From: Desulfofundulus salinus
GTDB lineage: Bacteria > Bacillota > Desulfotomaculia > Desulfotomaculales > Desulfovirgulaceae
NCBI RefSeq assembly: GCF_003627965.1
Contig: NZ_RBWE01000001.1
Location: forward strand, 2,271,328 to 2,335,327
Direction of reading: 5' to 3'
DNA length: 64,000 nt
In this document: piece after piece, positions 1 through 64,000 of the stretch
Layout: every line of letters starts with the position of its first letter
Position numbering within the stretch: position 1 is the first letter of the stretch
Position numbers and translations under genes: made by a program
The notes under the pieces: model-generated
Databases searched by the model: none
Told to the model about the DNA's origin: nothing
The model's input: only the letters and a program-made list of their open reading frames with translations

Positions 1-31
1 CGTGCCGGGGTAAAATATTTTTGCCACTGCC

Positions 32-973
32 CTAAAACGGCCTATTCATCTCTACTTCCGAACATCGCAATTGGCTCCTGGGGTGGGCACGGCGGTAGAC
101 TTCCTTTAACCTTTCCCTGGTGACGTGGGTGTAAATCTGGGTGGTGGACAGGCGCACGTGTCCCAGCAATTCCTGCACGGCCCGCAAATCGGCCCCATTG
201 TCCAGCAAATGGGTGGCAAAGGAATGGCGCAGCACGTGGGGGCTCACCTGCCGATCCAGGCATATCTGGCGGACATATTTGTCGATAATTTTCCGGATGC
301 CGCGCGCCGAAAGCCTCTCGCCCCGGTAATTGAGAAAGAGGGCTTCCCCGGAGCTTGCGGTTGCCAGAGCCGGCCGGCCGGCCAGGAGATAATTTTCCAG
401 GGCCCGTACTGCAAACGCACCAACAGGCAGCAGACGCTCCCGGGCCCCCTTACCGGCCACCCGTATGGTGGCACGATCCAGATCCACATCATCCAGGCTC
501 AAAGCCACCAGTTCCCCCACCCGCATGCCGCCGGCGTAAAGGGTTTCCAGCAGTGCCCGGTCCCGCCGGCCCAGGGGGGTGTCGTCGGGGGGTGCCTCAA
601 CCAGGGCCCGGCACTCATCGGCAAAGAGAAACCGGGGCAACTTCCGTTCAATTTTCGGGGAAGAAAGGTGGCTGGTAGGGCTAACCGGTAACACTTCTTC
701 ACGGGTTAGATAACGGAAAAAAGAACGCCAGGTGGCCAGCTTCCGGGCAATGGTGGCCCGGGAAAACCCCTGGGACTGCAGGTGGGCTAAAAAAGCCCGT
801 AGCAATTGGCGATTGATGTCCTCGGGCAAAACCAGGTGGTCGGGTTTTCCCAGAGCCCGGGCAAAAAAATCCAGGCCCTGGAAGAGATCCCGCTGGTAGT
901 TATCCAGCGTATGGGGGGAAGCGTTCTTTTCCAGCTGGAGATAGTAGATAAAGTTGTCTATGTACGGGTACAA
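32..973 (-). CDS. xerC: Tyrosine recombinase XerC
   Basis: Site-specific recombinase of the XerC/XerD family, which resolves chromosome dimers at dif sites. The N-terminal part is a core-binding (SAM-like) domain, beginning YPYIDNFIYYLQLEKN. The catalytic domain shows the family residues: Arg in GGMRVGEL (about residue 150), HVLRHSFATHLL (about 245) and the His/Tyr pair in LGHVRLSTTQIYTH (about 270-280). The TTG at 973 is preferred because GTAGGAG lies 8 bases upstream and the protein then begins as the family usually does (313 residues). The frame stays open to a TTG at 1045. It is the last gene of a dprA-topA-trmFO-xerC run, a common Firmicute order; hslV, hslU and codY usually follow and would lie beyond the left edge. 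Confidence 0.93.
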   Translation of the reverse strand: MYPYIDNFIYYLQLEKNASPHTLDNYQRDLFQGLDFFARALGKPDHLVLPEDINRQLLRAFLAHLQSQGFSRATIARKLATWRSFFRYLTREEVLPVSPTSHLSSPKIERKLPRFLFADECRALVEAPPDDTPLGRRDRALLETLYAGGMRVGELVALSLDDVDLDRATIRVAGKGARERLLPVGAFAVRALENYLLAGRPALATASSGEALFLNYRGERLSARGIRKIIDKYVRQICLDRQVSPHVLRHSFATHLLDNGADLRAVQELLGHVRLSTTQIYTHVTRERLKEVYRRAHPRSQLRCSEVEMNRPF

Positions 974-1051
974 ACTGTTCACTCCTACTTGCCTGCCGTT
1001 CGCACGCGCTCTCCGGGTGCTGGGTCGCTTCGTGCAAAACGGCAACCATTT

Positions 1052-2395
1052 TTATCCTCTGCTGGTGGCGCTGAAAGCGTCATGGGTGTCTACTTCCTTC
1101 TTCCACCCTTCCAGCGTTTCCAGCGCCCGTTGGGCCAGGGCCAGGTTGCGCCTGCGCCGGTCCTTGATGTTTTCGTCCAGGGGAGGGAATAAACCGAAGT
1201 TGACATTCATGGGTTGAAAATGCTTCGGGTCCGCGCTGGTAATATAATGGGCCAGGGAACCGTGGGCCGTCTCTGGAGGAAAAACCACGGGCCGCCGGCC
1301 CCGGTAAAGCCGGGCTGCATTGATACCGGCCATCAACCCGGAAGCAGCCGACTCCACGTAGCCCTCCACCCCGGTCATCTGCCCGGCCAGGAAAAGCCCG
1401 GCCCGTTTTTTGCACTCAAAGGTAGGATAAAGCAGGATTGGCGAATTGACATAGGTGTTGCGGTGCATCACGCCGAACCGGACGAATTCCGCCTCTTCCA
1501 ACCCCGGGATCATGCGGAAAACCCGTTTTTGTTCGTCCCACTTGAGGTGGGTTTGAAACCCCACCAGGTTATAAAGGGTACCGGCAGCGTTGTCCTGGCG
1601 CAGCTGGACTACCGCATAGGGCTGGCGGCCCGTGCGGGGGTCAATTAAACCAACGGGCTTTAAAGGCCCATAGCGCATGGCATCCTTTCCCCGCCGGGCC
1701 AGCACCTCGATGGGCAAACAGCCTTCAAAATTAATCTCCTTTTCAAACTCCTTACGGGGCGCCCTTTCGGCCGTGGCCAGGGCTTCCTGAAAACGCTCGT
1801 ATTCCTCCCTGGTCATGGGGCAGTTGATGTACTCCCCTTCCCCCTTGCCGTAACGGGAGGAGCAAAAGACCCTGTCGAAATTGATGGAATCCCGGGTAAC
1901 TATGGGCGCCACAGCATCGTAAAAATAAAGATACTCTATGCCGGTCAAATCCCGCAGGGACCTGGACATGGACTCCGAGGTCAGGGGACCGGTGGCCAGA
2001 ACCACTATGCCTTCCTGCGGAATATCAGTAACTTCTTCGCGGAAAACCTCCACCAGGGGGTGGCTTTCCAGGATCTCCGTAACTGCCCGGGCAAAACCTT
2101 CCCGATCCACGGCCAGGGCACCCCCGGCCGGTACCCGGTATTTATCGGCACAGGCCATGATCAGGGAGTCCAGCCGGCGCATTTCCTCTTTTAACAGGCC
2201 TACGGCATTTTCCAGGGCCGCAGCCCTTAAGGAATTGCTGCACACCAGCTCGGCAAAAAAGCCGGTATGGTGGGCCGGGGTAAATTTTTGCGGACGCATC
2301 TCATAGAGTTTTACCGGTACATTCCGCCGGGCCAGCTGCCAGGCCGCTTCCGCGCCGGCCAGCCCGGCACCTATAACCGTTACTGCCTCGGCCAT
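1052..2395 (-). CDS. trmFO: TrmFO, folate-dependent tRNA m5U54 methyltransferase
   Basis: Methylenetetrahydrofolate- and FAD-dependent enzyme that makes 5-methyluridine at position 54 of tRNA. The 447-residue protein has the N-terminal FAD-binding loop [13 protein letters not shown], the family segment CSNSLR near residue 52, [15 protein letters not shown] in the middle and [12 protein letters not shown] near the C terminus. All are typical of TrmFO (formerly Gid) and distinguish it from the longer GidA/MnmG. Its ATG overlaps the topA stop by one base (TAATG), so translation is probably coupled to topA. It uses 5,10-methylene-THF rather than SAM, as is usual in Firmicutes. Confidence 0.95.
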
Positions 2396-4638
2396 TAACT
2401 TCTTCCTCCAGTTCCTGGGTTTGCAGTGCGGCTTGATTTTGCTTCCACCGGTGACAGCAAAGCATTGCCGTGCCAGGACTCGAAAAAGGGCCCTTCTTCC
2501 ACCAGTTCACTCCTGGCAGCCACATCCCGCGCGGCTTCACCGTCGGAACCGGCCTTTTTTTCCCTGCCGACCCGGTACCGGCACTGCTCATTGACACACT
2601 CCAGTTCCTCCTGTTCACCCCGTCCCCTTTTGATTACCAGAAGACCACCGCAGCGAGGGCATTTTTCGCCGGAGGGCTCATCCCAAACCACAAAATCGCA
2701 ATCGGGGTAGCGGCTGCAACCGTAAAACTTGCGGCCCTTTTTACTGCGCCGCACCACCAGTTCCCCCTCACAATGGGGGCAGGGCACCCCGGTAGGCTCC
2801 AGCAGGGGCCGGGTGTTCCGGCACTCGGGAAAGCCGGGACAGGCCAGAAACTTCCCGTAACGGCCCATTTTGACCACCATATTGCGGCCGCACTGTTCGC
2901 AGATTTCCCCGGTAACCTCGTCGGACACGGTCACCTGACCGATTTCTTCTTCCGCCCGGGCCAGGGTTTCCTGGAAGGGGCCGTAAAAGTCCTGGATTAC
3001 CCGCACCCAGTCCATTTCCCCTTCCTCTATACGGTCCAGGCTTTCCTCCATTTGAGCGGTAAACTCCACATCAATAATATCGGGAAAATGCTTTTTCAAT
3101 AAATCTACCACCACCATCCCCAGCTCGGTAGGGACAAGCTGTTTTTTCTCCCGCACCACATATCCCCGCTTGATAATTGTTTCCAGAATGGGCGCATAGG
3201 TACTGGGACGGCCGATCCCTTTTTCCTCCAATGCTTTCACCAGGGTAGCATCGGTATAACGGGGGGGCGGCTGAGTAAAATGCTGTTTCGGCGTGAGGGA
3301 TTTGACCTCCAGGGTCTCCCCCTCGGAAAAGGCGGGCAAAACCCCTTCCTCCTCTTTAGTTTCGTCATCCCGGGATTCCACATAAACCCGGGTAAACCCG
3401 GGGAATTTGACCACTGATCCGGTGGCCCGGAAAATGTAACGGCCTCCGGTAATATCAATGCTGGTGGTTTCAATAATGGCCGGGCTCATCTGGCTGGCCA
3501 CAAAACGGGACCAGATTAATTTATAGAGCTTGTACTGATCCGGGGTGAGGTACTGTTTAATGGCCTCGGGTTCCCGGCTCACGGCGGTAGGGCGGATGGC
3601 TTCGTGGGCGTCCTGCGCCCGCCCCCTGGCCGCCACCTGCCGGGGCTTTTCCGGGACATACTCGGGGCCAAATTTTTCCTGAATGTAAGCCCGGGCGTCC
3701 ATCTGGGCCTGCGTGGCCACCCTGGTGGAGTCGGTACGTATATAGGTAACCAGGCCCACGGGGCCCTCCTTACCCAGTTCCAGCCCCTCGTACAGTTGCT
3801 GGGCCACCATCATGGTTTTGCGGGCCGTGAAATTGAGCTTGCGGTAGGCCTCCTGCTGCAGGCTGCTGGTGGTAAAGGGCGGGGCCGGCTGCCGGCTTTT
3901 CTCCTTGCGGGTAATTTTTATGACCCGATAGGAGACACCCTTTAGCTCCTTTAAGATCTCCTCGATCTGCGCCTGGCTGGATATTTCTGTCTTTTTATCC
4001 CCAATCTTGTACAGTTTGGCCTCAAAGGGATCCTTTCCCCGGCGGGTAAATACGGCCGTTAAGGTCCAGTATTCTTCGGGAACAAAGGCATTAATCTCCT
4101 CTTCCCGGTCGCAGATCAGCCGCACCGCCACGGACTGCACCCGGCCGGCTGAAAGACCTTTCTTGACCTTGCGCCACAACAGGGGGCTCAGTTTATAACC
4201 GACCAGCCTGTCCAGTATCCGGCGGGCCTGCTGGGCATTCACCCGGTTGTAATCGATGGGCCGGGGTGCCTTCACGGCATTTTGCACGGCCTGCCTGGTT
4301 ATTTCATTAAACTCAATGCGACAGGGCGCTTTCTCATCAATTTCCAGCACGTTGGCCAGATGCCAGGCAATGGCCTCCCCTTCCCGGTCGGGGTCGGAAG
4401 CCAGCAACACCCGGTCGGCCTTTTTTACCGCCGTCCTGAGCTCCTTAATGATTTCCCCCTTGCCTCTGATGGTAATGTACTTGGGCGTAAAACCGTGCTC
4501 CACGTCCACCCCGAACTGGCTTTTGGGCAGATCCCGCACGTGCCCCATGGAGGCTTTGATGGTATATTTTTTACCCAATAACTTGCCGATGCTTTTTGCT
4601 TTGGCAGGCGATTCCACAATAACCAGCGTTTTGGACAA
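2395..4638 (-). CDS. topA: DNA topoisomerase I
   Basis: Type IA topoisomerase that relaxes negative supercoils. The TOPRIM domain starts at the N terminus ([17 protein letters not shown]) and has the metal-binding [12 protein letters not shown] motif. The active-site tyrosine lies in YIRTDSTR at about residue 300. Three C-terminal four-Cys zinc ribbons follow ([15 protein letters not shown] and CPRCGGLL, each with a second Cys pair). After them comes a tail of about 60 residues without recognisable domains, so the 747-residue protein is slightly long for the family. The start codon is TTG, with AAGGTGG seven bases upstream. It is translationally coupled to trmFO. Confidence 0.96.
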
Positions 4639-4671
4639 AGAAGGCCACCTTCTTTTTTTTCCGGTTTAACC

Positions 4672-4700
4672 ATTATATTAACCGCACGAATCTTTTTTAA
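4672..4700 (-). promoter_or_regulatory. Probable sigma-A promoter of the topA operon
   Basis: Read on the minus strand there is TTAAAA, a 17-base spacer and a perfect TATAAT, ending about 34 bases before the topA start. The -35 box matches the consensus at only four of six positions. It fits a promoter for topA-trmFO-xerC separate from dprA. Confidence 0.5.
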
Positions 4701-4723
4701 AAATGTATGAAGACCCCGTGACT

Positions 4724-5833
4724 TTAGAACCGGGAGGGCTTTTCACGCCGGGCGTAGAGCCGGCCGGGAAACTGCCTGACCAGGCCCTTGACCTCCAAAA
4801 ACATCAGGGCGGACAACACCTGTTGCGCGGCCAGGCCCGTATTTTCAATAATTATATCCACTGGCACGGGGTCACCAGATAGCATCCCGTAAACCGTTTC
4901 CTCCCCGGCAGTAAGCCCGGGCATTGCCGGGGACTGAAGATGCTTTCCCGGGAAAAGGCAGGTGATGCCCAGTTCCTCCAGGACATCCGCCGCGCTTTCC
5001 ACCAGCCGGGCACCCTGCTTGATTAACTGATTGGGACCGCGGCTTTGCGGGCTGGTTACGGGGCCGGGCACGGCCATCACATCCCGCCCCTGGTCCAGGG
5101 CCAGGTCCGCCGTAATGAGGGCGCCGCTTTTTTCTGCGGCTTCCACCACCACCGTAGCCCGGGATAAACCGCTGATGATCCGGTTGCGTACCGGAAAGTG
5201 CCACGCCTCAGGGGGAGAACCGGGGGGAAACTCGCTGATCACCGCCCCGGCTTCGATAATGTCTTCCATTAGCCGCTTGTTTTCCCGGGGGTAAACCACA
5301 TCGACGCCGCAACCCAGCACGGCCACCGTCCGTCCCCCGGCCGCCAGGGCCCCCCGGTGGGCAGCGCTGTCAATCCCCCGGGCCATGCCGCTCACCACGG
5401 TTACCCCCGCCCGGGCCAGTTCCCCGCCCAATTTCTCGGCCACAGTCACACCGTAGGGGGTGGGCCGCCGGGAACCTACGACGGCTACCGTCTGCCCACC
5501 GGGCGGGGGCAGGGTACCCCGGACAAAAAGACCGGGCGGGGGATCAAAAATGACCCGCAGCAACTGGGGATAGTCACTATCCTCAAAGGTGATATAGGTT
5601 ATGTTTTGTTCCTGTAACCGGGCCAGCTCTTCCTGGAGATCCAGTTCAGAGCGGCGGCGCACCAGGTGTGCCGCCCCCCGGGGCTCAAAACCGCCCCTGG
5701 TGACCAGAGCTTCCCCGGAGGCCATCCAGGCTGCCTGGGGGGAACCAAACCGTTCCACCAGGTTCCAGATGCGCTTGGCACCACCGGGCAGGAGATACTG
5801 CCAGCCCATCCAGTAGATTTTCTCATCCACCAT
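4724..5833 (-). CDS. dprA: DNA-processing protein DprA/Smf
   Basis: Loads RecA onto incoming single-stranded DNA during natural transformation; it is also present in many non-competent bacteria. An N-terminal helix-hairpin-helix/SAM-like part is followed by the Rossmann-like DprA core with VVSGMARGIDSAAHRGAL, VLGCGVDVVYP, the FPVRNRIISGLSRA motif and SGALITA. The C terminus (about the last 65 residues, ending FPGRLYARR) fits the DprA winged helix. The ATG at 5833 or the GTG just after it fits the GAGGTGA box; the frame is open to 5857. It lies directly upstream of topA, as in many Firmicutes. Confidence 0.93.
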   Translation of the reverse strand: MVDEKIYWMGWQYLLPGGAKRIWNLVERFGSPQAAWMASGEALVTRGGFEPRGAAHLVRRRSELDLQEELARLQEQNITYITFEDSDYPQLLRVIFDPPPGLFVRGTLPPPGGQTVAVVGSRRPTPYGVTVAEKLGGELARAGVTVVSGMARGIDSAAHRGALAAGGRTVAVLGCGVDVVYPRENKRLMEDIIEAGAVISEFPPGSPPEAWHFPVRNRIISGLSRATVVVEAAEKSGALITADLALDQGRDVMAVPGPVTSPQSRGPNQLIKQGARLVESAADVLEELGITCLFPGKHLQSPAMPGLTAGEETVYGMLSGDPVPVDIIIENTGLAAQQVLSALMFLEVKGLVRQFPGRLYARREKPSRF

Positions 5834-5904
5834 GCTCACCTCGGATTGAAAAGGCATTCGGGAAAGAAAGGTAAAACTCCTGCCCCAATGGGAAAAACTT
5901 TTTC

Positions 5905-6831
5905 TTAAATGCGGGTATGACCCATGGGCCCGGCCGCCATATCCAGAATGCCATCCAGACTTTGTTCCTGCACCAGGAGGTCTCTGAAAAGATCTCCGGT
6001 TTTCTTTAAGCGCTCAAAAATTGTATTTATGTTAAAGTCGGCCGGGTTCACGTTCAGGGCTTCAACCTCCGACCAGGTGAGAGGGGTTGAAACGGGGGCG
6101 CCGGGCAAAGGACGCAGGCTGTAAGGAAAGGCCATGGTTTTACCGCGACCGTTTTGCAAATAGTCCAGGTAAACCTTCCCCTTTCTTTTGGGCACTGTGC
6201 GTTCCAGGGTGGTCCGGGCGGGATAGGCCCGGTTGACCAGCTGGGCGATATACTCCATGGCCCGGGTGACATCCCGGAAGGGATATGCCGGCTGGATGGG
6301 GATAAACAGGTGCAAACCCCTGGCCCCGGATGTTTTGGCGAAAGCCTGGAGGCCAAACTCCGCCAGGGCCCGACGCACCAAAAGGGCCACCTGCAATACA
6401 TCCCCGAAGGTCGCTCCTTCAGCCGGATCCAGGTCCATTACGGCAATATCCGGGCACTCAATATTGTCCCGTGTAGAGAGCCAGGCATGCACTTCAATGC
6501 AGGCCTGGTTGGCCAGCCAGAGCAAAGTAGCCAGATCGTTACAGATTATGTAATTTATTACCCTCTCCGAGTGGTGAACGGGAAAAGTTTCAATCCAGCC
6601 GGGCGCGTAATCCGGACATTCCTTCTGGTAAAAGGCTTCCCCGCTGATGCCGTCGGGATAGCGTTTCATGACCAGGGGGCGGTTATGAATATACGGCAGC
6701 AAAAAGGGAGCTATATCGCTGTAGTATTTTATTAAATGAGCCTTGGTTAAACCTTCTTCGGGCCAGAACAGCTTGTCCAGGTTGGTGAAAGAAAGGTTTT
6801 GTCCAAAAACCCTGATCATCTCCAGGTCCAC
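5905..6831 (-). CDS. ligD: LigD polymerase/primase domain protein (NHEJ)
   Basis: Stand-alone archaeo-eukaryotic-primase type polymerase domain of LigD, which fills gaps with ribonucleotides during bacterial non-homologous end joining. It carries LDKLFWPEEGLTKAHLIKYY near the N terminus, the catalytic Asp pair in VMDLDPAEG (about residue 133), SGARGLHLFIPI (the conserved Ser-His region) and LDYLQNGRGKTMAFPYS. It is 308 residues, the length of an isolated polymerase domain. The ligase domain and Ku are encoded upstream (7299-9133), so LigD is split. It is separated from the ligase gene by two yjcZ-type ORFs. Confidence 0.92.
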   Translation of the reverse strand: MDLEMIRVFGQNLSFTNLDKLFWPEEGLTKAHLIKYYSDIAPFLLPYIHNRPLVMKRYPDGISGEAFYQKECPDYAPGWIETFPVHHSERVINYIICNDLATLLWLANQACIEVHAWLSTRDNIECPDIAVMDLDPAEGATFGDVLQVALLVRRALAEFGLQAFAKTSGARGLHLFIPIQPAYPFRDVTRAMEYIAQLVNRAYPARTTLERTVPKRKGKVYLDYLQNGRGKTMAFPYSLRPLPGAPVSTPLTWSEVEALNVNPADFNINTIFERLKKTGDLFRDLLVQEQSLDGILDMAAGPMGHTRI

Positions 6832-6929
6832 GTTTTTTACCCCCCCCTCACCTTATTATGCTTTTTGAAAAATACTTTTAAAAGGCAGGGGTGGGGAATG
6901 AATGAGCAGAATGCCCCAAACAGACATCA

Positions 6930-6951
6930 GGCTGCATCATTTGATGCAGCC
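6930..6951. terminator. Perfect inverted repeat downstream of the yjcZ genes
   Basis: GGCTGCATCA, two bases, then TGATGCAGCC: a perfect 10-bp hairpin 13 bases after the stop of the second yjcZ-like gene. Only a modest T-rich stretch follows on either strand, so termination is plausible but not certain. Confidence 0.5.
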
Positions 6952-6963
6952 CTTTGCCGGTTT

Positions 6964-7071
6964 TTACTTTGGATTGGACCAGCAGAAGAAGCCATCCCCA
7001 AAGAACAGTAAGAGCAAAATCAGGAACAGGATAAAGGAAAAGTAGCCGCCGTAGGGATAGGAACCGCTCAT
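6964..7071 (-). CDS. YjcZ-family small sporulation membrane peptide
   Basis: A 35-residue ORF (ATG at 7071, stop TAA at 6964) preceded by the strong site AAGGGGTGG. A short Gly/Tyr-rich start (SGSYPYGGYFS) leads into one hydrophobic segment (FILFLILLLLFFG) and a DGFFCW tail. This matches the tiny YjcZ-type sporulation proteins found in spore formers. It is a close paralogue of the ORF at 7112-7222. Their place between the LigD ligase and polymerase genes suggests that the repair genes here belong to a spore programme. Molecular function is unknown. Confidence 0.8.
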   Translation of the reverse strand: MSGSYPYGGYFSFILFLILLLLFFGDGFFCWSNPK

Positions 7072-7111
7072 CAAACCACCCCTTACTTTTAAATTGCTCC
7101 TTAAAGTAGGT

Positions 7112-7222
7112 TTACCTGGGGTTACCGCAGAAAAACCCATCTCCGAAGAATAGTAAGATCAGGATCAGGAACAAGATGAAAGAGTAGTTTGCTGGATAAG
7201 CACCGCCTAAACCATAACCCAT
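7112..7222 (-). CDS. YjcZ-family small sporulation membrane peptide (paralogue)
   Basis: A 36-residue ORF with ATG at 7222 and a strong AGGGAGGA site. It has the same plan as its neighbour at 6964-7071: a Gly/Ala/Tyr-rich N terminus (GYGLGGAYPANYS), a transmembrane stretch FILFLILILLFFG and the tail DGFFCGNPR. The two share LFFGDGFFC. Upstream, the minus strand has AC, 17 bases, then CATAATATG, which differs by one base from a sigma-K type -10 box; this is suggestive only. It is cotranscribed or nearly so with the upstream ligase gene (77-base gap). Confidence 0.8.
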   Translation of the reverse strand: MGYGLGGAYPANYSFILFLILILLFFGDGFFCGNPR

Positions 7223-7298
7223 TTGGAGTCCTCCCTTCAGTCTTTGGTACCATATTATGGAGCATTCCCGGCAGTGGTGACAGCGTAAAAAAATTTTT

Positions 7299-8255
7299 CT
7301 ATTCAAAAAGGTAATGGCAATCCCTGGGTGATTTGTCAAGGCGCAATCCGCGGTAACTGCAATGCCGGAGCAGGCCGCCGGCGGTTAAGGTGAGATACTC
7401 CACGGCGCAAACCAGCACAGGTTCCACCGCAATGGTTCGCCGGGCCTCTACCGGCGGCAGGGCCAGAACGGGCCGGGGTATAACGAGGCGGGATAACAGT
7501 TCCAGCAGGTGTTCCTCCTCTTCCCGGTTGAACCCCGTACCCACCTTGCCCTGGTAAACAAGCTCCTCGCCCCGGTAGCCACCCAATAACAGGGCACCGA
7601 GACGCCGCCGGCCACGCCCCGCCTGGTAACCGCAGATGACCAGATCGGCCTCTTTGGTGTGGCGGAATTTGCGCCAGTAAGGGGAGCGCCGGCCGGGAAG
7701 GTAGGGGCTGTCCAGATGCTTGGCCATGACCCCTTCCAGACCCCGGGCAACGCAGGCGGCAGTAAAGGCCCGGCCTTGATGCAAAACAAATTCAGAAACC
7801 AGCACCTGGTCACCGGGCTTAATCATTTCCGCCAGGAGTTCCTTGCGGCGGCGTAAAGGTTCGTTCAAAAGGGAGCGGCCACCGGCATAAAGTACATCGA
7901 AAGCCATAAGAATGGCAGGGTGCCGGCGGGCCATACCCTTTATCTTGAGAGGATCTTCCAAACGTCCCCGGGCCTGCAGGGCGGCAAAAGAAGGCCGGCC
8001 ATCCTGAAAAATAACGATTTCCCCGTCAATAATGGCCGGCTGCTTTTTAACACATTTATGGAGCTCCTCCAATTCCGGAAAGGTGGCCGTGATATCCCGC
8101 AAGTTGCGGGAGCGTAACAGCGTGCCGCCGTCCAGGTAGGCCAGCACGCGGTAACCGTCCCATTTAACTTCGTAGAGAAAATCGGGGCTGTCAAAGGGCC
8201 GGGATGATGTGGCCAGCATGGGCTTCAGGAGGGGCAGGGATACCTGTTCTTCCAC
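7299..8255 (-). CDS. ligD: ATP-dependent DNA ligase (LigD ligase domain)
   Basis: Ligase for non-homologous end joining. The adenylated lysine is in EVKWDGYR (about residue 30). Further nucleotidyltransferase motifs are SRNLRDIT, IDGEIVIF, AFDVLYAGG, EGVMAKHLDSPY and KFRHTKEADLVICGY. The OB-fold domain follows, with GTGFNREEEEHLLELL. At 318 residues it is the ligase part only. It starts 8 bases after the Ku gene stop, so it is in an operon with ku. The polymerase domain is a separate gene at 5905-6831. No nuclease (phosphoesterase) domain of LigD is seen in the window. Confidence 0.93.
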   Translation of the reverse strand: MEEQVSLPLLKPMLATSSRPFDSPDFLYEVKWDGYRVLAYLDGGTLLRSRNLRDITATFPELEELHKCVKKQPAIIDGEIVIFQDGRPSFAALQARGRLEDPLKIKGMARRHPAILMAFDVLYAGGRSLLNEPLRRRKELLAEMIKPGDQVLVSEFVLHQGRAFTAACVARGLEGVMAKHLDSPYLPGRRSPYWRKFRHTKEADLVICGYQAGRGRRRLGALLLGGYRGEELVYQGKVGTGFNREEEEHLLELLSRLVIPRPVLALPPVEARRTIAVEPVLVCAVEYLTLTAGGLLRHCSYRGLRLDKSPRDCHYLFE

Positions 8256-8263
8256 CTGGCGCT

Positions 8264-9133
8264 CTACCCTTCCCCTGCCGCCTTCTTGCGCCCCCGGCGA
8301 CGGCTTTTTTGCGGCTCCATTTCTCCCTCTCCCGGAGCTTCCCCGGCTGCTTGCCGGCCCCGTTCCCTTTTAGCCTTTTCGATGCTGGCCTTCAAGGCCT
8401 CCATCAGGTCCACCACCCTGGCCGCTTCCGGCCGGGTGGGCTCGGCCACCTGCCGGCCGGCCACCCGGGCCTGGATTAATTCCATAAGCGCATGACGGTA
8501 TTCATCGGTATATTTCTCCGGGTCAAAGGAAGCCGTAAGGCTGTTGACTAAATTTACCGCCATCTGCAGTTCCTTTTCCGGCACCTCCACCCGGTAGTGC
8601 AATTCTTCAATGCCCCCGGCATCCCGTACCTCATCGGGATAAAACATGGTGCTCATGGACAACACACCCCTGGCCACCCGCAACACGGCCAGGCTCACCT
8701 TGCTGCGGATGGTCACCCGGGCCACGGCCACCCTGCCGCTTTCTTCCATGGCCCGCTTTAAAAGCTCGTAAACCTTTTCCCCACCGCCGGCGGGGGCCAG
8801 GTAGTAGGCTTTGTCGTAATAGATGGGGTCTATTTCCCCCAGTTCCACGAAATCCATGATTTCAATGTTGTGCCCGTCTCCCCCGGGCAAAGCGTCAAAA
8901 TCTTCTTCCCGTAAAATAACATAGCGCCCCTTTTCATACTCATATCCCCGTACCAGTTCCTCCAGGGGAACTTCTTCTTCGCAGTAGGGACAATAGCGCC
9001 TGTACTGAATGGGGTTTTTGCACTTTTCGTGTAAATAGTTAAACTTTACATCCTTTTTTTCCGTAGCTGCGTACATTTTGACGGGCACGTAAACCAGGCC
9101 AAAACTAACCGCCCCTTTCCAGATCGGACGCAA
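8264..9133 (-). CDS. ku: Non-homologous end-joining protein Ku
   Basis: Bacterial Ku homodimer subunit that encircles broken DNA ends and recruits LigD. It begins IWKGAVSFGLVYVPVKMY and holds RYCPYCEEEVP, YEYEKGRYV, PIYYDKAYYLAP, ESGRVAVARV and the C-terminal ELIQARVAGR segment. The tail is basic (SRRRGRKK), as in DNA-binding tails of bacterial Ku. The start is TTG, six bases after a GGGGGTGG site. It is the first gene of a ku-ligase unit. In Bacillus subtilis Ku/LigD act in germinating spores; the neighbouring yjcZ and splB genes fit the same role here, which is inference. Confidence 0.95.
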   Translation of the reverse strand: MRPIWKGAVSFGLVYVPVKMYAATEKKDVKFNYLHEKCKNPIQYRRYCPYCEEEVPLEELVRGYEYEKGRYVILREEDFDALPGGDGHNIEIMDFVELGEIDPIYYDKAYYLAPAGGGEKVYELLKRAMEESGRVAVARVTIRSKVSLAVLRVARGVLSMSTMFYPDEVRDAGGIEELHYRVEVPEKELQMAVNLVNSLTASFDPEKYTDEYRHALMELIQARVAGRQVAEPTRPEAARVVDLMEALKASIEKAKRERGRQAAGEAPGEGEMEPQKSRRRGRKKAAGEG

Positions 9134-9267
9134 ACGCCGCCACCCCCAGACAAAAAATGTTGTTACCGGCCCGCTTTTAAGCTAGGATGGCCTTAATACC
9201 GACAAATTATGAAGTTATCCGGCGAGTCCTGCCGGACATGCAAACAGCAACGCGGTATGCCCTGGGA

Positions 9268-9578
9268 GTAAATATTCAGTAAAACCGTTATAACGAGGAT
9301 GCGGCGCTGTCCGGAGCGAACGACTTGCGAAGCGCCGGTAACAGCACCCGGTGAAGCGAGGCCGCCGGCTCGGCTCTCGAGGACGCCAAACGAAAACAAA
9401 TGGAAGAACACCTATTGGTGACACATCGGGCAGTTTAATTATGGTCGGGAGGTAACAGTGTCGATGGTAATCCGCAGAGAGCCAGAGCCGGCCCGAAGCG
9501 AACCGTGGTGCTGTCGGCGCGAAGCACTGGAGTGAGCAAGGACAGCGCCGCATCCAAGCGGATTCACTGAACATTTAC
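9268..9578. mobile_element. MITE-like element, copy 1 (311 bp)
   Basis: Ends are inverted repeats: GTAAATATTCAGT on the left and, read inward from the right, GTAAATGTTCAGT (12 of 13 identical). It is flanked by an 8-bp direct repeat CCCTGGGA at 9260-9267 and 9579-9586, a target duplication. The interior is a series of imperfect palindromes (for example GGCGCTGTCCGGAGCGAACG) with no credible protein. Close relatives lie at 36986-37265 and 55655-55950, and a half copy at 10676-10775. It ends 72 bases before splB. The remaining bases between ku and the element (9134-9259) hold only a small hairpin TCCGGC/GCCGGA. Confidence 0.85.
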
Positions 9579-9650
9579 CCCTGGGAATTTTTGAAAGCCC
9601 AAACGGTTATAATAGAAGTTACATATGTGTACCGGCAGGGGTGGTTTGAT

Positions 9651-10667
9651 ATGGATTTTTACCCTGATAGAGTAATATTTGAACAGGATGCCCTGGAATA
9701 TCCTTTAGGTAAATCCCTCTGGGAATCATTTAAACGGGCCGACATTGAGGTGATTGTAACCCGTTCCCATAACAGAATAACTGGCATTCCCGGGAAAAAT
9801 CCGCAAGAAGCCTACAGAGAAGCTAAGAGAACGCTGGTATTTGGCGTGAGGAGGACTCTTACCTTTCAAACCTGTAAACCGTCGGCCCATTACCAGCTGC
9901 CATTGACCACTTCCTGCCCCGGAAAGTGTGAGTACTGTTATTTGCTCGGCAGCCTGCCCAATAAGCCCTACATCAGGGCTTATGTCAACATCGAAGAAAT
10001 TTTAGAGAAAGCCAGGGACTATATCGTCCAAAGACAACCTGAAGTAACTATATTTGAAGGATCCGCCACCTCCGACCCGGTCCCTGTGGAAAAATACACC
10101 GGGGCACTGGCCAAAACCATTCTCTTTTTTGCCATCCAGGATTTTAGCCGTTTTCGCTTTGCCACCAAATTCACTGAGATTGACTCACTTTTAATCTTAA
10201 AACACAACGGGCATACAACAGTTCGTTTTAGCGTAAATACTACCAGAATAATAAAATCCTTTGAACATGGGACGCCGAAGCTGGAACAGCGATTAAAGGC
10301 AGCCAGAAAAGTTATAGAGGCTGGTTATCCCACGGGGTTCATCATTGCTCCCATCATAGCCTACCCCGGCTGGGAAACGGACTACATAGATTTATTAAAA
10401 GCAATTAGGGAGTCCCTCCCCGACTCCCAGGTGTTGTCTTTTGAATTTATCACCCACCGGTTTACCGTACGGGCAAAAAACAGAATAAAAACGCTGTTCC
10501 CCAATACCGTTTTACCCATGAATGAAGAAAACAGAAAGTTCAAGTTCGGCCAGTTCGGTTACGGGAAATATGTTTACGCCCCGCAGTTAATGCACCGTTT
10601 AAAGGAAACCCTCGTTTCGAAAACAGAGGAACTGTTTCCCGGGGCAAAGATCGATTACTTCGTCTAA
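9651..10667 (+). CDS. splB: Spore photoproduct lyase
   Basis: Radical-SAM enzyme that reverses the spore photoproduct (5-thyminyl-5,6-dihydrothymine) during germination. The radical-SAM cysteines have the SPL spacing Cys-x3-Cys-x2-Cys in TSCPGKCEYCYLLGSL (about residue 90). FEGSATSDPVPVEKYTG and VRFSVNTTRIIKSFEHGTP also match the family. It is 338 residues, close to the 342 of B. subtilis SplB. ATG 9651 is chosen for its AGGGGTGG site; the open frame upstream to 9591 is not expected to be coding. A TATAAT sits at 9608-9613. The gene stands alone on the plus strand between a complete and a partial MITE-like copy. Confidence 0.94.
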   Translation: MDFYPDRVIFEQDALEYPLGKSLWESFKRADIEVIVTRSHNRITGIPGKNPQEAYREAKRTLVFGVRRTLTFQTCKPSAHYQLPLTTSCPGKCEYCYLLGSLPNKPYIRAYVNIEEILEKARDYIVQRQPEVTIFEGSATSDPVPVEKYTGALAKTILFFAIQDFSRFRFATKFTEIDSLLILKHNGHTTVRFSVNTTRIIKSFEHGTPKLEQRLKAARKVIEAGYPTGFIIAPIIAYPGWETDYIDLLKAIRESLPDSQVLSFEFITHRFTVRAKNRIKTLFPNTVLPMNEENRKFKFGQFGYGKYVYAPQLMHRLKETLVSKTEELFPGAKIDYFV

Positions 10668-10675
10668 CCCGAAAC

Positions 10676-10775
10676 GTAAGTGTTCAGTCAACCCGCTTAA
10701 GGAACGGCGTTGTCCCGCTCACTCCCTGGCTTCCGCGTAAGATGCGCACCGCGGCTCGCTTCGGACCGCCCAGCA
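10676..10775. mobile_element. MITE-like element, copy 2 (left half only)
   Basis: Begins with the terminal sequence GTAAGTGTTCAGT eight bases after the splB stop. It matches the left part of copy 3 (36986 on) almost base for base up to CCGCCCAGCA at 10775, then diverges. No matching right end is found before spoVR, so this is a truncated relic. Confidence 0.7.
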
Positions 10776-10782
10776 AACAAAA

Positions 10783-10840
10783 GGGCGGCAGGCCGTCCCG
10801 CCAAATACGGCCGGGAATGGCCGCCGCCCGCTATATTTTT
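10783..10840 (+). terminator. Terminator-like hairpin after splB
   Basis: GGGCGGC at 10783-10789 pairs with GCCGCCC at 10823-10829, with further internal GC pairing, followed by TATATTTTT. It lies between the convergent splB and spoVR genes and probably ends the splB transcript. Confidence 0.5.
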
Positions 10841-10849
10841 CTGGAAGTG

Positions 10850-12295
10850 CTAAATAAATTTTTTACTTACCTTTTCCCCATTGTAAGAGAATAGCACCTT
10901 TTTATTATCGATGACCGTCTCCAGGTGCACCGGCCGCCCCCAGAGGCGGTATACGTAAGGTAAAGTCTTTTCCAGATAAAACACATCCAGCTCCAGGCCC
11001 TCGTAACAGTGTTTCAAGTATAAATCGCCCCGTTTATTGAAATCCCCGTCTTCCACCACGATATAGGGGTAGCCGCCGTTGGTCAGGCTGGAAAGGATGC
11101 CGTCTTTGACCTTTTCCCAGTCTTTGTCCGATACCTTCCAATCGTAGCCCATCTTTTTGTAAAGATAAAGATCCATTTCCTCTATTAGTTCTTTGGTCAG
11201 GTAGTTCCTCAGGAAGGAAATATCATTTTCCTGTTCCCGCACCTCGAAGATCTTCTGCCTTCCCTCACCGCCGGAGCGGTTGTATTTTTTCCTCTCTTCC
11301 CCGGTGGGCTCGTTCCAGCGCCTTTCAATGTCTTCAAAAATTTTCAACCCCAGGTGATAGGGATTCAGGCGCACCCGGGAAGGTTGAATTACCCCGGCAT
11401 GCATTTTGGCGAACTCTACCGCTTCTGCCTCAGTAAGATCTATTTCCCGCATAATGCGCAGGTGCCAGTAGGTGGCCCAGCCTTCGTTCATAATTTTTGT
11501 TTCTAACTGGGGCCAGAAATAAAGCATTTCCTGACGGATTACGGATATAATGTCCCGCTGCCAGTCGTCCAGATCCCGGGCATGTTCCATAATAAATAGT
11601 AACAGGTCTTTTTCCGGCTCCGGGGGAAACTTCCTGGGTTTCTCACAATGTCCGGCGCATTTGGGCTCATCGAGCTCCCACAGTTCATCATAGGGGGTTT
11701 CCTCCCGGTGTCGTTTTCCGCAATTCCTGCCCTGGCCGCAGGCACAGGACCCTTCTTCCTTTTCCTGCTTTTTCTTTTCCCGGCCGGCCTTTATGAAATG
11801 ATAGGGGTCTACATGTTCCTGGATGGAAATCACCGCATCCAGAAAGGCTTCTACCCTGTCCTTGCCGTACTTAAGCTCGTAACCGCGGAATCTCTCGGCC
11901 GCACTGGCCATGGACTCCACCATATTGCGGTTGGTATGCTCGAAGTAGACGTTGTTTTTAAAAAAGTCGCAGTGGGCCAGAACGTGGGCTATCACCAGCT
12001 TGTTCTGGACCAGGGAATTGCCTTCCAGGAGAAAGGCGTAGCAGGGGTTGGAGTTTATTACCATTTCGTAGATGCGGCTCAGGTTGTAATCATACTGGGT
12101 CTTCATTTTATGATAGGCCTTGCCAAAGGTCCAGTGGGAGAAACGGGTGGGCATGCCGTAAGCCCCAAAGGTATAGATGATATCCGCCGGGCAGATTTCA
12201 AAATACATATCATAAAAGTCCAGACCAAATTCCCGGGCCTTGGCGGTGATTATTTCCACGGCTTCCGAAAGCTTGCGCAGCTCTTCTTTGGTCAC
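10850..12295 (-). CDS. spoVR: Stage V sporulation protein R (SpoVR family)
   Basis: SpoVR-family protein, needed for a normal spore cortex in B. subtilis and usually linked to the PrkA kinase and the VWA protein YhbH. The family core [20 protein letters not shown] and [18 protein letters not shown] is near the N terminus; [25 protein letters not shown] and NEGWATYWH follow. Between about residues 195 and 235 is a charged insert with several Cys ([16 protein letters not shown]), possibly metal binding. The GTG at 12295 is preferred (TGGAGGT eight bases upstream, 481 residues); an ATG at 12388 would add 31 residues. Its usual partners prkA and yhbH lie 15 kb away on the other strand. Confidence 0.92.
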
Positions 12296-12439
12296 ATTAA
12301 TCAACCTCCAGTTTTCCCTGGTGCCAAAGAAATGTTCTTGTTTATATAGATTATGTGGGAAGCCGGGGCGAATTGTCTTTAAACTCAAAAAGTCCCGGGA
12401 CTCTGAAAAATAGTTCTTACCGGGGCTAAATTTTCCTGA

Positions 12440-13252
12440 TCACTCCTCCTGTTTTCCTGGAGACTCAGGTTCAACACAAGCCACCATGTTTTTCCCTTCC
12501 TTTTTTGCCTTATACATGGCCCTGTCAGCTTGAGCTATCAGGTCACTTACACTGGCAGTTCCCCTGCCGCTATATTCCGTAGCCCCAATACTGGCCGTGA
12601 CAACCACGTCCATTTCTGGCAATAACCTCTGCCCTGCTATCTGGGATCTTATACGCTCCAGGGCAATCTGCGATCTATTCAGGCTGGTATCCGGCAGCAT
12701 AATTATAAATTCCTCTCCACCGTACCGAACCACCTTATCCGCAGCCCGCAAAGCCTTCTTTATGATGCCGGCCGCAGCAATTAAAACCTGGTCACCCGCA
12801 TGGTGGCCGAACCGGTCGTTTATCACTTTAAAATCATCAAGATCCAGCATGGCAACCACCAGCGGCTTTCCCTTCCTCTGAGCTTCTCTAAGGAGCTGGT
12901 TCAATAACGGGTATAAAGCGAGCCTGTTATACAATCCTGTAAGCGGGTCGTGTTCTATCCTGTCTTTAAGCTGCAGAAGAAAACTATCAATGACAACCAG
13001 TATTTGAGCCAGGAATTCCGTAGCGCGATCTATGTATATCCACTGGACGGGATCGCTATCCCGGCGGATGCCCATTACCTCTCGAAGTGCCCTGGTGTGG
13101 ATATCCAGAATATTTGCCGCCTGAACATGTTTCTCATCCAGGCTGTGTGTCAGGTCCTGATAGGCTTCCACGAGTACTCCTTCGGTTCCACCCTCACACA
13201 CATATCGTTCAAGGTAATTTTTATAAGTATTGTAAAAGGCCTCTGAAGCCAA
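12440..13252 (-). CDS. Diguanylate cyclase with RsbU_N-like N-terminal domain
   Basis: Makes cyclic di-GMP from GTP. The C-terminal GGDEF domain begins HDPLTGLYNR and has the active-site motif RYGGEEF. An intact RxxD inhibitory site (RAAD) lies five residues before GGEEF, so product feedback is expected. The N-terminal part (about residues 1-80, with SEAFYNTYKNYLERYV and DIHTRALREV) resembles the RsbU N-terminal domain that binds the switch kinase RsbT. The TTG at 13252 fits the GGAGGAGGT site and starts one base after the rsbX stop. In Moorella thermoacetica an equivalent gene is the output of the stressosome; the same gene order here supports that role. An upstream start at 13306 is possible. 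Confidence 0.88.
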   Translation of the reverse strand: MASEAFYNTYKNYLERYVCEGGTEGVLVEAYQDLTHSLDEKHVQAANILDIHTRALREVMGIRRDSDPVQWIYIDRATEFLAQILVVIDSFLLQLKDRIEHDPLTGLYNRLALYPLLNQLLREAQRKGKPLVVAMLDLDDFKVINDRFGHHAGDQVLIAAAGIIKKALRAADKVVRYGGEEFIIMLPDTSLNRSQIALERIRSQIAGQRLLPEMDVVVTASIGATEYSGRGTASVSDLIAQADRAMYKAKKEGKNMVACVEPESPGKQEE

Positions 13253-13253
13253 C

Positions 13254-13865
13254 TCAGGTGCACCTCCTCCCCACCAGTACGCTGGCATCGTCTTCCGGAA
13301 CACCATATTTCTCCATTATCGTAACCGCCAGGTATAGGCCATCCTGTCGCCACAGATGTCCGTCACCCCGGTCGGGCACAAAGCTACGCCTTATCCCATC
13401 AGAACATACTATTACAAGAGCATAATCATCAATCCTTACATTCCGGATAACCGGCACAAGCCTCCGCCCTCCCACCACCCCGGGCTGCCCCGGCAAAAAC
13501 TCCAACCTTTTATCACCAATCATCCAGCCCCTTATGTTCCCCACCATGATATAACTTAGAGTCGCATTGTCCAGGGTACCGAGGAAGAGGGTACATCCCC
13601 GGATTCTGGCAGCGACCCTTTCGATATCACCATACACACCCGGCAGGTCTTCTCTACGCTCTTCCAGAACTCTGTGCAGCCCTTCCGCACAGCGATGAGC
13701 TTCTTCACCGTGCCCCAGCACATCCACTACTGAAATATAAAGCTTATCATTTCCTTTATATGCATAACAAAGGTCCCCGCCCACTGGATAGCCCGTCCGC
13801 GGCCTCCAGCACGACCAGACCTCCCAGCCGTGGCCGGACGCTGTGGCCTGTTTAAAGAAAGTCAA
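13254..13865 (-). CDS. rsbX: RsbX-like serine phosphatase of the stressosome
   Basis: A 203-residue PP2C/SpoIIE-type phosphatase. It has GGDLCYAY and VVDVLGHGEEA in the metal-binding region and LVIVCSDGIRRSF later; the length is that of RsbX. RsbX dephosphorylates RsbR and RsbS and resets the stressosome. The TTG start overlaps the rsbT stop (TTTTGA) and has an AGGAGG site eight bases upstream. It is the fourth gene of the rsbR-rsbS-rsbT-rsbX-cyclase unit. Confidence 0.85.
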   Translation of the reverse strand: MTFFKQATASGHGWEVWSCWRPRTGYPVGGDLCYAYKGNDKLYISVVDVLGHGEEAHRCAEGLHRVLEERREDLPGVYGDIERVAARIRGCTLFLGTLDNATLSYIMVGNIRGWMIGDKRLEFLPGQPGVVGGRRLVPVIRNVRIDDYALVIVCSDGIRRSFVPDRGDGHLWRQDGLYLAVTIMEKYGVPEDDASVLVGRRCT

Positions 13866-14317
13866 AATGCACGCCTCCTCTTCTCCGTAATAACCACCGT
13901 CCCCTTACCCACTTCGGAATGAATGGCGAAGGAATCCATCAGACGTTTTACTCCCGAAAGGCCTATACCGAGACTGCGCTCCCACGTGGTATAGCCCCGC
14001 GTCAAGACCAGCTCGATATCAGGGATACCGGGGCCGCGGTCGGCGGCAATTACTTCAATGCCCGGACTGTCCCTGTCCTCCAGCCGCTTTCTTATCATTA
14101 TCCTGCCCTGCCTGGCGTACCGGTAGATATTCCGGGCCAGCTCCGAAACCGCAGTGGCTATCCTGGTAACATCGGCCAGGGAAAAGCCGATCTCCTGGGC
14201 CAGTTGTTTGGCCATCTGCCGTGCTACGGCAATGTCTTCCTCTCGAGTAATGCGGACCACTATATCGAATTCCTGCGCCGGGTCCTCAATTATGGAGGTT
14301 ATTTTTTCCTCATACAC
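13862..14317 (-). CDS. rsbT: RsbT-like switch kinase (HATPase)
   Basis: Serine kinase of the GHKL ATPase fold. It phosphorylates STAS proteins RsbS and RsbR, then leaves the stressosome to activate its target. The N-box is SELARNIYRYA, the G1 box is ADRGPGIPDIELVLTRGY and the G2-like loop is SLGIGLSGVKRLMD, all characteristic of RsbT. The GTG at 14317 overlaps the end of rsbS and is preferred for its GGAGAGGG site; a longer frame to 14401 lies inside rsbS. Its likely partner here is the RsbU_N-like domain of the cyclase at 12440. Confidence 0.88.
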   Translation of the reverse strand: MYEEKITSIIEDPAQEFDIVVRITREEDIAVARQMAKQLAQEIGFSLADVTRIATAVSELARNIYRYARQGRIMIRKRLEDRDSPGIEVIAADRGPGIPDIELVLTRGYTTWERSLGIGLSGVKRLMDSFAIHSEVGKGTVVITEKRRRAF

Positions 14318-14702
14318 CTTTATCCCTCTCCTGGAAAGAGCCGGCCAGTACCAGGGCATGTTCCAGATTCCGCGCCACCGCGACCTCCTGCAGCGTGACA
14401 CCCATCTGGGCCAGAGTCAAAGCTACAGGGGGTTGAATGCCGCACAATACAGTGCGGCACCCCATAAGGCGGGCCATAGCAGCCGTTTCAGAAAGGGTGT
14501 ATGATATATAGCTATCAATCACTTCCACCATCCTTACATCCAGTATAACCGCCCTGGCCCTCGTCCGCTCGATTTCCTTCAAAAGCTGCTGCTGCAGCCG
14601 TCCTACCGTTCTGTCGTCCAGGTCGATCTGGATGGGCACCAGCAGGTAGCCATCCACCTGCATAATGGGCACAACCCTGTCCTCAAAGCTCATCATCTTC
14701 AC
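14310..14702 (-). CDS. rsbS: RsbS-like stressosome STAS antagonist
   Basis: Single STAS-domain protein of 130 residues that forms the stressosome core and holds RsbT inactive. The phosphorylatable serine is in VEVIDSYISYTL, and the MGCRTVLCGIQPPVALTLAQ segment is family typical. GTG 14702 or the ATG pair just after it are possible starts. It overlaps rsbR upstream by 20 bases and rsbT downstream by 8, so the three are tightly coupled. Confidence 0.88.
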   Translation of the reverse strand: MKMMSFEDRVVPIMQVDGYLLVPIQIDLDDRTVGRLQQQLLKEIERTRARAVILDVRMVEVIDSYISYTLSETAAMARLMGCRTVLCGIQPPVALTLAQMGVTLQEVAVARNLEHALVLAGSFQERDKGV

Positions 14703-15423
14703 CGCTTTCTTCCAGCCTACCGCCCGCCAGGCTTAGGGCAAGCTGCCTGCGCCTCTTCCTTTCTTCCATGGTTATGGCTATCCCGCGGCGGAGAGCATCC
14801 TCCAGGTCCCTGGCGACTGTAACCATCTGGAAGTCTACTCCCAGTTTGACAAGGGTATGGGCAACCTCCGGCTTGATACCGGTAAGAATGACCTCGGCAC
14901 CCAGGAACTTTATGGCGTTAAACATCTCCATAAGAAATCCCCCGACCACCGTATCGATCATGGGGACACCCGTAACATCCACCAGCACCACTTTCGCCCT
15001 GACGGAACTCACCCTGTTCAGCAATCTCTCCGCGATATTCTGGGCACGCTGGCCATCCAGGTTCCCAATCATGGCTACCAGTAAAATATCCGTCCATATA
15101 CGGATTATCGGGGTGGCCAGCTCCGAAAGCATCTGGCGGAGCTGCATTAAAATATGCTCATTTTCGCGCCGCATCTCCCCGGAAACCTTCAATGCGGCCC
15201 GGAGTATATCAACAGCGGGAAAAGAAGCATGTTCTGCAATATGCAGTATTTTCGACCCTACTTCTTCTTCACCCAGCTCTTCAATTAAAGACCGCAGGGC
15301 TTCAAATAAGCCGTCTGCTGCTTTTTTGCTCAACGCTTCCTCCATAACCCGGCACCACAGGTCTTTTTGCCTGCCGTCTGTCGTGAGGCCATTGACGATT
15401 TCCGTCACCTTAATAGCATCCAT
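14683..15423 (-). CDS. rsbR: RsbR-like stressosome co-antagonist
   Basis: Stressosome scaffold and sensor protein. The C-terminal STAS domain (from LSELATPIIRIWTDILLVAMIG) has the conserved phospho-threonine context GVPMIDTVVGGFLM and the ILTGIKPEVAHTLVKLGVDF stretch. The N-terminal 110 residues form the variable sensor turret; no haem or flavin motif is visible. The ATG at 15423 fits a GGAGGG box eight bases upstream. It is the first gene of the operon; a riboswitch-like leader with a terminator lies just upstream (15548-15620). Confidence 0.87.
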   Translation of the reverse strand: MDAIKVTEIVNGLTTDGRQKDLWCRVMEEALSKKAADGLFEALRSLIEELGEEEVGSKILHIAEHASFPAVDILRAALKVSGEMRRENEHILMQLRQMLSELATPIIRIWTDILLVAMIGNLDGQRAQNIAERLLNRVSSVRAKVVLVDVTGVPMIDTVVGGFLMEMFNAIKFLGAEVILTGIKPEVAHTLVKLGVDFQMVTVARDLEDALRRGIAITMEERKRRRQLALSLAGGRLEESGEDDEL

Positions 15424-15547
15424 CAATACTTCCCTCCATAGCCTGTAGCCTGAAGACCATTTTTTGCTATTTCGACATAATTCCTTGTTTTCCTGCCGGA
15501 AGCTCCCGCAGGAGCTGCCCTTTCAAAACGCCTTCATTAATGAGAAA

Positions 15548-15580
15548 ACTGCAGGGAAAAACCCTGACTTCCCTGCAGCT
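15548..15580 (-). terminator. Terminator in the leader of the stressosome operon
   Basis: On the minus strand CTGCAGGGA pairs with TCCCTGCAG around a loop, followed by TTTTCTC. It lies 125 bases upstream of rsbR. It closely resembles the terminator of the c-di-GMP riboswitch at 24482-24520 (CCGCAGGGA stem), so it may be the expression platform of a riboswitch relative. Confidence 0.6.
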
Positions 15581-15591
15581 ACGTTCCTCTC

Positions 15592-15640
15592 CTGCAACCC
15601 GGCCTTCATGATTACTTCTAACTCAATTAAACCACTGTCT
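15592..15640 (-). promoter_or_regulatory. GEMM-I riboswitch 3'-half remnant or variant
   Basis: Minus-strand GTAATCATGAAGGCCGGGTTGC matches the 3' part of class I c-di-GMP aptamers; the intact copy here has CATGACGGCTGGGTTGC. The terminator downstream is also shared. The 5' half (GGCAAACC, the GAAA loop, GACGCAAAGCC) is not recognisable in the 115 bases between it and the upstream HD-GYP gene. So it is either a decayed aptamer or a diverged RNA. Confidence 0.45.
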
Positions 15641-15734
15641 GAAGTTACCGTCAAGAATAACGCCGCCGTTCATTAACGCCGTTCTACGCCCCGCCCGGAG
15701 AAACACAACCGTCACCAACCTGATAACCGCCAGT

Positions 15735-16967
15735 TTAATCCTGCACCAGAACGCCGGGGTTGTTCCGGCAGACGACCAGGCACGCCTCCACCACCTGCGG
15801 GTCGTAAAGGATGCCGCTGTTCCGGCTGATTTCTTCCAGGGCGGCCTCCATACCCAGGGCGGCCCGGTAGGGCCGGTGCGAAGCCATGGATTCCACCACG
15901 TCGGCAACACCCAGAATCCGGGCCTCGGGAATGATGGCCTCTCCCCGCAGCCCGTCCGGGTAACCGCTCCCGTCCATTCTCTCGTGGTGCTGCAGCAGTG
16001 CCTGCGATACCGGCCAGGGAAACTCTATCCCCTTCAGCACCTCGAACCCCAGCACCGGGTGCAACCTGATCAGCTGCATCTCCGGTTCCGTCAGCCGGCG
16101 CGGTGCGGTGAGGATCTCTGCCGGGATGGCCATCTTCCCTATATCATGCAGCAACGCGGCGAGCCGGAGACCCTCCACCCGGTCTTCCGGCCACCCCATC
16201 TCCCGGGCGATGGCGCAGGCCAGCCGGGCCACCCGCATCTGGTGGCCGGCTGTGTACGGGTCCCGTAGCTCCAGCATCCTGCTGAGAGCCTCTACCGTAC
16301 CGTACAGCATCTGCCGGAGCCGGACGACCGTTTCGTCCAGCTTTCTTTCCAGGCGCAGCCGCTTGATCCCAAGGGCAATGTCGCCTGCAATTTCGGCGAG
16401 AAAGGCCATTTCTTCGGGGTCAAAAGCGTCCGGCAGGTGGGAATAAACATTAAGGATTCCCACAACTTCGCCCTCGTGCACCAGGGGAACAGCCGCGCTT
16501 GACGCATAGCCACGGCGTACCGCTTCCTCGCGCCAGGGCGTATGCTGCGGGTCGCAACATATATCCCGTACCACTACGGGCTCGCCCGTTCTGATGGCTG
16601 CGCCGGTCGGTCCGGGATCCGTCTGGCTGTCGTCCCAGGTAACCTTTACTGAACGCAGGTAGCCGTTCTCAAAACCGCTGTGGGCAATGGGCGTCACGCC
16701 AAATGTCTCTTTCTCGGCAAGACCAATCCAGGCAAACCTGATAAATTCGAGCCCGGCGAGAAGCTCGCAAATGCGCTTGAACAGCTCGCTCTCCTCGCGA
16801 ACCTCAAGAAGGAGATGATTTACTTCTCTGGTAATCAGAATATGGGCCTTAAGCCAGTTAGTATCCGGGGCTGTCCCGGAATTTTTCTCCGGACTTTGAG
16901 CTGGGACAACCCTTTCCTCGCTGTTCACTCCAACCTTCACTCCCATGGGTATGTCTAATGCTCTCAA
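15735..16967 (-). CDS. GAF and HD-GYP domain protein, putative c-di-GMP phosphodiesterase
   Basis: A 410-residue two-domain signalling protein. A GAF domain covers about residues 45-205 (FIRFAWIGLAEKE, SAAVPLVHEGEVVGILNVYS). An HD-GYP domain then carries HQMRVARLACAIA, LLHDIGKMAIP, HP, HHERMDGSGYPDGLRGEAI and ILGVADVVESMASHRPYR, so the metal and GYP residues are present. HD-GYP domains usually hydrolyse c-di-GMP. The TTG at 16967 and GTGs at 16940 and 16928 are possible starts; 16928 has the best GAAGG spacing. It lies upstream of the stressosome operon on the same strand. A degenerate GEMM-I-like RNA lies about 310 bases upstream. Confidence 0.88.
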   Translation of the reverse strand: MRALDIPMGVKVGVNSEERVVPAQSPEKNSGTAPDTNWLKAHILITREVNHLLLEVREESELFKRICELLAGLEFIRFAWIGLAEKETFGVTPIAHSGFENGYLRSVKVTWDDSQTDPGPTGAAIRTGEPVVVRDICCDPQHTPWREEAVRRGYASSAAVPLVHEGEVVGILNVYSHLPDAFDPEEMAFLAEIAGDIALGIKRLRLERKLDETVVRLRQMLYGTVEALSRMLELRDPYTAGHQMRVARLACAIAREMGWPEDRVEGLRLAALLHDIGKMAIPAEILTAPRRLTEPEMQLIRLHPVLGFEVLKGIEFPWPVSQALLQHHERMDGSGYPDGLRGEAIIPEARILGVADVVESMASHRPYRAALGMEAALEEISRNSGILYDPQVVEACLVVCRNNPGVLVQD

Positions 16968-17277
16968 CTGGATGAATGCACAGGCAACAGTGTATCAGCC
17001 GGGTTTTGATATGACACAGTTAAGTATAGATTACACGGAAATACATCAAGCATCAGGGAAACTATACTGGGAAATTGCCTGACGAATGAAAATCAGGGGG
17101 GAAAAAAGGTGGGGAACGCAGGTAGATACAGGGGAGGATATGTGTCGGAGCAATCAAAATGAGGTTTAACCGGGTATTCCTTACCCCCCCCCTCCTCCCG
17201 AACGCATGTTCTAAAGCTAAGTTTCTTTTTCATCTGTACCATGGAAACCACCCAAATCCCTATCATAAAAAATTTTT
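16968..17277. other. Intergenic region without a recognisable gene
   Basis: Between the GAF-HD-GYP gene and the riboswitch-like remnant. No ORF with a credible start site, no strong hairpin and no clear promoter was seen on either strand. Confidence 0.5.
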
Positions 17278-17358
17278 GCGCAAATAATGATTCCCTGCAG
17301 GAAACTAAAGACCCCTTATTTAGTCCCCGGCCTTCACCGGGCCTGCTTTCCCGGAGGC
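17278..17358 (-). promoter_or_regulatory. Degenerate GEMM-I (c-di-GMP riboswitch) relative
   Basis: Minus-strand CCCGGTGAAGGCCGGGGAC followed by GGGGTCTTTAG and then GTTTCCTGCAGGGAATCAT aligns with the intact aptamer at 24534-24620 (CCCGGCGAAAGCCGGGGAC, AGGTCTAAAG, GTTCCCCGCGGGGAACCAT). The core GCAAAGCC and the final GGGTTGC are lost or changed. It stands upstream of the GAF-HD-GYP gene, so it is probably a dead or retuned c-di-GMP riboswitch. Confidence 0.45.
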
Positions 17359-17487
17359 AACATTTTTACCCGGGCTTTATTCGACAAAAGAAATGCTTTT
17401 CCTTCACGATGCTCCGCATTTTCCCACTTCTTTTTCAAATCAGGTCTTGCCGGAACCAGATTTTTTTGTTAAGATTGGGTTAAGGGA

Positions 17488-17511
17488 ATTTTGTATACAA
17501 GTATACAAAAT
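17488..17511. promoter_or_regulatory. Perfect 11-bp palindromic operator
   Basis: ATTTTGTATAC, two bases, GTATACAAAAT: a 24-bp perfect inverted repeat ending 15 bases before the start of the small gene at 17527. The TGTATAC-N2-GTATACA form resembles GntR-family (YtrA-like) operators. No GntR gene is in the window, so the regulator is unknown. Confidence 0.6.
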
Positions 17512-17526
17512 GCGGGGGAGCGGAAA

Positions 17527-17658
17527 ATGATGCCCTACCTGGTGACCTGGCTCGAAGGGGAAGAGGTGTGCTGGCGCTTTGTGGACGAAGATGAGCTGGC
17601 GGAGATCTGGGAAATGGAAAAGCATTTCATAGTTACCAAACTCAACCCGGCTGTATAA
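17527..17658 (+). CDS. Small acidic hypothetical protein (43 aa)
   Basis: ATG-initiated ORF with a strong GGGGGAG site six bases upstream, an upstream palindromic operator and a downstream terminator, so it looks like a real monocistronic gene. The product is acidic and tryptophan-rich (VTWLEGEEVCWRF, DEDELAEIWEMEKHF) with no membrane segment or known motif. Function not recognised. Confidence 0.6.
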   Translation: MMPYLVTWLEGEEVCWRFVDEDELAEIWEMEKHFIVTKLNPAV

Positions 17659-17725
17659 AAAGAAGAATGCAACCACCTGCCCGGCAGTGGCATGGTAACA
17701 TTTACCTGAATCCGGCTGAAATTAT

Positions 17726-17759
17726 AAGGGGAGCGCACCTTGCGTTCCCCTTGTTTTTT
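17726..17759 (+). terminator. Rho-independent terminator
   Basis: AAGGGGAGCGCA, three bases, TGCGTTCCCCTT (12 pairs, one G-T) followed by GTTTTTTG. It ends the 43-residue gene 67 bases upstream. The remaining bases to feoA (17760-17975) hold AT-rich TATA-like stretches but no clear operator. Confidence 0.8.
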
Positions 17760-17975
17760 GTCATCCAGCACGACAGCGAATAGTGCCGGGTTAGCAGGAA
17801 GCGCATCCATCGTCTTCCTTTATTTTTAAGTAACCAATATAACCGTAGACCCGTAATATATAACCGCCGGGAAAAGAAACGCCGGACACGGTAAACCTGC
17901 TCCAGGATGAGCCCGGACGTCAGTAAAGCGGCCGTTTTGTTGCCCTAAAATTTCCATAAGGAGGGGAACGCCGAA

Positions 17976-18329
17976 GTGAAGGCTCTACCGCTGTCCGAAC
18001 TGTCCATTGGCCAATGGGGACGGGTGGTGTCTTTAAAAGCACGGGGCATGACCAGATGCCGGTTGCTGGACCTGGGCCTGGTTCCCGAAACGCCGGTCCA
18101 GGCGGTAAGGCGTAGCCCGCTGGGCGACCCGATCGCTTACCGCATCCGGGGAGCATTAATTGCCCTGCGCCGGGAAGAAGCCGGCCAGGTGCTGGTGACA
18201 CCCTACTGCCGGCGCGATGAAGGCAGCACAACTCACCTTTGCAAACTGCCCGGGCGGCGGCCTACTTTTCCCGCAGTTCCTGTGCTCCGGCCCTACCGCC
18301 GCCTCCTCTGGCTTGTGCGAAGCCCTTGA
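17976..18329 (+). CDS. feoA: FeoA-like ferrous iron transport protein, C-terminally extended
   Basis: Small SH3-like FeoA partner of the FeoB iron permease. The first 75 residues fit FeoA (LPLSELSIGQWGRVVSLKA, CRLLDLGLVPETPVQAVRRSPLGDPIAYRIRGALIALRREEAGQVLV). The frame then runs on for about 40 residues (from TPYCRRDEGST) that are basic and unlike FeoA. The GTG start has AAGGAGGGG nine bases upstream. The feoB G-domain gene begins 57 bases after the stop. The extension may be real or an accidental read-through of a lost stop. Confidence 0.85.
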   Translation: MKALPLSELSIGQWGRVVSLKARGMTRCRLLDLGLVPETPVQAVRRSPLGDPIAYRIRGALIALRREEAGQVLVTPYCRRDEGSTTHLCKLPGRRPTFPAVPVLRPYRRLLWLVRSP

Positions 18330-18386
18330 AAAACCGCGGTACACCATCCGCATCCTCTGCCACAGCACAAGTAGTGAGGTGTTTGT

Positions 18387-19157
18387 ATGCCCCTTGCAAC
18401 CGAACTGCGCGAAAGGTTTAACATCCACCCGGACCCCGACGCTGCCGTAATTGCCCTGGCTGGCAACCCCAATACCGGCAAAAGCACCATTTTTAACGCC
18501 CTGACCGGGTTGAAACAGCACACGGGCAACTGGCCGGGCAAGACGGTGCTCCAGGCACAGGGCACATTTCATTTCGGCGGCAAAAAGTACATCCTGGTGG
18601 ACCTGCCGGGAACCTATTCCCTGCTGGCAAACTCGGCCGAAGAAATGGTCGCCCGGAACTTTTTATGCTTTGCCCGGCCGGACGCTACAGTGGTAGTCAC
18701 CGACGCCACCTGTCTGGAAAGAAATTTAAATCTCGCTTTACAGGTGATGGAAATTACCAGCAAGGTAATTGTTTGCGTTAACTTTATTGATGAGGCGCGC
18801 AGGAAAAACATTTTTATTGATGTCGATTGCCTGGCCCGGGAACTGGGTGTACCCGTGGTAGCCACGGCTGCCAGGAGCGGCCTGGGCCTTACGGAATTAA
18901 AGACCGGGATCGACGCCGTGGTGCGGGGACAAATAGTGACCAGCCCCCGCCGGCTGATTTACGATCCCGATATCGAAGAGGCCGTGGCACGGCTGGAAGA
19001 TAAAATACCCGGGGAAATCAAGGAGTGGATCAACGCCCGCTGGCTGGCGTTAAGAATAATTGATCACGACCGGAGCACTCTCGATAATATAAGGCAATAC
19101 TTTAAGGTACCGGAATGGGGTGTTTTGCGTGAGCGGTATAAATACTGCCCCACCTGA
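18387..19157 (+). CDS. feoB: FeoB GTPase domain protein (split FeoB, N part)
   Basis: Cytoplasmic G-domain of the ferrous iron transporter as a separate 256-residue protein. G1 is GNPNTGKST, the switch region is HTGNWPGKT, G3 is DLPGTYSL and the G4 position reads NFIDE. A helical GDI-like part follows. The frame ends at 19157 with RERYKYCPT, just where a single-chain FeoB would continue to its membrane domain. The next ORF, in another frame, carries that domain and overlaps by 38 bases. Split FeoB proteins are known in related clostridia, so a natural split is more likely than a sequencing error. Confidence 0.9.
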   Translation: MPLATELRERFNIHPDPDAAVIALAGNPNTGKSTIFNALTGLKQHTGNWPGKTVLQAQGTFHFGGKKYILVDLPGTYSLLANSAEEMVARNFLCFARPDATVVVTDATCLERNLNLALQVMEITSKVIVCVNFIDEARRKNIFIDVDCLARELGVPVVATAARSGLGLTELKTGIDAVVRGQIVTSPRRLIYDPDIEEAVARLEDKIPGEIKEWINARWLALRIIDHDRSTLDNIRQYFKVPEWGVLRERYKYCPT

Positions 19158-20520
19158 AGCCGGGCCCGGCGTGGTGAATGAAGCCCATCAGATTGAGATA
19201 CGGGACCGCATCGTCAAAACAATTTACCGGGAGGCGGAAGCCATCGCCGCCCGGGTGGTCAGGCAAACCGGTCCCCACAGGGATTGGGAACATAAAGTGG
19301 ACGACATCCTCACTTCCCGCCTGCTGGGCTTCCCGGTCATGTTTCTGCTCCTGGGGCTGGTTTTCTGGATAACCCTTGTGGGAGCCAGTTATCCCTCACA
19401 GGCACTGGCAAACGCCCTGTTTTGGGGGGAGGAACGGCTTTCGGAAGTCTTTGTGTGTCTGGACGCTCCACCCTGGCTGCACGGGCTGGTGGTCACGGGC
19501 GTCTACCGCACCGCGGCCTGGGTGGTCTCAGTGATGCTGCCCCCCATGGCCATCTTTTTCCCCATTTTTAGCCTGCTGGAGGATCTGGGTTATTTACCAC
19601 GGGTGGCCTTTAACCTGGACCGTTTGTTTAAGATGGCCGGCGCCCACGGCAAGCAGGCGCTGACCATGAGCATGGGTTTTGGGTGCAATGCAGCAGGGGT
19701 AATGGCCTGCCGTATTATTGAATCTCCCCGGGAAAGATTGATCGCCATCCTGACCAATAACTTCGTCCCCTGCAACGGCCGTTTTCCCACCCTGATAGCC
19801 CTGGCCTCCATATTCGTTGGCCCGGCGGCAGCCCCGGGTTTCAGCTCTCTGGCCGCTTCCTTTACCGTAGTGGGGCTTATTCTGGCGGGGATACTGATTA
19901 CCCTGCTTACCTCGTGGCTGCTTTCAAGAACCATCTTGAAAGGGGTGCCCACCACCTTTACGCTGGAACTGCCGCCACTGCGCCTGCCCCAGGTGGGCCG
20001 GGTGCTGGTCCGCTCCGTACTGGACCGCACGCTCTTCGTCCTGGCCCGGGCCGTGACTGTAGCCGCCCCGGCGGGCGCTGTGGTGTGGATCCTGGCCAAC
20101 ATCAGCTTCGAAGGACAGAGCCTGCTTGCCCGGGGAGCAGGTTTGCTGGAACCCTTCGGGCGAGCCCTGGGTTTGGACGGCTTCATCCTGCTGGCCTTCA
20201 TCCTGGGCCTGCCGGCCAATGAAATTGTCCTGCCCATTCTCCTTATGGGCTACTTATCCGCTGGAACTATGGTGGAAGTGGACAGCCTAATCGTTCTGCA
20301 AAACATTCTGGTTCACGGACACGGCTGGACGTGGTTGACCGCATTGTGCACCATGCTCTTTTCCCTGCTGCACTTTCCCTGCGGCACCACGCTGTTCACC
20401 ATTCAGCGGGAAACAAAAAGCATCAGGTGGGCGGTTTGGGCGGCGGTCATTCCCCTGGCCGTTGCCGGCCTGGTTTGCTTTGCAGTGGCACAGACGGTGC
20501 AGGCGCTGGGGCTGGTATAA
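19120..20520 (+). CDS. feoB: FeoB membrane permease domain protein (split FeoB, C part)
   Basis: Iron-translocating membrane part of FeoB, 466 residues with many hydrophobic helices (first near FPVMFLLLGLVFWITLVG). It contains two nucleoside-recognition (Gate) repeats. The FeoB signature is LPRVAFNLDRLFKMAGAHG followed by MGFGCNAAGVMACR and ESPRERLIAILTNNFVPCNGR. The start is a GTG at 19120 or 19129 inside the upstream G-domain gene, so translation is coupled. Together with the G-domain protein it should form a Fe(II) importer. It is convergent with the cyclase gene, with 14 bases between the stops. Confidence 0.88.
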   Translation: MFCVSGINTAPPEAGPGVVNEAHQIEIRDRIVKTIYREAEAIAARVVRQTGPHRDWEHKVDDILTSRLLGFPVMFLLLGLVFWITLVGASYPSQALANALFWGEERLSEVFVCLDAPPWLHGLVVTGVYRTAAWVVSVMLPPMAIFFPIFSLLEDLGYLPRVAFNLDRLFKMAGAHGKQALTMSMGFGCNAAGVMACRIIESPRERLIAILTNNFVPCNGRFPTLIALASIFVGPAAAPGFSSLAASFTVVGLILAGILITLLTSWLLSRTILKGVPTTFTLELPPLRLPQVGRVLVRSVLDRTLFVLARAVTVAAPAGAVVWILANISFEGQSLLARGAGLLEPFGRALGLDGFILLAFILGLPANEIVLPILLMGYLSAGTMVEVDSLIVLQNILVHGHGWTWLTALCTMLFSLLHFPCGTTLFTIQRETKSIRWAVWAAVIPLAVAGLVCFAVAQTVQALGLV

Positions 20521-20534
20521 CTTCACAAACAGTG

Positions 20535-21950
20535 TTACGATGGGTCCAGGTAGAGGTAGTTTTTCCCTCGTTCCTTTGCCTGATAGCAGGCTTGATCCGC
20601 CCTTGCAAGCAGCGAGTCGACAGAATCGTTTTTTTTCGCCTGGGCCACCCCCAGGCTTGCCGTAATCCGGCGGTGCGGGAAAGGGTTAATCTCAATAGAT
20701 TTACGTATTCTTTCTGCCACTTTCGCAGCATCTCCCCCTTTTGTCCCCGGGAGAACGATTATAAACTCTTCGCCCCCGTAACGGCACGCAATATCCGTAG
20801 TCCTGATGGAGTTTTTTATTAACTCTGCCGTCTTCTGCAGCACCACATCGCCGGCCAGGTGCCCGAAAGTGTCGTTATAAACCTTGAAGTCATCTATGTC
20901 CAGGAAAATAACCGACAGGTGGTAACCGTACCTCGCTGCCCTCTGAAGTTCGGTAGCCAGTACATCCCGCAGAACGCGCCTGTTAAGAAAACCGGTCAAA
21001 AAGTCAGTTTCGGCTTCTCTTTCCAGGCGGCGTATGAGAGTCGCATTGGCCAGGGCTACCGCGGCGAAGTTTATATATATCTGCAGGTTTTTACTGCCGT
21101 TGTCACCCAGGGAAACAGGGGCCGCTATACCCAATAACCCGACAATTCCCAGAGCAGTCCAGAGGGGATAAACCATGATTTCAGTTCCGGGAGCAGCATC
21201 TGTACCGGTAAAGCCCGGTAAAACCTTCAGCTCCTCAATACTCAAAGACGACGGCTCAACTTTTGAAAAAATCCGCTCAATCAACGGATGAACCAGTGGC
21301 CATTCCTTCCCGATCAACAGGTTGCCACGCACACCTTTGCCCTGCGCGACCCTGATTTTATCACCTTCCCTGAGGCCGACAAAACATAAATCGGCTTGAT
21401 AAATTATGATCAACGAATTCGTTATGAGTTCCAGAACCCTGTCCAGTTCGACGATCGAGGTCATAAGGCGGCTGATCTCGTAGATGCTGTTCAGCTCCAG
21501 CCTCCGTAAACCTAACAGGTTCCTTTCCAGAATGGCGTTAAAAACCTCATTGATCGTCCGGTAAACGTTATGTGCTTTCGTGATGAAAGCAATTTCTTCC
21601 TCGCGTTCCATCAGGGTTGTATGCCCGGCAGGAGCAACTATGAGATACCCTATCTTCTGGGCATAGCTGCCCAGACGGTACGCGCAAAGCTTAAGTCCAT
21701 AAGGACAGGTGAGCATGTCTTTATCTTCTGTCGAACCGCAGGCAGACCTGTAAAAATCGATACATTTTTCATTACGGAGCTCCCTCCCCTTATTTACCTC
21801 CTGGCATAATTCAGCCGGCAAACTGAACCGGGAAAAAGGATCACCGTTCGCATCAAAGATGTAGACATTTGCATTCATGGCCCTGGCCAGCGTATCTTGA
21901 AAATCCTGCCAGTACCTTACCGAAATATTAAGTAAAAGGTTTGGATGCAT
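20535..21950 (-). CDS. PocR-GAF-GGDEF diguanylate cyclase
   Basis: A 471-residue sensor cyclase. The N-terminal 140 residues fit a PocR-type ligand domain (YWQDFQDTLARAMNANVYIFD, CQEVNKG, CPYGLKLCAYRL) with several Cys. A GAF domain follows (about 165-310), then a GGDEF domain with TDFLTGFLNRR, RYGGEEF and an RxxD inhibitory site (RTTD) five residues before it. So it should make c-di-GMP with product inhibition. ATG 21950 has a GAGGTG site. It begins 12 bases after the KaiC-like gene and is the last gene of the riboswitch-led operon. Confidence 0.9.
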   Translation of the reverse strand: MHPNLLLNISVRYWQDFQDTLARAMNANVYIFDANGDPFSRFSLPAELCQEVNKGRELRNEKCIDFYRSACGSTEDKDMLTCPYGLKLCAYRLGSYAQKIGYLIVAPAGHTTLMEREEEIAFITKAHNVYRTINEVFNAILERNLLGLRRLELNSIYEISRLMTSIVELDRVLELITNSLIIIYQADLCFVGLREGDKIRVAQGKGVRGNLLIGKEWPLVHPLIERIFSKVEPSSLSIEELKVLPGFTGTDAAPGTEIMVYPLWTALGIVGLLGIAAPVSLGDNGSKNLQIYINFAAVALANATLIRRLEREAETDFLTGFLNRRVLRDVLATELQRAARYGYHLSVIFLDIDDFKVYNDTFGHLAGDVVLQKTAELIKNSIRTTDIACRYGGEEFIIVLPGTKGGDAAKVAERIRKSIEINPFPHRRITASLGVAQAKKNDSVDSLLARADQACYQAKERGKNYLYLDPS

Positions 21951-21962
21951 TCAGTAAACACC

Positions 21963-23366
21963 TCATTTTAGCATATCTGCTTTGTCCAATCTACCGAGGA
22001 TATTTATCCCCTCTGGGGCAATCTCATACTCCCTCAGGGACTTGTCGTGGTCGCTTCCACGGGCTTTCAAGATTCCAAGAACTTTTCTGATGCTGGAGTT
22101 ATCCTCCACGTACCGCAGTATGATTATATTATCGGTAATCAGGGATAATTGCGCTCTGGATACTATAAGAGGCGAAAAGAGGTCTTCGTTGAGCACCGTA
22201 AAAATAGTGGTGACGTGCCGCTTCCTGAGGTGTTGTCCTATCGCCCAGAGATAATCCCTGTACTTTTGTATATCGGTAACGCTGCTTTCAAAGGAGGAGA
22301 TGCTGTCGATGACAAACCTCTCCACCTTTTTTTCCCTGATCATGTCCAGTATCTCAAAAGCGTGTTTATCTACGTCCAGTTCTATGGGGGAAATAAACTT
22401 GATCTCCAGCTGGCCCTCTGCCAGATATCTATCTATCTCCCAGCCCAGACAGCGGGCAGTATTCTGAAGTTGAACCGCAGGCTCTTCAAAAGAAAGGAAT
22501 ATCCCCTTTTCGCCTTTCTCAGCCCCTTCCAGTAAGAACTTTAGGGCAAACATCGTCTTGCCCGTACCTGTGGCACCGGAGATGAGTGTGATAGTTCCTT
22601 CCAGTAACCCACCGCACAACATTTCGTCCAGTCCACAGATCCCGAATTCCTTTCGCCCCAGCTTGACATCGTACCGGAGTTCTTCACCCTCCGGTCTCAT
22701 CCTTGGGTACACTTCTATCCCCACAGGACCAATTTGAAACAAATGTTCCCCATATTGAAAACTGGTTCCCCTCATTTTCAGAATACGCATATACCTTTTT
22801 TGAAATCGCTTTTCTTCCTGTCCGTAAAGGTGAAAAATCCCATCGGCGATGGCAAACTCGCTCAGACGCGTCAGCTCCTGTTCTTCGTACTCGCCGACGA
22901 GAAACGCAGTGATCTCCCATATCGAAAGAACGGCAGCCAGCTCAAAAACAAAGGCCCTGAAGGTCTTCTCGTCCGGGAAGAGGTCCCTTATAACCTTGAC
23001 ACTATCGATTACAACTATGTTTGGCAAATGTTCTTTGATCATTTGAGTCAGGTAGTCCAGGCCCCTGCTCGCACCTTGTTTGCGCAGGACCTCCCCAAGA
23101 TCCCCGTAAATAACCCTGTCCCCCAGCAAATCATCTGAGAAAAACTCAAAATCCTGGAGATGCCTCACCATCTTCAACTGTGATTCCGATATAGTGGTCA
23201 GGTATAGACTTTTGAGGCCGTTCCTGGCATTATTAAATATAATATGCTGGACGAATATCGTCTTTCCACTGCCCGGAGAACCGGAAACGATATTCAATGA
23301 ATAAGCAGGTATGCCGCCACCAAGAATATAATCAAGATTTTTTATGCCCGTTATCAACCTCTCCAT
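21963..23366 (-). CDS. Double KaiC-like RecA-fold ATPase
   Basis: A 467-residue protein with two KaiC/RadA-type ATPase domains. The first Walker A is GSPGSGKT (residues 29-36) with a Walker B-like NIVVIDSV. The second is GATGTGKT (264-271) with FSFEEPAVQ-like catalytic acids (ISFEEP context) and RFVIDSISSFES. The duplicated layout is that of circadian KaiC, but KaiA and KaiB are absent. Such KaiC-like proteins outside cyanobacteria are mostly uncharacterised. It starts 3 bases after a small unknown gene and precedes a cyclase, inside an operon under a c-di-GMP riboswitch. It may act as an ATP-driven timer or scaffold for c-di-GMP output; that is inference. Confidence 0.87.
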   Translation of the reverse strand: MERLITGIKNLDYILGGGIPAYSLNIVSGSPGSGKTIFVQHIIFNNARNGLKSLYLTTISESQLKMVRHLQDFEFFSDDLLGDRVIYGDLGEVLRKQGASRGLDYLTQMIKEHLPNIVVIDSVKVIRDLFPDEKTFRAFVFELAAVLSIWEITAFLVGEYEEQELTRLSEFAIADGIFHLYGQEEKRFQKRYMRILKMRGTSFQYGEHLFQIGPVGIEVYPRMRPEGEELRYDVKLGRKEFGICGLDEMLCGGLLEGTITLISGATGTGKTMFALKFLLEGAEKGEKGIFLSFEEPAVQLQNTARCLGWEIDRYLAEGQLEIKFISPIELDVDKHAFEILDMIREKKVERFVIDSISSFESSVTDIQKYRDYLWAIGQHLRKRHVTTIFTVLNEDLFSPLIVSRAQLSLITDNIIILRYVEDNSSIRKVLGILKARGSDHDKSLREYEIAPEGINILGRLDKADMLK

Positions 23367-23369
23367 CTC

Positions 23370-23738
23370 TCATTCCCCCCTGGAAGCAGAAAGATCCCCG
23401 GCAAATTCCTCGTCCAGCTTCTTTCTAATCTCTTCCGCTCTTTCATGCCCGAGAAGCCTGGCCAGGATTTCTACATACCTGGTGATAAACTTCATAAACA
23501 TGTCTTCGACCGGCAGGTCCGGGTTTTCCTCCAACCTGGCCGCCATCTTCGCGCACGATATCCCATTTTGATCGTACTGCAGGAGTTCTATTTCCTTGTA
23601 TTCCAGCGAAACCTCCCATACGACCCTTTCCACCAGAAGATTCACGGAAAACGTCCCAAGGTACTTGGACGACGCGGTCCACATTTCTCTCAGCAAAGTT
23701 TCATAGTGCCCGATCCGTTTTTCGATGATTTCGCTCAC
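23370..23738 (-). CDS. Hypothetical partner protein of the KaiC-like ATPase
   Basis: A 122-residue, soluble, probably all-helical acidic protein of no family I recognise (VSEIIEKRIGHYETLL at the start, FITRYVEILARLLGHERA near the end). The GTG at 23738 is preferred for GGAGGGGG five bases upstream; an ATG at 23753 has no site. It ends 3 bases before the KaiC-like start, so the two are coupled and may interact. No transmembrane or metal motif is seen. Confidence 0.75.
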   Translation of the reverse strand: MSEIIEKRIGHYETLLREMWTASSKYLGTFSVNLLVERVVWEVSLEYKEIELLQYDQNGISCAKMAARLEENPDLPVEDMFMKFITRYVEILARLLGHERAEEIRKKLDEEFAGDLSASRGE

Positions 23739-23801
23739 AACAGCCCCCTCCATTTCAGCTAAAAGCTATCGCTCCAGTATGAACAAGGCCCGGTTTCCCG
23801 G

Positions 23802-24434
23802 TTAGTTATTTCGCAAGTGCTTAACACCTCCAGGAATATCATCAGTGATCCGGTAGAGTTCAGGATCTATTCCCTCAGGCACGACCCGGCAGCAAAACAC
23901 TTCCACCAGCTGCGGGTCGAATTGAGTACCAGCACAGCGGAAGAGCTCCTCTGAGGCCATTTCTTTAGACATCCTGGGCCGGTAAACCCGATCCGAAGTC
24001 ATGGCATCAAAACTATCAGCCACGGCCAGAATTCGCGCCCCCAGGGGAATGGCCTCACCCCCCAATCCTTCCGGATACCCGCAACCGTCATATCTTTCGT
24101 GATGGTAAAGGGCCATAAGGCTGATGGCTTTCATCCCCGGTATGGCCGAAAGGATTTCATAACTATAAACAGGGTGCTTTTTTATTTCCTCCCACTCCGC
24201 GGCTGTCAGTTTGCCCGGCTTATGCAGGATAGCACTGGAAATGCCCAGCTTTCCTATGTCGTGGAGCAACCCGGCCAGGTATATACGATTCTGTTCCTTT
24301 TCAGGCATACCCAATTTCTTCGCGAGCGCAGCAGCATAGGCAGCCACGCGCCAGGAATGATTGGAAGAAACCTTAAACCGGACCTCATGTAATTTCATCA
24401 ACGCCCGGGCAGCATGGATAAATGTGGATTTCAT
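23802..24434 (-). CDS. HD-GYP domain protein, putative c-di-GMP phosphodiesterase
   Basis: A stand-alone HD-GYP domain of 210 residues: NHSWRVAAYAAALAKKLG, LLHDIGKLGISSAIL, HPVYSYEIL, HHERYDGCGYPEGLGGEAIP and ILAVADSFDAMTSDRVYRP. All HD and GYP residues are present. It probably hydrolyses c-di-GMP. ATG 24434 has a GAGGTG site. It is the first gene after the intact c-di-GMP riboswitch and its terminator, followed by the small unknown, KaiC-like and cyclase genes on the same strand. Confidence 0.9.
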   Translation of the reverse strand: MKSTFIHAARALMKLHEVRFKVSSNHSWRVAAYAAALAKKLGMPEKEQNRIYLAGLLHDIGKLGISSAILHKPGKLTAAEWEEIKKHPVYSYEILSAIPGMKAISLMALYHHERYDGCGYPEGLGGEAIPLGARILAVADSFDAMTSDRVYRPRMSKEMASEELFRCAGTQFDPQLVEVFCCRVVPEGIDPELYRITDDIPGGVKHLRNN

Positions 24435-24481
24435 GGAAGCACCTCAACGTATTTATTCTAAAAATTTCTTTAGAAAATGAA

Positions 24482-24520
24482 AAGCCGCAGGGAGAAAAAT
24501 TTTACGCTTCCCTGCGGCTT
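24482..24520 (-). terminator. Riboswitch expression-platform terminator
   Basis: A 12-bp perfect stem (AAGCCGCAGGGA with TCCCTGCGGCTT) with a T-rich tail on the minus strand, directly after the GEMM-I aptamer and 48 bases before the HD-GYP start. It is the likely off-switch of the leader. Confidence 0.85.
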
Positions 24521-24530
24521 CCCTTCTCCC

Positions 24531-24626
24531 CTTGCAACCCAGCCGTCATGGTTCCCCGCGGGGAACTTTAGACCTGTGGCTTTGCGTCCCCGGCTTTCGC
24601 CGGGTTTGCCCTCCGGAAAGTTGCGA
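24531..24626 (-). ncRNA. Class I cyclic di-GMP riboswitch (GEMM-I) aptamer
   Basis: On the minus strand the conserved elements come in order: GGAGGGCAAACC, a hairpin with CCCGGCGAAAGCCGGG, GGACGCAAAGCCACAGG, CTAAAG, a second hairpin GTTCCCCGCGGGGAAC, CATGACGGC and GGGTTGC. These are the core positions of the GEMM-I family, including the GAAA tetraloop and the ligand-binding GACGCAAAGCC. A terminator follows. The controlled operon encodes an HD-GYP protein, a small unknown, a KaiC-like ATPase and a diguanylate cyclase. c-di-GMP therefore probably regulates genes for both its breakdown and its synthesis. Confidence 0.92.
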
Positions 24627-24627
24627 C

Positions 24628-24673
24628 TTTTCAAGAGGTATTTCAACATTTTTTCAAGATGTATTTCAACATT
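24628..24673. repeat. 23-bp tandem repeat upstream of the riboswitch
   Basis: Two adjacent 23-base units, TTTTCAAGAGGTATTTCAACATT and its near copy, differ at one position. They lie immediately upstream of the aptamer on its strand and carry TTGAAA boxes, so they may be part of the promoter or a binding site. Confidence 0.75.
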
Positions 24674-24947
24674 ACCGTTAACTTTTCCTCCTGATTAAGG
24701 TGATTTTCGGTAATATCAACGGCATCCTCATCCTGAGAAAACCGTTCCAACGGCCCGGTAATAAAGGGCCGGTTCTGGGAAAACTCAAGCCTGAGTTGCT
24801 TCCTGGCCGTGCTCCGGCCAACCCCATTACACCGAATCCGCGCGGACCCGCATGAACGGGGTGTGAGAGGAGGGGGTTAGCCGCCCCCTCCTGCTCGATA
24901 TCCTAAAAGCTCTTGCGTTAATCAATCCCCGCCGGCGGTCGGGGCAC
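24674..24947. other. Intergenic region with several hairpins
   Basis: Between the MCP gene and the riboswitch promoter area. It holds CGGCCC/GGGCCG at 24751-24771, a strong AGGAGGGGG/CCCCCTCCT hairpin at 24868-24892 and a CCCCG/CGGGG hairpin at 24927-24944 just after the MCP stop, which may terminate that transcript. A 75-codon open frame on the minus strand has no start site or family resemblance. Confidence 0.45.
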
Positions 24948-26507
24948 CTACATACGGAAGCGTACGGCTAACCTGTCCAGTTCGCCAGCCAGCGCGGTAA
25001 GCTCTTCGGTAGAGGCAGAGACTTCCTCCATTGCCGACGTCTGCTCTTCTGTTGTCCCGACAACGTTCTGCACGCCAGCCGACATTTCTTCCGCAGCGGC
25101 GGCCACCTCCTGGACCTGCCGCGCAACATCCTCGATGGCAAGGTTGATGGCCTTGATATTAGCCCCAACCTCGTTGATCACCCTGCTTCCCTCCGTGACC
25201 TCCGCCGCCCCGGCAGCCATAACTTCGACCGCCTTCCTGGACTCATTCTGGATCGTGGTGATCAGTTCGTAGATCTCCTTGGCGGCGCTGGCCGACTGCT
25301 CGGCCAGCTTACGGACTTCCTCGGCGACGACGGCGAAGCCGCGGCCCTGTTCCCCAGCACGGGCGGCTTCGATGGCAGCGTTCAGGGCCAGCAGGTTCGT
25401 CTGGTCGGCGATCTGGGTGATCAAGTCTACTATCTGGGTAATCTGGCCCGCGGTCTGGTTGAGAGCATTGATGGCGGAAGAAACGTTGGCGCTTGCCTGC
25501 TCAATGGCCTTCATCTGCCCGATAACCCGCTCGACACCCCTGGCACCTTCAGCGGCCCGGGCCGCAGCCTGTTCAGCCGCCGCTGAAACCTTCTGCACAT
25601 TTTCGGTTACCTGTTCGACGGTCGAGGCCATTTCGCTCATGGTGGCGGCCGTTTCGTTCGCCCCGGCGGCGGTCTGCTCGGCCTGGGTGGCGAGCTGGGA
25701 GGCCGAGTCGGCCACCTGCTTGGACGTTTGGACTACCTGGCCAATGATCTCGCGCAAGTTTGTGCGCATGCGGTTGAAAGCCTCCGCCAAACGGGCAATC
25801 TCGTCCCGGGTGCGCACCACCAGTTCCTCGCCCGTGAGGTCACCTTCAGCGATACGGCCCGCTTCGCGGACGGTGGCCAGAATCGGACGGGTGATCATGC
25901 GAGTTATAAACACTGCCATGAGGAGCCCGGCGACCAGGGCAAGGACGCCCATAAGGATGACCAGAGAGCGGCCACGGGCGGCATAGGCCTGCATGTTATT
26001 CACGGCGTCCCCGGTCTTTTGTTCATTTTCCATAATCAGTTCGACCAGAATCTTTTCAACGTCGTCGGCATACGAAGCGACGCTTAGTGCTACGGCAACT
26101 GCTTCCTGAAACTTACCTTCCTTGGCCAGAGGAATTGCATAGACGGCAATCTGCCGGTCGTATTCAGTGACCTCGGCGAGCACTGTTTTCAATTTGGGCC
26201 GGGCCTGGGCAGTACAGTTATTTAGTCGTTTCCCCAGAAGGGTCTTCGTGTTCTCGATATCCTTTTGGTATTCGTTTAAGTATTTCTCGTCGCCATAGAG
26301 AAGGTAAGCCCGCAGATCTCTTGATGCTTCCTTGAAGGCGTCGGCGATCTGGTAGTCAAGACTGAGGCGTACCACCTGCTGATCGACATTGGCGGCATTC
26401 GAGATCGTATTCCCCATTATGAGCGACGACTGTATTGCCACGGCAGCCATGAAAAGAAGCAGCAAAACGAAACCGCCGCCGATTTTCATCCCAATAGACA
26501 TTCTCAT
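24948..26507 (-). CDS. Methyl-accepting chemotaxis protein
   Basis: Membrane chemoreceptor of about 519 residues. TM1 is close to the N terminus ([13 protein letters not shown]). A periplasmic four-helix-bundle domain of about 150 residues follows, then TM2 ([20 protein letters not shown]), a HAMP domain with [18 protein letters not shown], and a long coiled signalling domain. The tip has [45 protein letters not shown], the conserved kinase-contact hairpin region. ATG 26507 follows a GGGGGAT site; the frame is open to 26540. No cheA, cheR or cheB is nearby; a cheW remnant lies just upstream. Confidence 0.93.
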
Positions 26508-26562
26508 TTCAAGATCCCCCTTTGTATTAAGTTCAAGCAATTGAACTCAGATTGATGACAAA

Positions 26563-26763
26563 TCACATCGTGCCCGGCCTATTGACGATGCCCTGCAGAA
26601 TGTCGCCGTTAACGCCCACCACCTCGGGCGTCTTCAGTTCGTTTTCACGGTACGTGTGTACTTCCAAATCGCGATCTACCGTTAGGCCGAAGAGCCTGTC
26701 CAAAACTTTAACCAGAATGATCCGCGTATACTGATCCTTGGAAACGTCGCTCTTCCCAGGAAC
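26563..26763 (-). pseudogene. cheW C-terminal fragment
   Basis: A minus-strand open stretch encoding about 67 residues, with TRIILVKVLDRLFGLTVDR, LEVHTYRENELKTPEVV and GVNGDILQGIVNR. This matches the second half of a CheW scaffold (iivV.v.g..vGLlVDrv.Ev, then P......v.GI). The N-terminal half is missing: an in-frame stop lies just upstream and the region overlaps the neighbouring YkgJ-like gene. There is no start site. It is best read as a decayed cheW that once sat before the MCP gene. Confidence 0.6.
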
Positions 26764-27445
26764 TCAGCACTTTAAATAAAGGGCGGCCGAAAATAAACAA
26801 CTCGAACTCCTCACGCAATCCCAGTTCCTTTATGGCGTAAACACGTATGGCCAGGTCTTTACGGACAAGCTCATCCAGCCTGGCCAGGGTTTTCGATTTA
26901 TCCGTTCCCCGGGACAGGTTGGAGAGCAACTCTTCAACCTCCTGGCAGGGACATTCCCGCTCATGCATCTCGATAACCTCAAGAATCGGGTCCCGGGGGT
27001 TGATAATGTCGGCGCGTACGATGGTGTTTCTGCCCACCACGCCTTCCAGCGCCGAGGTATCCCAGCATTTTAAAAGCCGGCATTCCAGCAGGCGGTGCTC
27101 GTAAATGGTGCACGCAGAGCTTTTTTCATCAAAAAAGCAGCAGGACCATTCCTTCCCTTTCCCGCGTACCTTGACCAGTTCCCGCGGTGCCGGTTTGAGA
27201 GCGTCCAGGAGTGGATCGAACACCAATTCACCCTTCCTGATGGTTATCAAGTCCTGATGCCCTACATATCCAGCCAAAAGGAGTTCCTTGTCTTCATGGT
27301 GGAGAGTCGGGCCGCCTTTCAAGCAACAGGTGCCACAACGTATACAGGAGTCCCTGTTAATTTTTTGCACCTTCTTTCTGCAAAATGTTGTTGCAAAAGG
27401 TCTTTTTACTTTTATTCGCTTCTTTGCCGGAAAATCCTTGAACAA
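26708..27445 (-). CDS. YkgJ-type cysteine-cluster protein
   Basis: A 245-residue protein of the YkgJ/Fli zinc- or iron-chelating family. The N-terminal cluster is CIRCGTCCLKGGP, followed by CCFFDEKSSACTIYEHRLLECRLLKCW. These are the spaced Cys residues of the family, whose biochemical role is poorly defined. A C-terminal extension has ECPCQEVEELLSNL and an alpha-helical tail. Start is uncertain: TTG 27445 has a poorly spaced site, and a GTG at 27370 lies closer to the Cys cluster. It is divergent from prkA. Confidence 0.75.
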   Translation of the reverse strand: MFKDFPAKKRIKVKRPFATTFCRKKVQKINRDSCIRCGTCCLKGGPTLHHEDKELLLAGYVGHQDLITIRKGELVFDPLLDALKPAPRELVKVRGKGKEWSCCFFDEKSSACTIYEHRLLECRLLKCWDTSALEGVVGRNTIVRADIINPRDPILEVIEMHERECPCQEVEELLSNLSRGTDKSKTLARLDELVRKDLAIRVYAIKELGLREEFELFIFGRPLFKVLSSWEERRFQGSVYADHSG

Positions 27446-27452
27446 CTCCCCC

Positions 27453-27513
27453 GCCCGGGTGCATATATTGTCGGCTGACGGATTCTTCTACCAGCCCCGG
27501 GTGCATATAATGT
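27453..27513 (+). promoter_or_regulatory. Direct repeats and possible sigma-E promoter of prkA
   Basis: CCCGGGTGCATATATTGT and CCCGGGTGCATATAATGT recur 42 bases apart, with one mismatch, about 70-130 bases before prkA. The second contains CATATAAT, one base from the sigma-E -10 consensus CATACAAT; the -35 is weak. B. subtilis prkA is transcribed by sigma-E, which makes the reading plausible. Confidence 0.35.
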
Positions 27514-27579
27514 ACTACTCAACACTGGGAATGTACAAATCCGGCTTGTGGATCTGTTCCACGGCAAAGGAGTGAGACT

Positions 27580-29475
27580 ATGGACTTCCTGAAGAGGCTG
27601 GAAGAACACCGGTCCCTGGAAAAGGAACTGGCCTGGGAGGGTACATTCCAGGAGTATTTGCAGATAGTTAAGGAACGTCCCTGGGTATGCCAGCTTGCCC
27701 ACGCCCGGATCTACAACATGATCAAGGACGCCGGGGTAGAAGAGATAGATGGTGTTAAGCGCTATAAATTTTTCTCCAGTGAACTCTTCGGCCTGGATAG
27801 GACCCTGGAAAAACTGGTGGAGGAATACTTCCACCCGGCCGCCCGGCGGCTGGACGTGCGCAAGCGCATCCTCTTGCTGATGGGACCGGTGAGCGGCGGC
27901 AAATCCACCCTGGTGGCCATGTTAAAGAGGGGCCTGGAGCAGTACAGCCGCACCGACCGGGGGGCCCTTTACGGCATTAAAGGTTGCCCCATGCACGAAG
28001 AACCCCTGCATTTAATCCCCAGGGAGCTGAGGCCGGAATTTGAGAAGGAATACGGCGTTTACGTGGAAGGTGAGCTCTGCCCCTACTGCCGCATGATGCT
28101 GGAAACGGAATACGACGGCAGGATTGAAAATGTAAGAGTGGAAAGGATTTTCCTGTCTGAAGAAAACCGGGTGGGCATAGGCACCTTCACTCCTTCCGAC
28201 CCCAAGTCCCAGGACATTGCCGACCTCACCGGCAGCGTGGACTTCTCCACCATTGCTGAGTACGGTTCAGAGTCGGACCCCCGGGCCTACCGGTTTGACG
28301 GCGAGCTGAACATTGCCAACCGGGGCATCATGGAGTTTCAGGAAATGCTAAAATGTGACGAAAAATTCCTGTGGAACCTCCTAAGTCTTTCCCAGGAAGG
28401 AAACTTCAAGGCCGGCCGTTTTGCCCTGATCTACGCCGACGAAATGATCGTGGCCCACACCAATGAAAACGAGTACAAGGCCTTTATCAGCAACAAGAAA
28501 AACGAAGCCCTGCATTCCCGCATCATTGTCATGAAGATTCCCTACAACCTGCGGGTAAGCGATGAAGTCAAAATTTACGAAAAACTCATCCGCCAGAGCG
28601 ACCTGAAAGACATTCATATTGCTCCCCACGCCCTGCGGGTGGCGGCCATCTTCTCCGTTCTCTCAAGGCTGAAGGATAGCAAGAAACAGGGCATGGACAT
28701 CGTGAAAAAGATGAAGCTCTACGACGGCGAGGATGTGGAAGGCTTCAAGCAAAAGGACGTTACCGAACTGCAAAATGAAGCGCCGGAGGAGGGCATGAGC
28801 GGAGTGGACCCCCGCTATGTGATCAACCGCCTTTCCTCAGCCCTCATCCGCACCTCCACCAGGTGCATTAACGCCCTGGATGTGCTGCGGGCGCTGAAAG
28901 ACGGGCTGGACCAGCACCCTTCCATCACCAGGGAAGAGAAGGAGCGGCTTTTAAACTTCATCTCGATAGCCCGCAAGGAATACGACGAGATGGCCAAAAA
29001 GGAAGTGCAGAAGGCCTTCGTCTATTCCTACGAAGAGTCGGCCCGGATACTCTTCGACAACTACCTGGACAATGTGGAGGCCTATTGCAACGGAACCAAA
29101 TTAAAAGATCCCATTACCGACGAAGAACTGGATCCCGACGAAAAATTGATGCGCTCCATTGAGGAGCAAATCGGCGTGTCCGAAAACGCGAAAAAGAGCT
29201 TCCGGGAGGAAATTCTCATCCGCCTGTCCAGTTATGCCCGCAAAGGTAAGAAATTCGACTACACCTGCCACGAAAGGCTGCGGGAAGCGGTGGAGAAGAA
29301 ACTGTTTGCCGATTTGAAGGACGTGGTCAAAATCACCACCTCCACCAAGACTCCCGATGCCGAACAGCTCAAACGCATCAACGAGGTCAGCAACAAGCTC
29401 ATTTCCGAGTACGGGTACTGTGCCGTCTGTGCCAACGAACTGCTGAAGTATGTGGGAAGCCTGTTGAACCGCTAG
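27580..29475 (+). CDS. prkA: PrkA serine protein kinase (AAA+)
   Basis: A 631-residue PrkA/YeaG family protein, linked to sporulation in bacilli and stress in enterobacteria. It has an N-terminal AAA+ domain with Walker A GPVSGGKST (residues 102-110). A putative zinc site CPMHEEP with CPYCRMM, a Walker B-like FALIYADEM, HSRIIVMKIPYNLR and a C-terminal kinase-like domain follow. ATG is preceded by AAAGGAG. yhbH follows 11 bases downstream, the standard prkA-yhbH pair. The third usual member, spoVR, is at 10850-12295 on the other strand. Confidence 0.95.
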   Translation: MDFLKRLEEHRSLEKELAWEGTFQEYLQIVKERPWVCQLAHARIYNMIKDAGVEEIDGVKRYKFFSSELFGLDRTLEKLVEEYFHPAARRLDVRKRILLLMGPVSGGKSTLVAMLKRGLEQYSRTDRGALYGIKGCPMHEEPLHLIPRELRPEFEKEYGVYVEGELCPYCRMMLETEYDGRIENVRVERIFLSEENRVGIGTFTPSDPKSQDIADLTGSVDFSTIAEYGSESDPRAYRFDGELNIANRGIMEFQEMLKCDEKFLWNLLSLSQEGNFKAGRFALIYADEMIVAHTNENEYKAFISNKKNEALHSRIIVMKIPYNLRVSDEVKIYEKLIRQSDLKDIHIAPHALRVAAIFSVLSRLKDSKKQGMDIVKKMKLYDGEDVEGFKQKDVTELQNEAPEEGMSGVDPRYVINRLSSALIRTSTRCINALDVLRALKDGLDQHPSITREEKERLLNFISIARKEYDEMAKKEVQKAFVYSYEESARILFDNYLDNVEAYCNGTKLKDPITDEELDPDEKLMRSIEEQIGVSENAKKSFREEILIRLSSYARKGKKFDYTCHERLREAVEKKLFADLKDVVKITTSTKTPDAEQLKRINEVSNKLISEYGYCAVCANELLKYVGSLLNR

Positions 29476-29486
29476 GGGTGAGGCTG

Positions 29487-30641
29487 ATGTCCGGAAAATA
29501 CATAATCTCCCGGGAAGACTGGTCGCTGCACCGCAAAGGGGAGATTGACCGGCAGCGTCACCAGGAGAAGGTCCGGGAGGCCATTAAGAAAAACCTGGCG
29601 GACATAGTCAGCGAAGAAAGCATCATAATGTCGGATGGGAACAAAGTGATCAAGGTTCCCATCCGATCCATAGAGGAGTACCATTTCCGGTTTGACCGGG
29701 GGAAAATGAAGCATGCCGGCCAGGGCGACGGCAAGAGCAAGGCAGGAGACGTACTGGGCAGCGATCCCCAGCAGGGGGGAGGAAAGGGCAAAGGTGGGGC
29801 CGGTGAGGAACCGGGCGTGGATTATTATGAAACCGACATCACCATTGATGAACTGGCCGAACTGATCTTTGAGGACCTGGGCCTGCCCAACCTGGAACAG
29901 AAGAAAAAACCCGAACTGGCTTCCGAATCGGTGGAATTTAAAGACGTCCGCAAAATGGGCATTTCCAGCAACATCGACCGTAAACGGACCATCTACGAGG
30001 CCATTAAACGCAATGCCCTGCAGGGCAAAAAAGGCCTTTCCACCATCACCAGAGACGACCTGCGCTACAAAACCTGGGATGTCACCTTCAAGTACGAATC
30101 CAGCGCCGTGGTCCTGGCCATGATGGACACTTCGGGCAGTATGGGGCCCTTTGAGAAATACATTGCCCGCAGCTTCTTTTTCTGGATGGTGCGGTTTTTG
30201 CGCACCAAATACCAGAATGTACAGATTGTTTTCCTGGCCCACCACGTGGAGGCCAGGGAAACCAGCGAAGAAGAGTTTTTCACGAAGGGAGCCAGCGGCG
30301 GCACCCGCTGCTCATCGGTCTACAAGCTGGCCCTGGAGATCATTGAAAACCGTTTCCCGCCCCAGGACTACAACATTTATGCCTTTCACTTTTCCGACGG
30401 TGACAACCTGGCCTCGGACAACGAAAACTGTGTTAAGCTGGTCAATGAGCTCTTGAAGGTGTGCAACCTGGTGGGTTATGGAGAAATCGAAGGGCCGTAT
30501 TATTATACCAGCACCCTGCGTTCGGCTTACAAGAAGATCGTCAATCCCAGATTCGTTTCCATTACCATTAAGGACAAAAAGGACGTTTATCCCGCCTTGA
30601 AAAAATTTTTCAGTGTGGCACCGGAGCAGGTGAGACATTAG
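29487..30641 (+). CDS. yhbH: YhbH/YeaH sporulation protein (DUF444, VWA domain)
   Basis: Conserved partner of PrkA. A basic N-terminal part (IISREDWSLHRKGEID) and a Gly/Lys-rich linker lead to a von Willebrand A domain with the MIDAS motif DTSGSM (about residues 214-219), the TKGASGGTRCSSVY threonine loop and FHFSDGDN. The ATG at 29487 fits the GGGGTGAGG site; a GTG nine bases earlier is possible. It is cotranscribed with prkA, and its transcript ends at the hairpin that follows. B. subtilis YhbH is a sigma-E-controlled protein needed for proper sporulation; mechanism unknown. Confidence 0.93.
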   Translation: MSGKYIISREDWSLHRKGEIDRQRHQEKVREAIKKNLADIVSEESIIMSDGNKVIKVPIRSIEEYHFRFDRGKMKHAGQGDGKSKAGDVLGSDPQQGGGKGKGGAGEEPGVDYYETDITIDELAELIFEDLGLPNLEQKKKPELASESVEFKDVRKMGISSNIDRKRTIYEAIKRNALQGKKGLSTITRDDLRYKTWDVTFKYESSAVVLAMMDTSGSMGPFEKYIARSFFFWMVRFLRTKYQNVQIVFLAHHVEARETSEEEFFTKGASGGTRCSSVYKLALEIIENRFPPQDYNIYAFHFSDGDNLASDNENCVKLVNELLKVCNLVGYGEIEGPYYYTSTLRSAYKKIVNPRFVSITIKDKKDVYPALKKFFSVAPEQVRH

Positions 30642-30663
30642 GTGTCGGGAGCATAATTAAAAT

Positions 30664-30692
30664 GCCGCCCCACACAGGGCGGCGTTTCATTG
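30664..30692. terminator. Bidirectional terminator between yhbH and ubiD
   Basis: GCCGCCC, six bases, GGGCGGC followed by GTTTCATT on the plus strand and by ATTTTAATTAT on the minus strand. It separates two convergent genes. Confidence 0.75.
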
Positions 30693-30696
30693 CGCA

Positions 30697-32049
30697 TCAG
30701 TCCCCCAGGTATTCCTCAAGCCTGATCTTTTCAAAACCCGGGATTTTAATTTTTTCGAAACGTTCCGCCGGGGCACCAAGCGGCACAGTTGCATCAATGC
30801 CCATTTTATCACTCACGCCGTCATCGCTGGAAGGATCGAGTTTGTTTCCATGCGCTCCAGAAATTATGATCACATCTCTACTGGCCTGGCAACGGGTAGC
30901 AATGGCCCATTCCACATCTTCGGAGTTAAAAATATCTACGTCTTTATCTACAACTACTACATGCTTAATTTCCGCACTGCTGGCAAAGGCGGCAAACATG
31001 GCATTTTTAGCCTCTCCTTCGTTTTTCTTATCGATGGCGATAACAGCATGGTAGCGGCATGTGCCTCCGGGTGTTAAGTGCACTGCCTGAACCGCAGGGA
31101 CTGCCTGCTTGACGATTTGGAAAAGACCCGCCTCCCGCGGAATAGCTCCCAACAGCAAATGCTCCTTTGTCGCTGCCACGATGGTCTGATAGATTGGCTG
31201 ACGTCTGCAGGTAACAGCCTCAATAACAATTACGGGTTTTTTGCTGGCAGGCCCGTAATACTTCGGATACTCACCGAAGGGCCCTTCCATTTCACGCACC
31301 CCGGGCAGCAACCGCCCTTCTAAGACTATTTCTGCATGTGCCGGTACTTCTACATCCACTGTTTCACACTTGACTAACTGAAGGGGCTCTCCATGAAGGG
31401 CACCGGCAATTTCCAGTTCATCGACCCCAGGGGGTGTAATTGCCTGTGATGCCAGCAAGGTAAGGGGATCTGCACCGATAACCAGTGCGACTTCCAGCGG
31501 CTGATCGTTTTCTTCCGCTTTTTGGAACATATGCCACAGGTGGCGGGGTAAAATTAGGATACCCAGTTTGTTTGGACCCAGCACCTGAAGCCTGTGGATG
31601 GAAACATTACGAACCCCAGTTAAAGGGTCTTTGGCAATAAGAAGAGCGGCAGTAATATACGGCCCGGCATCCTTCTCGTGGTGGGTCGGAATAGGAAGCA
31701 TAGAAACAAGGTCAAAATGATCCCTTATGATAACCTCTTTGACTGGAGCCTGTTCCCTATTGATGAGACGGCACGGTACGGGATTGGCTTGAGCCCCGGC
31801 AAATTTAGTCACTACTTCAGCTATGCTTACACCCATAGCTTCGGCAATCATCTGCCTGGTGGACAATATGCCGGCTACTACGGGCATGGAATAGCCTCTC
31901 ACTTTTTCAAACTTGACCGCCCACTGCCCGTCGGCCTTCTTGGCCACGGCAGCCAGTTCGAAAACCGGGTCAACTTCCCTTTTGACTTTCTTCATATACC
32001 CCCTGGTTTCCAGCGCTTCCAACCAGCTGCGAAGAGTACGGTAACTCAT
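30697..32049 (-). CDS. UbiD-family (prenylated-FMN) decarboxylase
   Basis: Non-oxidative, reversible decarboxylase/carboxylase of unsaturated or aromatic acids that needs prenylated FMN. The family residues are visible in SIHRLQVLGPNKLGI (conserved Arg region), REMEGPFGEYPKYYG (catalytic Glu-Arg network) and HLTPGGTCRYHAVIAI. The MSYRTLRSWL start at 32049 is typical of UbiD proteins; the frame runs on to 32172. It is about 450 residues. It is 19 bases downstream of an Fe-ADH gene in the AOR operon. No ubiX-like flavin prenyltransferase is present. Substrate unknown: an aromatic or alpha,beta-unsaturated acid is likely. Confidence 0.9.
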   Translation of the reverse strand: MSYRTLRSWLEALETRGYMKKVKREVDPVFELAAVAKKADGQWAVKFEKVRGYSMPVVAGILSTRQMIAEAMGVSIAEVVTKFAGAQANPVPCRLINREQAPVKEVIIRDHFDLVSMLPIPTHHEKDAGPYITAALLIAKDPLTGVRNVSIHRLQVLGPNKLGILILPRHLWHMFQKAEENDQPLEVALVIGADPLTLLASQAITPPGVDELEIAGALHGEPLQLVKCETVDVEVPAHAEIVLEGRLLPGVREMEGPFGEYPKYYGPASKKPVIVIEAVTCRRQPIYQTIVAATKEHLLLGAIPREAGLFQIVKQAVPAVQAVHLTPGGTCRYHAVIAIDKKNEGEAKNAMFAAFASSAEIKHVVVVDKDVDIFNSEDVEWAIATRCQASRDVIIISGAHGNKLDPSSDDGVSDKMGIDATVPLGAPAERFEKIKIPGFEKIRLEEYLGD

Positions 32050-32068
32050 TGTAATCATCCTCTTCCCT

Positions 32069-33223
32069 TCATAAAGCCTTCCGCAGTATGGCCATGATAT
32101 CTTTTTCCGTAACCACTCGAGGATTAAACTTGAGCATACCATGTCCCATGGCATCCTTAGCCATACCTTCAATCATATCCCCGGTTACTCCCACTTCTTC
32201 CAACCTGCGCGGCAAGGAAATGTCTTCCACCAGCTCGCGTACGGCTTTAACTGAACGCAAAGCCGCTTCTCTTAGACTCAAGCCCTTGACGTCCTCGCCC
32301 AGGGCAATCGCTATTTTGCTAAACTTTTCCATTCTGGCCATCGCGTTAAACTCCATTACATAGGGCAGGAGAAGACCTACCGCCATCCCGTGGCTCACAT
32401 GCGCGTGCCCGCTCAAAGCTGCTCCGATGGAATGGGTAAGGCCCAGCAAGGAATTATTGAACGCCATGCCGGCCAACAAACTGCCTAAAGACATTTTGGT
32501 ACGTGCTTCTTTATCACTTCCGTCAGCCACCGCGGTTCTAAGGCTTTCTCCTATGAGTTCAATAGCCTTTAAAGCGAGCGCTTCAGCAGGCGGCTGTGCC
32601 TTGAGGGAGACATAGGTTTCTACGGCATGGGATAGGGCATCAATCCCGCTCGCCGCGGTTACGGACGGTGGAGCCGTCAACGTAAGGAGCGGATCAACCA
32701 CGGCAACTTCCGGAGCCAAAAAGGGGCTTGCAATGGTTATTTTTATGTTATTTTCCCAATCCGAGAGAACGGCAAACGTCGTAACTTCGCTACCTGTACC
32801 GGAAGTCGTAGGAATTGCTATCAGGGGTGTGACCGGAGCTCTGGGAACCTTGTTTACACCGGCATAGTCCCTGATATGACCGCCGTTCTCTACTATAATT
32901 CGGGCCCCCTTTGCCGTGTCAATCGGACTACCCCCGCCAACTGCTAATATTAAATCACATTTGTTTTCCTTAAAGCATGAAGCACAACGATGAATGGTCT
33001 CCAGGCCCGGATCCGGTTCAACATCATCGAAGACCACATTTTCTATTCCTGCGTCGCTTAAAACCTTTTCAACTTTTTCCAGAATCCCGGCTTTCACAAC
33101 TCCCTGATCCGTAACAATTAGAACACGCCTCGCATTGTAGTCGCGACACCTGTCATCAATGCCGGACACAACATTGGCCCCAAAACAAACTGTGGTCTTC
33201 AGCTGGAACGTAAATGCTTCCAT
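32069..33223 (-). CDS. Iron-containing alcohol dehydrogenase
   Basis: Group III, NAD(P)-dependent alcohol dehydrogenase of 384 residues. It has the nucleotide-binding GGGSPIDTAKGARI, AIPTTSGTGSEVTTFAV and the metal-ligand segments SGIDALSHAVETYVS, LGLTHSIGAALSGHAHVSHGMA. The ATG at 33223 has a GGAGGGG site. It is 31 bases after the AOR gene and probably interconverts the AOR aldehyde with its alcohol. It is one of three paralogues in the window (others at 39789 and 52266). Confidence 0.93.
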   Translation of the reverse strand: MEAFTFQLKTTVCFGANVVSGIDDRCRDYNARRVLIVTDQGVVKAGILEKVEKVLSDAGIENVVFDDVEPDPGLETIHRCASCFKENKCDLILAVGGGSPIDTAKGARIIVENGGHIRDYAGVNKVPRAPVTPLIAIPTTSGTGSEVTTFAVLSDWENNIKITIASPFLAPEVAVVDPLLTLTAPPSVTAASGIDALSHAVETYVSLKAQPPAEALALKAIELIGESLRTAVADGSDKEARTKMSLGSLLAGMAFNNSLLGLTHSIGAALSGHAHVSHGMAVGLLLPYVMEFNAMARMEKFSKIAIALGEDVKGLSLREAALRSVKAVRELVEDISLPRRLEEVGVTGDMIEGMAKDAMGHGMLKFNPRVVTEKDIMAILRKAL

Positions 33224-33254
33224 TTGAACTACCCCTCCCTCTCTCAGTAAGGTT

Positions 33255-35102
33255 CTAAAAAATAAAATCACCCAGTCCCAATCTTTCTAATGTTTCTCGA
33301 GTGGGAATACCGTCCTCATCCCAGCCACGGGCGGCATAATACTCGTCAAGCATCCTGTCCAGGGGGGGTAAATTTTCAGCGGCTCCCCCGCAGCCCCGTT
33401 TCTGTTTAAGGATGCGGGGCGGTAGAATATCATCCTTGCGGCTGATGCCACATTTTACGTTGTAAAAGCGCTTCAAGTTGAATATCCTTTCTCCGGTTTC
33501 CATGAGTTTTTCCGGAGTAAAGTCAAAGCCCGTACCTAACTTGACCCATTCAGCCAGATCCTTTATTCCGATACCGCCAAACAACAAAAACTTACATAAT
33601 GCCAGCGAGTCAAAAACACTCATGAGATTTTGAGTGAGGGCCACAAGTTTCCCTTTCCCCTCAACAGAAAACCGGTCAAGCGGTTCGCTGAACCCAAACT
33701 CAGGCATGGCCACGTTGCGCTCAAAGGCATGGCTAAACCCTTCTAGATGACAGGCCCCCCTGTTTGCAGTAGCATATCCGAGAGCTATGCTATTGTACGC
33801 CCTTGGGTCGTGGGCCGGGAAACCCATACCCTTGACATGGATGGCAAATTCTTTTGCTTCCGGACCTAATCCGTTAAGTAAAGTCTTAAATCCCCCGGCC
33901 AGGACGGCACCAAAGCCCTTGTTTTGCCCAATCTGGTGAATGAGTTCAATTAAAATCCCGGGGTCGCCCCACCGCAAAACCAGGCCGCCTGTTTCTTCCT
34001 TCCCAATAACACCGCGCTCAAATGCTTCTATACTGAAAGCAATCAGATTCGCTGCATCTATGGTGTCTATGCCGTAACGGTTGCAAAGTTCGTTGGCATA
34101 GCAGATGGCTTCCAGGTTATCTATGAGGCAGGACCCCCCCATTAGGCCAAGAGTTTCATACTCGGGGCCACCGCCGTTAACTCCCTTATATGGCCCACTG
34201 GTAATGTTTACCCGGCGCCCGCAACCTATAGGGCAACCTGCGCAGTGGAAGCGACCGCTGAGTACAGTTTCAGCCATCCGTGGACCGCTAATACTTTTTG
34301 CTCCTTCTTCCCACTTTCCATCCCGCCAGTTTCGCACGGGGAAATCGCCTATTTGTTCGCAGGGTATTACCAGACCTGGCGTACCGAACTCTCTGAGAGC
34401 CTTAGTTTTTTCTTTAATCCTTTTTACAGCCTCTCTTACTTTGGCTTTCAGTTCTTCCTCGAAGGCCAGGGCCGGTTTTCTTGTTCCCCGCACTGCAAGA
34501 GCTTTTACGTTCTTGGAACCTGCAACTGCCCCAAGGCCGCAACGTGCCGCCGCCCGCCCTTCTTTACCATCGGTAAAAAGTCCGGCGATTCTAACCAAAC
34601 GTTCACCTGCAGGGCCAATAGCACACACCTGGGCACCAGGATGTAATTCCTGTAGTCTCTCCGCGGTTTGATAAGTATCCAGCCCCCAGAGTTCCGCGGC
34701 ATCCCTTATTTCTACCCCGCCTTCGTTTATCCAGAGATACACCGGAGAACCGGCCTTCCCCAGCAATACTAAACCATCGTAGCCGGCCCGTTTCAGCTCT
34801 CTGCCCCAGCTACCTCCCACACTGGCCTCTCCCCAGATCCCCGTTAGCGGTGACTTGCCGACTACCGAATGCCGCCCCGAAGACGGCACAACCGTCCCTG
34901 TAAGGGGTCCCGTAAAAAATCCCAGGACATTATTCTCTCCAAGGGGATCTGTTTGGGCACCAGTATTCTTCGCTAAAGTAACGGCGCCAAAACCGCTGCC
35001 TCCCAGCCATTTGGAAGCAAAATCATCATCAGTTTCTTCTAACCACCATTTCTTTTCAGTTAAATTAACCCACAAAATCGTACCTGTATAACCATGTTTC
35101 AT
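33255..35102 (-). CDS. aor: Aldehyde:ferredoxin oxidoreductase 1 (tungstopterin type)
   Basis: AOR-family enzyme that oxidises aldehydes to acids with ferredoxin, or reduces acids. The N-terminal AOR_N domain has YTGTILWVNLTEKKW, SGRHSVVGKSPLTGIWGEA and GPAGERLVRIAG. The 4Fe-4S cysteines are in CAGCPIGCG (near residue 290), and the fourth in LALCKFLLFGG (near 500). It ends with a helical domain. ATG 35102 lies nine bases after AAGGTGAG. It is preceded by a MoaD-like gene and followed by Fe-ADH and ubiD. It is only distantly similar to the second AOR at 37339. Confidence 0.93.
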   Translation of the reverse strand: MKHGYTGTILWVNLTEKKWWLEETDDDFASKWLGGSGFGAVTLAKNTGAQTDPLGENNVLGFFTGPLTGTVVPSSGRHSVVGKSPLTGIWGEASVGGSWGRELKRAGYDGLVLLGKAGSPVYLWINEGGVEIRDAAELWGLDTYQTAERLQELHPGAQVCAIGPAGERLVRIAGLFTDGKEGRAAARCGLGAVAGSKNVKALAVRGTRKPALAFEEELKAKVREAVKRIKEKTKALREFGTPGLVIPCEQIGDFPVRNWRDGKWEEGAKSISGPRMAETVLSGRFHCAGCPIGCGRRVNITSGPYKGVNGGGPEYETLGLMGGSCLIDNLEAICYANELCNRYGIDTIDAANLIAFSIEAFERGVIGKEETGGLVLRWGDPGILIELIHQIGQNKGFGAVLAGGFKTLLNGLGPEAKEFAIHVKGMGFPAHDPRAYNSIALGYATANRGACHLEGFSHAFERNVAMPEFGFSEPLDRFSVEGKGKLVALTQNLMSVFDSLALCKFLLFGGIGIKDLAEWVKLGTGFDFTPEKLMETGERIFNLKRFYNVKCGISRKDDILPPRILKQKRGCGGAAENLPPLDRMLDEYYAARGWDEDGIPTRETLERLGLGDFIF

Positions 35103-35117
35103 ATCCACCAGCTCACC

Positions 35118-35363
35118 TTAACCTCCCATAGGCTGTAGCATAATCCATGCCTCCATGTCTTTGTCAATCAGGTCTTCATAACCAACTATTTTGTTGCCGG
35201 CAAGAATCATTACCTGGTCCCGGCCATATTTATCTATGTTGCTTCGCTCAGCAATTAAACTGACTAAATCCCTCACGGTACTATTTCGAGGCATATCTAA
35301 CTCGACCTCTGCAGTATCGTCACAGAACTTAAAAGGTGCAAGCAGCTTAACTTTTACTTTCAC
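35118..35363 (-). CDS. MoaD/ThiS-like ubiquitin-fold protein 1
   Basis: An 81-residue beta-grasp protein ending in the diglycine of sulfur carriers (QPMGG). It probably serves pterin (tungsto/molybdo-cofactor) sulfuration for the adjacent AOR. GTG 35363 gives the usual MoaD length. An ATG at 35390 directly follows the stop of the small Cys-rich ORF (TAAATG), so translational coupling to a longer form is possible. Such MoaD-like genes next to AOR genes are common in anaerobes. A second, different one is at 36727. Confidence 0.82.
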   Translation of the reverse strand: MKVKVKLLAPFKFCDDTAEVELDMPRNSTVRDLVSLIAERSNIDKYGRDQVMILAGNKIVGYEDLIDKDMEAWIMLQPMGG

Positions 35364-35390
35364 AGCAAGATGACCCCTTACCACAACCAT

Positions 35391-35501
35391 TTAGTGGTTA
35401 AACTGGGCACGCTCTAATCGCCCGGCCAGATTGCTACACGCCGCACCCGCAGGGCACTCCCCTACTTTGGGACAAATTCCGGAAGGAAAGCATTGACTCA
35501 T
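35391..35501 (-). CDS. Small cysteine-rich peptide in the AOR operon (36 aa)
   Basis: ATG at 35501, stop TAA at 35391, immediately followed by an ATG of the MoaD-like gene. Four cysteines occur at positions 4, 10, 16 and 22, each separated by exactly five residues (SQCFPSGICPKVGECPAGAACS). The ribosome site is weak (CCAGGATTAC). The regular Cys spacing suggests metal binding or a redox peptide; no family recognised. It may be a real small protein or a chance frame. Confidence 0.45.
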   Translation of the reverse strand: MSQCFPSGICPKVGECPAGAACSNLAGRLERAQFNH

Positions 35502-35534
35502 GTAATCCTGGCTAACTAGAAACAAAAATACTTA

Positions 35535-35590
35535 GGGGGCGAAGATACTCCCCGCACTTTCATTGACGGTGTTCGTAAACCATCGCCCCC
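35535..35590 (-). terminator. Hairpin with T-tail before the AOR1 unit
   Basis: Minus-strand GGGGGCGA pairs with TCGCCCCC across 40 bases, with further pairing inside, followed by TAAGTATTTTTGTTT. It lies between the MoeA-like gene and the small Cys-rich ORF, so it can end or attenuate transcription into the AOR1 genes. A riboswitch was considered, but no known aptamer core is seen. Confidence 0.5.
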
Positions 35591-35684
35591 AAAAGATGAG
35601 AACGGCACCGGTATGTCACCTACCAGTCCCTGTTTACTTTTTTGCAGAAAAAACACACAAAAACTCAAGTAAGCTAACCGGAGA

Positions 35685-36587
35685 TCATCGCCCGGAATGG
35701 TGCTCGTGAACCATCGCCCGGCGCCACTTTTCCCGCAACACCCGGGCCAGTGCGCCGGCCAGAATTTCTTTGCCCCAACCTGCTTCCAACGCTTCCAGCA
35801 GGACGGGAGCCGCCAGCCGTACTTCATCGTGAGGACCTGGTAAAGCCACCAGAGTGGTTAATTCTACCTGACCTACTGCAATGCGCACGCCGTCTTTCAA
35901 ATGGCGTCCCTTTCCGGCGTGGAAATGGAGGATCCAGGGGGTCGCCGCCGCTGGGTCGAGCCGGGAAATGCTCTCCACCATCCAGTCTTTATCCTCCGCA
36001 CCAACCCCGCCGGTGGTGATAACAAGGCCGTAACCATCTGCCACTGCCGACCGGAGGCGGCCGGTAATCAGATGCAGGTCGTCCGGCAGAATGCCTCCAA
36101 AACGCATCCGGTAGCCATGCTGCTCAAACAGGCTGATCAAATAAGGCGAATTTGTATCTTCAATCAGACCTTCCTGGACTTCCCGGCCGGAAGCAAAAAC
36201 CACCCCCCGCCGGGCCACACCGGCCCTTACCTGCTGAGCCAGGCGGGTGGATCGCTCCAGTAATTCCTCCCGCTGTTCCGGATCGGCGGCAATCAGGCCC
36301 AATATGCCCTGGGCGTGAACAGCCGTACTGGATGTAGCCCGTACCCCTGGTACGCGATTCAGGGCTGAAAGCAGTTCTTTTTCCCGCCCTACAATTTGTT
36401 CAGCCATCACTGTACGCCGCATGATATCCAGCACCACCACCCGGTCCCGCACATCTACCACCATCACAGCTTCAGCAGGTAATCCCAATACACGGGCGGT
36501 AACGGCGGCTATTTCGTTAAGATTTGCCCCGTGAAGTTCAATACCGGTAATCCAGAGCTCGGTTTTTTGCAGCAGGTCGAGTTCCAA
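35685..36587 (-). CDS. MoeA/CinA-like molybdopterin-binding protein
   Basis: A 300-residue protein. The C-terminal half fits the MoCF_biosynth (MogA/MoeA) fold: VFASGREVQEGLIEDTNSPYL, GGILPDDLHLI, VITTGGVGAEDKDWMVESI and PGPHDEVRLAAPVLLEAL. The N-terminal 130 residues (ITGIELHGANLNEIAAVTARVL, VVVLDIMRRTV) differ from MoeA. It is probably a cofactor-insertion or regulatory pterin-binding protein for the AORs. The start is TTG with AGGAG ten bases upstream. It is downstream of a MoaD-like gene in the same run. Confidence 0.78.
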   Translation of the reverse strand: MELDLLQKTELWITGIELHGANLNEIAAVTARVLGLPAEAVMVVDVRDRVVVLDIMRRTVMAEQIVGREKELLSALNRVPGVRATSSTAVHAQGILGLIAADPEQREELLERSTRLAQQVRAGVARRGVVFASGREVQEGLIEDTNSPYLISLFEQHGYRMRFGGILPDDLHLITGRLRSAVADGYGLVITTGGVGAEDKDWMVESISRLDPAAATPWILHFHAGKGRHLKDGVRIAVGQVELTTLVALPGPHDEVRLAAPVLLEALEAGWGKEILAGALARVLREKWRRAMVHEHHSGR

Positions 36588-36726
36588 GAATAACCATCTC
36601 CTGATAAAGCTAAATTAAGTTAAGATAAATGCCTCACCCGGAAAAATAGCCGCTGAAGAAACGTCAGCAATGGCAGGAAAAAACACGTATCTAACTCTTT
36701 CGTTTCATAAAATTTTTCACAGTCTC

Positions 36727-36960
36727 TTACCCCCCGCTGGCCGCCGGTAGGAAAACAACCTCATCTCCCTCAACCAGCACATACTCTTCTCCCACCATTT
36801 TTCCATTAACGGAAACAAAGCGAACCTCATTCAAAGGCAGCCCTAAACGTTCCCGTAACTCTCTAATTGTCTCTCCTTCTTTTAGTTGAACAGGATGAAA
36901 CTTGCCGAAGGCAGGGTAAGAAAAAGAAAGAATACCCAATAACTTTACTGTCACCTGCAT
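36727..36960 (-). CDS. MoaD/ThiS-like ubiquitin-fold protein 2
   Basis: A 77-residue sulfur-carrier-like protein with the beta-grasp pattern (VTVKLLGILSF, LKEGETIRELRERLGL, VLVEGDEVVFLPA) ending in SGG. It probably donates sulfur for the pterin cofactor of AOR2, which lies upstream. A MITE-like element of 280 bp sits between it and the AOR2 stop, so cotranscription may be affected. Confidence 0.85.
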   Translation of the reverse strand: MQVTVKLLGILSFSYPAFGKFHPVQLKEGETIRELRERLGLPLNEVRFVSVNGKMVGEEYVLVEGDEVVFLPAASGG

Positions 36961-36985
36961 TCCTATCTAAACTCCTTTTTTACGG

Positions 36986-37265
36986 GTAAGTGTTCAGTCA
37001 ACCCGATTGAGGAACGGCGTTGTCCCGCTCACTCATATGCTCCGCGCCGACAGCACCGCGGCGCGCTTCGGGCCGCCCAGCACTCACTGAAAAAGCCATA
37101 CGAGGAAAAACATGCCGCTCACTATCTTTCATAGCAGGCTTAGAAAGAGCACCACTGCCAGTGAGTGCTGGGTTCACCGGGTGCTGTTACCGGCGCTCCG
37201 CAAAATCGTTCGCTCTGGACAACGCCGTTCCTTTGCAGTTAACGGCAGTTTTACTGAACTTTTAC
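36986..37265. mobile_element. MITE-like element, copy 3 (280 bp)
   Basis: Ends GTAAGTGTTCAGT and, read inward from the right, GTAAAAGTTCAGT, flanked by the 8-bp direct repeat TTTTACGG at 36978-36985 and 37266-37273. Inside is a perfect inverted repeat CCAGCACTCACTG/CAGTGAGTGCTGG, plus the palindromic blocks shared with the other copies. Its orientation is opposite to copy 1. It has no coding capacity. It is inserted in the intergenic space of the AOR2-MoaD operon. Confidence 0.88.
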
Positions 37266-37338
37266 TTTTACGGGAGCTCAGGGCGAATTTATACACATGT
37301 CATGGAGGAACAGCGGTAATGAAGCTACCCTTTCTATG

Positions 37339-39222
37339 TTAGTTTATCGCAAATTCCAGGCCCAGCTCCCTCAGTTTTTCAGGAGCAGGAAGGCCGGTCT
37401 GCCTGTCCCAACCCATGGCCTCATAATACGCATCCAGCATAGCATCCAGATTCTCCACCCTGGCCCCTGCAGAAGGACCATCCGGGATGGCCTGAGCAAA
37501 CCGCCCGGGCAACTTATCATCCTTGCGGGTGAAACCTTCACGGGCGTTAAAACACCGCTTGAGATTCCAGGAACGCTCTGCTGCCGTCATTAGTTCTGCT
37601 GCTGTTACGTCCCACCCGGTGAGAGCACTGACAATCTCGGCGTAAAGCTGCGGCGTGATACAGCTGCCTTCAGTACCCCACGAGTAGAAGATACATGCCC
37701 CCAGGATTTCGCTGATTTCACCCTGTAACGCCACATACCGGTAAACAACACCTTTCTGCGGCGATTCATCCTGCATCCCTGTGGGCGGCCAGGGTATACC
37801 GAATTCCTTCATGCCGCAGTCAAGTTGACCAAAGTCCCAGGTGCTTGCCCAGTTGGGGTGCATATGACAGCCCCCCCGCGGAGAAACGGCATACTGCACA
37901 GCAAGCACCTTAGATTCAGAACGCGGCTCGTGAGCCGGCAGTTCAAGTCCTTTCACATGGATAGCTGCCTCTTCAGCAGCAGGACCGAGCTGTTCAGCCA
38001 TACGTTTTACACCCTGGGCCAGCAATGCACCAATTCCTTCCCGGTGGGCAATCTTTTCCACCAATTTTACCATTACTTCCCCATCGCCCCACCGCAAAGG
38101 CATTCCTTCCGTGTCCCTGTCAGTTAGCAACCCCTTTTCATAGCACTCCATAGCAAAAGCAATGCTCATGCCCGTACTAATTGTATCCAAACCATAAACA
38201 TTACACAGGTAATTGCCTCTAATAATAGCCTCCAGGTCGGCAACCCCACAAATGGGCCCCAACATATCTACAGTTTCGTATTCCGGACCCTCCATGGGAG
38301 GTGTAGCAAACTTTCCACTACCCACTGAAGTATAACGCCCACAGGCGAAGCTGCAACCATAACAAGCCCGCCGTTTAATTTGGTATTTCCGGTTGAGAAG
38401 CTCACCCGAAATCTGATCGGCCTTTTCAAAATGGGCCGTTTGGAAGTTCTTTGTCGGCAGGATTCCCAGGCTGTTGTTTAACGATACCAGGCCAACCGTA
38501 CCCAGAGAAGGAATGCTGCCGAAGGGGTAATTCTTTAACCACTGCTCTGCCTTCTCAACGGCCTCCGCAAATTCCTTCGGGCGGGCCACTTTAATGCCAC
38601 CACGGCCATTCACCACAACCGCCTTCAAATTTTTACTGCCAAACACTGCTCCAATACCGCCGCGACCGGCAGCCCGTCCCCTGTCATTGATCAGAGCAGC
38701 ATACAGAACCCCATTTTCGCCTGCCTGCCCTATGGCAGCCACAGATATCTCAGGATCATCAAGTTCGCGAATCAGGGCATCTGTAGTTTCTTCAACGTTA
38801 AGCCCCCACAAGTGTTTAGCGGGTTTGATCTCCACCTCACCATCGTGGATATATACGTAGACAGGCTCCTCTGCCTTACCTTCAATGACCACAAAGTCAA
38901 ACCCCGCATACTTAAGCTTTGGACCAAAAGCCCCCCCTGACCGGGCCTGATTCCAGGTGCCGGTCAAAGGTGACTTGTAGCACACCTCGTAGCTTCCACC
39001 GCTGGGACAAAGGGTCCCGGTTACTGCACCAGTGGCCAGCACCACTTTAGCTTCTGGAGCCAGTGGATCAATGCCACCGGGCATTTCCTGATAGAGAAGC
39101 CTGGCTGCATAACCGACACAACCCATATACTTGCGCAATTCATTTTTATCCAGTTCCTCTACCTTGAATTCACCACTGGTCAGGTTAACCCGCAGCAGCT
39201 TACCGGCAAATCCGTACCACAT
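37339..39222 (-). CDS. aor: Aldehyde:ferredoxin oxidoreductase 2
   Basis: A 627-residue AOR-family tungstoenzyme: FAGKLLRVNLTSGEF, TGAVTGTLCPSGGSYEVCYK, KSPLTGTWNQARSGGAFGPK and DRGRAAGRGGIGAVFGSKNL in the pterin-binding domain. Iron-sulfur ligands are in CYGCSFACGRY (residues 287-294) and a later Cys in ILGACIFYSWG. It follows a four-cluster ferredoxin gene by 13 bases, as in aorAB-type operons where the ferredoxin subunit is the electron acceptor. It belongs to the ADH-ferredoxin-AOR2-MoaD-MoeA run. Substrate not deducible. Confidence 0.94.
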   Translation of the reverse strand: MWYGFAGKLLRVNLTSGEFKVEELDKNELRKYMGCVGYAARLLYQEMPGGIDPLAPEAKVVLATGAVTGTLCPSGGSYEVCYKSPLTGTWNQARSGGAFGPKLKYAGFDFVVIEGKAEEPVYVYIHDGEVEIKPAKHLWGLNVEETTDALIRELDDPEISVAAIGQAGENGVLYAALINDRGRAAGRGGIGAVFGSKNLKAVVVNGRGGIKVARPKEFAEAVEKAEQWLKNYPFGSIPSLGTVGLVSLNNSLGILPTKNFQTAHFEKADQISGELLNRKYQIKRRACYGCSFACGRYTSVGSGKFATPPMEGPEYETVDMLGPICGVADLEAIIRGNYLCNVYGLDTISTGMSIAFAMECYEKGLLTDRDTEGMPLRWGDGEVMVKLVEKIAHREGIGALLAQGVKRMAEQLGPAAEEAAIHVKGLELPAHEPRSESKVLAVQYAVSPRGGCHMHPNWASTWDFGQLDCGMKEFGIPWPPTGMQDESPQKGVVYRYVALQGEISEILGACIFYSWGTEGSCITPQLYAEIVSALTGWDVTAAELMTAAERSWNLKRCFNAREGFTRKDDKLPGRFAQAIPDGPSAGARVENLDAMLDAYYEAMGWDRQTGLPAPEKLRELGLEFAIN

Positions 39223-39235
39223 TTACCAGCACCTC

Positions 39236-39697
39236 CTATCTGATCCTTACTCCGTGGGCCATAGCCCAAATCTCCCGGCGCCTGGCCGCAGCTTTACCTG
39301 CATCCTCGTATCGAAGAGCACCATGCGGGCAATGGTTGACACATGCCGGTGAACCGGAGCACAGGTCACACTTGGCCGCTACTTCTGTTTCTTCATCAAC
39401 TCTGAGCACTCCATAAGGGCAAACCTTCACACAGGTACCGCAGCCGGTGCAAATATTTTCATCCACCACCACCGCATCAGTAGCACCATCCCGCTTAAGT
39501 GCCCCGGTGGGACAAACATCTATACATAAGCCGCACTGCATACATACTACGGGCACATCCACCGCCGGCTCCCGGCGTATCACATAAACATTGCTTCGGG
39601 AAGGATTTATTTCACCGTATTTAGTTAGCGAGCACCACATTTCACAACGGTGGCACCCGGTGCATAAAGACGGGTCCACTACCAGCACCTTAGACAC
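39236..39697 (-). CDS. Four-cluster 4Fe-4S ferredoxin subunit
   Basis: A 153-residue polyferredoxin of the HycB/AOR-associated type. Cys motifs are CTGCHRCEMWC, CMQCGLCIDVCPTGA, CTGCGTCVKVCPYGV and CDLCSGSPACVNHCPHGA, enough for four 4Fe-4S clusters. The GTG start has GGAGGTGA well placed. It is directly upstream of AOR2 and probably carries its electrons to or from soluble ferredoxin or a membrane complex. Confidence 0.92.
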   Translation of the reverse strand: MSKVLVVDPSLCTGCHRCEMWCSLTKYGEINPSRSNVYVIRREPAVDVPVVCMQCGLCIDVCPTGALKRDGATDAVVVDENICTGCGTCVKVCPYGVLRVDEETEVAAKCDLCSGSPACVNHCPHGALRYEDAGKAAARRREIWAMAHGVRIR

Positions 39698-39788
39698 GCG
39701 TGGTCACCTCCAGAACGTAATTATCAATGCAGGGAAAGGGAGCAGGGAGACAAAAAACTTTCTCACCTACTCCCCCAAGCCCTGGGCT

Positions 39789-40991
39789 TTAATACAGTTT
39801 ATCCCCAAGACGGCCTTCATAACTTCTGGTCAGCAGTTCTACTGCCGCCTCTCTGGTCATCGGCCGCTTGGACCAGCCGTAAAAAGCGGTAATCCATGGG
39901 CTCTCAACCATCATCCCGGCTAACATTGGAATATCTTCCTTCTTACCGAAGGGAGCCCATGTCGTGGGAAGACCAACATCTTCCAGCAACTGTTTGACCG
40001 CTTGTACAGCAGCCTGGGCAGCCTGGCGGACGCTCATGCCGGCGGTATTCTGGCCTAAAGCCACGGCAATGCGAGCCAGTTTCTCCATGCAGTGCCCCAT
40101 GTTATACTCCATCGCGTAGGGCAGGGCCACTGCACAACCAACACCGTGCGGTACATGGTATACGGAACCTAATGTATGCGCCAGAGCATGCCCCTCTACG
40201 ATTCCTGGATCATTAAAAGCCATGCCGGCCATCATTGAAGCATAAGCCATCTTAACTCGAGCTTCCAGGTTATCCCCTTCGTAAACGGCCACCGGCAGGG
40301 CCTCTGCGATGAACTCAACCGCCTTTAGAGCAATTGCATCAGTAAGCGGGTTTTCCTGCCTGGCCATCATCGTCTCGATAGCATGCGACAGGGCGTCGGC
40401 ACCCGTAGAAGCAGTAACTTTAGGCGGCATACTTACACTCAGGGTAGGATCCACCAGTGCCATATCCGGCAGGATGGCCGGCGTGGCGAAGAAGCCTTTA
40501 ATACCATCTTTAGCAAAGGTTACCACAGAATACATCGTACATTCGGTACCGGTTCCGGACGTGGTGGGAACGGCAATAATAGGCGCACCCTTTTTGGGGA
40601 AGGTGGTATTAACCAGATAATCCTCAGTTTTACCCGGCAGCGCCAGGAGCTGAGCAGCCACCTTGGCGATGTCGATAGCACTGCCGCCACCCAGACCAAT
40701 TACGAAGCTGCCACCCTCTTTACGGGCAAATTCAGCAGCCTGGTCACAGACCACATTATCCGGCTCGGGCTTACCCTGGTCAAAAACCGCTGCTTCAAAC
40801 CCATCTTTCTTGAGGGCCTGTACTACCCGGTCAGCGATCCCCGCCTGAGCCACCCCGGGATCAGTTACAATAACAGCCTTTCCGCTTATACCCATCTCCT
40901 TGATATACTGGCCAATGTTGTCTACAGCATTAACACCAAACACTACTTTTTGAGGGGTATAGTACTGAACCACTTTGAGCATTGGGAACAT
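39789..40991 (-). CDS. Iron-containing alcohol dehydrogenase
   Basis: A 400-residue group III alcohol dehydrogenase. It has GGGSAIDIAKVAA, AVPTTSGTGTECTMYSVV, STGADALSHAIETMMA and GHALAHTLGSVYHVPHGVG (metal ligands Asp, His, His, His). The ATG has a strong AAGGAGG site. It is the first gene of the AOR2 run; two copies of the putative IclR operator lie 150-240 bases upstream. It probably feeds an alcohol-derived aldehyde to the AOR, or works in reverse. Confidence 0.94.
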   Translation of the reverse strand: MFPMLKVVQYYTPQKVVFGVNAVDNIGQYIKEMGISGKAVIVTDPGVAQAGIADRVVQALKKDGFEAAVFDQGKPEPDNVVCDQAAEFARKEGGSFVIGLGGGSAIDIAKVAAQLLALPGKTEDYLVNTTFPKKGAPIIAVPTTSGTGTECTMYSVVTFAKDGIKGFFATPAILPDMALVDPTLSVSMPPKVTASTGADALSHAIETMMARQENPLTDAIALKAVEFIAEALPVAVYEGDNLEARVKMAYASMMAGMAFNDPGIVEGHALAHTLGSVYHVPHGVGCAVALPYAMEYNMGHCMEKLARIAVALGQNTAGMSVRQAAQAAVQAVKQLLEDVGLPTTWAPFGKKEDIPMLAGMMVESPWITAFYGWSKRPMTREAAVELLTRSYEGRLGDKLY

Positions 40992-41137
40992 AATAATACA
41001 ACCTCCTTAAACATTAGTATTTTCCCATGAGACTTAAACTACCACAAGTACTACCGTTGAATTTACTTTTACCTCCAGGTTTCGCTATCTTTTCTAAAAC
41101 TCACCTCCTCGGGTTTCTTTAAAGCTCGTCAGGTTTG
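40992..41137. other. Leader region of the Fe-ADH/AOR2 operon
   Basis: On the minus strand it holds GAGGAGGTGAGT and CTGGAGGTAAAAG sites. An 11-codon frame (GTG, stop after GAAACCTGGAGG) could be a leader peptide, but this is weak. No clear hairpin is seen. Confidence 0.3.
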
Positions 41138-41152
41138 TTTGATAATGCCAAA
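41138..41152 (-). promoter_or_regulatory. Putative IclR-type operator, site A
   Basis: TTTG-N7-CAAA, followed on the plus strand by CTCTATTCTGTTTATAG. The same core and flank recur at 41215. It is 147 bases upstream of the Fe-ADH gene. The core is near-palindromic. Confidence 0.55.
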
Positions 41153-41214
41153 CTCTATTCTGTTTATAGCAACTAGAGACCCCGCCGCTTTGAAAAACGC
41201 CGACCCTTCACGTG

Positions 41215-41229
41215 TTTGACATTAACAAA
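41215..41229 (-). promoter_or_regulatory. Putative IclR-type operator, site B
   Basis: TTTG-N7-CAAA followed by CTCTATTCTGTTTTCTTATAA, a 77-base-spaced repeat of site A. A third core, with its flank diverged, stands at 47134-47148 before the ferredoxin/BFD gene. A weaker half (GTTCGACATTAT) lies at about 41257. Confidence 0.55.
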
Positions 41230-41358
41230 CTCTATTCTGTTTTCTTATAATTACCATTGTTCGACATTATTTTTAAAACTCCTTCCATTCCCCCTAAAAA
41301 TTTTTAAATAATTTTTTAGAATTTATTATAGTAATCGTGATAAAGATGCTCAGGTACA

Positions 41359-41389
41359 GGGGTCCGGTTTCTTTCCGGAACCGAACCCC
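41359..41389 (-). terminator. Terminator-like hairpin after the aldolase gene
   Basis: GGGGTCCGGTT and AACCGAACCCC pair across a short loop, 30 bases after the aldolase stop. The T-tail is weak, but the position fits the end of the 41419-47117 operon. Confidence 0.6.
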
Positions 41390-41418
41390 CATTGCTGTAT
41401 GGCATATCAAGCAGTTTA

Positions 41419-42444
41419 TCAGCCAGCCACAACCTGTTTATTCTGAGCCATCTCGTAAGCCACGTCAATAATGTAGTCTTCCTGACCGCCTACAATCTTG
41501 CGGCGCCCCAGTTCCATTAAAATGTCCCGCGGGTCCAGGCCAAACTTCTCCGCCGCCCGGTAGGTGTGCAGGAGGAAACTGGAGTACACGCCGGCATAAC
41601 CCAGCATGATGGACGCATTATCGATCACCTGCGGGCGGCGCATCATGGGCTCCAGAACAGTGGCAGCATCCATGATCTTATAGAGATCCACACCTACCTC
41701 GCAGCCAACCTTTTTGAGGGCTGCCACCAGCACTTCGGTAGGCGCGTTACCTGCCCCGGCCCCCAGGCCGCGCAGGGTCCCATCCACCACCGTGGCCCCG
41801 GCTTCCACTGCTGCCAGTGTATTGCCGATGGCCAGTCCCAGGTTGTTATGAGCATGGAAGCCCACCGGAATCTTCAGGCAGGAGCGCACATAGCTGACCT
41901 TTTCTTTAACCTCCTGTGGGGTCATGGCCCCTGCCGAGTCCACCACATAGACCACGTCCGCACCGTAACTTTCCATCAACCTGGCCTGCTCGGCAATCTT
42001 CTCCTTGTCTACGGTGTGGGACATCATCAGAAAGCCTACTACTTCCGCCCCCATCTCTTTGGCCAGGCCCATGTGTTCTTCCGATATGTCTGCTTCAGTA
42101 ACGTGGGTGGCAATGCGGAAGACCTTTACCCCGGCCTTCACCGCCATCTGCATGTCCTTACAAGTACCGATACCGGGCAGTACCAGGGCCGCCAGCTTTG
42201 CCCGCTTGAGCACTGGAGCAACTGCTCGCAGATACTCCTCGTCTGTAGCCGCGGCAAAGCCGTACTGGAACGAATAACCGGCCAGGCCGTCGCCGTGAGA
42301 AACTTCGATTACGTCCACGCCGGCCTCATCCAGGGCGGCCGCCACCCTGGCCATCTGTTCCGGGGTGAACTGGTGGGCCATGGCGTGCATCCCGTCCCGC
42401 AAGGTGGTGTCCATAATTCTGATCTTAGGCACAGCTTTCCACAT
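41419..42444 (-). CDS. 4-hydroxy-2-oxovalerate aldolase
   Basis: DmpG/MhpE/BphI-type class II aldolase, which cleaves 4-hydroxy-2-oxovalerate to pyruvate and acetaldehyde. It begins [15 protein letters not shown] (metal-binding Asp). [21 protein letters not shown] (metal His ligands) and [10 protein letters not shown] follow, then the C-terminal dimer domain that contacts the aldehyde dehydrogenase. ATG 42444 and GTG 42432 are both possible; the latter gives the usual N terminus. It overlaps the aldehyde dehydrogenase gene, its obligate channelling partner. Confidence 0.95.
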
Positions 42445-43321
42445 CCTTCCGGTTGTAAATACCCAGCAGGCGCATGGCCATCAACTCGCCCACCCGTGCA
42501 GCAGCCGAAGTCATAATGTCCAGGTTGCCCGCATAAGTGGGCAGGAAGTCCCCCGCCCCGGTCACTTCGATGATCGTAGTCACCTTGTTTCCTTCCACCA
42601 GCGGCTCTACCCGGAGCCGGTAACCGGGAACGTACTCCTGAATGCGCCGTACCATGTCGAGTACTGCAGCGCGAATTTTATCCTCATCCGGATGCTCCAC
42701 CAGAGTGTAGATGGTGTTATGCATCATAATTGGGGGATCGGCTGGATTAAGGATAATAATGGCCTTGCCCTTTTGAGCTCCACCCACCACTTCCAGAGCT
42801 TTGGCCGTGGTCTCAGTAAACTCATCGATATTCTGGCGCGTACCCGGCCCCGCGCTCTTGCTGGCAATGGAGGAAACGATTTCCGCATATTGGACACCTG
42901 CAACGCGGTTAATAGCTGCTACGATGGGCACGGTGGCCTGACCACCGCAGGTAACCATGTTCACGTTCATGGCATCCAGATGCTTATCTATGTTAACCAC
43001 CGGGACCACGTAAGGACCCACCGCCGCCGGAGTGAGGTCGATGGCAATTTTGCCCGCCTCCCGCAGCAGGGGAGCATGTTTGAGATGAGGCTTGGCTCCG
43101 GTAGCGTCAAAGACAATCTTGATCTCCGGTTCCCGCAATACTGCGTCGATCCCTTCGTGTGAGGCTTTAATGCCCAGTGATCTGGCCCGGGCCAGGCCCT
43201 CGGACTCCGGGTAAATCCCCACCATCATGGCTACTTCCACGTATTTGCTGCGCAACAGTTTGTACATCAGGTCGGTACCGATGTTACCCGGCCCGACGAT
43301 GGCTGCCTTTATTTTTTCCAA
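42425..43321 (-). CDS. Acetaldehyde dehydrogenase (acetylating)
   Basis: DmpF/MhpF/BphJ-type enzyme turning acetaldehyde, CoA and NAD into acetyl-CoA. It has the N-terminal Rossmann loop [15 protein letters not shown], the catalytic Cys in [11 protein letters not shown] and the [20 protein letters not shown] segment. It is 298 residues. It forms a complex with the aldolase encoded just downstream (20-base overlap), which channels the volatile aldehyde. Confidence 0.95.
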
Positions 43322-43347
43322 GAGAACATCCTCCTCAAAGTTGAAAA

Positions 43348-44130
43348 TTAAGCATCTACAAATCTTGCGGTTACCGTGCCCAGGCGGTCGAAAGAAGCGC
43401 GGATCACCGAACCGGGACTCACCGCCACTGCCTGGGTGAACGAACCGGAAAGCACCACCATACCCGGCTCCAGGCTCAACCCGTAGCGGGCCACCGCGTT
43501 GGCCAGCCAGGCCACCGCCGCCGCCGGGTGGCCAAGCACTGCGGCTCCCGCCCCGGTAGCAAAGACTTCCCCATCCTTTTCCAGTACCAGCCCGAGCAGG
43601 CGCAAGTCCAACCCTTCCACCGGCATTAACGTCCCACCCAGAATAATGGCCGCCGAGGAAGCATTGTCGGCAATGGTATCCTGAATTTTTATCTTCCAGT
43701 CCCTGATTCTACTGTCAATAATCTCTAATGCGGGCATTATTCCCGCCGTGGCCCGTAATACATCGGCCACGGTAACCCCGGGGCCGGTTAGCCGCTCCCG
43801 CAGCACAAAAGCTATTTCTGCTTCTACCCTGGGCTGAATCAGCCTCGACAGGCGTACCGGTTCACCCTCAATCAGAACCATGGTGTCCAGAATATGACCA
43901 TAATCTGGCTCATAAACCCCCAGCATCTGTTGCATGGCCCTGCTGGTCAGGCCAATCTTCATCCCCACCACCCTTTGGCCCCGGGCACACTTGCGTTCTA
44001 TTACCTTCAATTGAATCTGATAGGCCGTGGGAATATCTATTTCCGGCCAGGCTGCTGTCAGCGGTTCGATGGGCATTCCAGTTTCTTCAGCCTGCAGTAA
44101 CCGCCCGGCCCATTCTTCAATTTGCGGCAT
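43348..44130 (-). CDS. 2-oxopent-4-enoate hydratase / 4-oxalocrotonate decarboxylase family
   Basis: A 260-residue member of the MhpD/DmpE-DmpH family. It has [21 protein letters not shown], the metal-binding [33 protein letters not shown] and the C-terminal [18 protein letters not shown]. Hydratase and decarboxylase members cannot be told apart by eye. With the aldolase and dehydrogenase next to it, hydration of 2-oxopent-4-enoate to 4-hydroxy-2-oxovalerate is the simplest role. Confidence 0.88.
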
Positions 44131-44215
44131 GGTCTCAACTCCATCTATTTGATATTACAGAACAATGTTTTGGGATTATACAAAATCAGACGGACATTAT
44201 ATCCGGTACTGCACC

Positions 44216-45037
44216 CTACGCCGGCCCCAGAACTTCAAAGCGCAGATCAGCTAGCGGCGCATCCAGCACTGAACGCCCTATATCTATAATGTCCACATCC
44301 AGCTCTGCGATGGCCGGCAGATCTTCCCTGGTGATTCCCCCGGAAAAAGCAAGGCGCACTCCCTGCCGCCATCCACGCCTGCGCAGGTACCCGGCCACAA
44401 GGGTCACATCTTCCACGCGGCCGGTGTCTACCATTAAGACGGCAGCTCCATTGGTTGCCGCCTGGGCAGCCTCTTCGGTAATGTCGCCCCACTCACCGCG
44501 CAGCTGGATGACCTTTTTACCGGGCAGAGCCGCTACCGCCTGCAGGGTGCTGGAGATACCTCCAAACATACGGATATAGTTTTTATCCAGGTAGATGAAG
44601 GGATCATCCACGATCCGGGTGGCCACACCGCCCACTGCCGCAGCCCGGCGCAAATTCTGTCGCCAGGGCAAAGGAAGCTTTTTCCATCCTCCACACACCA
44701 CCCGGATACGGCCGGGAAGCATCTCACGGAACGAACGGGCGGCGGTGGCTACGCCGGAAGCCTTGCCGATCCAACCCAACACTCGATCTTCGGCCACGGC
44801 CAGGGTCATGGCCGGCCCGATAAGAGTGAATACCGCCTGACCGGCCAGCACACTCATTCCCTCCCGCACCTGACTGCGTACTTCCAGCCCCAAAGAACGA
44901 GCCTCATCGATGCTTTCGCTCAGACCGGCCACCACCGCCGGCTGGGTAAAGACCACCCCGGCCTGGAAGATACGATTTTCCATCCCTTTGAAGATGGAAC
45001 AGCGAATATCATCGGGAGGGAGAATGTGCTTTTCCAT
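44216..45037 (-). CDS. NadC-like phosphoribosyltransferase (ModD-like)
   Basis: A 273-residue protein with the quinolinate phosphoribosyltransferase fold pattern: LEVRSQVREGMSVLAGQAVFTLIGP, GWIGKASGVATAA, LRRAAAVGGVATR and an alpha/beta barrel ending AFSGGITREDLPAIAELDVDIIDIG. The usual RKT and KDNH active-site motifs are changed (GGWKKLP, LDKNYIRMFGG), so it may not be a housekeeping NadC. ModD proteins of molybdate loci show similar drift. The ATG at 45037 has AGGAGG nine bases upstream. It sits between an unknown protein and the hydratase; its job in this operon is unknown. Confidence 0.65.
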   Translation of the reverse strand: MEKHILPPDDIRCSIFKGMENRIFQAGVVFTQPAVVAGLSESIDEARSLGLEVRSQVREGMSVLAGQAVFTLIGPAMTLAVAEDRVLGWIGKASGVATAARSFREMLPGRIRVVCGGWKKLPLPWRQNLRRAAAVGGVATRIVDDPFIYLDKNYIRMFGGISSTLQAVAALPGKKVIQLRGEWGDITEEAAQAATNGAAVLMVDTGRVEDVTLVAGYLRRRGWRQGVRLAFSGGITREDLPAIAELDVDIIDIGRSVLDAPLADLRFEVLGPA

Positions 45038-45061
45038 TTGAGCCAACCTCCTGCCAGCTCC

Positions 45062-46504
45062 TTAACAAATCTTAAATCGAGACGGATCGATGCCCCTCTG
45101 CTTCAACCATTTGGGAAGCAGTTCCCCGTCTACTCGACGTGAAACGAGAGGTGCTTTCTGCAGCAGGTATTCACCCAGGGAACGGCTGACGTTCAAAGCT
45201 CCTGAAGCACCGTCAAAGGCAAGGATCTTATCCGTACCCGCAACCCGCTTGGCAAAACGCACTGCCGTGTCCAAATCCTCCGCCAGCAACGTGTGCCTGG
45301 TGTAGCTGATGTTCTGCGGATCCCGGTTAAGCAGCTCTGCCTGTTCCCTGCCCACTACAATGGTCGGGATATGCTCGGTAAAGAAGGCGCTGGGATACCC
45401 ACCCCAGGCATAGTTATGGATAACTACCTTAATCGCCGGATTTACCGGCGGCACCCCTTCGATCAGCGGCCGCCCGTCTTCACCGTAGAAGGCCTCCGTA
45501 TACCAGGTGTACGGCGGCAGCGGATCGTCCAGGTCGAAAAGGTCACGGTTAGCTCCGGCGAAGTTGGCGAAAATGACCCCCGCCGCAAATACATATGGCA
45601 CCGGGCTGGGGAAGTCCAGAATGGTGATGGCCTCATCAATCTCACCCAGCAGGGTCATCATCTTGCCATAATCCCGGCAACCCAGATAAGTAACCCGGTC
45701 GTTGAGCGCATAGAGGTCGTTGTCCGCGTCCACCCCTACCACCCCGCTGGGCGACATCATCAGAAATACGGCGCAGGCAAATTTTTCCTGAACAAAAGGA
45801 GAATCAAAGATTGCCCTGGCCACAAAGTTGGCCGCCCGTGGACCCAGGTTCTGGTGATAAGTGGAGCGGGTTTCTATCCGCGCATAGGACATACCGAAGG
45901 GTTTTACAGCCCGGTCCACCTGACGGTGGAAATGCACTTCCCGCACGTCACTGTTGTGGGCGTGGATGATCCACCGGGCATCGTATATTTTTTTGATGCC
46001 GTAAAGAGTGCCGATTTCGGTCTCGATGGCAACCCCCTCATCCACCGGAGCCACGCCGGCGGCCTTGCCTTCGTAGTATTCGTCCAGGCCAAATGCCTTA
46101 ATATATTCTTCGCTCTCCCGGAAACGCAGCCCCACACCTACCCGCAGGCGTATATCCGTACATCCCGTGCGTTCCCGCACCACATCCCGGATGGTCCTGA
46201 GCATCTCGGCATATGGTGCTCCACCCAGTAAAGTAAAACCGTGGTGTGAACCCAGCACATTTACCGAGTCGCCGGGTTTGATCATGCTCAGGTCCACTTT
46301 TTCCATCTGCTTCCGGGTGGCTTCCCGGATCACCTCCAGGCCGCCCTCACCCGGGTAAATTACCGGCGCCGCGTCCGGAAAGAGATCCCGTACCAGCACG
46401 GAAACCATTTCCGGCAACTCTGCGGCCCGCTTGCGGACCAGCTCGGGTGCTACCCCGTACTGGGAACGACGCGGCGGCAAGGGCTTAATCGGTGCGCGTA
46501 ACAT
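45062..46504 (-). CDS. Unrecognised conserved-looking protein (480 aa)
   Basis: A soluble 480-residue protein I cannot assign. The N-terminal third (KPGDSVNVLGSHHGF, a Rossmann-like stretch, then IRLRVGVGLRFRESEEYIKAF) loosely recalls the LarA/DUF2088 (nickel-pincer racemase) N-terminal plan, but no decisive motif is present. His-rich stretches (IIHAHNSDVREVHFHRQ, STYHQNLGPRAANFVARAI) could bind metal. The middle has MSPSGVVGVDADNDLYAL. ATG 46504 has a GGGGGAAATAA site and overlaps the ferredoxin/BFD gene by 20 bases. It is likely a key enzyme of the pathway. Confidence 0.6.
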   Translation of the reverse strand: MLRAPIKPLPPRRSQYGVAPELVRKRAAELPEMVSVLVRDLFPDAAPVIYPGEGGLEVIREATRKQMEKVDLSMIKPGDSVNVLGSHHGFTLLGGAPYAEMLRTIRDVVRERTGCTDIRLRVGVGLRFRESEEYIKAFGLDEYYEGKAAGVAPVDEGVAIETEIGTLYGIKKIYDARWIIHAHNSDVREVHFHRQVDRAVKPFGMSYARIETRSTYHQNLGPRAANFVARAIFDSPFVQEKFACAVFLMMSPSGVVGVDADNDLYALNDRVTYLGCRDYGKMMTLLGEIDEAITILDFPSPVPYVFAAGVIFANFAGANRDLFDLDDPLPPYTWYTEAFYGEDGRPLIEGVPPVNPAIKVVIHNYAWGGYPSAFFTEHIPTIVVGREQAELLNRDPQNISYTRHTLLAEDLDTAVRFAKRVAGTDKILAFDGASGALNVSRSLGEYLLQKAPLVSRRVDGELLPKWLKQRGIDPSRFKIC

Positions 46505-47117
46505 TTATTTCCCCCCTTTCACTGGTTTCTACCAGCGAATCCAGCAGTTTACGGTCTTCATCGAAGTAAAACCCGCGTTGGGCATATTTTTTCTTAACCT
46601 CTTCCGGAATATCCCAAACCGTAGGCGTCAAGCCATACCATTGATAACCTCTGGCAGGCCGCTCCGGTACAATTCCCGCTGCATGCAGCAACCGCAATAC
46701 CGGCTGGATACACTCCACCTTACACCCGGTACGTACACCTGTGCGCCGGGAGATCTCTTCCGGAGATTTCGCTCCCTTGAGTACCGCCGCCGCCACTTCC
46801 TCGGCCCTGGTAGCCGTACAGTAGCAGATAATCTGTTTGGGATGCAGATGCGCTCTCCGGCAGAGATCATTGACAGCCGCCATATCTACCCCCGCCAGGC
46901 TCTCCTGTACTACCCGCGACTGTTCAAGGTGGGCCATGGTGATGGCCATTTCCGGACAGCGCTGTTCGCAGTTGGCACAACCCAGACAGTTTTCCGGGTC
47001 TACCACTGCTTTTTTGTTTTCCACCTTAATGGCCAGCACCGGACACACCCGTTCACAGCGCGTGCAGCCCTTACATTTATCCACATCTACTACCGCGTAT
47101 AAGGTTACTGCGCGCAC
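46485..47117 (-). CDS. Ferredoxin with BFD-like [2Fe-2S] domain
   Basis: About 210 residues. Two 4Fe-4S motifs (CKGCTRCERVCPVLA and CLGCANCEQRCPEMA) are followed by a BFD-like domain with ICYCTATRAEEVAAAVLKG and TGVRTGCKVEC, then a 60-residue tail ending YAQRGFYFDEDRKLLDSLVE. GTG 47117 is preferred (GGGGGG six bases upstream); an upstream frame runs through the operator to 47147. It is the first gene of the aldolase operon and probably the electron partner of the unknown 480-residue protein it overlaps. Confidence 0.82.
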   Translation of the reverse strand: MRAVTLYAVVDVDKCKGCTRCERVCPVLAIKVENKKAVVDPENCLGCANCEQRCPEMAITMAHLEQSRVVQESLAGVDMAAVNDLCRRAHLHPKQIICYCTATRAEEVAAAVLKGAKSPEEISRRTGVRTGCKVECIQPVLRLLHAAGIVPERPARGYQWYGLTPTVWDIPEEVKKKYAQRGFYFDEDRKLLDSLVETSERGEINVTRTD

Positions 47118-47133
47118 GGTCCACCCCCCCTTG

Positions 47134-47148
47134 TTTGACATTATCAAA
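47134..47148 (-). promoter_or_regulatory. Putative IclR-type operator, site C
   Basis: TTTGACATTATCAAA: the same TTTG-N7-CAAA core as at 41138 and 41215, here 17 bases before the ferredoxin/BFD start, so a bound repressor would block transcription. On the minus strand all three read TTTG, then nearly constant bases, then TCAAACA (site A: TTTGGCATTATCAAACA). Confidence 0.55.
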
Positions 47149-47235
47149 TACTATGCGTCTGTGTAGAATATAATTCGCCTTCTTAATCTAAATCCCTGCT
47201 AATCATCAAAAAAAATTCCTTTTTAGAGGATAAGT

Positions 47236-48057
47236 CTAAATTTTGCTGTAACCATTCAGCTCAACACCCGCGCCCATCTGCCGGGAAATCTCCCCGGCCA
47301 CCTTCTTAAGGGACCCGGCAATACGGGACATTTTCTCCTCCGTCATTCGTGACGCCGGTCCGGAAACGCTGATTGCTCCCACCGGGCATTGACCATAACC
47401 GATAAGGGGTGCCGCTACGCAGCGCAGCCCCTCTTCAATTTCCTCCCGGTCGTAGGATACCCCTTCTTCCCGGATCCGTGCCAGCTCCGCACTCAATTCT
47501 TCCCAGGTGGTGATAGTGTTGGCGGTAAATCTGGGCAGCCCCCGCTTTTTAACAATGGCCTGCGCCTTTTCTTCGGGAAGATAGGCCAGAATTGCCTTCC
47601 CCACGCCGGTACAATGGGCAGGCAGCCGTCTCCCGATGCGGGAGACCATGCGGATGGATTGCGGGCTGTCAATTTTATCCACGTAAACCACCTGGCCGTC
47701 GTCCATAATCACCAGGTGCACTGTTTCCCCATGTTCATTCACCAGTTGTTGCAAATAAGGAGAGGCAATTTCACGCAGATCACAGTGCTCGAGAAAAGCC
47801 CCACCCAGGGCTAAAACTCGATAACCCAGCCGGTACCGGCCCGTTTTGATCTCCTGGTGCACATAGTTGTGTTTAACCAGAGTTTGCAGTAATCCAAAGG
47901 CAGTACTTTTATGAAGCCCCAGTTCCCGGCTGAGCTCAGAAAGGGAAACCGGTCCACGACACAGATACTCCAGGATCTTGATTGCCCTTTCCACTGATTG
48001 AATGGTATTTATTTCCTGCGCGGTTCCACTTCTGCTCCTGGTTCTTGCCACAGACAA
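47236..48057 (-). CDS. IclR-family transcriptional regulator
   Basis: A 273-residue regulator. The N-terminal winged helix is SVERAIKILEYLCRG, LSELSRELGLHKSTAFGLLQTL, followed by the IclR effector domain with GRRLPAHCTGVGKAILAYLP, YDREEIEEGLRCVAAPLI and GAISVSGPASRM. Members usually sense aromatic or small-acid catabolites and control the adjacent pathway. It is encoded 119 bases upstream of the ferredoxin/BFD operon on the same strand. The TTTG-N7-CAAA sites at 41138, 41215 and 47134 are candidate targets. Confidence 0.93.
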   Translation of the reverse strand: MSVARTRSRSGTAQEINTIQSVERAIKILEYLCRGPVSLSELSRELGLHKSTAFGLLQTLVKHNYVHQEIKTGRYRLGYRVLALGGAFLEHCDLREIASPYLQQLVNEHGETVHLVIMDDGQVVYVDKIDSPQSIRMVSRIGRRLPAHCTGVGKAILAYLPEEKAQAIVKKRGLPRFTANTITTWEELSAELARIREEGVSYDREEIEEGLRCVAAPLIGYGQCPVGAISVSGPASRMTEEKMSRIAGSLKKVAGEISRQMGAGVELNGYSKI

Positions 48058-48182
48058 CTGCCTCCTTTGCTACTTCTTCTGAACTTTTTCTTATTTTATA
48101 ATATCGCATCCTGTTCATGTATTAACCTGCAAAACTCGCTGGCCGGTTCCCTGAACTCAAGGTGCCGGCCCTTGAAAAATCT

Positions 48183-49955
48183 TTAGCCACACTCTATTTG
48201 ATACCGTTTCAACTTCTTGTACAGGCCGGCCCGGGATATACCCAGCAGTTGGGCCGCCTGCCGCTTGTTGCCTTTGGTGGCCGCCAGGGCCTCTAAAATG
48301 GCTTCTCTTTCCGCCTCTTCCACCAGCCTGGGCAGGCCACTGTGATTTGCCCGCTGCCCTCGGGCCAGGCCGGCCTTTTGCAGGTAGAGGGGCAGGTGTT
48401 TTTTCTGGATAACGGTGCCGTCCAGCACGTTATAGGCCCGTTCCAAAACATTTTCCAGTTCCCGCACATTGCCCGGCCAGTGGTGGTTCATCAGTATTTC
48501 CATGACCTCCGGGGAAACCCCGGTTACCCGCTGGCCGAACTGGCGGTTGAAATGTTTAATGAAGTGCTCCACCAGGAGTTCCAGGTCATCCATGCGTTCC
48601 CGCAAAGGGGGAATATTTAAGGTGACCACGTTGATGCGGTAATACAAATCTTCCCGGAAGCGGCCTTTGCCGATCAGTTCTTCCAGGTTCTGGTTGGTAG
48701 CCGCGATAACCCGGACATCGACGCGGCGGGGCCTGGTGTCCCCCAACCGTTCAATTTCCTTTTCCTGCAGAACCCGCAGGAGTTTCGCCTGCATGGACAT
48801 GGGCATATCGCCAATTTCATCCAAAAAAATGGTTCCCCCGTGGGCCAGCTCAAATTTGCCCGGCTGGCCGCCCTTGCGGGCTCCGGTGAAGGCCCCCTCC
48901 ACGTAGCCGAATAACTCCGATTCCAGGAGATTCTCGGGCACCGCCGCACAGTTGACCTTGATAAAGGGGCCCTTGCTGCGCAGGCCTTCAGTATGCAGGG
49001 CGTGGGCAAAAAGTTCCTTGCCGGTGCCGCTCTCCCCCAGGATGAGGACGGTGGAACTGGTCATGGCCACCCGGCGGGCCGTTTCTTTGACGGCTTCAAA
49101 TTGTTTATTGCGGCCGACAATCTGGTCAAAGCTGAACTTGCTGCGGTGAACCCGCTCCAGCTCGCCTCTATAGTAATCCAGCTCGCTTTTGAGATGGCGG
49201 ATCTTTTTGATCAGGGCGTATAACTCTTCCACATCCCGAAAGGCCACCACTCCCAGGGCCCCGACAATTTCCCCGTCCCGGACCAGGGGCACCCGGTTGG
49301 CGATAACTTCATGGCCGTTGAGGTTGCCCAAATATCCATATTCCGCTTCCCCCGTCTCCATGGCCCGGGGGAAGATGGGCTTGCTCTCCCCGTACACTTC
49401 ATAAACGTTTTTGCCGATAATTTCTTCGGGGGTTTTGTTAAAGAAGCTGGCAAAATTATGGTTGGCCATGGTAATCACGTAATTCCGGTCTATGGCCACG
49501 ATCCCGTCACTGGACAGATCCAGAATTAGCTCCAGTAAATTTTTCAGCTCCCGGATGCGCGCGTTATCGCTGGAAAGCTCGTCGATGATATTCTGGATTT
49601 CATTGATATTTTGAAATTCCGATATGGCACCCACTATCTCCCCGTTACGCCAGATGGGAGTGCGGTTGACCAGGTAAACCCCGTCTTTCAGCTGCAGGCG
49701 GCGTCCCAGCTGCGGCCGCCCGTCCTTCAACACCTCCAACAGTGGCGTACCCGGGAAAAACTCATTAATATGGCGGCCAATTAATTCTTCCCTTGGCAAC
49801 TCAAGGTAGCGGGCGAACTGGGGGCTGCAGTAAATGATCTCCCCCAACTTGTTTACGGCAACGACATTACTGGCCAGTGAATCTAAAATGTCATCCAGAG
49901 CCAGTGTTAATGTCTCCGCCGGTCTGACCTTCTTGCCCAAGCCCGTCCACCTCAC
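48183..49955 (-). CDS. Sigma-54-dependent PAS/AAA+ activator
   Basis: A 590-residue enhancer-binding protein. Two PAS domains (about 20-120 and 145-245) precede an AAA+ domain with Walker A GESGTGKE (307-314), the sigma-54 contact loop GAFTGA (354-359), Walker [13 protein letters not shown] and the [18 protein letters not shown] segment. A Fis-type helix-turn-helix ends the protein ([22 protein letters not shown]). The likely target is the sigma-54 promoter before the CoA-transferase at 51991. The PAS domains may sense redox state or a small ligand. Confidence 0.95.
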
Positions 49956-50198
49956 CGCCAGGCATTCTATTTATGTTTACACCTGATCTACTTTTTTCTA
50001 TACATCGTCCTTAAATCCTCCCTTTCTTTCCCAAGCAATAATCAGCACTTTTTGGAGGTGTACCAAACTAAAAAACATATCCAAAACAAAACAATTAAGG
50101 CAACGATAAAAAGAAAGTTTTGAATATTAAAGGAAATGACAACATTGCGCCTAAATATATTAAAAATAGAGTACTTGCAGGCGAAAGGGGGTTGGTTG
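49956..50198. other. AT-rich divergent intergenic region
   Basis: Between the sigma-54 activator (minus) and the DUF3006 gene (plus). It is markedly more AT-rich than its surroundings. A hydrophobic minus-strand frame at 50042-50136 (FLFIVALIVLFWICFLVWYTS) has no start codon with a site. Promoters for both neighbours must lie here, but no clear consensus was found. Confidence 0.4.
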
Positions 50199-50441
50199 AT
50201 GAAGGCCGTTGTGGACCGGATGGGGGGAGAATTTGCCGTAATCCTGCTGGGCCGGGAAGAATACAAAATAATCCTGCCCCGCACCTACCTGCCCGAAGAA
50301 ACCATGGAAAGTGACGTGCTGGATATTGCCATTAAAATTAACCGCGATTCCCCTTTAAAACGCCACAAGAAACCGGGGCAGGCAAAAGAAAAAAACAGGC
50401 CTGGGGTCCAGTGGTTTTCCCGGGCCAGTCGCGATCAATAA
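50199..50441 (+). CDS. DUF3006 family protein
   Basis: An 80-residue protein with the DUF3006 pattern: MKAVVDRMGGEFAVILLG, EYKIILPRTYLPEE and ESDVLDIAIKIN, then a basic tail (KRHKKPGQAKEKNRP). Function of the family is unknown. The ATG at 50199 has an AAAGGGGG site; an earlier in-frame start at 50136 lacks one. Its stop overlaps the CoA-transferase stop by 7 bases in a convergent arrangement. Confidence 0.82.
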   Translation: MKAVVDRMGGEFAVILLGREEYKIILPRTYLPEETMESDVLDIAIKINRDSPLKRHKKPGQAKEKNRPGVQWFSRASRDQ

Positions 50442-51799
50442 CTAACAACTTTGGCACCGGCCAGTTTATTGGTACGGGTCCAGATTTTTAACCTTTCGGC
50501 TTCCTTGACCAGTTCATCCCGGAACATGGGATGGGCAATGGAAATCAACGCCTCTGCCCGCTCCCAGGTGGCCTTGCCCTTCAGGTTGACCATCCCGTAT
50601 TCTGTTACCACGTACATGGCCGTGGCTCGGGATGTGGTTACAATCGACCCGGGAGTCAGTGTGGGCACAATGCGGGAGCGCAGTTGGCCGTTCTTATCCC
50701 GGTAGGTGGAACTGATGCAAATGAATGCCTTGCCCCCGCGGGAGAGGAAAGCCCCTTCGACAAAATCCACCTGCCCGCCGGTACCGCTGATGTGCCTGAT
50801 GCCGGCAGATTCGGAACAAACCTGGCCGTAAAGGTCGATCTCCACCGCATTGTTGATGGATACGACTTTATCATTTTGGGCAATGACCTGAGGTGAGTTG
50901 GTATAATCAACGGGATAACTGGCCACGGCCGGGTTATTGTGCAGGAACTCGTATAGCTTCTTGCTGCCCATGGCAAAGGTAAACACCATTTTATACTTGT
51001 CGATGTTCTTGCGCCTTCCCGTAACCTTGCCGGTCAGATACATGTCCATCATGGCATCCACCATCATCTCCGTGTGAATGCCCAGATCCTTTAAATCAGA
51101 CCCGGCAATCAACTTCCCCACCGCATTGGGCATCCCACCGATACCCAGCTGGATGCAGGAACCGTCCTCAATGTTTTCTACAATCTGCATGGCAATTTTT
51201 TCGTCAACTTCTGTTATCTTCGGCTGGGCTAACTCCGGAACGGGCCAGTTGCTGCTCTCCACGATATAATCGACCCTGGAGATATGAATGCACTCCTGGT
51301 TCCCGCCCGGGCAGCGGGGCATGTTCTTGTTGACTTCTACAATGACCACCTTGGCCCGCTCAATGGCCGCCATGGTGGACGAGTTATTTAAACCAAAGTT
51401 AAAGAAGCCGTGTTCGTCCATGGGCGTTACCGCCAGCATACACACATCCACATGCGCGTACTTCCGGTAGTAGGTGGGCATCTCCCGGAAGAGCATGGGG
51501 ATATAATAACACAATTCCTGGTCGTGCAGCTTCCGGTCTATAGCGCTGAAGTGCCAGTTGTTGTAGATAAAATGTTCCCGGTAGGGGTCCACCTGCACTA
51601 CTTTGGGAACCCCCGCCGCCCGGGTTACCGCCCGGATCTTAACATCGTACAGTTCCTTTTTACGCCTGGCCAGTGCGGCGTCCAGATCCACCACCTGCCC
51701 GGCAAATTGCCCGTATTCCACCCAGTCGCCGGATTTAATCACCTTAACCGCTTCATCGGCACTGACCAGTTTTCTTTTGTACTCCTCCCAGTAGCTCAC
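50435..51799 (-). CDS. Acetyl-CoA hydrolase/CoA-transferase family protein
   Basis: A 454-residue class I CoA-transferase of the Cat1/4-hydroxybutyrate or butyryl-CoA:acetate type. It contains GIGGMPNAV, HTEMMVDAMMDMY, the catalytic glutamate region CSESAGIRHISGTGGQVDF and the C-terminal RATAMYVVTEYGMVNLKGK and ERAEALISIAHP. It moves CoA between acetate and another short-chain acid. A sigma-54 promoter lies about 190 bases upstream and a sigma-54 activator is the neighbouring gene. It could activate the acid made by the AOR/UbiD genes; that link is inference. Confidence 0.92.
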   Translation of the reverse strand: MSYWEEYKRKLVSADEAVKVIKSGDWVEYGQFAGQVVDLDAALARRKKELYDVKIRAVTRAAGVPKVVQVDPYREHFIYNNWHFSAIDRKLHDQELCYYIPMLFREMPTYYRKYAHVDVCMLAVTPMDEHGFFNFGLNNSSTMAAIERAKVVIVEVNKNMPRCPGGNQECIHISRVDYIVESSNWPVPELAQPKITEVDEKIAMQIVENIEDGSCIQLGIGGMPNAVGKLIAGSDLKDLGIHTEMMVDAMMDMYLTGKVTGRRKNIDKYKMVFTFAMGSKKLYEFLHNNPAVASYPVDYTNSPQVIAQNDKVVSINNAVEIDLYGQVCSESAGIRHISGTGGQVDFVEGAFLSRGGKAFICISSTYRDKNGQLRSRIVPTLTPGSIVTTSRATAMYVVTEYGMVNLKGKATWERAEALISIAHPMFRDELVKEAERLKIWTRTNKLAGAKVVSY

Positions 51800-51990
51800 C
51801 TTTTATACCTCCCTGCCCTTTATCCCCTTCCACTCTCTCCCCTAACCAAGGAAAAGTCCTTGATGACGATCTCACGCACTAAAAACTTCTCCTTTCCCCC
51901 GAAGCAGTTTTTGCCAGGTCCCTTGAAAAAGTCCTTCACCAGCAGGAAACGCCGCACATAAACCGGGAAGAAGATTTTGGTTGTTGTTAG

Positions 51991-52006
51991 AGCAAAAGGC
52001 ATACCA
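51991..52006 (-). promoter_or_regulatory. Probable sigma-54 promoter of the CoA-transferase gene
   Basis: Minus-strand TGGTATGCCTTTTGCT fits TGGCACG-N4-TTGCW, with the invariant GG and GC exactly ten bases apart. The next gene encoded on that strand is the CoA-transferase, and the activator gene is adjacent. The remainder of 51800-52265 has no gene; a TGTCATTTGACA inverted repeat at about 52111 may be an operator for the plus-strand ADH. Confidence 0.65.
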
Positions 52007-52265
52007 GTGGATATACCTGAATTGTCGCTCGTTTAAAACTTTATTTTATTTGATTTTTCCATGGATTTTGACTAACGGCTGCCAGCGGCCAGATTGTATA
52101 CAGTGTAGACAGTTGTCATTTGACATGCCACTTTCTTCGACTTTATGCAGCCTGCCGCCGGGGCGGGAAGCGGACTCCGCCAACATTTTGCCCGGCCAAG
52201 AAGGATCGAACCCGCAAGAAGCATAATCAATATTGATGCTAACAAAATAAGTTAAGGTGATAGAC

Positions 52266-53408
52266 ATGGACTTCACTTTCCTGACCCCGCCGTTAGTCCG
52301 TTTCGGCCGGGGCTGCATAACCGAACTGGGCAAAGAAACCAAAAGGCTAGGAAACCGGGCCCTGCTGGTTACCGGCAGGAGCTTTTTAAAGCAAAGCGGC
52401 ATACTGGACAGGCTGCTGGGCATTTTAGAGGAGGCGGGGGTAAGCACCGTCATCTATGACGGTGTATCTCCCGAGCCACTGGTAGACATGGCCGAAGAAG
52501 CCCGGGAATTGTTGTACCGGGAAGGGTGCAATGTGGTTATCGGCGCCGGAGGAGGCAGTGCCCTGGACACGGCCAAGTCGGTGGCCGCTCTGGCGGGGGC
52601 TCCGGGGCGGGTTGCCGAGTACCTGAACGGCAAAAGAATAGACGGCGCCGCCTTACCGTGGGTGGCGGTACCCACCACAGCCGGCACCGGTTCCGAAGCC
52701 ACCCCGACGGCTGTGTTCACCGACCCGGCGCGTGACGTCAAAACCAGCATGAGAGGCCGGCAGTTCATGGCCGCGGCCGTTTTAGTGGACCCGGAACTAA
52801 CCTTAACCGCGCCTCCCCACATCACGGCGCACAGCGGTATGGACGCCCTGACCCAGGCCATCGAAAGCCTGACCTCCCGTTTCGCCACACCCCTTACCAA
52901 ATCCTTAAGCCTTCAGGCGGCAGAGCTGATCATATCCTGCCTGCCCCGGGCGGTGGAAAACGGGCAGGACATAGAAGCCAGAGAAAACCTGGCCCTGGGC
53001 AGTCTGATGGCCGGGATCGCCCTGGCCAACGCCCGCCTGGGGGTGGTGCACGGGTTGGCGCACCCCGTGGGACACCGTTGCCAAAGAGCCCACGGCCTGG
53101 TATGTGCCGTCTTGCTGCCCCCGGTTATGGAATTTAACTTGCCGGTGGCGGCGGGGGATTACGCCCTCCTGGCCCGGCGCCTGGACCTGCCCGGCGACAA
53201 TGATACGGAAAAGGCCCGGGCCCTGGTAACACTGGTGCGCAACCTGAACCAGCGCCTGGGAATACCTTCCCGACTCAAGGCCCTCGGGCTAAAAGCAGAC
53301 GACATACCGGTCATGGCCGAACAGGCGCTGCCTTCCGGCTCAACCAAGGCCAATCCACGCCCTGTTTCCCGGGAAGACCTGGAGGGTATATTGGACAACG
53401 CCCTGTAA
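52266..53408 (+). CDS. Iron-containing alcohol dehydrogenase
   Basis: A 380-residue group III dehydrogenase. It has GAGGGSALDTAKSVA, AVPTTAGTGSEATPTAV, AHSGMDALTQAIESL and GVVHGLAHPVGHRCQRAHG. One ligand region (HPVGHRCQRAHG) keeps the two His. The ATG at 52266 follows AAGGTGA; a GTG nine bases earlier is possible. It stands alone between the CoA-transferase and a terminator, divergent from the sigma-54 promoter. It is the third paralogue in the window. Confidence 0.92.
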   Translation: MDFTFLTPPLVRFGRGCITELGKETKRLGNRALLVTGRSFLKQSGILDRLLGILEEAGVSTVIYDGVSPEPLVDMAEEARELLYREGCNVVIGAGGGSALDTAKSVAALAGAPGRVAEYLNGKRIDGAALPWVAVPTTAGTGSEATPTAVFTDPARDVKTSMRGRQFMAAAVLVDPELTLTAPPHITAHSGMDALTQAIESLTSRFATPLTKSLSLQAAELIISCLPRAVENGQDIEARENLALGSLMAGIALANARLGVVHGLAHPVGHRCQRAHGLVCAVLLPPVMEFNLPVAAGDYALLARRLDLPGDNDTEKARALVTLVRNLNQRLGIPSRLKALGLKADDIPVMAEQALPSGSTKANPRPVSREDLEGILDNAL

Positions 53409-53462
53409 GCCAATCCACTGCCCAGAATGCACGAAATCTTGCCGTTAACGGTAACACAAATT

Positions 53463-53523
53463 GGCCCCCGGCAAATCGGGGGCCATCTACCGTTTAAGAA
53501 AAGCCGGGGGACTTTCCCCCGGG
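53463..53523. terminator. Two hairpins between the Fe-ADH and gatD genes
   Basis: GGCCCCCG/CGGGGGCC at 53463-53484, then CCGGGGGACTTTCCCCCGG followed by TTTATTTT on the plus strand and by CTTTTCTT on the minus strand. The second fits a bidirectional terminator for the convergent genes. Confidence 0.8.
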
Positions 53524-53526
53524 CCT

Positions 53527-54249
53527 TTATTTTAACAGGCGCTTGAGCATTATTTCAGTGGCCGCCCTTTCCAGACGGTCGTCCAGGGGAGCAAGTTCTG
53601 CGGGCAAACCCCGGCGGCGCAATGCCAGGGAGATGAGGTGATCCGTAAGCCGGGGGTTCTTGGGCAGCAGGGGACCGTGGAGGTAGGAGCAAAAGACATT
53701 CTTGTAACGAGCCCCCTCGGTGCCGTCCTCCCCGTTGTTGCCGTAGCCCACCAGCACCCGGCCCAGCGGGGAGATCTGCCCCAGGAAAGTGCGACCGGCA
53801 TGGTTTTCAAATCCGGTCACCCGCACCCGTTCCCCGTCGATCTCCAGCTCTACGACCACGTTGCCAATCATCCTCTTCCGCCCGGCCTCCGTATAGAAGT
53901 CTAAAAGACCCAGGCCGGGAATCACGTGGCCTTCCAGGGTGCGGTAATATTTGCCCAGCAACTGGTAGCCGCCGCAGATGGCCAGAACCACCAGCCCCTC
54001 CTCCGCCGCCGCATGCAAAAGCTCCCGGCGATTTTCCAGGTCTTTGGCCATCAGGTTTTGTTCCCGGTCGGAACCCCCGCCCAGGAAAAGAAAATCCATT
54101 TCCCGGAAGTCAACCGGGTCCCCCAGGTTAATGCGGTGCACCTCCACTTCAATCCCGCGCCACTGGCAGCGGCGAACATAGGCCATCACGTTACCCCGGT
54201 CGCCATAGAGATTTAACAGGTCAGGATACAGATGGCAGACTTTCAACAC
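53527..54249 (-). CDS. gatD: GatD, lipid II isoglutaminyl synthase amidotransferase
   Basis: Glutamine amidotransferase subunit that, with MurT, amidates the D-glutamate of lipid II. It has the class I-like GATase core: MDFLFLGGGSDREQ, catalytic Cys in AICGGYQLLG, GFENHAGRT and His in YLHGPLLPKN. It is about 240 residues. GTG 54249 fits the AGAGGGA site and overlaps murT by 29 bases. Target: peptidoglycan precursor at the cytoplasmic membrane. Confidence 0.92.
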   Translation of the reverse strand: MLKVCHLYPDLLNLYGDRGNVMAYVRRCQWRGIEVEVHRINLGDPVDFREMDFLFLGGGSDREQNLMAKDLENRRELLHAAAEEGLVVLAICGGYQLLGKYYRTLEGHVIPGLGLLDFYTEAGRKRMIGNVVVELEIDGERVRVTGFENHAGRTFLGQISPLGRVLVGYGNNGEDGTEGARYKNVFCSYLHGPLLPKNPRLTDHLISLALRRRGLPAELAPLDDRLERAATEIMLKRLLK

Positions 54250-55624
54250 GACTTTCCCTCTTTGCATAACCACTTAAAATCCTTTCCAGGGGCCACAGGG
54301 CCGTATAGGTAGCCAAAAGATAGGCCGTGGTGCCGGAACCATTTAAAACGTGTTCTACGGCCCGGTGCATATTCTCGACCACAATCCTGTCAAGGGGCAC
54401 CCCGGCATATTTCAGCCTGACGGCCATTTCCGCTCCCCTTTGCCCGGTACAGACCAGGGAGTTCAAACGGTGGTGGTGCTCCTCCAGAACCTCAAAGTCC
54501 ACGTCCCACAACCAGGAGATGTCCCGGCCGTCGGCATCGTTGTCATTGATGGCAATGAGCACATCCACCGGGCCGGGGAGGGACAGCAAAGCGCCCAACC
54601 CTTCGTTAAACCCGGTGGGGTTTTTGACCAGGTTTAAGAGCACCGGCTTATCCCGGTAGCGGAATCTTTCCATGCGGCCGGTGGCCGGGGTGTAACCCGC
54701 CAGGGCGCGGATTATCACTTCCGGCTCCACGCCCAGGGAAAGGCCGGCCGAAAAAGCCGCCAGGCCGTTGTAGAGGTTATACAACCCGGGCACGGGAATA
54801 ACCAGTTCATAGTAGCCGGCGGGTGAACGCAGGCGGACACTTACCCTGTGATCTCCCTGGGAAACCTCCGTTCCCTCCACATCGGCGAAAGGCCGGGAAA
54901 AGCCGCAGCCGGGACAACGGTAATTACCCAGCTGGCTGTAATGATAGTAGGCATAGAATAGCTCCCGCCCGCAATGGGGGCAGAAGCGCCCTTCCCGGGC
55001 GGCGGCGGAAAGGGAAGTCACCTGCCGGTGTTCCCCCAGGCCATAATAAAATGCCTCTTTCCCGGTGGAGGCAGCCAGAGGGGCTACCAGGGGGTCATCG
55101 GCATTTAACACCAGCCTGGTCCCCGGCAACTGAACCAGGGCTTCACGGATGAGGGATATGGTTTTGTCCAGTTCCCCGTAGCGATCCAGCTGGTCCCGGA
55201 AAAAGTTGGTGATCACCACTATGCTTGGATGTACCTGGCGGGTAACCCGCGGAAAAGAGGCCTCGTCCACCTCCAGGAGGGCGTAGTCGCAGTCCACCTG
55301 GCCTAAAAGAGATGCGGCCTTTAAAAAAGCGGTGGTAACGCCGGTAATCAGGTTGGCCCCCTCGGTGTTGACCACCACCCGGTAACCGGCCTCCCTGACC
55401 ACCCGGGCAATCATGTTGTTCGTGGTGGTCTTGCCGTTGGTGCCGGTGACCATGACCACGCCCCGGCGGGCCTGCCGGGCCAGGCAGCCCAGGATGCCGG
55501 GACAGATTTTCAAGGCCACCATACCGGGCAGGGAGGAGCCTTTACCCCGTCCCAGCAGGCGAACAAGCCACATGATTACTTTAGCAACCAGTATGGCAAG
55601 GATCAGACGCAAGTGAAAAGCCAA
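54221..55624 (-). CDS. murT: MurT, lipid II isoglutaminyl synthase ligase subunit
   Basis: Mur-ligase-like ATP enzyme that works with GatD. The N-terminal hydrophobic stretch LILAILVAKVIMWLVRLLG is followed by the P-loop TGTNGKTTTNNMIA. A four-Cys zinc ribbon (CPHCGREL and YRCPGCGFS) is characteristic of MurT and is inserted in the middle. The C-terminal DUF1727 has INDNDADGRDISWLWDVDFE. The TTG at 55624 has AGGA five bases upstream and gives 467 residues. The longer frame to 55717 runs into a MITE-like element and should be ignored. Confidence 0.93.
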   Translation of the reverse strand: MAFHLRLILAILVAKVIMWLVRLLGRGKGSSLPGMVALKICPGILGCLARQARRGVVMVTGTNGKTTTNNMIARVVREAGYRVVVNTEGANLITGVTTAFLKAASLLGQVDCDYALLEVDEASFPRVTRQVHPSIVVITNFFRDQLDRYGELDKTISLIREALVQLPGTRLVLNADDPLVAPLAASTGKEAFYYGLGEHRQVTSLSAAAREGRFCPHCGRELFYAYYHYSQLGNYRCPGCGFSRPFADVEGTEVSQGDHRVSVRLRSPAGYYELVIPVPGLYNLYNGLAAFSAGLSLGVEPEVIIRALAGYTPATGRMERFRYRDKPVLLNLVKNPTGFNEGLGALLSLPGPVDVLIAINDNDADGRDISWLWDVDFEVLEEHHHRLNSLVCTGQRGAEMAVRLKYAGVPLDRIVVENMHRAVEHVLNGSGTTAYLLATYTALWPLERILSGYAKRESRVESLPSVS

Positions 55625-55654
55625 GTCTTTCCTGCACCCCTTGTTAGAGGAAAT

Positions 55655-55950
55655 ACAGTGATTCCGGTTGGATGCGGCGCTGTCCCCGCTCACTCCAGTG
55701 CTTCGCGCCGACAGCACCGCGGCTCGCTTCAGCCGGCTCTGGCTCTCTGCGGATTGCCCGCCACTAACATTCTTCGTCGTTACCTTTTAAAATAATATGT
55801 CTTAAAAGTCTTCTTCCTGGTAGTTCATCATGCGTCCTCGAGAGCCGAGCCGGCAACCTCGCTTCACCGGGTGCTGTTACCGGCGCTTCGCAAGTCGTTC
55901 GCTCCGGACAGCGCCGCATCCTCGTCATAACGGTTTTACTAAATATTTAC
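55655..55950. mobile_element. MITE-like element, copy 4 (296 bp)
   Basis: Its right end, read inward, is GTAAATATTTAGTAAAACCG, nearly identical to the left end of copy 1 for over 100 bases, so it is in reverse orientation. The left terminus is shortened (starts ACAGTGATTCCGG). It is flanked by the 8-bp direct repeat GAGGAAAT at 55647-55654 and 55951-55958. It lies between murT and the MBL-hydrolase gene and provides the end of the latter. Confidence 0.85.
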
Positions 55951-56898
55951 GAGGAAATAATACGCCACGCCGTCCTTCTTCTCTACTTTCACCCGGCCTT
56001 CTTCCACCAGTACGTCCAGGTGGGCCTGGACTTCTGAAAGTCCCAAAAAGATGTTGAACCCTTTTAAATCGGGATACAGGAGCCGGGAAAGCTCAAAGGC
56101 GGTGCGCCGCCCGTACTTCCGTAACAGATCCACCAGGGCGTCAAAACGGGCCTGGTGCTGTTCCCGCACCATGGCCACCACCTGCCGGTAGTCGTCTATG
56201 ACTTCCCCGTGCCCCGGCCAGACCCGCCTTATGTCCATGGACGTCAGCCTGTCCAGCCCCTGCAGGTAGTGGCGCAGGCTGGGTGCCCGGCGATCGGGGT
56301 GAACCGGATCGGGCTCCAGAAATGGGTTAGGGGTAATGCGGGGCAGCAAAAAGTCCCCGGAAATAAGGCTCTTTCCCGCCGGGTCATAAAAACAAAGGTG
56401 GCCGGTGGCATGGCCGGGTAAATGGAGCGCCTTTAAGCTCCCCCGCTCGAAGGGTATTTCCACTCCGTCGGTCGTGGTTATAGCACCCCCGGGCGGCACA
56501 AAGGGCCTGGGGAGCTTATCCCCGTCCTTGAGAACTTCCGCTATGATCTCCGCCGGGGTACCGGCTTCCTGGATAAAGGGCATCCTCTCCTCGATAAAAT
56601 CGTTTTTGCCGCTCAGTTTCTTCAAATCATAGGGATGAATATATATCTTTGCCCCCGTCAGGGAGTGTATCCAGTGGGCCAGGCCGCTGTGATCGGAATG
56701 GAAATGGGTCAGCAGAATCCGTTCAATTTCGGCCAGGGGAACACCCAAACGGTTCAGTTCTTTCTGCAATACTTCCCTGGCCTCGCCGGTATCGGGCCCC
56801 GGGTCCACCAGGGTATAGGGTCGTGAAGCGATGAGATAGGCATTGACCGGTCCCACCGCGTAAGGGGTGGGCACCACTATCCTGTGTAACGGTAACAA
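55939..56898 (-). CDS. MBL-fold metallo-hydrolase with winged-helix tail
   Basis: A 319-residue metallo-beta-lactamase-fold hydrolase. The zinc ligands are THFHSDHSG, HLPGHATGH, ISGDFLLPRI and WPGHGEVI. A C-terminal helical, winged-helix-like domain (KYGRRTAFELSRLL, LGLSEVQAHLDVLVEEGRVKVE) is typical of the glyoxalase II/LACTB2-like branch. Substrate unknown. The start is TTG with GGGGAG seven bases upstream. The last three residues and the stop are encoded by the terminal repeat of the MITE-like element, so the original C terminus has been replaced. Confidence 0.88.
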   Translation of the reverse strand: MLPLHRIVVPTPYAVGPVNAYLIASRPYTLVDPGPDTGEAREVLQKELNRLGVPLAEIERILLTHFHSDHSGLAHWIHSLTGAKIYIHPYDLKKLSGKNDFIEERMPFIQEAGTPAEIIAEVLKDGDKLPRPFVPPGGAITTTDGVEIPFERGSLKALHLPGHATGHLCFYDPAGKSLISGDFLLPRITPNPFLEPDPVHPDRRAPSLRHYLQGLDRLTSMDIRRVWPGHGEVIDDYRQVVAMVREQHQARFDALVDLLRKYGRRTAFELSRLLYPDLKGFNIFLGLSEVQAHLDVLVEEGRVKVEKKDGVAYYFLVNI

Positions 56899-57010
56899 TC
56901 AACAACTCCCCTTTAGTAGAAGTGGTCCCATGACAATTGCCTGCCATTGGCGGAAAGAAAACATTTACAGTTTATTATACCACAGCTTAACCGGCTGGCC
57001 ATAATAATAA

Positions 57011-57035
57011 AAGCACCTCTTGTCTAGAGGCGCTT
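57011..57035 (-). terminator. Terminator after cbiO
   Basis: AAGCGCCTCT, five bases, AGAGGTGCTT followed by TTATTATTATGG on the minus strand. The stem overlaps the cbiO stop codon. It ends the cobalt/nickel transporter genes. Confidence 0.8.
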
Positions 57036-57864
57036 AGACCCGGTGTCCTGCCAAAATATCTTTCAGTAAGGCTGCCGCCTGTTCCACCGTATAGGGCACG
57101 GTTTTGAGCTGCAATTCGGGCAGGGAGCGAAAAATTTGCGCCACCAGGGGGAAGCGCAGGTTGGCCTGGCGGATTATATCCTCCCGGACCAGCAATGACG
57201 GGTCACCCTGGGCCAGGGTGCGGCCGTTTTTTATGATAATCACCCGGTCCGCCCAGCTGGCCGCCATATCCACGTCGTGGGTGGCCACCAGGATGGTGGC
57301 ACCCCGGCGGTGCAACCGGTCCAGAATATCCAGCAATGTATCCTTGCCCTGGGGATCAAGGTAGGCCATGGGCTCGTCCAGGACGATAATTTCCGGCCCC
57401 ATGGCCAGAACCCCGGCGATAGCCACCCGCTTTTTCTGCCCGTAGCTGAGGTGGTAAGGCGGTTTGTCCCGGTATGCTTCCATCTGCACTGCCGCCAGGG
57501 CCTCCTGCACCCGCCGTTCGACCTCTGTGGCGGACAGGCCCATATTCACCGGGCCGAAGGCCACGTCCTCCCCTACGGTGGAAGAAAAAACCTGATCATC
57601 GGGATCCTGAAACACCAGGCCCACCCGGCTTTTGATCTCCCTGGCCGTGCGGGCGTTGACCTCCTGCCCCATGATCCGCACCTTTCCCCGCTGGGGCAGG
57701 TAAAGGCCGTTTAAATGCAGCAAGAGGGTGGACTTACCCGCTCCATTGGGCCCCAAAAGGGCCACCCGGCTTCCTTCGGGTATAGAAAGGGAAAGGCCCT
57801 GCAGGGCCCTGGTGCCGTCCCGGTAGGTATAGTGCAGGTCCTCTACTTCAATGACAGCAGCCAA
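57034..57864 (-). CDS. cbiO: ECF transporter ATPase CbiO
   Basis: ATP-binding subunit (276 residues) of an energy-coupling-factor metal importer. Walker A is GPNGAGKST, the Q-loop is VFQDPDDQVFSSTVGEDVAFGP, the signature LSYGQKKRVAIAGVLA, Walker B IIVLDEPMAYLD and the switch His ATHD. The C-terminal extension is usual for CbiO/EcfA. It overlaps cbiQ by 22 bases. Cobalt and nickel transporters of this type cannot be separated by sequence alone. Confidence 0.92.
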   Translation of the reverse strand: MAAVIEVEDLHYTYRDGTRALQGLSLSIPEGSRVALLGPNGAGKSTLLLHLNGLYLPQRGKVRIMGQEVNARTAREIKSRVGLVFQDPDDQVFSSTVGEDVAFGPVNMGLSATEVERRVQEALAAVQMEAYRDKPPYHLSYGQKKRVAIAGVLAMGPEIIVLDEPMAYLDPQGKDTLLDILDRLHRRGATILVATHDVDMAASWADRVIIIKNGRTLAQGDPSLLVREDIIRQANLRFPLVAQIFRSLPELQLKTVPYTVEQAAALLKDILAGHRV

Positions 57865-58658
57865 ATATGTCCCCCCAGTTCAAAAAGACGCAATCCTATG
57901 GCCACGGACAGGATGAAAGCACCCCACGCCAGATCCCACCCTCCGGGAGGAGGAAGCACCCTTTTGCGGTTCTCCCCGGAATAGCCGCGGGCCAGCATGG
58001 CGTGATAAATCCTCTCCCCCCGTTCCCAGGACCGGATAAACAGGACCGCTATGGTTTGCCCCAGGGTGCGAAAGGTGTGCCGGTGGAAAAGATGCCTGCC
58101 CGGCACAAACCCCCGGGCCGTGCGTGCGGTGTTCATCCGCCGCAGCTCATCGCCTACCACATATATATAGCGGATGCTAAACTCTATCAACTGGATGAAA
58201 ACAGCCGGTACCCGAAAGAAGGATAGCGCTTCCAGCACATGGCGCAGGCCGGTTGTGGCCATCAGGAAATTTACGGCTAAAACCGCAGCAAAAACCCGCA
58301 GGGAAAGCATAAGGGCGTGCTGCCACCCTTCCCTGGTAGCGGTTAAGGTTAGTATTCCCCACTCCCAGCGCCAGAAGGGCTCACCCGGGATGATGAAGGG
58401 GAACAGGAAAATCATTACGCCAGCAAAGGGCAGCAACCACAACAGGCGACTGACCAGTTGACGCAGGTGCAGACGGGCCGCTGCCGTAAGCACCAGCAGA
58501 AAGCCCGCCGCCAGAGCCAGACATGTCCGGGAGGTAAGCATGGTCGACAGGGCAATAAAGCCCACCACCGCCACCACCTTGACCCGGGGATCCAGCCTGT
58601 GCATGAACGACCCGGAGTGCCCGCCGGGTTGAAGAAAATGGTCCATCACCTGTGACAC
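57843..58658 (-). CDS. cbiQ: ECF transporter transmembrane protein CbiQ
   Basis: Transmembrane coupling subunit. It has several helices (VVAVVGFIALSTML, LLWLLPFAGVMIFLFPF, VFAAVLAVNFLMATTG) and the Arg-containing coupling segments RTARGFVPGR and AMLARGYSGEN (the A-R-G motifs that contact the ATPase). The GTG at 58658 has GGAAGGG upstream; the frame is open to an ATG at 58748. A good promoter lies 170 bases upstream, so cbiQO may be transcribed separately from cbiM-pdgle. Confidence 0.88.
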   Translation of the reverse strand: MSQVMDHFLQPGGHSGSFMHRLDPRVKVVAVVGFIALSTMLTSRTCLALAAGFLLVLTAAARLHLRQLVSRLLWLLPFAGVMIFLFPFIIPGEPFWRWEWGILTLTATREGWQHALMLSLRVFAAVLAVNFLMATTGLRHVLEALSFFRVPAVFIQLIEFSIRYIYVVGDELRRMNTARTARGFVPGRHLFHRHTFRTLGQTIAVLFIRSWERGERIYHAMLARGYSGENRKRVLPPPGGWDLAWGAFILSVAIGLRLFELGGHIWLLSLK

Positions 58659-58825
58659 GTCAACACTTCCCTTCCAGCCCCACAGAAACTCACAGAAAAA
58701 GACCATGTGGTAATACGCCTGTCTTTCCGGGCAGGCCGCTGCCTCCATGGCCTTCTTTATCTTATGTAATTTTAAAAAAGTTCACGATTTGGAAACCATG
58801 GGATCTCCTTGACCCCGTTTAGTTA

Positions 58826-58855
58826 ATTATACCGCCGGCAACCCCTTCTGTTCAA
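58826..58855 (-). promoter_or_regulatory. Sigma-A promoter before cbiQ
   Basis: Minus-strand TTGAAC, an 18-base spacer and TATAAT. About 170 bases upstream of cbiQ. A CCCGGG/CCCGGG hairpin at 58868-58886 just upstream could end the cbiM unit. Confidence 0.65.
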
Positions 58856-58931
58856 GTATTTTTATAGACCCGGGTTTGTCCCGGGGGATGTTCACTCCAG
58901 CCAGCGACAGTGAAATAAGGTCCTGCGGGCG

Positions 58932-59243
58932 TCAGGAACGCCCCTTCCCGGCATTTCCCTTCGGCCGGACAAAAACCCGGCTCACAAGATACATGGCCCC
59001 AAACACCAGCAGTGTGCCCACCAGGCCGGCCAGGGAAGTGGCCAGGCCTTCACTGGCAATGCCGGGAAAAACGTAGTCGGGCATCAGGGCATGGATCAGT
59101 TCTTTCCCCTCGGCCAGGTGCAGGAATCCCTTGTCCTCGGCCACCCGCTCCAACCCGTCCGGGCTGGGAGAGGCAAAGGGAGAAAGAAAGGCGGCAATGG
59201 CCAGGGCAACCAGAAGGCCCCAGATTAAATTCTTCCTGTTCAT
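58932..59243 (-). CDS. PDGLE-domain protein (CbiN/NikN-like)
   Basis: A 103-residue membrane protein with two hydrophobic helices (LIWGLLVALAIAAFLSPFA and LAGLVGTLLVFGAMYLVSRVF) and the domain motif SPDGLERVAE. The PDGLE domain accompanies CbiM/NikM and serves as the small N subunit of the metal transporter. Its ATG overlaps the cbiM stop (ATGA). Confidence 0.88.
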   Translation of the reverse strand: MNRKNLIWGLLVALAIAAFLSPFASPSPDGLERVAEDKGFLHLAEGKELIHALMPDYVFPGIASEGLATSLAGLVGTLLVFGAMYLVSRVFVRPKGNAGKGRS

Positions 59244-59896
59244 AACTGCTCACCTCCCGCAAAACTCTTCTGCCCGGACTGCTCCAGCCCCCACAACCGG
59301 GAAACGAAGGAAACCACCACCACGGTAATCAGACCCTCGCCGATACCGATCAGAGCGTGCCACCCCAGCATGGCCGGCAGGACCACTGCCAGGGGTACAG
59401 TACCGGAGAAGGCAATTTCCAGGCTGCATGCCAGTGCCGCAGCCATTACCGACAGCCAGGCCGCCAGGAAGGTAGCTGCAGTGCGGCCGGCATTACCCTT
59501 GAACAGGCCGCCCACCAGCCGGTAAGTACCATAAGCCACCCACGGAGCGATTACCGCCATATTCAATACGTTCGCCCCCAGGGCGGTCAGGCCGCCGTCG
59601 TAAAAGAAAAGCATTTGAATAACCAGTACCGTGGTCAAAATCAAGCCGGCACTCCATGGACCCAGCAGAATTGCAGCCAGGGCTCCTCCCAAAAGGTGGC
59701 CCGAGGTGCCGCCGGCCACCGGGAAATTAATCATCTGGGCGGCAAAGATAAAGGCCGCCATCACTCCCAGGGCCGGCACCTGCCGGTCCTCCAGCACTTT
59801 CCTGGTGTTCGAAACCGCCGCAGCCAAAGCCCCGGCGCTAAGCGCACTGGCCCCCACCCAGATCTTGGGATCCAAAAATCCGTCGGGAATATGCAC
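59240..59896 (-). CDS. cbiM: ECF substrate-binding membrane protein CbiM
   Basis: Metal-selective S-component. The mature N terminus VHIPDGFLDPKIWVGA holds the His that coordinates the metal in CbiM/NikM. FIFAAQMINFPVAGGTSGHLLGGALAAILLGPW is the family signature. The GTG at 59896 has GGAGGAGG eight bases upstream; an upstream frame to 59971 is not needed. First gene of the cobalt/nickel uptake operon. Confidence 0.92.
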   Translation of the reverse strand: MHIPDGFLDPKIWVGASALSAGALAAAVSNTRKVLEDRQVPALGVMAAFIFAAQMINFPVAGGTSGHLLGGALAAILLGPWSAGLILTTVLVIQMLFFYDGGLTALGANVLNMAVIAPWVAYGTYRLVGGLFKGNAGRTAATFLAAWLSVMAAALACSLEIAFSGTVPLAVVLPAMLGWHALIGIGEGLITVVVVSFVSRLWGLEQSGQKSFAGGEQL

Positions 59897-59963
59897 AACA
59901 ACCGCCTCCTCCTGTTTCGATAATTTCAACCTTCGCAGCCTTATAATCACCAGGGGAACAAAA

Positions 59964-60005
59964 ATGACCACGCTGGCCCTCCCCTGGAAGAGACCTCCGT
60001 GGTCA
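59964..60005 (-). terminator. Terminator/attenuator in the cbiM leader
   Basis: Minus-strand GACCACG pairs with CGTGGTC around an inner GGTCTC/GGGCC part, followed by ATTTTTGTT. It stands 70 bases before cbiM. The 175-base region upstream (60006-60181) may hold an aptamer, but I recognise neither the cobalamin nor the NiCo core; an SD-like AAGGAGG is present. Confidence 0.55.
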
Positions 60006-60181
60006 CCATTGTACCGTAATGCTGTTGTCCTTTTGAGCCGGCTGTAACGGGCACCTCCTTGATGCCCTTTTTCCAGAAAGCCGTTATCTTATGTAGTATT
60101 CTGCAGGCCGGGTTGAAATCCTGCCGGCCAGCTAAAATTTTATCTCCACTCCATTTTTCTCCCATATAACGCCGGTACCAA

Positions 60182-63100
60182 TCACGCCAGTTCCAGGCGG
60201 ACCCGGCTGCCCGGGCCCCCGGGCCGGGCCGGCTCGACTACCAGGCGGCGGGGCAGGCGGCTTTTCAACTGGGGCAGGTGGCTGATCAGTCCGATGGCCA
60301 CCCGTTCCAGGGGCAGGCGCTCCAGGGTATCCATCACCGCCTCCAGGCACTGCTCGTCCAGGGAACCGAAACCCTCATCCAGGAAAAAGAACTCCAGGGG
60401 AGCCCGGCCCCGCCGTTGAATCTGGTCCGACAGGGCCAGGGCCAGGGCCAGGGAAACCAGGAAGGTTTCCCCGCCCGAAAGGGTGGAAACAGGCCGTTTA
60501 AGGCCGCCGTTACCCTCGTCCCGGAGAATGAACCCTCCCTGCCCGTCCAGTTCCAGAGCATAGCGGTAGCCGGTGAGCCGGCCCAGCCGCTCTGTGGCCA
60601 GGGTAACCAGGTTCTCCAGCCGCCGGCGGGCCAGAAACTCCACCAGCGCCCTGCCCCGCAGAAGCCCTTCCAGCTCCCGCAGGAGTGCAGCGCGCCGGAC
60701 CAGCTGCTGCCGCTCCCCTTCCAGGACAGCCCACCGCTGCTGGTTTTCCTGCAGCTTTTGCAGCAGCACCCCCGCCGCCCCTTCCTGCTGCTGGGCCATA
60801 CCCAGGGCTTCTTCCGCGGCCCGTAACTCTTCCTGCAGCCGATGCCACTCTTCCTCGTCCACACGCATGCCTTTCAGGCGGGCCTCCACTTCCTGCAGCC
60901 CCTTCAGCAGCACCTGTTCCTCCTGGCGGTGTTTCTTCACCTGACTGGTTAATTCCTCCCGCTCCTGCGGGTCCAGCAGGGCGTCTTTAGCCTCGGCGGG
61001 ACCGGCGAAATGGTTCTCCCGTGCCAACCGTTCCAGACGCCGGCACAGGTCCTCCAGCCGCTCCTGCAGGGCGGCACAGGTCTGTTCTTCGCCCTTCAGT
61101 TCCAGCCGGACCCGCTGGAAGGCCTCAGCTGCCTTCTGGTTTTCTTCCTCCGCCCGGGCCACCGCCCCCTGCAGCAGGGACAGCTCTTTCTGCACCTGCT
61201 CCAGGGCCTCCTGCACCCGCAAACCGCCGGTAAGTTCGTGCAACTCCGCCTGGAGCCGCCGGATCTGTTCTGCCCTGCCCGCCAGGGTGGCTTTCAGGGC
61301 CCCCTTTTGAACCACCAGATCCCGCAGGTCATCTTTGAGCTGCTGAAGTCGCCCGGCCAGATCTTTCAACTCCGCCTCCAGCCCTGTTATCTCGTCCTGG
61401 CAGCGCCGGTGTTTTTGCTGCTTTTCCTTTAAAGCATCCCAGTACCCCGGGACCTGGTCCGGGTCCGCCAGGCCCAGCACCTCCAGAAGCAGCCGGAGTT
61501 TTTCCCTGACCGTCTGCTGCTCCGCCCCTTTTTCCCCCAGGTGCCGGCAGAGGACGTCGATCTGCCGGGCCAGGCCTGCCCGGTCGGACTGCAGGCGGGC
61601 GAGGGCGGGCCTCTGCTCATCCAGCCGGCGGCGCAGTTCCTCTTTCCGGTCCAGGGCTTCTTTTAAGTGCTGCTGCCAGTCGCGCCAGGCCCGCTGCTGC
61701 TCCTGATATGCCTGCTCCGCCCTTTGCAGCCGGACCGGGAGATCCTGCACCGGCACCCCCTGCCATTCTGCCGGCAGCTCACCCCGCAAACGTTTGCCCT
61801 CCGCCCCAACCTGCTCCTTTTCTTCCGCCAGCTGCTCCTCCCGGAGCTTTAACGACGCAATCTCCGTTTCCAGCTGGACGATTTTCTTTTCACACTCCTG
61901 CCACTCATCCCGCCGCCGCGCCTGCTCCTCCTCTGCGGCTTCCACCGCCTCCTCATAGGGGGTGAGTTCCGTCCCCGCAGGGGAGGCGGGCGAGGGGTGG
62001 TGAGGCGAGCCGCAGACCGGACAGGCCCGCCCCGCCTCCAGCGTCCGGGCCAGGGCGGCGGCCATATTCCTGTGCCGGGCTTCCTCCAGTTCCCGCCGGG
62101 CCCGTTCCAGGGCCTTACCTGCCTCATCCAGGGCCTGCTGCAGAATTGCCGCCTTCTGCCTCCAGACTTCCCGCTGGCGCTCGAGCGATTCCAGCCGCTC
62201 CCTGACCTGCCGGTGTTCCTCCTGGAGCTTCTGGTACCGGGCGGCCAGTTCCTGCAGCGCCTCGATCCGGTGCCTGAGGTCCTGTATTTCACCAGCCCGC
62301 TTTTCCAGGTACCCCTCCGGTACGGGCGGGTTTCCCTGCAGGTGCTCCAAACCTTCTTCATGCCGCTTCAGCTCACGTTCCAGCCCCTGCACTTCCCGGG
62401 CCAGTTCCGTCTCCCGCTGCTGCAACGCGGCAAGCTCGCGACCCGCTTCTTCCCGCTCCCCCTCCATCTTTTTTATTTCCCGGCCCAGACGGGACAGCTC
62501 CCGGTACAGGTCCAGGGCACAGCGAGCCTGCTCGACCTCCTCCAGGGTAACCTGGAACTGTTCCCGCAGTTTCTGCAGTTCGGCCAGCCGCTGCTCCCCC
62601 AGGGCCAGCCGGGAAGCAAGTTCTTCCTGCTGCTTCCCCAGGTCCTGCCCGGCCAGCTCCCACCGGTCCAATTGTTTTTGATCCCTGGCTTGCTGCTCCA
62701 GCCAGGTGTCCAGCTCCTTTTCCTGCTCCCGGGCCTGTTCCAGCCGCGCCTGTTGCCTTAAAAGGGCCGGCCCCCTTTCCTCCCACTGCCGCCGCACCCG
62801 CCCGGCCTCTTCCTCCGCCGCCCGGGCCCCTTCCTCCTGCCTGTGCAGTTCTTCCTGTAACGCCCGCAGTCCTTCCCGGCGCTTCTCCAGGTCTTTTTCC
62901 AGGCGCCCGTACTCTTCCAGCAATCCGCGCAGGGTTTCGGCCCGGGCCGCCCGCTCCAGGCGTTCCTCGGTCCAGCGTACCTGCGCTTCCGCCGCCTGGA
63001 GTTCCTGCAACCGGCGCTGCAGGTTGGCCCGCTGTTCCTGGGCCTGGCGGATCTCGCGGGCCTCCTCCAGGCGCCTGCGGATCGCCTGCAGGTTTCGTTC

Positions 63101-63802
63101 CGCCTCCCGGCGGGCCGCCTGGTTCTTTTCCAGAGCCTGACGGGCCCTCTCCAGGGCCTGGGGTGAACAGTCGCCCAGACCCCTCTGCTCCGCCTCTACT
63201 CTGTCCAGGCCTGCCTGCACTTTGGCCCCGGCATCGCCTACCCGTCTCTTTAACTGCTCGCCGAACCGGTCGAGTTCAAAAATGCGCTCCAGCATCTGAT
63301 TCCGGTCCGCCGGCCGCAGGGCCAGAAACTCGGCAAAGCGGCCCTGGGGCAGGACCACCGCCCGGGTGAAGTCGTCCGCGGTGAGCCCCAGCAGCCCTTG
63401 AACCTCTGTTTTCACCTGGTCGGCTCCATCCGCCAGTACCCTTTCCCCATCCGGGTCAATGCGCACCAGCCGGCATTCCCGGGTATGGGCGCCAAAATCG
63501 CCGCTTTTGCGCAGCACCCGCTCCACCCGGTAGCGGCACCGCCCCTCACCCCGGCCCACTTCAAAGGTGAATGCCACCCGGGCCTGTTCGCTCTGCTGGT
63601 TGATGATTCCCTCCCTGCCCCGGCTGGCCCGCTTCACCTCCCCGAAGAGGGCCAGGGTAACCGCATCCAGGATGGTGGACTTGCCGCTCCCGGTGGGACC
63701 GAAAATGCCGAAAATCCCCCGCTCGCACAGAGCGTTGAAGTCCACCACCTCTTCCTGGCGGTAACTGTGCAACCCGGCCAGGCGCAGCTCAACCGGCCTC
63801 AA
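60182..63802 (-). CDS. sbcC: SbcC nuclease ATPase subunit
   Basis: Large SMC-like ATPase of the SbcCD complex, which cleaves DNA hairpins and protein-blocked ends. Walker A FGPTGSGKST is near residue 35. A long coiled coil rich in Arg/Glu/Gln/Leu leads to the zinc-hook CPVCGSPHHPS near residue 595, then back to the signature LSGGETFLVSLALALALSDQ (about 1105) and Walker B EFFFLDEGFGSLDE (about 1145). TTG 63802 has GGGGGG six bases upstream and gives 1206 residues, slightly long for SbcC. It overlaps sbcD. Confidence 0.95.
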   Translation of the reverse strand: MRPVELRLAGLHSYRQEEVVDFNALCERGIFGIFGPTGSGKSTILDAVTLALFGEVKRASRGREGIINQQSEQARVAFTFEVGRGEGRCRYRVERVLRKSGDFGAHTRECRLVRIDPDGERVLADGADQVKTEVQGLLGLTADDFTRAVVLPQGRFAEFLALRPADRNQMLERIFELDRFGEQLKRRVGDAGAKVQAGLDRVEAEQRGLGDCSPQALERARQALEKNQAARREAERNLQAIRRRLEEAREIRQAQEQRANLQRRLQELQAAEAQVRWTEERLERAARAETLRGLLEEYGRLEKDLEKRREGLRALQEELHRQEEGARAAEEEAGRVRRQWEERGPALLRQQARLEQAREQEKELDTWLEQQARDQKQLDRWELAGQDLGKQQEELASRLALGEQRLAELQKLREQFQVTLEEVEQARCALDLYRELSRLGREIKKMEGEREEAGRELAALQQRETELAREVQGLERELKRHEEGLEHLQGNPPVPEGYLEKRAGEIQDLRHRIEALQELAARYQKLQEEHRQVRERLESLERQREVWRQKAAILQQALDEAGKALERARRELEEARHRNMAAALARTLEAGRACPVCGSPHHPSPASPAGTELTPYEEAVEAAEEEQARRRDEWQECEKKIVQLETEIASLKLREEQLAEEKEQVGAEGKRLRGELPAEWQGVPVQDLPVRLQRAEQAYQEQQRAWRDWQQHLKEALDRKEELRRRLDEQRPALARLQSDRAGLARQIDVLCRHLGEKGAEQQTVREKLRLLLEVLGLADPDQVPGYWDALKEKQQKHRRCQDEITGLEAELKDLAGRLQQLKDDLRDLVVQKGALKATLAGRAEQIRRLQAELHELTGGLRVQEALEQVQKELSLLQGAVARAEEENQKAAEAFQRVRLELKGEEQTCAALQERLEDLCRRLERLARENHFAGPAEAKDALLDPQEREELTSQVKKHRQEEQVLLKGLQEVEARLKGMRVDEEEWHRLQEELRAAEEALGMAQQQEGAAGVLLQKLQENQQRWAVLEGERQQLVRRAALLRELEGLLRGRALVEFLARRRLENLVTLATERLGRLTGYRYALELDGQGGFILRDEGNGGLKRPVSTLSGGETFLVSLALALALSDQIQRRGRAPLEFFFLDEGFGSLDEQCLEAVMDTLERLPLERVAIGLISHLPQLKSRLPRRLVVEPARPGGPGSRVRLELA

Positions 63803-64000
63803 CTTCGTCCCCCCTTTCCCCTGCCGTGGCTTCCACCAGTTCCAGGAAAATATGCACCAGATCGGTGTGCGGCTCGCCGCCCCCGGTCTGCTGGCGGTAA
63901 AAAAGCTTAAAAAGCTCGTCCAGGGGCAGAGCGTCCACATCCGGGGTTCCGGCAGACTCCCCTTCCTGATCCGGCAGGACCGTCCTGATGTCGATGATCC
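63789..64000 (-). CDS. sbcD: SbcD exonuclease, C-terminal end (partial)
   Basis: The last 69 codons of a gene running off the right edge, ending DEVEAG and TGA at 63789. It has PLDELFKLFYRQQTGG and LVHIFLELVEATAGE, the helical C terminus typical of SbcD just before sbcC. It overlaps the sbcC start by 14 bases, as usual for the sbcDC pair. The phosphoesterase domain lies outside the window. Confidence 0.8.
   Translation of the reverse strand, partial: IIDIRTVLPDQEGESAGTPDVDALPLDELFKLFYRQQTGGGEPHTDLVHIFLELVEATAGERGDEVEAG

Follow-up and report, generated by a model that had tools for sequence, protein, structure and literature searches.

Among c-di-GMP riboswitches, Vc2 and Cd1 of C. difficile provide the closest described parallels to the one analyzed here, and Cd1 is an OFF riboswitch located before flgB. 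Archaeal KaiC-like ATPases are said by Makarova, Galperin and Koonin to serve as signalling hubs. The KaiC-based clock of cyanobacteria is affected by c-di-GMP, probably indirectly (PMC13001216). The stressosome of Moorella thermoacetica has been reported to act on its own diguanylate cyclase (cited in PMC4976288). According to a review, c-di-GMP riboswitches rarely control c-di-GMP metabolic genes (PMC6366702), whereas the operon described below, found in a 64-kb stretch of Desulfofundulus salinus DNA (the window), is led by such a riboswitch and carries both the enzyme that breaks down c-di-GMP and the enzyme that makes it. The sign of the feedback is thus directly testable.

Results

The c-di-GMP aptamer

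Searching the 64-kb window with the covariance model RF01051 gave a match of 75.1 bits (E 6.3e-13) at positions 24530-24620 (-), well above the gathering score of 35 bits. A sequence-only reading had recognized a GEMM-I core here and named the covariance search as a check, and the search bore it out. This intact aptamer is one of seven c-di-GMP-I matches in the whole genome. In the covariance alignment both ligand-contacting bases, which we take to be the equivalents of G20 and C92 in Vc2 numbering, are kept, and position 20 is G, as in the c-di-GMP type, rather than the A20 of cGAMP variants. Judged by these features, the window aptamer is predicted to be a genuine c-di-GMP sensor RNA. It is similar to Vc2 and Cd1 in sequence, structure, ligand-contacting bases and presence of an intrinsic terminator, but differs from both in preceding c-di-GMP metabolic genes.

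Genes of the operon

The genes for an HD-GYP protein, U127, a KaiC-like ATPase and a diguanylate cyclase follow the leader, all on the (-) strand and closely spaced. This agrees with the operon proposed earlier; the span given for it, 21950-24626, leaves the last gene (20535-21950) outside. The predicted HD-GYP was confirmed as a stand-alone phosphodiesterase (23802-24434 (-); PF13487, 143 bits) with intact motifs in one domain: HDIGK at residue 58, HHERYDG at 111 and GYP at 119 (HHERYDGCGYP). After a gap of 48-63 bp comes U127 (23370-23738 (-)), a helical orphan about 122 aa long, characterized by a 16-member alignment and an AF2 model (pLDDT 84). The size of 122 residues given previously is right if GTG 23738 is the start, which is where homologues begin; the alternative ATG 23753 gives 127 aa. 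U127 matches no Pfam or NCBIfam family, and its model has no PDB fold match (no Foldseek hit at E <= 0.001). An RsbR-like globin was considered and dropped, the sole hint being a PDB match with E 0.56. No U127 was found in phage records.

The operon ends with a PocR-GAF-GGDEF diguanylate cyclase (20535-21950 (-)). Its PocR domain matches PF10114 (30.7 bits, cut-off 23.9) and its GGDEF domain matches PF00990 (160 bits). The active site GGEEF (residue 392) and the RxxD inhibitory site (R383, D386), the latter already read as intact from the sequence, are intact and invariant in 16 homologues; alignment of homologues also showed C49, C63 and C82 of the PocR part to be invariant. No Pfam model matches the GAF part; in an AlphaFold model of moderate confidence (pTM 0.42) the order of elements is GAF-like, and Foldseek matched this model to sensor-domain cyclases, e.g. 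4zmu.

The KaiC-like ATPase

The expected double-domain KaiC-like ATPase (21963-23366 (-)) was identified by PF06745, which matches in two stretches (288 bits), by PDB matches to KaiC and by alignment. Mean column identity in an alignment of 20 members is 87%, and the protein is about 80% identical across families. Its likeness to cyanobacterial KaiC consists in two RecA-like domains with Walker motifs, including Walker A, in both, a Glu-Glu pair in the C-terminal domain and the Ser431 equivalent (S408). Unlike cyanobacterial KaiC, it has leucine (L409, invariant in 20 homologues) at the T432 position, lacks the C-terminal KaiA-binding tail, has lost the first catalytic Glu of the N-terminal domain and is encoded in a c-di-GMP operon. 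No PF07689 match, and hence no KaiB, was detected in the genome by a search that found the control Synechococcus KaiB. The score against the clock KaiC family TIGR02655 is 177 bits, below the cut-off of 546. The name of "clock" ATPase was accordingly withdrawn: as far as its sequence tells, the window KaiC is not a clock protein.

Conservation of gene order

The order U127-KaiC-PocR/GGDEF is kept in 24 of 26 related loci. Distribution of this trio is patchy (18 of 398 phylum genomes), and among the 19 phylum genomes with this KaiC, 17 also encode U127. The lasting core of the operon is, by the criterion of gene order, this non-clock trio. Apart from the window, three close relatives alone (L008, L009 and L055) have the riboswitch and HD-GYP gene directly ahead of it; in the other related loci no c-di-GMP-I riboswitch directly precedes the trio. 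This weakens the case for a conserved circuit of riboswitch, phosphodiesterase, cyclase and KaiC, the set noted in the sequence-only reading. A second GEMM-I/HD-GYP pair is located elsewhere in the genome (L004), apart from the trio, suggesting that the pair ahead of the trio joined it as a cassette.

In two distant relatives the cyclase is replaced by a histidine kinase. In L067, U127-KaiC is followed by the kinase and then by a response regulator, and the first 211 residues of the kinase match the PocR/GAF part of the window cyclase (26%, E 4e-12). In L073 the order is U127-KaiC-kinase with a response regulator nearby; this kinase has no detectable similarity to the window cyclase. These replacements make U127-KaiC look like an input unit whose output can be exchanged. 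Archaeal KaiC hubs are similar in that a KaiC-like ATPase adjoins interchangeable sensor and output modules; the window system differs in belonging to a bacterium, in having the orphan U127 as partner and in its cyclase output.

The stressosome neighbourhood

An adjoining stressosome-cyclase operon and two decayed riboswitches had been overlooked in the sequence-only reading. RsbR- and RsbS-type STAS proteins (14683-15423 and 14310-14702, both (-), PF01740) are encoded in one operon with an RsbT-type switch kinase of HATPase type (13862-14323 (-), PF13581). These are followed by a weak RsbX-like phosphatase (13254-13865 (-)), assigned from a PF07228 match below cut-off and its position in the cluster, and by a terminal diguanylate cyclase (12440-13255 (-); PF00990, 160 bits), which occupies the position of the Moorella stressosome cyclase. 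The RsbR-RsbS-RsbT-RsbX-GGDEF gene set of M. thermoacetica is therefore also present in the window; in contrast to Moorella, the window and 11 related loci have the U127-KaiC-PocR/GGDEF trio alongside. U127 and RsbS co-occur in 11 of 18 cases, where 1.7 would be expected (p 2.8e-8 with no correction for kinship). The two papers found to name both stressosome and KaiC seemed unrelated, as judged by titles and abstracts.

One decayed GEMM-I leader (17287-17355 (-)) precedes a gene for a GAF-HD-GYP phosphodiesterase (15735-16967 (-); PF13185 and PF13487). The other (15539-15613 (-)), ahead of the stressosome operon, has lost its 5' half and kept its terminator; its orthologue in L008 is fuller (36.4 bits). 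As an Rfam search of the two window leaders gave no match to a c-di-GMP family even at E 10, their identification is based on nucleotide homology to intact leaders (blastn, E 2e-4 and 2e-7 with 3 kb searched). By this homology, the window holds two decayed paralogues of the riboswitch.

Folding of the leader

The 12-bp terminator noted in the sequence was verified as a strong intrinsic hairpin of 12-15 bp (24482-24520 (-)) directly followed by a T-rich tail (24470-24481), and in folding stability the leader exceeds shuffled sequences by 3.8 SD. The hairpin is missing from the output of a simple consensus scan because its loop exceeds the length allowed. BSnc120 also matched here, with 26.4 bits against a cut-off of 114, and this overlap with the terminator was taken as chance.

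Folds of growing transcripts predicted an antiterminator with the 5' strand GUUGCAAGGGGAGAA (24524-24538 (-)), which overlaps the P1 3' strand. The same pairing was predicted in five leaders, four orthologous and one paralogous (L004), of which four are near identical and together worth little more than one. Compared with shuffles, the antiterminator duplex reaches only the 0.7-4% level. When the full-length window leader is folded, the terminator is favoured by 6-10 kcal/mol, so that OFF logic would require a kinetic decision; the antiterminator stays favoured only in L004.

Discussion

Our preferred reading, to which we give an even chance, is a c-di-GMP homeostasis operon of two pieces with different history, the riboswitch with HD-GYP and the older trio, in which the ligand would shut the operon off and U127-KaiC would set the PocR/GAF sensor protein. 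When c-di-GMP is absent, the linker that follows the aptamer (the P1 3' strand) would pair with the terminator 3' arm and allow read-through. With c-di-GMP bound, P1 would be locked, the terminator would form and expression of the operon would cease; at high c-di-GMP neither the breaker nor the maker would then be newly made. Leader folding suggests, short of proof, this OFF sign. The opposite sign, with c-di-GMP permitting read-out and the phosphodiesterase making the pulse self-limiting, has precedent in class I riboswitches with terminators of ON type (Bc3-5, PMC4759541), and induction of a phosphodiesterase by its ligand makes simple homeostatic sense. We nevertheless consider an ON switch unlikely, since the two alternative pairings in growing transcripts (P1 3' strand with terminator 3' arm and, at 150 nt, P1 5' strand with terminator 5' arm) both use P1 strands, and locking P1 would free the terminator. 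It is somewhat doubtful, too, that the riboswitch governs only HD-GYP, with the trio on its own promoter and the shared transcript a by-product of cassette insertion. The trio stands alone in many genomes and would need its own promoter there; most related loci have it without the riboswitch, the pair at L004 lies apart from it, and a gap of 48-63 bp lies ahead of U127. Against this, all genes are co-directional and close together. A simple scan gave no promoter-like site in that gap either, but this promoter/terminator consensus scan performed at chance level and was set aside as evidence.

For the U127-KaiC pair, a timer or hourglass setting a daily c-di-GMP rhythm would fit the double KaiC fold and the close sequence relatives among PDB clock KaiC; with KaiB absent from the genome and T432, the KaiA tail and the first N-terminal Glu all lost, this is hardly credible. 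Membership of the RecA superfamily would also agree with a RecA/RadA-like action of both proteins on nucleic acid, their sharing of an operon with c-di-GMP enzymes being merely incidental. The conserved neighbours are, however, signalling genes (GGDEF, kinase and response regulator, HD-GYP, stressosome), which makes such a role improbable. From the conserved neighbourhood we infer instead that U127 and the KaiC-like ATPase may form an ATP-state-dependent partner complex that regulates the PocR/GAF sensor protein, whose output would be c-di-GMP synthesis in this lineage and a histidine kinase with response regulator in distant relatives. This module would add a second input beside the stressosome.

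Literature searches for a KaiC-like protein together with a diguanylate cyclase, and for a c-di-GMP riboswitch together with Desulfotomaculum, found no paper. The operon appears to be a variant on known parts, with the U127-KaiC module as a promising and undescribed element. We tentatively propose, at somewhat less than even chance, that in this module an ATPase reading the ATP state and a new helical partner directly gate a PocR-bearing output enzyme, with diguanylate cyclase and histidine kinase swapped in evolution, and that it works beside the stressosome. If this is true, a conserved orphan and a non-clock KaiC, tied to a cyclase in some genomes and to a histidine kinase in others, would indicate a role of KaiC-like proteins other than timekeeping. 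The link to the stressosome cyclase offers a concrete place for testing the idea of an energy-state input, and many KaiC-like ATPases outside clocks may then be energy-state inputs for signalling proteins.

Organization of the operon

Analysis of the window, from a 2.89 Mb genome, with cmscan located an intact c-di-GMP-I aptamer at 24530-24620 on the minus strand (75.1 bits). After it comes a GC-rich terminator hairpin (24482-24520) with a T-rich tail, and the leader has a folding energy of -78.8 kcal/mol (z -3.8). Downstream on the same strand the first gene encodes an HD-GYP protein (23802-24434). It is followed by the genes for U127 (23370-23738), an orphan roughly 122 residues long, for a double-domain KaiC-like ATPase (21963-23366) and for a PocR-GAF-GGDEF protein (20535-21950); these last three are referred to as the trio. 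Covariance search, folding and gene identities bear out the riboswitch, terminator and gene set proposed in the sequence-only reading, whose coordinates were correct except for omitting the last gene. Immediately 5′ of the aptamer, at 24625-24675 (minus strand), is a roughly 24-nt direct repeat (TGTTGAAATAC[A/C]TCTTGAAAA), a possible promoter or binding site. It is largely conserved in locus L055 and in the closest named loci, L008 (Desulfovirgula sp. MAG) and L009 (Desulfofundulus thermosubterraneus), whose KaiC-like proteins are 94-96% identical to that of the window.

Motifs of the encoded proteins

The HD-GYP protein has the motifs HDIGK and HHERYDGCGYP. In the cyclase GGEEF and the RxxD site are invariant across 16 homologues; its PocR part exceeds the Pfam cut-off and its GAF part was recognised only through structure prediction. 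The U127 model is confident and helical (pLDDT 84), and no counterpart fold was found for it in the PDB.

Walker A is present in both domains of the KaiC-like protein, and Glu-Glu is confined to the C-terminal domain, the N-terminal domain having S60-E61. At the S431 and T432 positions of KaiC, all 20 homologues have Ser and Leu, respectively. The protein stops about 10 residues past the core and thus lacks the KaiA-binding tail. No KaiB was found in the window's genome by a search that recovered the Synechococcus control. The name 'clock ATPase', suggested from the sequence, does not suit this protein.

Folding of the leader

In folds of growing transcripts, the stretch 3′ of the aptamer, GUUGC-AA-GGGGAGAA, was base-paired to UUCUCCCUGC in the terminator 3′ arm. 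With that arm partly made, four orthologous leaders and the paralogous L004 leader all had this antiterminator as their best fold. GGGGAG of the post-aptamer stretch can alternatively close P1 with the 5′-side CUUUCC, and in a transcript of 150 nt the 5′ strand of P1 instead pairs with the terminator 5′ arm. By locking P1, c-di-GMP would break both alternative pairings, leading to termination and turning the operon OFF. Since both would be broken, OFF by termination is the simplest reading of the leader, a suggestive but unproven one. Class I switches of the OFF type (Cd1, before flgB; PMC6366702) and of the ON type (Bc3-5; PMC4759541) both exist. In the window leader the antiterminator is ahead by 2-3 kcal/mol until eight arm bases are made, and afterwards the terminator by 6-10 kcal/mol; with such predicted energetics the choice can only be a kinetic one. 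In the L004 leader the antiterminator remains favoured. Because 0.7-4% of strand shuffles equal the duplex strength, the antiterminator is likewise suggestive, not proven.

Conservation of the trio and proposed origin of the riboswitch

Gene-by-gene comparison took in 17 related loci of one collection together with additional loci out of a phylum sample of 398 genomes. The trio genes are adjacent and in identical order in 24 of 26 loci, the exceptions being L060 and L067, with KaiC halved or the cyclase replaced. KaiC identity across families is mostly 76-86%, falling to 65-67% at the edge. Of the 398 genomes in the phylum sample, 18 carry U127 and 19 carry this type of KaiC, with 17 having both. 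The trio is absent from G252, a member of the same genus, which argues that it has been gained and lost.

Several loci depart from the common arrangement. L075 (G252) retains GAF-HD-GYP and the stressosome. In L076 (G276, same genus) about 40 kb separate trio and stressosome, and a recombinase-like gene is found close to the stressosome side. The trio is broken in L024/L064 (Fervidicola), the cyclase being interrupted by transposase-like genes and KaiC split. In L060 (G048) strong GEMM-I riboswitches, scoring 83.1 and 77.4 bits, stand on either side of a diverged U127 and half-length KaiC, which adjoin two HD-GYP genes. L021 is a trio on an Atribacteria MAG contig (identity 56/67/52%), reflecting either inter-phylum transfer or misbinning. 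The window's genome has a second KaiC cluster (L025-L029, C1:1329089-1331159) comprising a double KaiC and a single KaiC domain (458 and 239 aa, respectively), without U127 and with an acyl-CoA synthetase-like gene nearby.

Among the loci compared, the window, L008, L009 and L055 are alone in having a riboswitch and HD-GYP gene immediately ahead of the trio; at the remaining trio loci HD-GYP genes are unrelated, upstream or downstream, or absent. In the same genome, at L004, GEMM-I and HD-GYP are paired once more; the leader is similar, and the gene that comes next is chemoreceptor-like. From this restriction to four loci and the second pair we infer that riboswitch and phosphodiesterase moved as one and were set ahead of an older trio.

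Other GEMM-I riboswitches of this genome include a tandem pair (L005/L007; C1:1567591, 1567859) before a flagellar operon with flgB/flgC/fliE-like genes, each with a terminator-like hairpin, the second scoring below the gathering score. Three more lie between pilT-like and pilC-like genes (L001, C1:1391171), before a PilZ-like/HATPase protein (L002, C1:552967) and before an ion-transporter-type permease (L006, C1:755946), names that come from reading the sequence only.

The stressosome neighbourhood

A GAF-HD-GYP gene (15735-16967) lies 3.6 kb past the trio, and behind it an RsbR-RsbS-RsbT-RsbX-like-GGDEF operon (15423-12440). This operon resembles the arrangement in Moorella; a stressosome with its own diguanylate cyclase is mentioned for M. 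thermoacetica in a 2016 paper (PMC4976288). A stressosome-cyclase cluster is found within about 10 kb of the trio in 11 related loci, and in the 398-genome sample RsbS of this type occurs in 11 of 18 U127 genomes against 1.7 expected (p 2.8e-8, kinship ignored). By blastn, decayed leaders homologous to the intact one precede GAF-HD-GYP (17287-17355) and the stressosome operon (15539-15613). Neither was matched in the Rfam search of the window; the orthologous place of the latter in L008 gives a weak match (36.4 bits). At one time, then, c-di-GMP control probably extended to three transcripts in this island, or was copied to them, and a single copy is still intact.

A possible exchange of the output

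Two distant relatives, L067 and L073, have U127 at 26-28% and KaiC at 40% identity, and the gene after them codes for a histidine kinase; a response regulator is encoded nearby. Over residues 1-211 the L067 kinase matches the PocR-GAF region of the window cyclase (26%, E 4e-12); the L073 kinase gave no match to that cyclase. In L074 KaiC of this type lies beside response regulators and U127 was not detected. A kinase in the place of the cyclase, together with the L074 regulators, suggests that U127-KaiC is a constant input unit with an exchangeable terminal enzyme.

Each of the components, riboswitch, HD-GYP, GGDEF, KaiC fold and stressosome, belongs to a known kind. According to a review, c-di-GMP-I riboswitches seldom have c-di-GMP metabolic genes under their control (PMC6366702). 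A literature search covering few subscription papers returned none linking 'KaiC-like' with 'diguanylate cyclase', and the papers it gave that name both stressosome and KaiC appear unrelated. The riboswitch is not the most promising part of the find; the U127-KaiC module is.
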